From NCBI GenBank assembly GCA_024275485.1, contig JAJRZA010000087.1, positions 1-32,211 of the forward strand: a DNA stretch of 32,211 nucleotides, read 5' to 3'. Below the pieces are notes generated by a model. It saw only the letters and a program-made list of their open reading frames with translations, was not told the DNA's origin and ran no database searches. Origin of the DNA: Candidatus Krumholzibacteriota bacterium (lineage in GTDB: Bacteria; Krumholzibacteriota; Krumholzibacteriia; LZORAL124-64-63). Below, piece after piece: positions 1-32,211 of the stretch (position 1 is the first letter of the stretch; the number at the start of each line of letters is the position of its first letter). A program made the position numbers and the translations under genes.

Positions 1-25
1 TAAACTCTCAGTAACTGCCACAGTT

Positions 26-71
26 ACTCCCTTTCGGCCGAGCCTCAAGCGGTTCACGAAAGGGAGTTTTT
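26..71 (+). terminator. Rho-independent-type terminator at the left edge
   Basis: The arms ACTCCCTTTCG (26-36) and CGAAAGGGAGT (57-67) are perfectly complementary over 11 bp, and the right arm runs into a T-tract (67-71). The 20-base loop is longer than usual for an intrinsic terminator. The T-tract lies on the plus side, so it would stop plus-strand transcription entering from outside the window. A second perfect hairpin (11-27) overlaps its left foot by two bases. It could also be the end of a palindromic mobile element rather than a gene terminator. Confidence 0.55.
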
Positions 72-104
72 CATTGCATCCCGGAATTGTCAAACTTTAC
101 GGGT

Positions 105-123
105 CCCCCGGCAGAGCCGGGGG
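105..123. repeat. Perfect palindrome, 8-bp arms, 3-base loop
   Basis: CCCCCGGC (105-112), loop AGA, GCCGGGGG (116-123). It is followed on the plus strand by GTTTC. It has the same architecture, perfect GC-rich arms around a three-base loop, as the palindromes inside the HNH gene about 1 kb away. GC-rich stem-loops of this form are common in REP-like elements; belonging to such an element is inference. Confidence 0.7.
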
Positions 124-207
124 GTTTCATGCATGGACTAATACCAACTTCTTTGGCAAGAGACGCCCCTGACAAACCTTCAATTTTATTTTCAGGCAGT
201 GCTTCCA

Positions 208-600
208 TTACTTTGGAATGGACCTCTTTCCGCCTAAGGCGACCCCTGGCAATGGGGCTTTATTTTTTGGGCCAGCCTCGTTTTTCCCAACATCCATGCC
301 GTTGGTTGAAGCCACCCGTGAGATCGCTTTGCCCAGATTCAAATGAGCCTTAAAAGTAGCTTTCCGCCGAGCCTGCTCAAGTTCCGCTTTGGCTGCTTCA
401 AGATGGATTTTCGTGCCAGGAGCTACTTCCACAAGCGTAGCATTCTGCAATCCTTCGATGTGCTTTTGAAGAATTCCAGGCGTTGCCTGGTCAATCACCT
501 GCAGAACAACTTCCCCAAGCGGATGCTTCTCCAACAGAACAATTATTTCATTTTCGGTAAGAACTTTGGACCCAACATCCTGATTATCCACTACTGCCAA
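208..600 (-). CDS. Hypothetical protein, 130 aa
   Basis: The frame is open for 130 codons and reads like a plausible soluble protein. The N-terminal third is rich in Leu/Ile/Glu, residues about 65-85 form a charged segment rich in Ala, Glu, Lys and Arg that could be helical, and the tail is rich in Gly, Lys and Pro. No family is recognised. The first available start is a TTG at 600 with only a weak GGGA upstream and an in-frame stop shortly before it, so the true N-terminus may be lost or elsewhere. It lies downstream of the HNH gene on the same strand, across a 233-bp gap that holds a weak hairpin. It may be a decayed or partial gene, or the partner of the HNH gene. The coding call is moderately supported. 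Confidence 0.45.
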   Translation of the reverse strand: MAVVDNQDVGSKVLTENEIIVLLEKHPLGEVVLQVIDQATPGILQKHIEGLQNATLVEVAPGTKIHLEAAKAELEQARRKATFKAHLNLGKAISRVASTNGMDVGKNEAGPKNKAPLPGVALGGKRSIPK

Positions 601-744
601 TCCCGGAATTCCATGCTATAGATTTTGCTTTTATGTGGGGGGCAATTCCTGGATTCTTCCCTGTTTGGACTGTTTAATCCTTCCCTGTCACTCGTTGACC
701 TCATCGAATTGGTTTAAATCAAATTTTTGAATTACAACATCAAA

Positions 745-770
745 GCGGTTGCCATCGGCAATGGAACCGC
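745..770 (-). terminator. Weak hairpin downstream of the HNH gene
   Basis: GCGGTT-g-CCAT (745-755) pairs with ATGG-AACCGC (761-770), leaving one bulged base and a 5-base loop. On the minus strand it lies about 63 bases after the HNH stop codon and is followed by a moderately T-rich stretch. It could end HNH transcription, but it has no proper uridine tract. Confidence 0.35.
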
Positions 771-833
771 CAGCAGGGAAGCCGGATCTTTATTCAAGGA
801 GATGGGGCCTCCCACTAGACTGATTGACCAAAC

Positions 834-1886
834 TTAGTTTGCAGGGTCTCGATTGGCGATCCTGAGGGCTTCTTCCACTTGATGCAGCCGCCGGTGGCAC
901 CGGCGGCAAAGGGTTACAATGTTTGCCAAATCGGTTTTGCCCCCCTGAGCTATGGGGATTCTATGGTGCATTTGCAGATTCAGAGTGTTTGGACAGCCTT
1001 CGGCTTGGCAGCGGTATTGATCGCGCTTTAGAACCATTCGCCGCAAACGAGGAGGGATTACACGCTTGCGGCGGGCTTCTGAATCTTCGATCAGGGCGTC
1101 GCAGCGGGCTGATTCAAGAAGCGCCTGCGGCGCTTGGAAGGTACCCCGATTGTTGGCCAAAGTGCCCCGCCCACAGTCGGGGCACTCCTGCAACACAATC
1201 AAATACCCAGGCCCATGTCTTCCCTCATTGTTCTTGGCTTCATTTCTGTTTTCACCATACGCCTCCAAGGCCTCCATCAAGAGTTCTTCCTTGGATCTAT
1301 TCTGAGCCGCCAGAATAGCCGCCCAGATAGAATATTGCTCTGGGGTTAGTTTGTAGCTTATGTAACAAGGTTCGTCCTCTGGACGAACCTCAGTCCTTTT
1401 AGCCATCGGCTTCGCCGATGGCGGTGGGTATGGGGGAGCCTTCGGCTCCGCCGAAGGCCTCTTCAACTCAACCGTACTTAACGATCTCGCTGTTTCAATG
1501 AGCTCGGCTTCGCTTAGCTCATCTGCCTGCCCAACAATTATCTCTGCCTTGCGCCAACTCAACGACCCCTCTTCGAGGGCTCGTTTCATTTGGGGCAGAT
1601 CTCCCAGTTTGGCGCCAATTTTCAAGAATGCCTTGCATTGAGATTCATTCAGGCCTCCGGCCTTACTTGCGTAGTGGCGGATGTTTTGGTAGCCCATAAG
1701 TCGATAGACTTTGAGGTCGTAGATCAACCGAAGGTAGTAAATTGTGCGAACCAAGTCCCGGCGAAGATTCGCTATGGAGTTGCGGAAATTGTTGTCCAAA
1801 GCCTTCGCCTGGGGCGAAGGCTGGGGTGTCGATTCTGATTGACAAACAGGGGCAAGGTGTCCGGGCGAGTTGGCATTTTTCGACAT
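834..1886 (-). CDS. HNH endonuclease-domain protein, 350 aa
   Basis: The C-terminal 50-60 residues carry a clear HNH nuclease module: a first CxxxxC pair, then HHRIPI with the His-His pair, an Asn-bearing LANIV segment, and CRRCH, a second zinc-binding pair (about residues 285-335). The N-terminal half is helical and charged, like the DUF222-style region that precedes HNH domains in many multicopy bacterial proteins. A Pro/Ala/Lys-rich linker (about 142-165) joins the two, and an ECPDCG motif near residue 235 may bind a second zinc. Such proteins are usually treated as homing or defence-associated nucleases; the target is unknown. The ATG at 1886 is preceded by AAAGG lying in the small hairpin 1888-1900. 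The gene is unusual for carrying several perfect palindromes in its reading frame, listed separately. It is a likely mobile or accessory gene. Confidence 0.85.
   Translation of the reverse strand: MSKNANSPGHLAPVCQSESTPQPSPQAKALDNNFRNSIANLRRDLVRTIYYLRLIYDLKVYRLMGYQNIRHYASKAGGLNESQCKAFLKIGAKLGDLPQMKRALEEGSLSWRKAEIIVGQADELSEAELIETARSLSTVELKRPSAEPKAPPYPPPSAKPMAKRTEVRPEDEPCYISYKLTPEQYSIWAAILAAQNRSKEELLMEALEAYGENRNEAKNNEGRHGPGYLIVLQECPDCGRGTLANNRGTFQAPQALLESARCDALIEDSEARRKRVIPPRLRRMVLKRDQYRCQAEGCPNTLNLQMHHRIPIAQGGKTDLANIVTLCRRCHRRLHQVEEALRIANRDPAN
887..907. repeat. Perfect palindrome in HNH zinc motif
   Basis: GCCGCCGGT (887-895), loop GGC, ACCGGCGGC (899-907). It encodes the CRRCHRR zinc-binding stretch, so part of its symmetry may simply follow from repeated Cys and Arg codons. 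Its codon phase differs from that of the five palindromes at 1119-1822. Confidence 0.7.
1119..1135. repeat. In-frame palindrome 1 of the HNH gene
   Basis: AAGCGCC (1119-1125), loop TGC, GGCGCTT (1129-1135), 7-bp perfect arms. In the coding frame it reads A-P-Q-A-L. The central loop base (1127) is a first codon position. Confidence 0.8.
1368..1390. repeat. In-frame palindrome 2 of the HNH gene
   Basis: AGGTTCGTCC (1368-1377), loop TCT, GGACGAACCT (1381-1390), 10-bp perfect arms. The coding strand reads E-V-R-P-E-D-E-P. The central loop base (1379) is a first codon position. Confidence 0.9.
1402..1422. repeat. In-frame palindrome 3 of the HNH gene
   Basis: GCCATCGGC (1402-1410), loop TTC, GCCGATGGC (1414-1422), 9-bp perfect arms. 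The coding strand reads P-S-A-K-P-M-A in the linker. The central loop base (1412) is a first codon position. Confidence 0.9.
1438..1458. repeat. In-frame palindrome 4 of the HNH gene
   Basis: GCCTTCGGC (1438-1446), loop TCC, GCCGAAGGC (1450-1458), 9-bp perfect arms. The coding strand reads P-S-A-E-P-K-A. Only 15 bases separate it from palindrome 3. The central loop base (1448) is a first codon position. Confidence 0.9.
1498..1522. repeat. Degenerate palindrome in the HNH gene
   Basis: ATGAGCTCGGC (1498-1508), loop TTC, GCTTAGCTCAT (1512-1522). Nine of 11 positions pair. The spacing and loop size match the perfect copies, but the codon phase is different, so it may be an eroded relative or a coincidence. 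Confidence 0.5.
1562..1584. repeat. Degenerate palindrome in the HNH gene
   Basis: ACGACCCCTC (1562-1571), loop TTC, GAGGGCTCGT (1575-1584). Nine of 10 positions pair. Same architecture as the perfect copies, different codon phase. Confidence 0.5.
1800..1822. repeat. In-frame palindrome 5 of the HNH gene
   Basis: AGCCTTCGCC (1800-1809), loop TGG, GGCGAAGGCT (1813-1822), 10-bp perfect arms. The coding strand reads P-S-P-Q-A-K-A near residue 25, close to the peptides of palindromes 3 and 4. The central loop base (1811) is a first codon position. Confidence 0.9.
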
Positions 1887-1988
1887 TGAGCCTTTGGCTC
1901 TTCCTGGGAGTTTTTACAATTAATACCACCCAGGGGGTCGATCAACCCCCGCAGTAGCACTATTCAACAAACCCGCCAAGCAAAGAGC

Positions 1989-2085
1989 GGGCCAGGCTTA
2001 CGGTGCACACGCTGAAGGGAACATACCGCTGCTACCTTCCAGTCCTGACGGAGTTAGTCTTTCACCGTCACACCGGGCCTGACCC
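1989..2085 (-). ncRNA. ffs: Signal recognition particle RNA (small bacterial 4.5S type)
   Basis: The minus strand carries the SRP domain IV signature GTCAGG, then GGAAGGTAGCAGC (about 2029-2049), including the GGAA apical loop and the asymmetric internal loop that bind the Ffh M domain. The ends pair as GGGTCAGGC (5', 2085-2077) with GCCTGGCCC (3', 1997-1989), giving about 97 nt, right for the small bacterial SRP RNA. The RNA acts with Ffh and FtsY to send inner-membrane and some exported proteins to the translocon. A TATAGA-like -10 lies directly upstream (2087-2092) with no clear -35. It follows three tRNA genes on the same strand, an arrangement seen in other bacteria. The exact ends are estimates. 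Confidence 0.93.
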
Positions 2086-2139
2086 ATCTATATCAATTTA
2101 ATTCAAATCCAAAAACATGCATTTCAGAATTATTTAGCA

Positions 2140-2215
2140 TGGTGGAGATGAGCGGGATCGAACCGCTGACCTCTTCGTTGCGAACGAAGCGCTCTCCCAA
2201 CTGAGCTACACCCCC
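2140..2215 (-). tRNA. tRNA-Ala (anticodon CGC)
   Basis: This 76-nt cloverleaf has the 7-bp acceptor GGGGGTG/CATCTCC with G-T wobbles, anticodon stem CTTCG/CGAAG around loop TTCGCAA, T-loop GTTCGAT and an encoded CCA. It reads the GCG codon. Confidence 0.95.
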
Positions 2216-2227
2216 ACATGATCAAAC

Positions 2228-2318
2228 TGGCGGAGAGGCAGGGATTCGAACCCTGGGAACATCGAAGATGCTCAACGGTTTTCGAGACCGCCCCGTTCAA
2301 CCACTCCGGCACCTCTCC
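2228..2318 (-). tRNA. tRNA-Ser (anticodon CGA)
   Basis: This 91-nt class II tRNA has a long variable arm. The acceptor is GGAGAGG/CCTCTCC with discriminator G and encoded CCA, the anticodon loop is CTCGAAA, and the T-arm is CAGGG/CCCTG. It reads TCG. Confidence 0.95.
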
Positions 2319-2369
2319 ACCAAATGAGGAAATCCACAAACCCGGAATGGGAAAAAAATTTAGTTGCAG

Positions 2370-2457
<88 letters not shown>

Positions 2458-2499
2458 GCGAGCAAGTGGCGAGCAATATAGCACCCGTTTTCCGGAAAA

Positions 2500-2991
2500 T
2501 CAACAAGCTGGGCACTCATCGTTTTTCCGGAAAAACTCCTTGAGAAGAGCACTGCACTCCTCGGCCAATATACCCCCAACAATTTCCACCCCATGATTAT
2601 AGGGATTGCCTTCCAAAAGCCGCCCGGTGGAGGCAACTGCTCCGGCCCTGGGATCAGCGGCCCCGAATACAACCCGGCCAACCCGGCCCAACAGCATGGC
2701 ACCGGTGCACATGGTGCAGGGTTCCAGGGTCACGTAGAGGGTGCAATCATCCAGTCGCCAGTTCTCCCCCTGGCCACCGGCGGCACCAATGGCCAGAATT
2801 TCGGCGTGGGCGGTGGGATCTCTCAGCAGTTCCACCTGGTTGTGCCCCCGGCCGATGATTCTGTCCCCACGGACAACCACCGCACCCACAGGCACCTCGT
2901 CTTTGTCAGCTGCCATTTCCGCTTCAGTGATGGCCTCACGCAACCATCGTTCATGGCTGCGAAAATCGGCAAAAAGATTCGACTCGGTCAT
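2500..2991 (-). CDS. tadA: tRNA-specific adenosine deaminase TadA
   Basis: This 163-residue protein belongs to the cytidine-deaminase fold. It has the zinc and catalytic HAE motif (in THAHAE context: PTAHAE) and the paired cysteines PCTMC followed by GAML, the arrangement of TadA. The enzyme converts A34 to inosine in tRNA-Arg(ACG), a substrate encoded in this window at 7392-7468. The open frame extends upstream to 3036, but the ATG at 2991 has a strong GGAGAGG six bases upstream and overlaps the TGA of the preceding gene as ATGA, so 2991 is the likely start and translation is probably coupled. The 163-residue length is normal for the family. tRNA-Ser(GGA) follows directly on the same strand. 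Confidence 0.95.
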   Translation of the reverse strand: MTESNLFADFRSHERWLREAITEAEMAADKDEVPVGAVVVRGDRIIGRGHNQVELLRDPTAHAEILAIGAAGGQGENWRLDDCTLYVTLEPCTMCTGAMLLGRVGRVVFGAADPRAGAVASTGRLLEGNPYNHGVEIVGGILAEECSALLKEFFRKNDECPAC

Positions 2992-5216
2992 CGAACCTCT
3001 CCTTCGGCCACGGCCACATTCCCGGACAGGTCCCACACCTCAACCCGCAAACGCCAAGGCGCATCGCCTGGGTCCCTGCCCTTGACGGGCCAGGAAACCT
3101 CGGTGTCGAATTCCTCTTTCAGGCTGTCACAAATTCGATCCACCGGATCCAGACGCTGCACCTGTCCATCAGGCAGTCGCAAAATTGCCTGCCCCAGTTT
3201 GCTCGATTTATCCCGGACTTCAAAAACCAGTCGCAGCCCACCGGGAACTTCGCGCACGCGAAAGCCGGAAATTTCAGGAGCGGTGTTGTCCACCATGAGC
3301 GGGCCGGATTCTTTTTGGCTGCTCAATGCCAGGCCGCCCGGGTTGTCGAGATGATCGCTGGCCGTCAGGCGAAGATCGTACTGGCCATCCGGAACATCAC
3401 TGGTGTCCCAGCTACCCAGTTGTTCCCCGGTTTCAGCCAGGATCGTGCGCCAGGTTCTGTCCCCTTCACGGCGATATTCCAGCCGATAAACCAGGCGATC
3501 GGAGTTGGGGTCCCGACCCTGCCAGGTCATCACCCGCACGGGTCGGGTATAGGCTGCCCGGGTTGGACCGGCCTTCCGGCCGGCAGCCGATTTCCGGCCG
3601 AATTCAACCCGCAGACCACTGGTAAATTCCTGGGTGATATTATCGTTTGATCCTAACAATCCGCCATGGCTGATATCGCTCAGATTTTCCACGGTAAATG
3701 CCCTAATAACCGGTTGTGCATTGTCCTGCCAGGCGCTGACAGAGACCGAAGTGATGGCCCAATGCTCCTGGGTTCCGGCTTTCCTCCGGGGCAATTCCAC
3801 CCGCCACTGCAGAAAGCGGCAGGCTGGAAGATCCAATTCGTGATCATTGGCGGTCCAGGAAGCACTCCAGGGGGTCCAGCTCTCATCCGGAACAGATCGG
3901 TTTCCGCCCCGAACTGACCATCGCGTCTTGCCCGGTCCGGTTGTGGCTGTCCAACTGAGGCGCCCCCAACTGACGGATCGTCCCGCATCCAACGCAGGAC
4001 TCAGGGCCTGCAACGCACCATCGCCTTGAGCGCCCAGTCGCTGAACGCCACCGGGATGGGCTTGCCCCACCAGCAATTCACGGCCGCCGTCTTTCGGATC
4101 CAACAAATTAAGATCAAGGACATCTCCACCCGACCATCCGGCCATGGGATGATGGCCCGCAGGTGGAATCAGGCGGTGAACCACGGATTGTCCGCCTTCA
4201 GCGGACAAGGGACCACCACCCAGCCATCCCCACTGTTCACTCCAGGCCACGATCATGAGGTCCAGATTGCCGGTCCACCAGGTGGAGTATTGGTTGCCCT
4301 CTTCCAAACGGAACAGAGCGGCCTTATCAACTTCCGGCTCCATGGGTTCACCAAAAATCGAAATTAGCGAGGGAGAAACCGTGGGCATATGGTTGAGTTT
4401 CACATCCTGGCCTGCAGGCCCGCCGACATCACTGTCCAAGGCCAGGAAAAACACCCTGTCTTCATTGCCGCGGATAAACTGACGCACTTCGTCCTGGCGT
4501 GTTTCACAAATCAACCAGGGGGACGCGGGTAGGTCCACATCAACACGATAGACCAGACCTGGACCTTGGGTTGCAGCCAGAAGGGAGCCGTCGGTGTCCA
4601 GCATCACATCCAGGGTGTTCTCGGCCGGAAAGGTGACCCGTTCCTGGAGCCCCTGACCATCGGTGTAGCTGTAGATGGCAGCGGGACTGCCCACGGCCAA
4701 CCAAATAGTTTCACTGTTGGCAGAAACTGCCATGCCCCAGATGTACCCACCGGTGACCTGGCCCAGCAGGGTGCTTTCACCCTCCGCATTGACGCGGTAC
4801 AGGTACCCATCAGGACCGCAACCAGCCAACAATCCGCCATTGGACAAGGCAATCAGACTGAAAACCTCGGCACCTTCAAGAGTGGTGAAAACCCGGGTCT
4901 GGCCTTTCTTGTCAGTATGGAAAATCTCTCCGCCATGGCCCGTACCGGTAAAGAATCCACCTCTGGAATCTGGGACCACCCGCCAGCAGACCTCCGGACC
5001 AACCGGTCCCACCTCGGTAGCTTGCAGGCCGGGCACCAGTGAACCGCGATCATCCAGGGCCAGGCCCTGAAGCACCATCTCAGTGAATTGACGCCCTGAA
5101 GGCCAATCCCAGAAAATCTGGCCGGCAGCCAAGACACTGGCCGGCAGCACAATCATCACCACAAGGGGAGCCAGGAGACGGGGTGCAGAAATTAGATCAG
5201 CGAAAAATTTCATCAT
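2988..5216 (-). CDS. Secreted beta-propeller protein with C-terminal Ig-like region, 742 aa
   Basis: The N-terminus has a basic start, a hydrophobic core (about residues 14-28) and a small-residue cleavage region, so export is expected. Residues about 60-400 contain repeated short blocks such as GGLLAGCGPDGYLYRV and GSLLAATQGPGLVYRV, the look of an SMP-30/NHL-like or two-component-regulator-type propeller. The C-terminal 150 residues contain YRLEYRREGDRTW and D-x-P-D-G-x-Y followed by DNTAPEI, typical of FN3 or Ig-like modules in secreted proteins. No catalytic motif is recognised. The start ATG overlaps the stop of the S55 peptidase gene (ATGA), and its own stop overlaps the start of tadA the same way, so all three are probably one message. 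It may work with the S55 protein outside the cytoplasm; its role is unknown. Confidence 0.8.
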   Translation of the reverse strand: MMKFFADLISAPRLLAPLVVMIVLPASVLAAGQIFWDWPSGRQFTEMVLQGLALDDRGSLVPGLQATEVGPVGPEVCWRVVPDSRGGFFTGTGHGGEIFHTDKKGQTRVFTTLEGAEVFSLIALSNGGLLAGCGPDGYLYRVNAEGESTLLGQVTGGYIWGMAVSANSETIWLAVGSPAAIYSYTDGQGLQERVTFPAENTLDVMLDTDGSLLAATQGPGLVYRVDVDLPASPWLICETRQDEVRQFIRGNEDRVFFLALDSDVGGPAGQDVKLNHMPTVSPSLISIFGEPMEPEVDKAALFRLEEGNQYSTWWTGNLDLMIVAWSEQWGWLGGGPLSAEGGQSVVHRLIPPAGHHPMAGWSGGDVLDLNLLDPKDGGRELLVGQAHPGGVQRLGAQGDGALQALSPALDAGRSVSWGRLSWTATTGPGKTRWSVRGGNRSVPDESWTPWSASWTANDHELDLPACRFLQWRVELPRRKAGTQEHWAITSVSVSAWQDNAQPVIRAFTVENLSDISHGGLLGSNDNITQEFTSGLRVEFGRKSAAGRKAGPTRAAYTRPVRVMTWQGRDPNSDRLVYRLEYRREGDRTWRTILAETGEQLGSWDTSDVPDGQYDLRLTASDHLDNPGGLALSSQKESGPLMVDNTAPEISGFRVREVPGGLRLVFEVRDKSSKLGQAILRLPDGQVQRLDPVDRICDSLKEEFDTEVSWPVKGRDPGDAPWRLRVEVWDLSGNVAVAEGEVR

Positions 5217-7126
5217 GGGCGCCTTTCCTCCCTGATCGGCGTAGAGGCGGGCATCACCCGCAGTTTGCGAACCGCGTGACCACTGAGGGCAAACGGCATA
5301 TTATGTGAATGCCTGGCCACAAAATCGGCCATGGTCGACTTGATCTGCATGTTTCCCTGTTTCAAGAGCCCGGAGACGCTGCCAGGAAGATGACTCATCT
5401 CCTGATCGGCCAGCATGAGCCCTTTTCCGGGAGCCATCAAGGCAACCACCAACTCGTCAGAAGCACGATCCAGGCGCAATATTTCCAGGGCTCCATCAAG
5501 ACTTGTCACCCGGAACCGTCCTGCCGCACGTTGAGTTTCAAGTGCAAAGAACTCAGATGCGCTGGCCACCACCAATCGGTAAGGACCAGGCTGCAGGTTA
5601 GCCGGCAGAGGCAGTTCAACTTCCACCATGAGCTTTTCGCCCCGGCGGGGTGAAATTTCAATCTGAACTTTCAGGGGTCCGGTACCAGCCACAAGATTGC
5701 GGGGACTATCCAGTCCGGTAATCCGGGCGGTGGCTTGAGGTCTTGACAATTCAATCTTTGCCTGTACCGACTTCAGTTCCAGCTTTTGAAAGGGATTGTC
5801 CAGGAGCAGGGAAAATGGAGCCATCCAGTCGCCGGCCAGGGCCATGGCACCGCCGGGTCCGGTGGCCATCCCCCGAATAACCAGAGGGGTTTCGGCCAAG
5901 GCATGGGAACCTTCCCAATAGCTGGTCAACTCATAGGACACATTCTGACTGCTCGCGTCGTCACCCTCGGCCAGGATGGAGTTGTAGAGCGTCCAAAAGA
6001 CGAGGCTGGGTGTCAGCAGGGGATCATCCACCACCTGGAATTGGTACTTTCGGGGACGTGCTTCCTGACCGGTTCCGGCTTCGGTCAGATTGACCTCGAC
6101 TGTTACGGGAACCATTTGCGGCGCAGGCCCCAGCTTCCCGGCCAGACCAGCCCTTTGGTCATGATGCACTGATCCCACAATGTTTCCCACCGAACCCATT
6201 TTGAAGGACATCTCCCGGCTGGGAAACACCGTCAGAATTTCTGCAGTGGCCAAGGGAAGATTCACCGGCCCACGTTGCATGAAAGGATGCCCCATAATCA
6301 GCACATCATCACCCTGAGTCCAAGTGACGGTGCCGGTCACCCCAAGCATTGCATCGCCGGTAACCAAGGGGACGGCGCAGGCTGCGCCCGGCACCAGGGC
6401 GGACGGGCCTTCGGGGGCCAAATTCCCGGCAGCCGACACTCCCCCAACCGGATTGAAGAACCAATGATCGGCAGTAGGCATCTCCAGTCCCCTGTCCAAG
6501 GTAGCAGCCTGCAACAGGTCCAGGACCAGATGCTCTGGGGAGGGCCAGGATCCGGCCCCGAAGGATGTGTTCTGGAAATCCCCGATCCCTTCAGGAAAAC
6601 CATCCAGCACAGCGCCGGCCAGATGGCTGTTTGTTGAATGTCCCTGCAGGAGGGAATGCATGTTCTGGGATCCTTTCCGGCCAATATCTCCGGCCTGGCC
6701 AGACATTCCAACAGAAATCGCATTGCCCTCAGGATTCACCGGCAACCCCAGAATATCCCGGGCCGGTGTCACCCCGGCAATGGGCCGCAAAGCTCCGGAC
6801 CATCCAAACGCCAATGCTCCGGCAAAACGGCCATCAATGTAGATGGGACTGCCGCTCATGCCCTGGGCAATGCTGGTCTGCTCCAGACCATGGCCAGACA
6901 GCTCAATAATGATGAGGCTGCCGTCGACACGACTTTTTTTCTGCACACCAATGACCTCAACGGCGAATGTATCGATGCGAACACCCTCGAAAACCGTCAG
7001 GCCGTAGCCCTTCATGCCCCGGTTGATTTCCGCCAAAGGAATAAAATCAGCCGCGAGGTTTACCGACGGCACAATGAGCAGCAAAACAACCAACCAGCAT
7101 CTTGAAGATGGTTTGAAAATGATCAC
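5213..7126 (-). CDS. SpoIVB peptidase S55-domain exported protein, about 637 aa
   Basis: A signal peptide (hydrophobic core LVVLLLIVPSV, then NLAAD) precedes the motif RGMKGYGLTVFEG and the S55 signature GMSGSPIY (about residues 89-96), which matches the nucleophile motif of the sporulation protease SpoIVB. A GHPF motif (His about 280) followed by QRGP probably supplies the catalytic histidine. In SpoIVB the histidine segment comes before the serine segment; here the order is reversed. The C-terminal half is beta-rich and unassigned. The GTG at 7126 follows AAAGGA at good spacing and gives a compact signal peptide; an ATG at 7165 in the same frame lacks a ribosome site. The organism need not sporulate, as such proteins occur in non-sporulating phyla. 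The stop overlaps the start of the propeller gene. Confidence 0.8.
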   Translation of the reverse strand: MIIFKPSSRCWLVVLLLIVPSVNLAADFIPLAEINRGMKGYGLTVFEGVRIDTFAVEVIGVQKKSRVDGSLIIIELSGHGLEQTSIAQGMSGSPIYIDGRFAGALAFGWSGALRPIAGVTPARDILGLPVNPEGNAISVGMSGQAGDIGRKGSQNMHSLLQGHSTNSHLAGAVLDGFPEGIGDFQNTSFGAGSWPSPEHLVLDLLQAATLDRGLEMPTADHWFFNPVGGVSAAGNLAPEGPSALVPGAACAVPLVTGDAMLGVTGTVTWTQGDDVLIMGHPFMQRGPVNLPLATAEILTVFPSREMSFKMGSVGNIVGSVHHDQRAGLAGKLGPAPQMVPVTVEVNLTEAGTGQEARPRKYQFQVVDDPLLTPSLVFWTLYNSILAEGDDASSQNVSYELTSYWEGSHALAETPLVIRGMATGPGGAMALAGDWMAPFSLLLDNPFQKLELKSVQAKIELSRPQATARITGLDSPRNLVAGTGPLKVQIEISPRRGEKLMVEVELPLPANLQPGPYRLVVASASEFFALETQRAAGRFRVTSLDGALEILRLDRASDELVVALMAPGKGLMLADQEMSHLPGSVSGLLKQGNMQIKSTMADFVARHSHNMPFALSGHAVRKLRVMPASTPIREERRP

Positions 7127-7360
7127 CACTGTCCTTTCCCGAACCGACCAGCGCCGGAACAGCATTCAAAACACCAAAACTTCCTAAATAATAGGGGTTT
7201 TCCGTAAACTAGCCTGGATTACCTTGATTTAAAGGCAAGAAATGGACCCGAATAGAATTCCACCATCAATCATTTCAGACACTTGAAAAGCAGTAAGGTT
7301 CCGAATGACTGCCGGCAAACCGCCCACAGACCTTCACCGGTCACCTGGAAACCACAGAAA

Positions 7361-7385
7361 AAGCCCCGCCAAAATGGCGGGGCTT
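7361..7385 (-). terminator. Strong terminator after the tRNA-Ser/Ser/Arg cluster
   Basis: AAGCCCCGCC (7361-7370) and GGCGGGGCTT (7376-7385) pair perfectly over 10 bp with a 5-base loop. On the minus strand the stem runs into TTTTTC. It sits 7 bases past the encoded CCA of tRNA-Arg and so ends the long minus-strand operon. The plus side is flanked by A-runs, so activity is one-directional. Confidence 0.92.
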
Positions 7386-7391
7386 AAAAAG

Positions 7392-7468
7392 TGGTACGCC
7401 CAGGAGGATTCGAACCCCCAGCCTCCTGGTCCGTAGCCAGACGCTCTATCCAGTTGAGCTATGGGCGC
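7392..7468 (-). tRNA. tRNA-Arg (anticodon ACG)
   Basis: This 77-nt cloverleaf has acceptor GCGCCCA/TGGGCGT, anticodon loop CTACGGA, T-loop GTTCGAA and an encoded CCA. A34 is the expected target of the TadA encoded at 2500-2991, giving inosine to read CGT, CGC and CGA. Confidence 0.95.
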
Positions 7469-7481
7469 ACCTTATTGAGAT

Positions 7482-7505
7482 TTCTTAACTATATTCTTAA
7501 CTATA
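7482..7505. repeat. Perfect 12-bp tandem duplication between tRNA genes
   Basis: TTCTTAACTATA occurs twice head to tail (7482-7493 and 7494-7505) in the spacer between tRNA-Arg and tRNA-Ser(GCU). It is AT-rich, unlike its flanks. It may be replication slippage or a processing spacer; no function is implied. Confidence 0.85.
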
Positions 7506-7510
7506 TAGTC

Positions 7511-7599
<89 letters not shown>

Positions 7600-7618
7600 A
7601 CGGATTCTCCAGAAATTC

Positions 7619-7705
7619 TGGCGGAGGGCGGGGGACTCGAACCCCCATGGGCGTGAACCCGGCGGTTTTCAAGACCGCTGCCTTACCAATTAGGACTAGC
7701 CCTCC
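7619..7705 (-). tRNA. tRNA-Ser (anticodon TGA)
   Basis: This 87-nt class II tRNA has acceptor GGAGGGC/GCCCTCC, discriminator G, encoded CCA, anticodon loop CTTGAAA, variable arm CCGGGTTCACGCCCATGG and T-loop GTTCGAG. It is the first tRNA after the AsmA-like gene and reads TCA and, by wobble, other TCN codons. Confidence 0.95.
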
Positions 7706-7711
7706 AATTGG

Positions 7712-7733
7712 TAATCTGCCTGATCCCAGATTA
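7712..7733 (-). other. Hairpin between AsmA-like gene and tRNA-Ser(UGA)
   Basis: TAATCTG (7712-7718) and CAGATTA (7727-7733) pair perfectly with an 8-base loop. It lies 6 bases before the mature 5' end of tRNA-Ser(UGA). It has no T-tract, so it is more likely a processing signal or leader structure than a terminator. A smaller hairpin (TTCCGC/GCGGAA, 7744-7761) lies further upstream. Confidence 0.5.
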
Positions 7734-7771
7734 GTCAGATCCATTCCGCATATCAGCGGAAAGGCACGGTA

Positions 7772-9118
7772 CTATCTGCTCTTCCATTTGTCAAGGAGAC
7801 CACTCAAACCTTTTTTCAAGGCCTTTCCCGAGTTGCCGGCGCCACCACCCTGCAACGACCCTAAATTTACTCCCACCTTGGGCTTGGCAGCCATTCCCGT
7901 CAGGTGAAAATTCAGGTTCACACGGCCATTTTCATCGCGCAGGGTCTCGGCCATGAAAGACCATTGACCCAAGTCAGGCGTGAAGCCTGCCGGCAGTTTG
8001 ACCAGCACCGACATGTCGATGGTCCCGTCCAATCCGAAATTCCCCTGTCCCTGCCATTGAGTGTCCAGACCGTCGATCACAATTTTCTCGACAACGTATT
8101 TCCCCTGCTCAATACGAAGACTGTGATCGAGACTGTGGAAACGAATGTCGGCCAGATCCTGTCTTTGTCCCAGATAAGGAGCAACATCTCCAAGCCAATC
8201 CCTGGCCCAGAGAGTGCCTTCCTCACTGGATACTTCACCGGAGAGGATCAATGTCTGCTCCACGACGTCCTGTTCACCCAGGACGCAACTGCCCCGAAGC
8301 GCGGCATCCAGATTGGTCTCCAGTTTTTCCGCCAGGTCCTTGGCCCACGGCTGCAAAATGACATCGGCGGGAACCTTGTTGGCGCGGAAATCGAAATCCA
8401 GCCAGCCACGGGGATCACGTTCGTAATCGATTCCCAGGGTGCCCGACAATTCACCTTCACCCAACTGCGCCAGAAGGCTTTCTACGGATAGAATCCGGTG
8501 GTCCAGGTTTCCGCTGAATTTCACATCCTCCAGGGGCAGTCCCTGAACAAGAAGAGACTCTACCTGGCCCCGAAAAACCAAGACCAGTTCTTCAGGAATC
8601 AAATCCCCAACGGGGAGTTTGGCAGCGGACTGGTTCGGTTTTTGTCCGGCCGCTTGTGCCTCCTCCATGGAAATTTGGAGGCCCGTCACTGACAGGTTCG
8701 CATTCTCCAGTTCAATGGGATGGTCTTTGAAAACCGCCTTCAGCTGTATCCCTTCCACTCGCACTGCATCCACGAGAATTTCTTTTTTCAGCAGGGGGCC
8801 TGGTGCCAGCTGTGTCACAAAACGGTGCAACCTGAGGGAATAATCACCCAGATCGTTGGGTGAACCGCTGGCCCGGGCCAGATCCGGACCGTTGCCTTCG
8901 ATGGCAATATCCTTGAGAGTGATGCCCAATTTGGGCCACCACTGCACACCAGCAGCAGTGATGGTCACCTTGGCTCCGGTGGATTTTTCCAGTTCCACTT
9001 CCACTCTGTCGATGAGGCGATCCGTGGGCAGAAAAAGAGCAGCCACCGTGATGACAACAATGGGAACCAACAGCAAGACTCCGGTAATGATCAGGGTTTT
9101 GCGCAAAAACTTTTTCAC
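7772..9118 (-). CDS. AsmA-like envelope protein, about 448 aa
   Basis: One N-terminal transmembrane segment (LIITGVLLLVPIVVITVAAL) is followed by PTDRLIDRVEVELEKSTG and then WWPKLGITLKDI, the classic beginning of AsmA-family proteins. The remainder is repetitive beta structure (for example LSVTGLQISM, GELSGTLGIDY, GEVSSEEGTLWARDW), fitting the bridge-like AsmA/TamB-type lipid-handling proteins of the envelope. It is anchored in the inner membrane with the bulk in the periplasm. An ATG at 9136 has a GGGGAG touching it, too close to work; the GTG at 9118 overlaps the mnmA stop as GTGA, like the other coupled junctions here, so it is preferred. It lies last of the protein genes in the operon, before three tRNAs. 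Confidence 0.8.
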   Translation of the reverse strand: MKKFLRKTLIITGVLLLVPIVVITVAALFLPTDRLIDRVEVELEKSTGAKVTITAAGVQWWPKLGITLKDIAIEGNGPDLARASGSPNDLGDYSLRLHRFVTQLAPGPLLKKEILVDAVRVEGIQLKAVFKDHPIELENANLSVTGLQISMEEAQAAGQKPNQSAAKLPVGDLIPEELVLVFRGQVESLLVQGLPLEDVKFSGNLDHRILSVESLLAQLGEGELSGTLGIDYERDPRGWLDFDFRANKVPADVILQPWAKDLAEKLETNLDAALRGSCVLGEQDVVEQTLILSGEVSSEEGTLWARDWLGDVAPYLGQRQDLADIRFHSLDHSLRIEQGKYVVEKIVIDGLDTQWQGQGNFGLDGTIDMSVLVKLPAGFTPDLGQWSFMAETLRDENGRVNLNFHLTGMAAKPKVGVNLGSLQGGGAGNSGKALKKGLSGLLDKWKSR

Positions 9119-10272
9119 TGAATTCCATCTCCCCAACAGAATGAACCTGAAATCCGGCCACCCCCCAGAACAAGGTCGTCCTGATAAAGCACCAAGCCCT
9201 GACCGGGAGCCGCACCGTCAACGGGCTCAGCCAATTCAACGCGCAGCGAACCATCCTGAGCCAGTTGCCAGGAACTTACCCGGGCTCCATCGTGTCTATG
9301 CCGCAAACGGGCAGTCACTGGCTTGCCCGGCATCGGTCCTGTGGAGGGAAAATCCTGAACTGCGGCTACAAAACCCACTGCCAGAACACCATTGACCGCC
9401 AACTCCTGTTTTTTACCCACTACCAGACGGCTCGACTCCAGATCCAGGCTCAGTACATACAGAGGCTCTGGAGCAGCAATACCCAACCCTTTTCGTTGGC
9501 CCACTGTGTAGTGAATCAGCCCCTTGTGGGCTCCCAACACCACACCGTTTCGTCCTACAATTTCCCCAGGGCGGGTGGCCTGGTCATCGCCGAAGAGGAA
9601 GGATCGGTCGCCATGGGGAACAAAGCAAATTTCCTGACTATCCCGTTTGTCCGCCACTTCAATGCCCAGTTCGGCCGCCGCCCTGCGTACTTCGGTTTTG
9701 GGCCACCAACCGAGGGGGAAAATAAGATCGCCAAACAACTGCGCCGGGACACGATGCAGGAAATAGCTTTGGTCCTTGGCCGGATCAAGGCCTTTCAGGA
9801 GGCCGGGCGCAGCAAGAGAATGATCGATGCGGGCGTAGTGTCCGGTGGCTGCAAATCGGCACCCCTGGCGTCGCGCCAAACGCACGAATTCCGGAAAACG
9901 AACGTCGGCATTGCAATCGAGGCAGGGGTTGGGAGTCAGGGCGGAGCTGTAATCTCGAATGAAGGGATCGATGACCTTAATCCGGAAAGGCTCCACCACC
10001 GAGTGGACCCAGTGCACGGCCCCAAAACGCCGGGCCAGGCGTCGGGCGTCCTCAATGGCATCCAGGGAACAGCAACTCTGCGGATCGGGCTGAATATCTT
10101 CTTCGGAGTAGCAAAAATTCTTGAAGGTCACGCACTGGACATCGCAGCCCAGCTCCTGCAACACCGCCAAAGCCAGAGCGCTGTCGACGCCCCCGCTGAT
10201 TCCAAGAAGAACCCCTGTTCCAGGCGGCAGGGCCCGACGCAGGGGTTCAGGGATTTCCAACGGAAAAGACAT
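9115..10272 (-). CDS. mnmA: tRNA-specific 2-thiouridylase MnmA
   Basis: This 385-residue protein carries the PP-loop SGGVDS (26-31), the CCSLDAIEDARR segment seen in one branch of MnmA proteins, the first catalytic cysteine in NPCLDCN (about 117-121) and the second in SQEICFVPHGD (Cys 216). The C-terminal third has YTVGQRKGLG and the beta-barrel expected for the family. MnmA uses a sulfur relay to make 2-thiouridine at position 34 of tRNA-Glu, -Gln and -Lys; tRNA-Glu(UUC) is encoded at 24612-24686. Its ATG shares a base with the stop of the TPR lipoprotein gene (TAATG) and its stop overlaps the GTG of the AsmA-like gene, so it belongs to the envelope operon upstream. The length is normal. Confidence 0.96.
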   Translation of the reverse strand: MSFPLEIPEPLRRALPPGTGVLLGISGGVDSALALAVLQELGCDVQCVTFKNFCYSEEDIQPDPQSCCSLDAIEDARRLARRFGAVHWVHSVVEPFRIKVIDPFIRDYSSALTPNPCLDCNADVRFPEFVRLARRQGCRFAATGHYARIDHSLAAPGLLKGLDPAKDQSYFLHRVPAQLFGDLIFPLGWWPKTEVRRAAAELGIEVADKRDSQEICFVPHGDRSFLFGDDQATRPGEIVGRNGVVLGAHKGLIHYTVGQRKGLGIAAPEPLYVLSLDLESSRLVVGKKQELAVNGVLAVGFVAAVQDFPSTGPMPGKPVTARLRHRHDGARVSSWQLAQDGSLRVELAEPVDGAAPGQGLVLYQDDLVLGGGRISGSFCWGDGIQ

Positions 10273-11036
10273 TACTGTTTCTTTTTGGCGTCGTTTGGCA
10301 TTGGCGTTTTCATCAATTCCTTGACGATATCGATGTTGTCCCGGGAGCGACCACCGATATCTCCGTCAGGATCATATTTGACGGCCAGTTTCCATTCGGA
10401 AATGGCTTCCCGGTAGATTTTCGACTCGGCAAACATGATAGCCATGTTGTAGTGGGCCAGCGAGCTGTGGGGGTTGGCCTCCAGGACCTTTTGAAATTCG
10501 TTCTTCGCATCCATGGTCCGGCGTTGGCGAAGGTATAAACTGCCCAGATTACACCGGGCTTTTTCGTCCAAAGGAGAAACCGAGATGGCCATCTGGTAGA
10601 AGCTTTCCGCCTTGGCAACCCTGAAGTCCCTATCTTCGCGGCTACTCAACTGTTCGGAACGGTCGTCCCACAGGGAACCCAAATTCACCAGGGCCTCGAC
10701 AAAAGTACTGTCCATGCTCACCGCTGCGTTAAAATAAGCTTCGGAGCTGTCCAGCAGAGCGCTGGCACCCTCTGATCCCCAACCGCTGAGACGAGCCGAA
10801 TCGGAAGCCGCTTTGTAAAAATTATTGCCGATCATGTAGGTGGCAAAAGATGCAGAAGCATCACCGCTCCTGGCAATTGTTTGCAAGGAATCAGCCTGCA
10901 CTGCTGGGTCCAATTTGCTCATCTCGGATATGAATTGATCCAACTCTGATTCAGGAATGCCATCCTTGCATCCCACCATTGCCCCCCCAACAAGGACAAG
11001 CGTAATAAAAAACAAAACAACATTGGAGCCGCGCAT
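10272..11036 (-). CDS. TPR-repeat lipoprotein, 254 aa
   Basis: The N-terminus is a lipoprotein signal: a hydrophobic stretch ending in GGAMVGC, with Cys 23 as the expected lipidated residue. From about residue 95 the sequence has TPR-like helical pairs (AYFNAAVSMDSTFVEALVNLG, then NLGSLYLRQRR with FQKVLEANPHSSLAHYNMA). The start has a GGGAG-rich site upstream. It follows the barrel-protein gene by 71 bp and overlaps mnmA as TAATG. A TPR lipoprotein beside an outer-membrane barrel protein usually acts as a periplasmic assembly or docking factor; here that is inference. Confidence 0.85.
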   Translation of the reverse strand: MRGSNVVLFFITLVLVGGAMVGCKDGIPESELDQFISEMSKLDPAVQADSLQTIARSGDASASFATYMIGNNFYKAASDSARLSGWGSEGASALLDSSEAYFNAAVSMDSTFVEALVNLGSLWDDRSEQLSSREDRDFRVAKAESFYQMAISVSPLDEKARCNLGSLYLRQRRTMDAKNEFQKVLEANPHSSLAHYNMAIMFAESKIYREAISEWKLAVKYDPDGDIGGRSRDNIDIVKELMKTPMPNDAKKKQ

Positions 11037-11107
11037 GACCTATCTCCCTTATTTCAATTCGAGGTTGTTCGGTGAATTCCCTTCACTCCACCAGGAGCGG
11101 GCGAACC

Positions 11108-12340
11108 TTACCACCAATTCTCCAGTCCGGTAACTGAAAACGTCATTCTCCAGACCTTGCTTTCCATCCCGTTTTTCGACTGATCGCCGATCAGGCTGTA
11201 GGATAAAGCAACATCCAGCATACCCATTTTGTTGTGAAAAGGAAAGCCCGTGCCCAAACTGGCGGTTTCCTCTTCCACGTCAGCACCCCCAACCTGATAG
11301 GCCCAGCGACGGTATTTTATTCCAAACCGCAGGGGAATGTTGTTCATGCCGCCATGCCGTTCGAATGAGAGGTCCCTCTCCAGACCAAAAGACATGGAGT
11401 ACTCGTCGACGGTATCGTCAGACCAATCATCGTTGCCGGCAAAATCGCCAAATTTTTGTAGGGAGGCATCGCCACCCATGCGCCAACGTCTGGAGAGTTT
11501 GACCTGGAGTCCCGCCCGGTAGGTTTCCGGAATATCCAGGACCCATGGCGAGCTGATGCGTTCGGCAACACCACCCATGGAAACTTTTCGTTCTGCATCC
11601 AAGTCATGGGCCGGGGTCCAGCTGGCTCCGAAAGCGACTCCATGTTCCGTACCGATATGAAGGGACCAAGTGGTCATCCGCCCGGTGAATTCATCTTCCT
11701 GGGCCCTGCGGTTGGACAAATACAAGGGGTTGCCGATACGATTGAACGGCTCCAGAAAAAAGTTGTCCGTTGTCTCACGGATGGTTCCATTGACCAGCCC
11801 GATGGTCCCGGCCACCGATACACCCTTGAATAGCCGAAGGCTCAGGGCCGTGGGAATCTGCCAGAGAGTGCCTTCTCGGCGAAATTGCTTTTCTCCATTT
11901 AGCGTATCACCCTCCGAGAACCAGGTCATGGTCGTAAGAGTGCGGTACTCAAAGGAACGCCCCACCTGTATGCCCGTGGAAAAAGCCAAACGCCCCTTGA
12001 TGATGGGTAGGCCGACACGGATGTCGGGGATCAAAGTACGATGGGTGGTGCGGGAGCCGTGTTCATCCGTGGTTTTGTTTTTTTCGCCATAGGCGGTGAA
12101 TTTCACGGCGACATGCCGCAAGGCGGTCAGGGAAGCCACGTTCAAAAAACCGGGATTGAGGGAATCGTGCACCGCCATGCCCCAGCCTCCGCGCCCCATC
12201 ATTCTGGCGTCATTGGAATCGATGGGTTGGCCGAGATTGGTCAGGGCAAAAACCGATTGGGCCCGGGCTGCACCGGTCATTCCCACCTGAACCAGCACAA
12301 CCAATACCAGGATTGGGAGCAAGAATCGCACACCGCGCAT
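11108..12340 (-). CDS. PorV/FadL-like outer-membrane barrel protein, 410 aa
   Basis: A signal peptide (LLPILVLVVLVQVGMTGAARAQS) precedes a segment DARMMGRGGWGMAVHDS with NPGFLNVASL, which closely resembles the start of PorV/OMPP1-type barrels in FCB bacteria. The rest alternates aromatic and polar residues in strand-length blocks and ends in Trp-Trp, consistent with BamA-dependent insertion. The ATG shares a base with the stop of the lipoprotein gene (TAATG at 12340). No plug domain or TonB box is seen, so it is not a TonB-dependent receptor in the usual sense. Family PorV proteins serve type IX secretion and FadL proteins move hydrophobic solutes; this sequence does not decide between them. 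Confidence 0.8.
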   Translation of the reverse strand: MRGVRFLLPILVLVVLVQVGMTGAARAQSVFALTNLGQPIDSNDARMMGRGGWGMAVHDSLNPGFLNVASLTALRHVAVKFTAYGEKNKTTDEHGSRTTHRTLIPDIRVGLPIIKGRLAFSTGIQVGRSFEYRTLTTMTWFSEGDTLNGEKQFRREGTLWQIPTALSLRLFKGVSVAGTIGLVNGTIRETTDNFFLEPFNRIGNPLYLSNRRAQEDEFTGRMTTWSLHIGTEHGVAFGASWTPAHDLDAERKVSMGGVAERISSPWVLDIPETYRAGLQVKLSRRWRMGGDASLQKFGDFAGNDDWSDDTVDEYSMSFGLERDLSFERHGGMNNIPLRFGIKYRRWAYQVGGADVEEETASLGTGFPFHNKMGMLDVALSYSLIGDQSKNGMESKVWRMTFSVTGLENWW

Positions 12341-13728
12341 TATTTGCCACCCCCGGTGAGATCATCGATGGAACTGTAGGTGATCTTCAACTTGGGCCTC
12401 AGGGTATCGGCAGCCGCAAGCCCGTAGAAATCAAACTGATTAAAATAGAAGTCAGGGCTCACCGGAGTGAAATTGTAGGTCGGAAAAATATTCTCGCCTG
12501 CAGTCAGTATAAAAGCCCGTTCCCCCTCGTAGACGTTGTTGACAATGCGCTGCACGGCCGATGTCACGGCAAACTCCATGAGCTCCTGGGTAACCGGGTC
12601 CAGGCTGGTCATTCCACTGATGGTATAGGTGGCGCCATCCAGGTTGGCCAAAGGCATCGAATCTCCCGGTACACCAAAAAGGTTGACGTCAATTTCCGAA
12701 ACAACAATCGACTCGAGTTGTCCGAAGCTGGTGCTGATATTGTTGGTGACCGACAGAACCGCCCGGTTGACAAATATATTTTCGGGCAGGGAAGAAAAGT
12801 CAAATCGCAGCATGGGATAAGTGCGCAAACAAGTTCTGAGCATCATGCCATCCGCCGGATCCAGGGGAGCGGGCTTCAAATCATGGAAAGTGGAGATATC
12901 GGCTGATGGAGCAATAAAGGCCACCTCTTCAGTGAAATCAAAATCCACAATAATTACCGGGAAAGCCCCAGGGTCCACATGGATGAGTTCAAGTTCATTC
13001 GGATGAGTCAAATCAAGGGATGCAAAACCGATAAGCCCGGTTGATGATTCCGGACCATCAGAAATAATCAACCCCTGAACCTGTGCCGCTTCCACCCAAC
13101 TGACCAGGCGAGACTCGGTGAAAACCATCCGAGGTTCCGCAGCGGCCAAATTGGTTCCATAGGCGGTGTTCAGGTTGAGCAGTCCATGGGCGGGCACCGA
13201 GCCGGGATAATTCGCACCATCGAATGGTTCATCCAATTCGAATACCTGATAATATTTCTCAACCACGATTTCGTCCTCATCATCCTCTTCACCAGGCAAT
13301 GTTCCACCAAATGCCTTCAGCCTTACCAGGCGGAGTTCAACTTTGGTAATGTGTTCAATAGTCCAGGCGGTATCAGGAAATTCTTCAGTAAAAATATCAG
13401 AAAAATCATAGTTCAAGAGAATGGACGAGCTGTTGCCGTCCTGGTCGCCAAAGTAGAGAACCTCTTGCTCCAGCAACGACACCTCATCATCACTGATATT
13501 TTTCGCCGTATAAAGTTCGATCTCTTCCAGGGCCAAAGGCTCCAACACCACATCGATCTGGGAATTGACCAGGCCAGTGCCCACCTCATTGGGAATATCG
13601 CTGGTACAACCGGTCATTTGCCAGGCAGTAGCCAGGGAAAACAGACAAATCACCAGACCAGTTTGGTAGCCACCTTTGTTGGGTTGGGGAATCCGGATTC
13701 CGAACAATTTGTTGTGCTCCTTCGGCAT
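12340..13728 (-). CDS. Secreted beta-rich lipoprotein, 462 aa
   Basis: A 24-residue basic stretch precedes a hydrophobic segment and the lipobox MTGC (Cys 41), so it should be lipid-anchored. The body is acidic and beta-rich, with strands such as KVELRLVRLKAF and RPKLKITYSS at the very end, the terminal motif of DNRLRE and some DUF4270-like surface lipoproteins. The family assignment is by look only. It is translated between exbD and the barrel-protein gene, with TAATG overlaps at both ends, so its stoichiometry is probably tied to them. It may be the surface or periplasmic partner of the barrel protein. Confidence 0.75.
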   Translation of the reverse strand: MPKEHNKLFGIRIPQPNKGGYQTGLVICLFSLATAWQMTGCTSDIPNEVGTGLVNSQIDVVLEPLALEEIELYTAKNISDDEVSLLEQEVLYFGDQDGNSSSILLNYDFSDIFTEEFPDTAWTIEHITKVELRLVRLKAFGGTLPGEEDDEDEIVVEKYYQVFELDEPFDGANYPGSVPAHGLLNLNTAYGTNLAAAEPRMVFTESRLVSWVEAAQVQGLIISDGPESSTGLIGFASLDLTHPNELELIHVDPGAFPVIIVDFDFTEEVAFIAPSADISTFHDLKPAPLDPADGMMLRTCLRTYPMLRFDFSSLPENIFVNRAVLSVTNNISTSFGQLESIVVSEIDVNLFGVPGDSMPLANLDGATYTISGMTSLDPVTQELMEFAVTSAVQRIVNNVYEGERAFILTAGENIFPTYNFTPVSPDFYFNQFDFYGLAAADTLRPKLKITYSSIDDLTGGGK

Positions 13729-14138
13729 TATTGCCCTCCGGCCAAACGGGCGGAAAGACTGATGCGGGTAAATCCACTCTGCTTGATGGTGTCGATCAAA
13801 CTCACCACATCACCATGGCTGGCCTTCTCATCGGCACGCAAAACCATGCGGTTGTCTTTGGACGTGGTATGCAACATTTCCAATCTAGCCGCCAATTCCG
13901 CGTCGGGCACTCGGGCGTCATTCAGATAAACCTCACCTGTGGCGGTGAGGAAAATAATGACCGGTGTGTCGACGGTGTCAGCTGCGGTGGCCGACCTGGG
14001 CAGAACCAGAGTAATCGCCGGTTGGTTCCGGAAGGTGGAGGTCACCATGAAAAAAATCAACAGCAGAAACATGACGTCGATAAGAGAAGTCACGTTGAGG
14101 ATTAGGCTGCGGCCTTTTCTCATGGGACGGAAGTCCAT
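13728..14138 (-). CDS. exbD: ExbD/TolR biopolymer transport protein
   Basis: This 136-residue protein has a short cytoplasmic basic N-terminus, one transmembrane helix containing the conserved Asp 21 (NVTSLIDVMFLLLIFFMV), the proton-path residue of ExbD/TolR, and a periplasmic domain with the family pattern DGEVYLND-like (TGEVYLND) and SHGDVVSLIDTIKQSGF. It works with ExbB as a proton-driven motor for the TonB protein encoded upstream. It overlaps exbB and the lipoprotein gene as TAATG. Confidence 0.93.
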   Translation of the reverse strand: MDFRPMRKGRSLILNVTSLIDVMFLLLIFFMVTSTFRNQPAITLVLPRSATAADTVDTPVIIFLTATGEVYLNDARVPDAELAARLEMLHTTSKDNRMVLRADEKASHGDVVSLIDTIKQSGFTRISLSARLAGGQ

Positions 14139-14761
14139 TAAACACCAGCGCTTTTCTTCTGCCGACGCCGTAGTGTATCGAGAACCTTGGTGGAGTAGAA
14201 TTCCAGGTCGAAAATAATTCGGTCCGCCCGTGCATTCAACCAGTTGTAGGCCACCAGGGCAGGAATACCGATGATCAGACCGGCAGCGGTGGTCACCATG
14301 GCTTCACTGATTCCGTTGGAAAGAACCTGGGGACTGCCCATTCCTGCAGCGGAGATGGAAGTAAAAACCCGAATCATGCCCAGCACCGTTCCCAGCAACC
14401 CCAGCAGGGGTGATACCGCGGCCACGGTTTCCAGTACACCAAGGCGACGGGACAGCAGGGTGGCCTCATGGCGCCCGGCCTCCTGCAGCACATCCCGGAT
14501 GATGACCCAATCATTTTCGGAATGATCAAGCCCCGCCATTACGATATTGGCAAAAGGTCCGGGGTGTCGCTCGCAAGTCGCCCGCACCACGGACAGATCC
14601 GCACTGGCAGACATGCTCTCCACTGCTCCGGCAATCTCCGGGAATACAATGCGCTGCTTCTGCAAAACAAGAAGTCGTTCGATAATCACCGTCAACCCCA
14701 CCAGGGAAGCCATTCCGATGGGAATCATCATGTATCTTCCAGCAAGTATCATTTCCCACAT
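14138..14761 (-). CDS. exbB: ExbB/MotA/TolQ proton channel protein
   Basis: This 207-residue protein has three transmembrane segments: about 9-28, and the paired helices about 110-135 (LETVAAVSPLLGLLGTVLGMI) and 150-172 (EAMVTTAAGLIIGIPALVAYN). The GLLGTVxGMI and AMxTTAAGLxxGIPALxxYN motifs are diagnostic of the MotA/TolQ/ExbB family. It assembles with ExbD to energise TonB. A GGAGGA lies 11 bases before the ATG. The gene is 42 bp downstream of tonB. Confidence 0.94.
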   Translation of the reverse strand: MWEMILAGRYMMIPIGMASLVGLTVIIERLLVLQKQRIVFPEIAGAVESMSASADLSVVRATCERHPGPFANIVMAGLDHSENDWVIIRDVLQEAGRHEATLLSRRLGVLETVAAVSPLLGLLGTVLGMIRVFTSISAAGMGSPQVLSNGISEAMVTTAAGLIIGIPALVAYNWLNARADRIIFDLEFYSTKVLDTLRRRQKKSAGV

Positions 14762-14803
14762 GTTAGCGCCAGTCCTCCGAATGTTGAAACAGCCACGATG
14801 AAA

Positions 14804-15838
14804 TCACCGCAGCGCAGGATAATACAGTCCAATAGTAAGCACAAGATGCTCCTCGGGGAAGCTCGGCGGCAAAGGTTTGTAGGGCGCAAAGGCCTTCAAT
14901 GCCGCTTCGGACGCTTCATGAAGCGATTGATGTCCATCGGTTTCCAGAACCTCAAAGGACAACATCCTGCCATTTTTGGCAATAACCAAGCGCACCCTGG
15001 TCATGCCGTGGATCATGCCCAGCCTGCTATAGGCATAAGGCGGGATCCAATGTCGTTGGAGTTGGTTGCCGAAACTATGCAACCAGGGCGCAAAGTTCCA
15101 TTCATATGTGTTCAGGCTGAACTCACCATAGTATGAAACCCCGGCGCTGGGAGTACCCCGCTCGGCCTGGTTGAAGTCGAATCCCCGATCTCCGGACTGC
15201 CCCTCTTCGCCTTCTTTCAACAAGGTGGGCGAATCGGCTCCCCACCAGTCTTCAAGGTCAGGATTCTCTTGTTCTTGGTCCTGGGCATCCTGGTCGTTTT
15301 CCTCTCCAGGAGCCGGATCTTCCTGGGGCAAGGCCCACTGGCCAAGTTCGTCCTGATCCTCGCCGGTCTTTTCTTCCCCGGTCTCACCCTGGTCTCCACT
15401 GGGACCCTGGCTTGATTGTTCCGGGGCTTGGGGAAGGGGCTGGGGCACAACTTCAACACCTCCAGCACCGGCCAGGTTATCCTCCCGGATGGCAATTTGA
15501 GGGGCGATCCATTCTTCCTCGGCGGCGGGGGAATTGCCGTCGCCCCCATCAAGCCGGTCGGCGGCCTGGCTGTTGTAAAGGGCAGCAAAATCGGGATCCT
15601 CAGGCATTTCATCGCTGGCCAGGCGTTCCGGAACCGAGGTAAACTTGGTGGGAAGTTTTGATTCCGGGTCATCTTCATCCAGAAGATAGAATTCCACTTC
15701 AGCAGCTTCAGCCCTGGCCTGGGCCAGAGCCAGTTCAGAGTCACTGGACAAGGGGATGCGCCAGAAGACGCCTGCCAGCACTATGTGCAACAGCAGGGAT
15801 ATTATAAAAGCACCCCAGATTATCCTGTTCTCTTTCAA
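14804..15838 (-). CDS. tonB: TonB-like energy transducer with acidic spacer, 344 aa
   Basis: A transmembrane anchor (about 7-27, IIWGAFIISLLLHIVLAGVFW) with the His common in TonB anchors is followed by a long spacer and a C-terminal TonB domain (about 245-344) with NQLQRHWIPP, VRLVIAKNGRM and AALKAFAPYKPLPPSF. The spacer is rich in Asp, Glu, Gln and Gly instead of the usual Pro-Lys/Pro-Glu repeats. The start is a TTG at 15838 with an AGGA ten bases upstream; no ATG is available nearby. It is the first gene of a minus-strand run through exbB and exbD into mnmA and the tRNAs. A divergent promoter region of 126 bp separates it from the murB promoter. Confidence 0.88.
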   Translation of the reverse strand: MKENRIIWGAFIISLLLHIVLAGVFWRIPLSSDSELALAQARAEAAEVEFYLLDEDDPESKLPTKFTSVPERLASDEMPEDPDFAALYNSQAADRLDGGDGNSPAAEEEWIAPQIAIREDNLAGAGGVEVVPQPLPQAPEQSSQGPSGDQGETGEEKTGEDQDELGQWALPQEDPAPGEENDQDAQDQEQENPDLEDWWGADSPTLLKEGEEGQSGDRGFDFNQAERGTPSAGVSYYGEFSLNTYEWNFAPWLHSFGNQLQRHWIPPYAYSRLGMIHGMTRVRLVIAKNGRMLSFEVLETDGHQSLHEASEAALKAFAPYKPLPPSFPEEHLVLTIGLYYPALR

Positions 15839-15964
15839 CGACCCGCTATCCTGACATATTATCTGAAGATGAATTGACGATGGGACTACTCTGACAAGCC
15901 AGCCGGAGGATCAAATCTACCCACCACCCACAAAAATGCCAACCTTCAGCACAAATTCACTGTC

Positions 15965-15993
15965 TTGACGAATGGGACCATGCACATTTTAAT
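15965..15993 (+). promoter_or_regulatory. Sigma70-type promoter of murB
   Basis: TTGACG (15965-15970), 17-bp spacer, TTTAAT (15988-15993). Transcription should start near 16000, leaving a leader of about 20 bases before the GTG of murB. The TTG of the -35 box lies in frame with murB and can be mistaken for its start codon. Confidence 0.8.
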
Positions 15994-16021
15994 AAACATT
16001 CCCTGCAATCGAGAGGCTATC

Positions 16022-16981
16022 GTGCTCAACACTGAAAAAATACTGTCCGGGTTGTCCGATGACCTGAATTTGCTCATTCATCGTCAAGCCCCCCTGCGAG
16101 ACCGGACCACCCTGCAAATTGGTGGCCCTGCCGCCCTGCTGTGTGAAGCTCGAAACGCAGACCAGGCTCGCCGGTTCCAGGAAATTGCCCATCAGCACGA
16201 ATTGCCCTTCTTCATCCTTGGCGGAGGAAGCAACCTGCTGGCAGCCGATGAGGGCTTTCCCGGGCTGGTTTTGCGAGTGGCCACCAATGGATTCACCACT
16301 TCGGGCAATACCCTGGTTGCCGGTGCTGGTCTGGATTTCGACCAGTTGATTCAACGCAGCCTGGCTGCCGGACTGTCAGGATTGGAATTCGCCTCAGGCA
16401 TTCCCGGCACCCTTGGCGGAGCCATAATGGGCAACGCTGGCTGCTATGGGCATGAAATAAGCGAGTTTCTATTGGAAGCAATCACCCTATCCCCGGATGG
16501 AAATATCAGACGGCGGGGACCTGAAGAATTTGGCTTCGGGTATCGGGCAACAGCCCTGCGGGAAAGCGGCGAGATCCTGCTTCAAGCCACCTTGGGTCTT
16601 CGAATCGGCGGAATCGAGCAAGCCATTTCCACCAGGGAAGAAAAAATTCTGGACCGCCATAGCAAGCATCCCAACAATCTGCCGAGCGCCGGCAGCTGGT
16701 TCCGCAACCTGCCCGCCCCTGGACCGGGACAGCACCGGGTGGCCGCTGGTTCTCTGCTGGAAAAAGTTGGGGCCAAGGAGATGTCCGAAGGGGATGCCCA
16801 GGTTTTTTCAGGCCATGCCAACATGATTGTCAACACCGGCGAAGCCACCTGCGCCCAGGTGAAGATGTTGGCCAGGCGCATGAAAAAGGCCGTGGCAGAA
16901 AAATTCCAGGTGGACCTGATCCAGGAAGTCCGGTATCTGGAAGCTACCGGTGAGGCCGCCGGCCCTGGTTCTCTCCCTTGA
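16022..16981 (+). CDS. murB: UDP-N-acetylmuramate dehydrogenase MurB
   Basis: This 319-residue enzyme reduces UDP-GlcNAc-enolpyruvate to UDP-MurNAc in the cytoplasm with FAD and NADPH. The FAD domain shows TTLQIGGPA, FFILGGGSNLL and GLEFASGIPGTLGGAIMGNAGCYG; the C-terminal domain has LPSAGSWFRN, with the catalytic serine region of this family, SLLEKVGAK, and the closing QEVRYLE with the conserved Glu. Earlier in-frame TTG and ATG codons (15965, 15980) lie at or beside the promoter, while the GTG at 16022 has GAGAGG five bases upstream, so it is preferred. It stands alone, convergent with the next gene and only 19 bp from its stop. Confidence 0.95.
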   Translation: MLNTEKILSGLSDDLNLLIHRQAPLRDRTTLQIGGPAALLCEARNADQARRFQEIAHQHELPFFILGGGSNLLAADEGFPGLVLRVATNGFTTSGNTLVAGAGLDFDQLIQRSLAAGLSGLEFASGIPGTLGGAIMGNAGCYGHEISEFLLEAITLSPDGNIRRRGPEEFGFGYRATALRESGEILLQATLGLRIGGIEQAISTREEKILDRHSKHPNNLPSAGSWFRNLPAPGPGQHRVAAGSLLEKVGAKEMSEGDAQVFSGHANMIVNTGEATCAQVKMLARRMKKAVAEKFQVDLIQEVRYLEATGEAAGPGSLP

Positions 16982-17000
16982 CAGAGGCTATTCATACAAG

Positions 17001-19787
17001 CTATTTCAACAACATTATCTTCCTCGACAGCAGAGCGTTGGTCGACCTGATTCGCAGCAGGTAAAGACCCGCAGCGGCCGGTCGCCCTTGGCGCATCCCA
17101 TCCCAACTGATGGAATGAACCCCTGCCGGCATAAAGTCTTTCAGCAGTGTGGCCACCCGATGCCCAGCCACATCAAACACAGCCACGTCAACCTCCGCCG
17201 CAGAATCCAATTGAATCCGACCTTGAATGCGGGGGTTGAAAGGATTAGGCCATGGCTGATCCATCCAACGCAATCGTGGCAATTGCCCTGGCCCGGCAAT
17301 ACAATTTTCACCGAGCTCCAAGGTCAATACTTCCTGATTCCCCACTATTCCGACAGTCAGTTGCAAGCGCATGGAACTATCAGGAAATCCCACCTCCTGC
17401 CGACTGAATTCCAGAACCCAACCTTGGCCATCAAAATCAATCTGTCCGGTTTGGGCATGTCCATTGGCGGCCAGAATTTGCCAATGCCCAGGCTTGCCCA
17501 GGGCAAGTTCCCAGGGCCCTGATCGGTCAGGGAAAATTTGAACGGCGAATCCTTCCGCGGTGTAATTCAAGCTCAGAGCCGAGGGGTCCACCGAAACCAA
17601 AACCCGTTCCGTGTTGACCAGCACGACCGCCAAGGAAAGCCCCGTGTCAATGTTCAACACATCCGGCAGACCATCCTGACTAAAGTCTGCAACCTGTGTA
17701 AAGACCACGTTGTTGCTGGTCTGAAACTCCAGGGGGAAGACATATCCCCACACATCATTGGCCAACACAACTTGCAGACCACCGTCTCCCACCAGTTGCA
17801 CAACCAGATCCGGAATCTCATCTCCATCCATATCCTGACAATAGACACTGGAAGGTCGCCCGCCCACACTGAGACTGCCAATCCGACGCAACAGCTCCCC
17901 ATTGCCCAGATTTTCCAGGACGGTCAATGACTCGCTGGTGGTATTGGCTACCACCACATCCATATCCAAATCCCCGTCCATGTCAGCCACAGCCAAATAT
18001 CTGGCACCGCTGTTGGCATCGATAGCCACAGGCGGACCAAAGGAACGCCCGTCATTGTTGGGCACCGTCCATACACGGCTAATCCCATCAGACACCACAA
18101 GATCAAGAAAAGAATCCTGATTCATCTGTATTGCGACCATATCAAAAACCCCAATGGGGAGACCCAGGGCCACCGGCAAAGAAAAGATCCCATCACCCTC
18201 GCCGAAGAGAATTTCGATTCCTTTCGGTCCGGGAAGGACCAAAATAATATCGAAAAATCCATCGTCATCGACGTCCGCCACCTTCATACGGGATGGACTC
18301 GACAACAGTTCTATTGATGTGTGGGGAATAAAGCCCGCCCCAGGGTCCTGAGTCAACAAGAGCAATTGCTGATCCGACGCATGCCAAGCCACCAGTTCCA
18401 ATGAGGCATCCCCCAAAAAATCACCGGCCGCGAGAATTGAGGAGAAAAAGCCTAGGTCCTGGTGAAACGGCGGAGTAAACAGTCCCCCCGATGCTTGAAA
18501 CGAATACCGGCTAAGCAAATCTTCACCAAAACTACCGACAACCAACTCATCATTTCCATCCAGATCAAAATCCGCCAACACGGAGGATCCGGGAAAGGGC
18601 GGTATAGGGATGGCCGGGTAACCCCAAAAAGCTGATCTGCTATTGCCCAAGAGGATACTGACAATGTTCTGGGACTTCCCCAGACAGACAACGTCATTGA
18701 CCCCATCGCCATTCAAGTCACTGCTGAGAATCATTGCTGGACGACAACCGACATAGTAGGAATCCTCATGCAGCCAAAAGCCCTGGTCCAGCCTAAAAAA
18801 ATCCATAAAACCACGATCCTGCACCGAGGACAACAGCCCCCAGTCCCCTCCGGGCAGGGTGATCACCTGAAAAAAGTCCGATGCAAGAGCAGTTTCAATA
18901 GTTTCGTGAACAATCAGGTCACCGGTCTCCCCCGAGAGGATACTCAGTTGAGCCACATCGGTGTAGGAAACAATCAGTTCCTGCACCCCATCCAGATTAA
19001 AATCCTCTACCCCGACCTGACGAACTTTGCCGGACAATTGTTCGTGGTACTGCAGCACATAGGAACCGTCCGGCTGTTGCCCAAAAACGCCCAGGGTTCC
19101 CGACAAAACGCCCTGATCAGCAGTCACCAGCTCCAACACCTGGTCACCATCTAAATCGATGGCAACCAGGGACCAGGGTTCATCTCCTGTTGCCAGAGTC
19201 TGAAAGATGGTCCACTGACCATCATTTTCCCGTAAAATCAGAACCTGATCAATGCCAGGCAAACTCAAGGCAAGCTGGGCCTGCCCCTGTGGACCCGGAC
19301 TGAGGAAATCCACCGTTCCGGGATCTTCAGGCAATTCAACGATTTGTTCGACGGTAAAAAGAGGTTCAGAGTAGTTCAATTCGAGAAAAAACAGGCGGTC
19401 GGGGTTGGCAGTGGCTACCACCAATCCGCGCAGTCCATGGGGCCCACCCTCCCAGGGCCCAACCCACAGGACCTCGCCATCCAGAAAAAACCGGGCAAAA
19501 ATACCAAAATTGATATCGCCGAAAACGTGATACACCAGGTTCAGAAAACCACCATCATCACCCACCACGGCATAATCCGTGGTTCCGTCTTCCCAAGGGA
19601 TCGAGTAGGCACACAAAGGAGAGGCCAGCATGGGTTGCTCAATCGGGCCCGGAAACTCCAGTGCCCCAAAGGAATTTGACGGGAACACTACCGGCAGCAG
19701 GATGGTCAGCATTAAAAAAGACAAAAAGCCCAGGCTGGACCCAGACCTGGCCAGAATTGATTTCAAGAGATTCGGAAGCAATTTCAC
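17001..19787 (-). CDS. Giant secreted FG-GAP/VCBS-repeat protein with C-terminal sorting domain, about 928 aa
   Basis: A signal peptide (FLSFLMLTILLPVVFPSNSFGA) leads into many repeats with calcium-binding-type Asp motifs: DLDGDQVLEL, DFNLDGVQEL, DLNGDGVNDV, DFDLDGNDEL, DVDDDGFFDI, DMDGDLDMDV and DMDGDEIPDL. These are FG-GAP/VCBS repeats, which form seven-bladed propellers in integrin-like and adhesive proteins. The last 90 residues carry NPFNPRI, VAVFDVAGHRVATL, the W-D segment and GLYLLRI, the FlgD-like domain that ends type IX-sorted or surface proteins. The GTG at 19787 follows GGAAAG and gives a compact signal peptide; an ATG at 19856 has no ribosome site. It is a probable surface or secreted adhesin-like protein with unknown ligand. 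Confidence 0.82.
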   Translation of the reverse strand: MKLLPNLLKSILARSGSSLGFLSFLMLTILLPVVFPSNSFGALEFPGPIEQPMLASPLCAYSIPWEDGTTDYAVVGDDGGFLNLVYHVFGDINFGIFARFFLDGEVLWVGPWEGGPHGLRGLVVATANPDRLFFLELNYSEPLFTVEQIVELPEDPGTVDFLSPGPQGQAQLALSLPGIDQVLILRENDGQWTIFQTLATGDEPWSLVAIDLDGDQVLELVTADQGVLSGTLGVFGQQPDGSYVLQYHEQLSGKVRQVGVEDFNLDGVQELIVSYTDVAQLSILSGETGDLIVHETIETALASDFFQVITLPGGDWGLLSSVQDRGFMDFFRLDQGFWLHEDSYYVGCRPAMILSSDLNGDGVNDVVCLGKSQNIVSILLGNSRSAFWGYPAIPIPPFPGSSVLADFDLDGNDELVVGSFGEDLLSRYSFQASGGLFTPPFHQDLGFFSSILAAGDFLGDASLELVAWHASDQQLLLLTQDPGAGFIPHTSIELLSSPSRMKVADVDDDGFFDIILVLPGPKGIEILFGEGDGIFSLPVALGLPIGVFDMVAIQMNQDSFLDLVVSDGISRVWTVPNNDGRSFGPPVAIDANSGARYLAVADMDGDLDMDVVVANTTSESLTVLENLGNGELLRRIGSLSVGGRPSSVYCQDMDGDEIPDLVVQLVGDGGLQVVLANDVWGYVFPLEFQTSNNVVFTQVADFSQDGLPDVLNIDTGLSLAVVLVNTERVLVSVDPSALSLNYTAEGFAVQIFPDRSGPWELALGKPGHWQILAANGHAQTGQIDFDGQGWVLEFSRQEVGFPDSSMRLQLTVGIVGNQEVLTLELGENCIAGPGQLPRLRWMDQPWPNPFNPRIQGRIQLDSAAEVDVAVFDVAGHRVATLLKDFMPAGVHSISWDGMRQGRPAAAGLYLLRIRSTNALLSRKIMLLK

Positions 19788-19966
19788 CAACTTTCCACAC
19801 TTTTGGGATGTCTTAAGTATACGGTTATCACGGTCGCTGGACAAAAGGGTTGCCATTTATTATTGACACTCAAGGCGCCGCACCTGAAATTAATGTCGGT
19901 ACTATTGAGAATTTTTCGGCAACACCCCCGCCAGTCCCGGGCTTCGGCCCCGACAGGAGCCTGTAC

Positions 19967-20905
19967 ATGTCCTTCAAATCCTTGGTTGCCCTGCTCATCA
20001 CGGCCTTTGTCTTGGTTTGTCTTCCAGTTGTTGCCCAGCAGGAGGCCGGACAAGAGGACAAAGGCAAGGAGGAGCGAACCTTCAAACTTCTGCGCGATAA
20101 AGGTCATGCCGACTCGGATCAGGAAATAGCAGATGAAGAGGATGAAGCCTGGATCCCTGGTATTCACAAGGGAACTATTGAAGTCAGCTTTGCCCTGGGT
20201 ATCCTGAACTTGAACACCCCCATTCTGGAACATGATCAGATTATCTACAAATACATCGAAGAAGCTACCTACTGGGGCGACATGAAAATGGAAGGTGCCA
20301 ATGCCTTCAATCCCCAGTTCAGGATCGGTTACAATGTTTCTACCTGGTTTAGCATCGAAGGCATTACCGGAGTCGCCTTTGCGGATTACACTTCTTCAGT
20401 CGAAAACCGTCATCGACGGTCCAACGAGCCCGGGTCCTCCGTGGATGTCCTGGAGCCTCCTCTTGGAGAGTTCGACCTGGAGGTCCGCTCCCTCTTCACC
20501 GCCAGCCTGGGTATCAATGCCTCTATATATTTCCTGAATTTTGACGGCGATGGCAGCGGTCGCTGGCAACCTTACGCTACCGGTGGCGTCGGCAACATGT
20601 GGTACTCGGTGAACTCGAATTACGTCGACGACCCCGCCTCCACCTTGGACACCAACATCGGGGGCGGTATTCGTCTGTTGGCCGATCGCAACATCAGCAT
20701 TCGGCTGGAAGCCCTTTTTCACTTCAACAATCTCCAGTTTAATCCCTCGAAAGAATTCACCAATCTCAATGATGGCACGGTCGTGGTACCTCTGGATGAA
20801 TTCTTCGTTGTCGATGAAGGTCTGATCCAAACACCCGTGACCGAATTTTCTTCCCAATCCATCGGCAGCTTGGGTATCTCCATCGGCATCCAGGGTAGTT
20901 TCTAA
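19967..20905 (+). CDS. Outer-membrane beta-barrel protein, 312 aa
   Basis: The ATG at 19967 has AGGAG (19955-19959) seven bases upstream and begins a clean signal peptide (LVALLITAFVLVCLPVVAQQ). The open frame extends upstream to 19850 but that part lacks a ribosome site. After an acidic, charged stretch (about 20-55) come strand-like blocks (GTIEVSFALGILNL, FNPQFRIGYNVSTWFSIEGITG, SLFTASLGINASIYFL, WQPYATGGVGNMWYS), and the chain ends in a Phe, so it looks like an OmpA- or OmpW-type small barrel. The function is unknown. It is divergent from the giant FG-GAP gene and followed by a hairpin terminator. A TTGACA (19863-19868) in the shared intergenic region may be a -35 box, but no good -10 is seen at the right distance. 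Confidence 0.82.
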   Translation: MSFKSLVALLITAFVLVCLPVVAQQEAGQEDKGKEERTFKLLRDKGHADSDQEIADEEDEAWIPGIHKGTIEVSFALGILNLNTPILEHDQIIYKYIEEATYWGDMKMEGANAFNPQFRIGYNVSTWFSIEGITGVAFADYTSSVENRHRRSNEPGSSVDVLEPPLGEFDLEVRSLFTASLGINASIYFLNFDGDGSGRWQPYATGGVGNMWYSVNSNYVDDPASTLDTNIGGGIRLLADRNISIRLEALFHFNNLQFNPSKEFTNLNDGTVVVPLDEFFVVDEGLIQTPVTEFSSQSIGSLGISIGIQGSF

Positions 20906-20931
20906 TTCTGCCAGATCGATTTTCCCTACAG

Positions 20932-20949
20932 GGCGGCCTTCGGGCCGCC
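20932..20949 (+). terminator. Terminator after the barrel-protein gene
   Basis: GGCGGCC (20932-20938), loop TTCG, GGCCGCC (20943-20949), a very stable tetraloop stem followed by TAAATTATTTA on the plus strand. It lies between convergent genes (the barrel-protein gene and comM). The uridine tract is interrupted, and the minus side has none. Confidence 0.75.
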
Positions 20950-20965
20950 TAAATTATTTATGGAA

Positions 20966-22483
20966 TCAGGCCAACGCTTCCAGTGCCAGGTTATCCAGTC
21001 GGAACTCCAAGGCCTCCAGCACATGGGACTTTTGCACGGCTATGCTGCGATCCAACCTGGCGATAGTCGAGGCCACCATCAAACAACTGTGAACCGCCCG
21101 CAGGGACAGACCCAGCGGGCGTCTGATGGCATTCAAATAGCGCTTGGCAGAAATTGATAGTTTTGGCTCCGGGGTTTCGCTCCATCGTCGACTGAGGTCA
21201 GGCCAACAACCTGTGGTCGTCAACTGCCGCCAATCCTTGGCCGGTGCACGAACTACCGGACCATCGTCCTCTGCCAGGAATTCCCCATTCCAGGTGCCTA
21301 CCTGAACAAACAAATCAATCCTGTCCAGCAAAGGTCCCGATAATCTGGAAAGATAACGACGCCGCTCTGCTGAACTGCACCGACAGGGTTTGATGTCGCT
21401 GCCCAGGAACCCGCAACGGCAAGGATTCATGGATGTCACCAACTGAAAATTGGCTGGATAAACCCGGTGCCCTGACCCCCTGTCCAGAGTGATACTTTTT
21501 TCTTCCAAAGGTTCACGCAAGACATCCAGAACCGCCGGTTGAAATTCTGAGAGTTCATCCAAATAGAGCACCCCGCCATGAGCCAGGGTGACCTCTCCCG
21601 GCCGCAAACTGTTTCCCCCGCCAATCAATCCCGCACGGGTCAAGGTATGGTGAGGTGCGCGAAAGGGCCTTTTATTCATGAGTCCACCATCAGGCAGGAT
21701 TCCCGCTGCACTATGGATTCTGGTCACCTCCATGGCTTCAGTTGGCCCCATGGGTGATTGAAAAGCCCCCAGGATACGGGCCAGGCGGGTTTTCCCGGTG
21801 CCCGGCGGCCCAACCATCAGGATGTTGTGGCGCCCGGCCACAGCCACCACGGCGGCCTTCAACAAGGATGGCTGTCCCTCCAACCCCAGCAATTGTCCCT
21901 CCGTCAGATCCGTTGGCTGCCGGTTTCTGTTTTCTGCGACCAATTCAAGCTGTGGCTCCTCGCCGGTGCGCCACCAATGAATGACATCAGCCAGATTTTT
22001 TGCTCCGACCACCCTGACGCCCTTGGCCAGAGACGCTTCCCTGGCCTGCTGCGCCGGCACCACCACCAGTCGGTCACCCTTTTCCGCTGCCGCCAACACC
22101 ATGGCCAGCAGGCCCCGCACGGGCCGCAATTGACCAAAGAGGGAGAGCTCACCCAGGAACAAGGGAATCTCTGCCCCGGTGACACAGCGTCTGCTCATCC
22201 CATCACTCCGGGCAGCCATGACTCCCATGGCAATGGCAAGGTCAAATGAAGCTCCCTGCTTGCGCACCCCCGCCGGGGCAAGATTGACCGTTATTTTTCC
22301 TGGTGGAAGACTGACGCCGCTGTTCCGCAGGGCAGCCAGAACCCGCTGACGGCTCTCCCTGACTTCGGCATTGGGAAGACCCACCAGGTGAAACCCTGGC
22401 AACCCACGACAAATATCCACTTCCACGGTGACCGCCAAACCGTCAATTCCCGCCAAGGCGCCTGATTTGATTTTTGTGACCAT
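20966..22483 (-). CDS. comM: YifB/ComM-type Mg-chelatase-like AAA+ ATPase
   Basis: This 505-residue protein has the N-terminal ChlI-like domain (GIDGLAVTVEVDICRGLPGF, with RVLAAL and GKITVNLAPAG), Walker A GPPGTGKT (225-232), Walker B GVLYLDE (304-310), the FRAPHHT motif, NPCRCG followed by a second CRC pair, and a C-terminal helical domain. ComM is a hexameric helicase that drives branch migration during integration of DNA in natural transformation; in many bacteria its role is inferred from the family. AGGAGG lies upstream of the ATG with ideal spacing. The length is normal. The 3' end faces the barrel-protein gene. No competence genes are visible beside it. Confidence 0.93.
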   Translation of the reverse strand: MVTKIKSGALAGIDGLAVTVEVDICRGLPGFHLVGLPNAEVRESRQRVLAALRNSGVSLPPGKITVNLAPAGVRKQGASFDLAIAMGVMAARSDGMSRRCVTGAEIPLFLGELSLFGQLRPVRGLLAMVLAAAEKGDRLVVVPAQQAREASLAKGVRVVGAKNLADVIHWWRTGEEPQLELVAENRNRQPTDLTEGQLLGLEGQPSLLKAAVVAVAGRHNILMVGPPGTGKTRLARILGAFQSPMGPTEAMEVTRIHSAAGILPDGGLMNKRPFRAPHHTLTRAGLIGGGNSLRPGEVTLAHGGVLYLDELSEFQPAVLDVLREPLEEKSITLDRGSGHRVYPANFQLVTSMNPCRCGFLGSDIKPCRCSSAERRRYLSRLSGPLLDRIDLFVQVGTWNGEFLAEDDGPVVRAPAKDWRQLTTTGCWPDLSRRWSETPEPKLSISAKRYLNAIRRPLGLSLRAVHSCLMVASTIARLDRSIAVQKSHVLEALEFRLDNLALEALA

Positions 22484-22661
22484 TTACACCTCCTGAAAAT
22501 TAAGAGTGGTTGCAAGGGACGGGCCATACGGGCCTTCAGGAAAATAGCGAAATGAGGGATTTTCAGGCGGGAAGTCAGTATCCTTGGGTGCCGGGGAGTT
22601 TACATAAAACAATGAAATGACATCCGGAATTTACTGGCAGGATTGACGGATTGGCGGTCAA

Positions 22662-22686
22662 TAAAAAAGGGGAGCCGAAGCTCCCC
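22662..22686 (-). terminator. Strong terminator of the histone-like gene
   Basis: GGGGAGC (22669-22675), loop CGAA, GCTCCCC (22680-22686), perfect 7-bp stem. On the minus strand it is followed by a run of six T (22663-22668). A CCGGG/CCCGG pairing lies just before it (about 22692-22718). It separates the histone-like gene from comM. Confidence 0.92.
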
Positions 22687-22736
22687 AAAAATCCGGGCGA
22701 AGAACCGGAAATACCCGGTCTCCTATCCTGAATATC

Positions 22737-22907
22737 CTACAGATCGCAAGGACGCACGGTCTTGCGGCCGTTGGCCAGGGCACGCTTTTCGGCACCGGCG
22801 ATCATTTCACGAACTTTGATATCCAGAGCACCGTAGAACTCGCCGGATACATTGCATTCTTTGACATTTTCCTTGGTCTTGCTTTTGCTGATAATCATGT
22901 CAGCCAT
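22737..22907 (-). CDS. Minimal bacterial histone-fold protein, 56 aa
   Basis: After a short basic N-terminus (SKSKTKENVKE) comes a long amphipathic helix (about GEFYGALDIKVREMIAGAEK) and then ANGRKTVRPCDL at the very end. The GRKTVRPxDL segment matches the loop-2 motif of histones; archaeal HMfB has AGRKTIKAEDI at the same place, followed by an alpha-3 helix which is almost absent here. Short single-fold histones truncated in alpha-3 are known from Bdellovibrio and relatives. Pairs of such proteins would dimerise and bind DNA. The ATG at 22907 has GGAGG eight bases upstream; the frame is open to 22949 without a better start. It has its own strong terminator and is divergent from the M20 peptidase gene, both fitting independent, strong expression. 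Confidence 0.88.
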   Translation of the reverse strand: MADMIISKSKTKENVKECNVSGEFYGALDIKVREMIAGAEKRALANGRKTVRPCDL

Positions 22908-22998
22908 AATTGGGTTCCTCCCTAGGGGGTTTGGTCCGTTTCCGTTCACCGCCGTGGGTTACCCCGGCCGCAGGCGAGAGCGGACCTAATTTGACTCA

Positions 22999-23028
22999 TT
23001 GCCGGGACCAACATTCCTTCACCGGCAA
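22999..23028. promoter_or_regulatory. Perfect inverted repeat between histone and M20 genes
   Basis: TTGCCGG (22999-23005) and CCGGCAA (23022-23028), a perfect 7-bp inverted repeat with 16 bases between, in the divergent intergenic region and 18 bp upstream of the M20 promoter. The half-site spacing suits a dimeric regulator on two turns of helix. No regulator is identified. Confidence 0.4.
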
Positions 23029-23045
23029 GCTGCGACACAATCGCC

Positions 23046-23074
23046 TTGGCAGGCGGCTCTGTCAAGCGTATTTT
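23046..23074 (+). promoter_or_regulatory. Probable promoter of the M20 peptidase gene
   Basis: TTGGCA (23046-23051), 17-bp spacer, TATTTT (23069-23074). Transcription would start near 23081, leaving a leader of about 68 bases that contains the AAGGAG site. Confidence 0.6.
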
Positions 23075-23148
23075 TGTCTTGAGGATGAAAAGGGCAATCG
23101 GCCCCAATCAGCCCCCAAGTCCCGGAAATCTACAATAAGGAGCTACTA

Positions 23149-24516
23149 ATGGCCAGTGAAAAAGTTCTTTCCTATCTGGATAGTCAACGTCAAAACCATG
23201 TGGACCAGCTTTGCGAATTTTTGCGAATCCCCAGCATCAGTTCGGTGAGCGCCCACAATGAAGATACCAAACGAGCTGCCGCCTTTGTCAGCAACGAGTT
23301 AAAAGAGCTGGGTCTGGAAGTGGAAGTGATCGATCTGGGCGGCCATCCACTGGTTTTCGCCCAATCCGAAATTCGTCCCGATCGCAAAACATTGCTCTTT
23401 TACGGCCATTACGATGTGCAGCCGGTGGACCCCTTGGACCTCTGGGACAACCCTCCTTTCGAACCGATCATCAAGGACGGCATTATCTATGGGCGCGGTT
23501 CCAGCGATGACAAGGGCCAGGTCTATACCCACATCAAGGCGTTGGAAGCCTATGTGCGCGAGGGTGTGGAATTACCGGTGAATGTAAAATTCATCATTGA
23601 AGGGGAGGAGGAAGCTGGCGGCGAGAGCATCTACAAATTCACCGAAGCGAACCCCGACAAACTTTCCTGCGACGCGGTGATCGTCTCGGACACCACCTTG
23701 TACAACGAAACGACACCGGGGATTTGTTACAGTCTCAAGGGTCTGGCCTACATGGAAATCACCGTCCGAGGCCCAGCCATGGACCTGCATTCGGGCAGCT
23801 ATGGCGGCACGGTTCAGAACCCCGGCAACGCCCTGGCCGAGATCATCGCCAAGCTGAAGGATGAAAACGGGCGCTGCCGGGTTCCCGGCTTCTACGACGA
23901 TGTGCTGGAGTTGGATCAGGAGGAGCGCGAGGGTTTTGCCGAGCTGGGTTACACCGATGAAATTTTGTGCCAGGAGACCGGGGCACCCGTGGCCTTTGGC
24001 GAAGAGGGATTCACCACCCTGGAACGCATGTGGGCCCGCCCCACCTGCGACGTCAACGGCATTTCCTGCGGCTATGGTGGTGAAGGAGCCAAGACCATCA
24101 TCCCGGCCCAGGGTATGGCCAAGGTTAGCATGCGTCTGGTGCCCAATCAGGACCCGGAAAAAATCGCCACCGCCTTTGCTGCCTACGTAAAGGAAATCGC
24201 TCCGGCGGGAGTTGAAGTGGACGTCACCAACCACCACAACGCGGCTCCGGTTCTGGTGCACCGCAAATCCGAAATGATGGCTGCCGGCATGGCTGCCCTG
24301 GAGCAGGGATTCGGTGCCAAACCGGTGTTTATCAGGGAAGGCGGTAGCATTCCCATCGTGGGCACTTTCCAGGATTGTCTGAAGTCACCGGTGTTGTTGC
24401 TCGGGTACGGGCTGAATACGGACAACATTCACAGCCCCAACGAGAAATTCCATCTGGATAATTTCTGGAGGGGGATCAGAACTTCGGCCATCCTCATGAG
24501 TGAAGCGGCCAAATAG
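23149..24516 (+). CDS. M20-family dipeptidase, 455 aa
   Basis: The di-zinc M20 signature is complete: GHYDV (His 87, Asp 89), SSDDKG (bridging Asp about 120), EGEEEAGG (catalytic and ligand Glu 153-154), VSDT (Asp about 180) and the closing HSPNEKF His. The MDLHSGSYGG segment marks the lid/dimerisation domain. The length and the LDLWDNPPF motif fit the dipeptidase branch (PepV/carnosinase-like CNDP type), a cytosolic enzyme that splits dipeptides; the preferred substrate is not visible. AAGGAG lies six bases before the ATG. The gene is single, followed by tRNA-Glu. Confidence 0.92.
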   Translation: MASEKVLSYLDSQRQNHVDQLCEFLRIPSISSVSAHNEDTKRAAAFVSNELKELGLEVEVIDLGGHPLVFAQSEIRPDRKTLLFYGHYDVQPVDPLDLWDNPPFEPIIKDGIIYGRGSSDDKGQVYTHIKALEAYVREGVELPVNVKFIIEGEEEAGGESIYKFTEANPDKLSCDAVIVSDTTLYNETTPGICYSLKGLAYMEITVRGPAMDLHSGSYGGTVQNPGNALAEIIAKLKDENGRCRVPGFYDDVLELDQEEREGFAELGYTDEILCQETGAPVAFGEEGFTTLERMWARPTCDVNGISCGYGGEGAKTIIPAQGMAKVSMRLVPNQDPEKIATAFAAYVKEIAPAGVEVDVTNHHNAAPVLVHRKSEMMAAGMAALEQGFGAKPVFIREGGSIPIVGTFQDCLKSPVLLLGYGLNTDNIHSPNEKFHLDNFWRGIRTSAILMSEAAK

Positions 24517-24564
24517 GCATTTTTGAGTGCTTTTTGAATAACGATAGTAAATTGTCGAAGGAAT

Positions 24565-24593
24565 TTGACAATTCGCAGGTCAGGGAGTAGTTT
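24565..24593 (+). promoter_or_regulatory. Promoter of tRNA-Glu
   Basis: TTGACA (24565-24570), 17-bp spacer, TAGTTT (24588-24593). Transcription would begin near 24600, about 12 bases before the mature tRNA. The -35 is perfect and the -10 is only partly canonical. Confidence 0.6.
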
Positions 24594-24611
24594 ACTGCCT
24601 CAGCTCAAGGC

Positions 24612-24686
24612 GTCCCCATCGTCTAGTGGTTAGGACACCGCCCTTTCACGGCGGCAACACGGGTTCGATCCCCGTTGGGGATGCCA
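24612..24686 (+). tRNA. tRNA-Glu (anticodon TTC)
   Basis: This 75-nt cloverleaf has acceptor GTCCCCA/TGGGGAT, anticodon stem CCGCC/GGCGG around loop CTTTCAC, T-loop GTTCGAT, discriminator G and an encoded CCA. U34 is an expected MnmA substrate. Confidence 0.96.
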
Positions 24687-24697
24687 AAATACATAAA

Positions 24698-24721
24698 CGC
24701 CCTCCGGGTTTCCGAAGGGCG
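24698..24721 (-). terminator. Hairpin terminator after the TolB-like gene
   Basis: CGCCCTCCGG (24698-24707), loop GTTT, CCGAAGGGCG (24712-24721), 10-bp arms with one mismatch. On the minus strand it follows the TolB-like stop by about 30 bases and runs into GTTTATGTATTTT. It may also serve tRNA-Glu on the plus strand, where only weak signals follow. Confidence 0.65.
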
Positions 24722-24751
24722 CAAAAACAATATCCTGAATCAACCAGCCAA

Positions 24752-25663
24752 CTACCAATCCACTTCCACACTCCAGATGTTGGGCTGGGTTGCACCATAG
24801 CTGCAATAAACAACTTTCGACCCATCCGGCGAGTAGTCAGGCCAATATCCGCCATGCATGGTCACGCGGAAGGCTTCGCCACCCACGGACGCAACGGTGT
24901 AGATCTCGGAAATCCCGGAAATAGTACTTTCAAAGACGATCTCTTGACCATCAGGTGACCAGGAAGGGTGTCCCACATAGCCGCTCACGCTGGTTATCTG
25001 GGTAGGATTCAAGCCCAACCTGGTGATGGTGTACAAGGCAACGAAACCATCCCGATTGGATTCAAAAACCAGATTCTCCCCATCGGGAGACCAGTCGGAA
25101 CTGCGGCTGTAGATACCGTCAGCCGAAGTGGTCAGGCGCTGGGGGTCTCCCCCGCCAACTGGGACCAGCCACAAATCAGAGCCACCGGCCTTGTCCCGAT
25201 TCGATTCAAAACTGATAAAGTTATTGTTGGGCGACCAGTTGGGACTGCCATCATCGGTTGCTCCACTGGTCAGCTGAATGGGCTGGGATCCAGGCGTAAC
25301 CAGATCCAGGACCCAGATGTCCTTGGCGCCGGCCCGTTCGGATTCGAAAGCAATGCTGTTGCCGTCGGGCGACCAGCAGGGCGAGCTGTCGAAAGCGCCA
25401 TCGGTGGTCAACTGCTCGGGCGTACCACCAGTGGGGGGCACCCGCCAGATATCCATGTTGCCGGCGGAATCGGATTCAAAAAGAATCCAGTTGCCGTCAG
25501 GACTGTAGTTGGGATTTCCTTCAAAGTCATCATTGTTGGTGACTTGGAAAATCACCGGAACCCTGGCCGGTGGCGCAGGGCTGGTGCTGTCGTCACTGCT
25601 GCAACCAGCAATCAAGACCAGCATCAGAATTGTCGCCAAAGTTAAGCTGCCAAATACACGCAT
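24752..25663 (-). CDS. TolB-like propeller lipoprotein, about 303 aa
   Basis: The ATG at 25663 has AAGGAG seven bases upstream and begins a lipoprotein signal (LATILMLVLIAGC). After a Ser/Pro linker come at least six repeats of the form (P/S)xxSPDGxxIxFxSxxxGxxDIWxV, the WD40-like PD40 blades found in TolB (for example NPNYSPDGNWILFESDSAGN and WSPDGQEIVFESTISG). It is probably a periplasmic or surface-anchored six-bladed propeller. It is not a true TolB, since no Pal or TolA genes adjoin it and the N-terminal TolB domain is absent. The longer frame up to 25708 is not needed. Confidence 0.87.
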   Translation of the reverse strand: MRVFGSLTLATILMLVLIAGCSSDDSTSPAPPARVPVIFQVTNNDDFEGNPNYSPDGNWILFESDSAGNMDIWRVPPTGGTPEQLTTDGAFDSSPCWSPDGNSIAFESERAGAKDIWVLDLVTPGSQPIQLTSGATDDGSPNWSPNNNFISFESNRDKAGGSDLWLVPVGGGDPQRLTTSADGIYSRSSDWSPDGENLVFESNRDGFVALYTITRLGLNPTQITSVSGYVGHPSWSPDGQEIVFESTISGISEIYTVASVGGEAFRVTMHGGYWPDYSPDGSKVVYCSYGATQPNIWSVEVDW

Positions 25664-25814
25664 TAAAATTCTCCTTGTTCCAACTTCTAGAACCGGCAGA
25701 CACAGCAAACCACAGGCCCAAATTCCGGTTAATTACCTAACTGTTTGGTATATCGGCTTCATCTTACTAAATTTAAGAAATATTCTAAAAAAGAACAGTC
25801 TCAATCAAAAGAAA

Positions 25815-26789
25815 TCACCTGACCAGGGTAACAGCACCTTTGGCCAAAACACCGTTGGTCTGAATCACATAGAGGTAGCGACCACTTGAAACGCCTTGTC
25901 CTTGATCGTTGTCCCCGTTCCAGTCCACCGATACGTTGTCGCCGGCGATGCGCCCGCCAATGATGGTGCGAACCAGGGAGCCACGAACATCGAAAATGCT
26001 CAGGCGGACTGAATTACCGACGTTGACACCACTGGGCAGTGCCATCTTGATGGTAGTTCGGGGGTTGCAGGGATTGGGATAGGCAGTGACTGAAGCCGTC
26101 GTGCTCGTTGCCTGGGCTTTCTCCGCCAGGAACCCAAGCATCAAATCGTTAAGACCATCCACCTCGGTGGGCAGGTCCAGATAGTGGTTTTCGATGCTGC
26201 CGGTGCTGGTGGCCAGGCTGCCACCAAACAGGAAACGAAAATCCTCGGCTACGATTTCCCGGGCACGGTCGGCGTGTGGAGCGCTGGGGCCGTTCATTTC
26301 TAGATCCAAGCCACGAAGTTGCAGATACGAATCCCAGCGAATTGAGCTGTTGTCCATGTAGGATGCGGTCAGGACATGACCCATCTCGTGGGTAGTGATG
26401 TAAGCCTGGGTGGCGGCGGCGATGGTACCGGTGCCGGGAGCCAGGTAGATGCTGTTGCCCCGGGCATAGCTGCTGTTGATGCTGGCCGCAGGGGCAGGCA
26501 GCAGATACACCGTCACGTCCAGGTCAAGGCTGAAACCATTCATATCCGCCAGGGCACCCAACACTTCATCATTGTCGAATGGCACGTAATTGCTTTGGTT
26601 GGCAGCCAAATTGATGTTGCAGACGGCGGGATTGAGGCGAATTTCGTCGGCACCATAAATGGTAACCTTGATACCGTTGGCCAACTCATGCACCTCAGAA
26701 GCGGCGGCGGCAACGCCAATGACAAGGGTCAGAATCAGCATCAGCAAAAATGTCATCAATTTGGTATTGCTGTTGCGCTGAGTCATCAT
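25815..26789 (-). CDS. Secreted zinc metalloprotease-like protein with C-terminal sorting domain, 324 aa
   Basis: The ATG at 26789 follows GAGAGGGATC and begins a signal peptide (LMTFLLMLILTLVIGVAAAA). HEMGH (134-138) is a zincin HExxH motif with two histidines and the catalytic glutamate; the third ligand is not identified. The last 90 residues form a FlgD-like sorting domain (AYPNPCNPRTTI, LSIFDVRGSLVRTI, SGRYLYVI). It is probably an exported, possibly surface-anchored peptidase whose substrate is unknown. The open frame runs upstream to 27116, but that part has no signal features and looks like leader sequence. The upstream 400 bp is AT-rich and bears short G-run motifs. Confidence 0.83.
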   Translation of the reverse strand: MMTQRNSNTKLMTFLLMLILTLVIGVAAAASEVHELANGIKVTIYGADEIRLNPAVCNINLAANQSNYVPFDNDEVLGALADMNGFSLDLDVTVYLLPAPAASINSSYARGNSIYLAPGTGTIAAATQAYITTHEMGHVLTASYMDNSSIRWDSYLQLRGLDLEMNGPSAPHADRAREIVAEDFRFLFGGSLATSTGSIENHYLDLPTEVDGLNDLMLGFLAEKAQATSTTASVTAYPNPCNPRTTIKMALPSGVNVGNSVRLSIFDVRGSLVRTIIGGRIAGDNVSVDWNGDNDQGQGVSSGRYLYVIQTNGVLAKGAVTLVR

Positions 26790-27046
26790 GATCCCTCTCT
26801 GTCCCTTTTTCGAAATCCTGGAGCCTTCTGCTGCCCTGCCGGCTACCCTGTTGGTCTGTACCCAATATAAGGCAGGTTTCATACCTGTATGGGCAATCAG
26901 GAGCCCCTGACGAAATGCTTGAGCGGGAATGGACCAAAACCTGCATATCTCGTTAATTATTAGCACATTACAAATATTCTTTTTTGGAAATAAATACTGG
27001 TAATTCCACCCCGAAGGAGTTTCAGCGATGACCCCAAGGGCAGAAT

Positions 27047-27188
27047 GGGGATTTTTACCCAATTTGGGTTGAATTTTCACCCACTCAACATGCAGAATTA
27101 TACCACAACAAGACACCGAGTGGGGATTTTTTACATTTTATCTGGGGAATTTTCCCCTTGCTAATAATAAAAACTGTAGGGAATTTTC
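27047..27188. repeat. Cluster of GGGGAWTTTT-like motifs
   Basis: Five related blocks occur in about 140 bp: GGGGATTTTTA (27047-27057), GAATTTTCAC (27071-27080), GGGGATTTTTT (27122-27132), GGGGAATTTTCCCC (27144-27157, itself nearly palindromic) and GGGAATTTTC (27179-27188). They bracket the possible -10 at 27097-27102. They may be repeated operators; spacing is irregular. Confidence 0.5.
27097..27102 (-). promoter_or_regulatory. Possible extended -10 of the zincin gene
   Basis: On the minus strand TGGTATAAT gives a perfect TATAAT hexamer with the TGn extension. No recognisable -35 lies 17 bases upstream. It would start a leader of about 300 bases before the zincin ATG. Confidence 0.45.
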
Positions 27189-27256
27189 TGGGGGTCATTT
27201 TGAATGGTTGGGTTGTGGCCCGGTATCAAGCAGGTTGTTGAAAACTCCTCCCGGGG

Positions 27257-28729
27257 TCAGGCGCGTCCAAATCGACTGACCAGCATCGCCCCCATGCCGA
27301 AAAGGTAAGCCACCAACTTGATGCCGGCACCAATGATAACCAGACCATCGGCCACCATGCCGAGTGAAGGAACAAGGCCTGCCAATACGCCAAGCAGATA
27401 AACGCCGTCCAGAACCAATATTCCCAGTACCAAAACCACCCAATCCGATTTGCAGGATCCGGCAATCATGGTGCAGATACGGCGGCCGAGAACTATGGCC
27501 ACCACTCCGACAGAAAGCACCGAAAGCACCATCAGGGCCACCAGAACCAGGAGAGCCACCGGAATGCCAATGACCGTCAGAACCAAAACCCCAATGAGGA
27601 TGAGTCCAAGCAGATAGATCACAAAAGTTCCACCCATTCCCACCCAGAGGCTGGGCAGTGGGCGCTCATTCAATCCGGCAAGAATCCTATCAAGTTGACC
27701 GCGAGGAGTGATGGCCAGGATCAAAAGGGTCAGTAGAACCACCAAAACCAATTCACCCACTCCCAACAGCAATCCCAACAGCCCGTGCTCCGAAGCCAGA
27801 ATGGAACCCCCGTCATCCCAACCGGGGAAGGGATCGACGACGACCACATCGCCAACTTCTGCCAGGATATCCTGATCCAGCCGGCCACCAACGGTCACGA
27901 TCTGGCCAGTAACTTCGGCTGTTTCAGTGAGCCCCAAATTCCCAAAAACAGTGACGACATCCCCATCGACCCGGCCGGAGATTTCGCCATCACCAAAAAC
28001 AATCACCACATTGCCACGCACATCCTCGTTGGCTGAAATCAACAGATTATCCCAAACCTTGACGATGTTGCCTTTCAAGATTTTTCGCTGGGGTTTCTTT
28101 GATTCTTCCCCGTTGAATCCCCAGGACCAGGACCGTCGGATTTCGTCACTCTGGGCTTCGGGCAACTCGCTGAGAATAAACTTCTGCAGCAATTCAAAGC
28201 CCTGAGTGAGCTGTTCATCCAGGTTTTCAGGAATATCAATGATGATTCCTTCGCCCTCGGCATCCAGCAGGGAGATGCGGTTGTTGGCGATCTCCAGTTC
28301 CATTTGGCTGAGTTCCCCACCGATTCCTTCGATGATGTGGGTGAAATCCTCAATGGTGTTTTGCAGGCGCTGGCGTTGCTCCTCTGTTATCTCAAAATCG
28401 AATTGCTCCAGATCCAGACTGTCGCGCAGGCCGGCAATGGCCCGACTGTATTCCTGAATTTCCAACCGCAAACTGTCTCGGGAGGCCGTGTTGACAGTGG
28501 TGGCTATCTTCAGGATTCGGGGAAATGCAGGAAATTCCGGTGCAACAGGAGCCTCATCGGGTTCTGCCTGAACAATGATGAGTTCCTGGGAAAGGGCACA
28601 TTTTGGTTGCCAAAGATCAAACACGGTGATGAGGAGCAAAGACAAGATGCTTAACAACAAGGCGTAAACAGGGGCGCGATTCACCAATGAACCGCGCCCT
28701 TGAGTTGTCAGAACACCTTGCATCGACAT
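27257..28729 (-). CDS. Membrane protein with coiled coil and bactofilin-like repeats, about 490 aa
   Basis: From the N-terminus there is a hydrophobic segment (ALLLSILSLLLITVFDL), a long charged helical region (about 75-170, likely coiled coil, with RDSLRLEIQEYSRAIAGL), short beta repeats (DVRGNVVIVFGDGEISGRVDGDVVTVFGN, then GQIVTVGGRLDQ) like polymer-forming bactofilin turns, and four or more transmembrane helices at the C-terminus. No enzyme motif is recognised. A TTG at 28765 would overlap the anti-sigma gene but looks less likely than the ATG at 28729, which sits 7 bp after its stop. Being directly downstream of sigma and anti-sigma genes, it may be their envelope effector or target; that is inference. 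Confidence 0.75.
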   Translation of the reverse strand: MSMQGVLTTQGRGSLVNRAPVYALLLSILSLLLITVFDLWQPKCALSQELIIVQAEPDEAPVAPEFPAFPRILKIATTVNTASRDSLRLEIQEYSRAIAGLRDSLDLEQFDFEITEEQRQRLQNTIEDFTHIIEGIGGELSQMELEIANNRISLLDAEGEGIIIDIPENLDEQLTQGFELLQKFILSELPEAQSDEIRRSWSWGFNGEESKKPQRKILKGNIVKVWDNLLISANEDVRGNVVIVFGDGEISGRVDGDVVTVFGNLGLTETAEVTGQIVTVGGRLDQDILAEVGDVVVVDPFPGWDDGGSILASEHGLLGLLLGVGELVLVVLLTLLILAITPRGQLDRILAGLNERPLPSLWVGMGGTFVIYLLGLILIGVLVLTVIGIPVALLVLVALMVLSVLSVGVVAIVLGRRICTMIAGSCKSDWVVLVLGILVLDGVYLLGVLAGLVPSLGMVADGLVIIGAGIKLVAYLFGMGAMLVSRFGRA

Positions 28730-28736
28730 ATTTGGA

Positions 28737-29258
28737 TCAACTTTCTGATTGCTGAGCCAGGACAACCCGGCGGCCGATGCCCTGAATCCGTACCAACAGT
28801 TCAGGCACCACCCCCGCGACCACCATCAATGGCAGGAAGCCGGAGAGGATAGGAAGATCCATGGCAACCATGCCCAGCAGAGACAGAATCGAAACACCAA
28901 CACCCGCCAACCGGGTCACCCGGGAACGGACCATGGCGGGCAGGAATTCCTTTTCAAGATAAACCGGAACCCGCTCGCGCCTGATCTTTTCCATGGCACG
29001 ATACCTCTGGTAATTAACCGAGGCGAGGATTTTCTCATCAAAATTGGCGGGGGCCTGATAGTCGGGAAGGTTGTCCAGCAATTGGAACATACCCTCCAAA
29101 CGATCGTGCTCCACCTGGCAATCGACGCATTCGCGAAGATGCAGAAAGAGTTGAAGACTTGTTTTTTTCTCCAGAGTACCATCGAGGTATTCCTGAAGAT
29201 CATCCCGGCACGATCCACATTTCATGGATGGGTTGGGATTGGTTTCCTTGCGGCCCAT
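28737..29258 (-). CDS. Zinc-finger anti-sigma factor, 173 aa
   Basis: The N-terminus has the zf-HC2 pattern: Cys 14, Cys 17, then His 40, Cys 44 and Cys 47 (HLRECVDC), as in ZAS-type anti-sigma factors that hold an ECF sigma on the cytoplasmic face. A linker with basic residues follows, then hydrophobic segments (VGVSILSLLGMVAMDLPILSGFLPLMVVAGVVPELLV) that should anchor it in the inner membrane. AAGGAGG lies before the ATG. It is downstream of the ECF sigma gene, though 250 bp apart, and upstream of the membrane protein gene. Confidence 0.87.
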   Translation of the reverse strand: MGRKETNPNPSMKCGSCRDDLQEYLDGTLEKKTSLQLFLHLRECVDCQVEHDRLEGMFQLLDNLPDYQAPANFDEKILASVNYQRYRAMEKIRRERVPVYLEKEFLPAMVRSRVTRLAGVGVSILSLLGMVAMDLPILSGFLPLMVVAGVVPELLVRIQGIGRRVVLAQQSES

Positions 29259-29508
29259 GACCGCCTCCTTGTTTGGCGAAAAACTTCGCTTTCCCGGGTT
29301 TCGTGGGGTAGACCGTTCACCCGGGAATTCCGTTGTTGATCATTCTAGCCGGGGACCACAACCGGTTTCGAACCACCGGCCGTGGCACCCCTCGGCCGAC
29401 AGGCGTCATATCCCCCGACATTGACTTGATCACCTGTCTGGTGAGCGATTACGCCCCCGGAAAGGCTTTGTTTCAAAAAAACCACCTCTTTTTTAGAAAA
29501 CAGGCAGT

Positions 29509-30090
29509 TCAGATATCATAGGACCGGGCCTTCAGCATTTGCTGGATCATGTTGCGAGCCCTGTGGATGCGGGCCTTCACCGTGCCGAGCGGCAATTGCA
29601 ACACCACGGCGATCTCCTCATAGGAAAGTTGTTGATCATGACGCAGCATGGTGATGGCCTTGTAATGGGGTGGCAGATCCCCAATAACCTCTTCCAGCTT
29701 GGCCAGAGCCTCTTTGCGTTGCAGCACCGTATCGGGCCCAGGGCCGCTGTCCGGCAACTGGAGCTCATATTCTTCTCCATCGGCGCTGGTGGCTCCTTCG
29801 ATGGATTGAAAACGCATGCGCTTGCGTCTTAGAAAATCGATACAGTGGTTGGTGGCAATGCGAAATAGCCAACTGCTGAAGGCGTAACTCTCGTCGAAAC
29901 GATCCAGAAGATTAAAAACCTTGATGAAAACTTCCTGGGCCAGATCGGTAGCGTCTTCGTTGTTGCGGGACATTCGATAGCAGAGATTGTAGATGGCACC
30001 ACGATAGCGGGTGAGGATTTCGGCGAATGCCGCCTCTTCGCCCCGCTTGCAACGGCGGATGGTTTTCAGATCCTGATGCCGATCGAACAT
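29509..30090 (-). CDS. ECF-type RNA polymerase sigma factor, 193 aa
   Basis: Region 2 is seen as YRMSRNNEDATDLAQEVFIKVFN with SSWLFRIATNHCIDFLRRKR, and region 4 as LPPHYKAITMLRHDQQLSYEEIAVVLQLPLGTVKARIHRARNMI, the helix-turn-helix that reads the -35 element. The linker carries an acidic, Gly/Pro-rich loop. It is an RpoE-type ECF sigma. The ATG at 30090 has GGAGG five bases upstream; the open frame to 30147 is not needed. Its probable regulator is the zinc-finger anti-sigma downstream. The gene is divergent from eno, with only about 70 bp between. Confidence 0.93.
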   Translation of the reverse strand: MFDRHQDLKTIRRCKRGEEAAFAEILTRYRGAIYNLCYRMSRNNEDATDLAQEVFIKVFNLLDRFDESYAFSSWLFRIATNHCIDFLRRKRMRFQSIEGATSADGEEYELQLPDSGPGPDTVLQRKEALAKLEEVIGDLPPHYKAITMLRHDQQLSYEEIAVVLQLPLGTVKARIHRARNMIQQMLKARSYDI

Positions 30091-30162
30091 GGTGCCTCCA
30101 GTTGGTTTTCGGGTCGGAAGATAGCCCGCCGTACCATCAGTGGTCAACCGGGTTTCCTTTGA

Positions 30163-31557
<1,395 letters not shown>

Positions 31558-31565
31558 TTGCCCCT

Positions 31566-31596
31566 TGGTGCGGGTTGGTCAGACCCGCCCGCACCA
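31566..31596 (+). other. Hairpin between eno and the FtsB-like gene
   Basis: TGGTGCGGG (31566-31574) and CCCGCACCA (31588-31596), a perfect 9-bp stem with a 13-base loop, nine bases after the eno stop. No T-tract follows, so it more likely shields the eno message or attenuates readthrough than ends it. Confidence 0.5.
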
Positions 31597-31633
31597 GGTG
31601 TAGGATTTCAACGGACCACATGGAGGTGGCTCG

Positions 31634-32032
31634 GTGCATTCAAAATCGTTTTCAGAATATTTTCCCTGGTCGAAACAATCTCGACAGGGCAACCAGCACA
31701 CATACACTCCTGCCCGTGAAAGAGCTCTGGCCCAGCGATCCAATGGTTTGGTCGCCCTGGCTGTGGTAATTGTCTTGTTGGCCCTGTCCCAGTTTGGGGA
31801 AGATGGCTTGGCCACCTTCCTCAGGCTCCGATCTCATGAAAAGGAACTGGTCGATGATGTTGGTGTATTGGAAGGGCAAAACGAAGACATGAGACAAAAA
31901 TTGCATGGATTGGCAACCAGCCGCTCCGTATTGGAGGCTCTTGCCAGAGAAGAACACAATATGCAAAAACCCCAGGAAGAGGTTCTAACTGTACTTCCTG
32001 AGGATTCCGTCCAGAATATCCAGATTCAATAA
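31634..32032 (+). CDS. FtsB/DivIC-like septum protein, 132 aa
   Basis: A basic cytoplasmic tail (about 1-37), one transmembrane helix (about 38-53, GLVALAVVIVLLALSQFG) and a coiled-coil stretch (LRSHEKELVDDVGVLEGQNEDMRQKLHGL) are followed by LEALAREEHNMQKPQEEVL, the closing motif of FtsB/DivIC. These proteins form the divisome sub-complex with FtsL and FtsQ. The start is a GTG with GGAGG seven bases upstream. The eno-ftsB order is common in bacteria, which supports the call. The N-terminal tail is longer than in E. coli FtsB. Confidence 0.9.
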   Translation: MHSKSFSEYFPWSKQSRQGNQHTYTPARERALAQRSNGLVALAVVIVLLALSQFGEDGLATFLRLRSHEKELVDDVGVLEGQNEDMRQKLHGLATSRSVLEALAREEHNMQKPQEEVLTVLPEDSVQNIQIQ

Positions 32033-32083
32033 CGCATCTGTTTTAATTGCCAGGAGAAAGCTGATATTTTCCTTTCGGCTTTC

Positions 32084-32112
32084 TTGACAGCCCAACAGCA
32101 GGCTCCTATATT
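32084..32112 (+). promoter_or_regulatory. Strong promoter of tRNA-fMet
   Basis: TTGACA (32084-32089), 17-bp spacer, TATATT (32107-32112), followed by a GCGC-containing discriminator region. It lies about 20 bases before the mature tRNA. Confidence 0.85.
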
Positions 32113-32134
32113 GCGCTAACCAAACGAATATGGA

Positions 32135-32211
<77 letters not shown>

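Follow-up and report, generated by a model that had tools for sequence, protein, structure and literature searches.

The window, i.e. the whole stretch of DNA analysed here, comprises 32,211 nucleotides of contig JAJRZA010000087.1 from a Candidatus Krumholzibacteriota bacterium. An HNH nuclease gene lies near its start on the minus strand (834–1886), with a reading frame that is open throughout and encodes 350 amino acids. From its N-terminus, the product consists of a tail, a DUF222-like helical domain, a disordered linker, a zinc knuckle, and an HNH domain. The HNH domain scores 43.4 bits against Pfam PF01844 (cut-off 21.4) and belongs to that family. The score against DUF222 (PF02720) is 19.9 bits, below the gathering cut-off of 24.4, and the product may at most be a distant relative of DUF222. 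In a protein alignment of the product with 13 homologues, H307, H308, N322, H331, and H335 are invariant in all 14 sequences, and the HH-N-H residues are intact. The AlphaFold2 model based on this alignment has a mean pLDDT of 79.7, with low confidence for the first 20 residues, for residues 143–181 approximately (above all around 148–163), and around residues 212–228. The open reading frame (ORF) beside the HNH gene, at 208–600, has no Pfam match.

A bacterial small SRP RNA (Rfam RF00169; 1987–2084, minus strand) lies directly upstream of the HNH gene. In the sister genomes G001, G003, and G005, dnaX comes immediately after the SRP RNA and no HNH gene intervenes. The HNH gene thus represents a lineage-specific insertion. 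In the window, it is found on the stretch that separates the contig end from the SRP RNA. With regard to a homing endonuclease, which would be inserted at a cognate empty site that it cuts, the observations cover one junction: the three sister genomes do not have the gene at this place, and the other junction lies past the contig end. The gene belongs to a mobile family of DUF222-like HNH nuclease genes that is present in multiple copies and in which the coding sequences themselves contain perfect palindromes. The contig itself opens with a 141-bp repeat (1–141) that contains two palindromes (10–28 and 105–123). Further copies in the window's genome, G000, are at G000:C21:1-141 (100% identity) and G000:C41:7662-7793 (95%); of the three copies, two are at contig ends.

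At least eight perfect stem-loops, with arms of 7–10 bp and loops of 3–8 bases, are present in the coding sequence of the HNH gene. All are described on the minus strand and are numbered from the N-terminal end of the protein. Palindrome 1 (1800–1822; arm 10, loop 3, phase 1) encodes QPSPQAKA, residues 22–29, and covers the end of the N-terminal tail and the beginning of the first helix in the AlphaFold2 model. Three palindromes, all in phase 1 with a loop of 3, fall in the disordered linker: palindrome 2 (1438–1458; arm 9; RPSAEPKA) at its start, palindrome 3 (1402–1422; arm 9, sense loop GAA; PPSAKPMA) within it, and palindrome 4 (1368–1390; arm 10; EVRPEDEP) at its end. Palindrome 5 (1297–1318; arm 8, loop 6, phase 2) encodes AILAAQNR at a helix end. 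Palindrome 6 (1161–1186; arm 9, loop 8, phase 1) lies on the zinc knuckle ECPDCGRGT, palindrome 7 (1119–1135; arm 7, loop 3, phase 1) on a conserved AP-x-AL segment that forms a loop, and palindrome 8 (887–907; arm 9, loop 3, phase 3) on the conserved HNH segment CRRCHRRLH, in the last HNH helix of the model. Both arms of palindromes 6, 7, and 8 encode conserved residues; the linker palindromes encode variable ones. The half-site GCCWTCGSC with a 3-bp spacing is common to three of the eight palindromes.

The initial annotation had reported five of these, namely palindromes 7, 4, 3, 2, and 1, with arms of 7, 10, 9, 9, and 10 bp and 3-base loops throughout. All five are present as described, but the count was too low, with palindromes 5, 6, and 8 missing from the list. 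It had rightly placed a first codon position at the centre of all five, and had recognized the likeness of the peptides encoded by palindromes 1, 2, and 3. Its two degenerate copies, at 1498–1522 (9 of 11 stem pairs) and 1562–1584 (9 of 10), both on the minus strand with a GAA loop, are genuine imperfect stems of the same shape, but differ in phase, with codon position 2 at the centre.

The abundance of stems in the gene was assessed by synonymous shuffling that preserves the protein and the codon usage, with stems defined by an arm of at least 8 and a loop of 0 or 3–6. Six such stems are observed vs 0.135 expected, and none of 2000 shuffles reaches six. For stems with a loop of 3 and an arm of at least 9, the figures are five vs 0.052 (0 of 3000 shuffles). 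When 130 control ORFs from the window's genome are shuffled in the same way, 14 stems are observed vs 17.8 expected, i.e. no excess. A scan of 1.22 Mb of the 3.98 Mb genome (about 27–30%; 947 ORFs, 1.09 Mb coding, runs of N excluded) finds one stem in 112 ORFs, two in 10, three to five in none, and six only in the HNH gene, so that no other ORF of the sample with the same shape in its coding sequence exceeds two. Among the 53 stems of the sample with an arm of at least 9, the HNH gene holds the sole cluster of more than two within 1 kb. At a mean of about 0.14 stems per ORF, six would occur about once in 10^8 ORFs, an order-of-magnitude figure that assumes that ORFs are alike. The shuffles, the ORF sample, and the clustering all agree with the earlier judgement that the palindromes are far beyond chance; that observation is confirmed, and is stronger than originally stated.

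Codon usage, GC content, and a repetitive P/A/K linker could in principle make palindromes by chance, and the linker is indeed rich in these residues, which are encoded by GC-rich codons. This explanation is refuted because the synonymous shuffles retain those very features and still give 0.135 stems against the six seen. Moreover, homologues with a similar linker have few palindromes or none. Its probability is practically negligible, and amino-acid constraint alone does not explain the palindromes, which the protein sequence does not dictate. A genome-wide habit of forming hairpins was considered as well and is rejected for the window's genome and for G014, the genome of one of the closest orthologues, in which a sample has 32 stems vs 24.9 expected. 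In the genome of the other, G019, there is a mild general excess of stems (58 vs 27.6).

The initial annotation had suggested that the palindromes may be short elements inserted in frame, as in Rickettsia palindromic elements, or that the gene may be under selection for structured mRNA or DNA; the second of these may hold, whereas the first is not supported. Two observations are in favour of insertion, be it of Rickettsia-like elements or of intragenic REPs: three of the palindromes resemble each other, and elsewhere in the family, in other genera, copies of the in-gene palindrome are dispersed through the genome. However, the linker, with its three palindromes, has 31 residues and is the shortest among the 12 homologues in which this segment is complete (33–53 residues in the others). 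The conserved residues encoded at palindromes 6, 7, and 8 align gap-free with the homologues, which have the same residues in non-palindromic codons and no insertion, the very outcome that the initial annotation had named as refuting its insertion reading. Exact matches to GCCWTCGSC-N3-GSCGAWGGC number three in the 3.98 Mb genome, all of them within the HNH gene, and matches with one mismatch outside the gene are scattered. CTTCGGC-N3-GCCGAAG is unique in the genome, and the palindrome sequence varies by site. Therefore, from linker length, gap-free alignment, and the lack of genomic copies, it is concluded that the palindromes were not inserted as elements, and insertion of mobile palindromes is very improbable. 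With no exact copies outside the gene, derivation of its palindromes from a dispersed repeat is likewise rejected. The palindromes formed in place, where the protein tolerates them, and mostly in the least-constraining codon phase.

Six of the eight palindromes are in phase 1, against 37 of 142 (26%) background coding hairpins of the genome. The five reported initially pair first codon positions with first, and second with third. According to Mikhailov and colleagues, phase 1 places the weakest constraint on the protein, and in nematomorph mitochondria the longest palindromes within coding sequence occur in phases 1 and 2 only, with phase 3 avoided (PMC6649704). Since it is the least constraining, phase 1 is the expected phase for palindromes that arise in place under protein selection. 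The shared phase is thus better explained by least protein constraint than by insertion.

The closest orthologues, from two other genera, are also rich in palindromes. The G014 orthologue is partial (237 codons, 52% identity) and ranks first of 129 ORFs in the sample of its genome, with three stems vs 0.25 expected. One of its palindromes is unrelated to palindrome 4 but adjoins the same PCY motif. The G019 orthologue (55–63% identity), present as fragments on two contigs, is palindrome-enriched. One of its palindromes has the same centre codon as palindrome 2. Each of the two stems has Watson-Crick pairing at the same nine positions, and at four of these the bases on both sides differ between the genes. 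These pairs were read from a gap-free codon alignment, the MAFFT DNA alignment having a six-base gap. As read from this alignment, palindrome 2 evidently stays palindromic through double changes in an orthologue. The shared centre could be a coincidence, at an estimated 1–5%, if palindromes can occur only within short linkers. Palindrome 6 also has the same centre as the zinc-knuckle palindrome of the G019 orthologue. That relatives are palindromic with different sequences suggests that it is the hairpins themselves, and not their letters, that are kept or regenerated. More distant members of the subfamily (L036, L009, L011, and others) mostly have no stem excess in the shuffle test. The palindromes are a DNA- or RNA-level feature specific to the HNH gene and its closest orthologues.

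Both orthologues are interrupted by contig ends in or close to the linker (the end of C119 and the start of C4 in G014; the start of C157 and the end of C110 in G019), and these splits may be an assembly effect of the palindromes. Elsewhere, L188, an HNH gene on JAJRWA010000100.1 that is 30% identical, has three perfect stems with arms of 9–11 and loops of 3–4 bases, one of them on its zinc knuckle. It is possibly another independent case.

Perfect arms and double changes can also come about without function. Template switching perfects near-palindromes and copies changes from arm to arm, and both features are its products (PMC8794818). In a weakly constrained mobile gene, the resulting palindromes would persist mainly in the linker and in the mildest codon phase. 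The palindromes of the HNH gene have the perfect arms and double changes that template switching makes, six of eight are in phase 1, and most of those reported initially are in the flexible tail and linker of the AlphaFold2 model; the same argument has been published for the nematomorph coding palindromes (PMC6649704). Such conversion is a general process, yet no other sampled ORF has more than two stems and the control ORFs have no excess of them. It also leaves unexplained the half-site common to three palindromes and the presence of palindromes in conserved HNH residues. Neutral conversion is somewhat unlikely, but it is a live rival.

The palindromes could instead act in the mRNA, as stem-loops that pause the ribosome at domain boundaries, or that keep a costly nuclease message from being translated too much or from lasting too long. 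Single palindromes form RNA stems of −18 to −20 kcal/mol with z near −5 (for palindrome 1, −20.2 kcal/mol and z −5.1). They are located at the tail, where the inter-domain linker begins and ends, and at the zinc knuckle, and four stems are extended by sense-strand G-U pairs, none by the antisense equivalent. These G-U counts are too small in the HNH gene to decide between RNA and DNA. The stems are perfectly Watson-Crick, though RNA would allow internal G-U, and the form most common in the wider family is a dyad with zero loop and inner pairs free of G-U, which RNA does not need. A role in the mRNA is rather unlikely, but it too is a live rival.

This wider family consists of many more-distant DUF222-HNH paralogues in Candidatus Krumholzibacteriia genomes. 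Within the 40 codons preceding the zinc knuckle, the longest zero-loop dyad has an arm of at least 7 in 34 of 94 distinct family genes, vs about five expected from synonymous shuffles. The arms of these linker dyads reach 15 bp (palindromes of up to 30 bp); they are almost always in phase 3 and encode xPRGx, STRVD, or similar peptides. At 35 dyad sites, 237 of the 245 cells for the inner seven pairs are Watson-Crick, a percentage that is inflated by choosing the sites for their dyads; each position has two to four pair types, and G-U does not occur. Both the range of pair types and the missing G-U are informative despite this selection. The lack of G-U in the inner pairs points to double-stranded DNA and not to RNA. 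It is noted that in several genes (L002, L003, L022, L032, L044, L046, L052, L072, L075, L076, L105, L109, and others) a dyad has a fixed site before QIHVHxC, and its sequence differs between genes.

In some genera, palindromes of the family are also dispersed through the genome. There are 70 to 159 copies of ACTTGCGCCGGCGCAAGT in each of G024, G031, G036, and G015, and 56 copies of TACCCGCCGGCGGGTA in G005. Both are absent from the remaining genomes searched, except for four copies of TACCCGCCGGCGGGTA in G014. Some copies are within HNH genes, and others lie between or at the termini of other ORFs. Inside HNH genes, the dispersed palindromes are found even in conserved coding sequence, in the LAPAQV and STRRRVL segments. 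A search of G005, G014, G019, G024, and G029 gave no Y1 transposase; as these are draft genomes, its absence is uncertain. The window's genome has one Y1_Tnp gene of the IS200/RAYT type on a different contig (G000:C65:352-711).

Taken together, we infer, at a probability of roughly 0.38, that the palindromes are sites, carried by the gene itself, for the nuclease family that it encodes. In the proposed mechanism, the palindromes would be putative sites that act in cis on the DNA of the gene, in the form of dyads or extruded hairpins. The encoded nuclease family would recognize these palindromes in its own gene, and recognition would serve self-limitation, self-repression, or copying of the gene. 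A half-site GCCWTCGSC spaced by 3 bp fits a binder with two-fold symmetry. Since only three of the eight palindromes have this half-site, one sequence-specific binder cannot read all eight. Several lines of evidence favour recognition of the gene's own sites. Within the subfamily, these are the gene-specific excess of stems, the exclusiveness of the pattern to the gene, the enrichment in G014 and G019, and the compensated pairs of palindrome 2. Across the family, they are the linker dyads of the 94-gene set with their G-U-free inner pairs, the genome-specific dispersed palindromes without Y1, and the absence of the gene from the locus in sister genomes. Against it stand the lack of dispersal of the palindromes in their own genome and the lack of enrichment in distant subfamily members.

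A broader form of this reading is that DUF222-like HNH genes of Candidatus Krumholzibacteriia drive a palindrome system of their own. They would recognize sites in themselves, spread or maintain palindromes elsewhere in some genera, and drift in specificity along with the palindrome, all without Y1, and the gene in the window would be a member whose sites have multiplied inside it. This broader form is rather unlikely.

Perfect palindromes in protein genes represent a rare compromise, in which the protein code is combined with DNA or RNA structure. The best-described case that was found is in animal mitochondria; here the compromise occurs in a bacterial gene family, repeatedly and in a gene-specific manner. 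With positions that are kept while sequences change, the family offers a natural comparison of structural selection with template-switch conversion. It also indicates that, in genomes lacking the usual REP transposase, a widespread HNH family is linked with palindromic repeats, a link that has gone unstudied. The open-access literature, with most subscription journals outside this scope, yielded no account of palindromes within DUF222-HNH genes, and the negative is weak evidence of novelty.

Four known systems are comparable to the HNH gene and its palindromes. The mitochondrial genes of nematomorphs contain perfect inverted repeats that originate in place, have arms that are kept identical, prefer the least-constraining phases, and are gained and lost as the sequence changes (PMC6649704). 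The HNH gene likewise has perfect, translated inverted repeats that the protein does not force, and an excess of phase 1. In contrast, the nematomorph arms extend to 142 bp and occur in many mitochondrial genes, whereas the arms here are of 7–10 bp and occur in one bacterial gene family.

Rickettsia palindromic elements and intragenic REPs are also palindromes in frame within bacterial genes, REPs inside genes having been reported (PMC3733652), and in sister HNH lineages the in-gene palindrome is dispersed as well. The palindromes of the window share the in-frame reading of Rickettsia palindromic elements, but they do not lengthen the protein, were not inserted, have no dispersed copies in the genome, and are unrelated in sequence between sites.

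The REP13E12 repeats of mycobacteria (13E12) are multi-copy DUF222-HNH genes that act as repeated elements; REP13E12/HNH endonuclease/DUF222 is named in the DIVE paper among the repetitive elements near insertion sequences (PMC10589994). The HNH gene here differs in being below the DUF222 cut-off.

In REP/RAYT systems (REPtrons), as in the HNH family, a gene of nuclease type is tied to palindromes that are dispersed by dozens in some genomes. The nuclease is HNH here instead of a Y1 tyrosine transposase. Moreover, dispersed extragenic palindromes together with a Y1 transposase define REP/RAYT, and the palindromes of the HNH gene are not dispersed, those of the window being confined to one gene. 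The palindromes of the HNH gene are closest in form to the nematomorph coding palindromes, and the setting of the wider family is closest to the REP systems.
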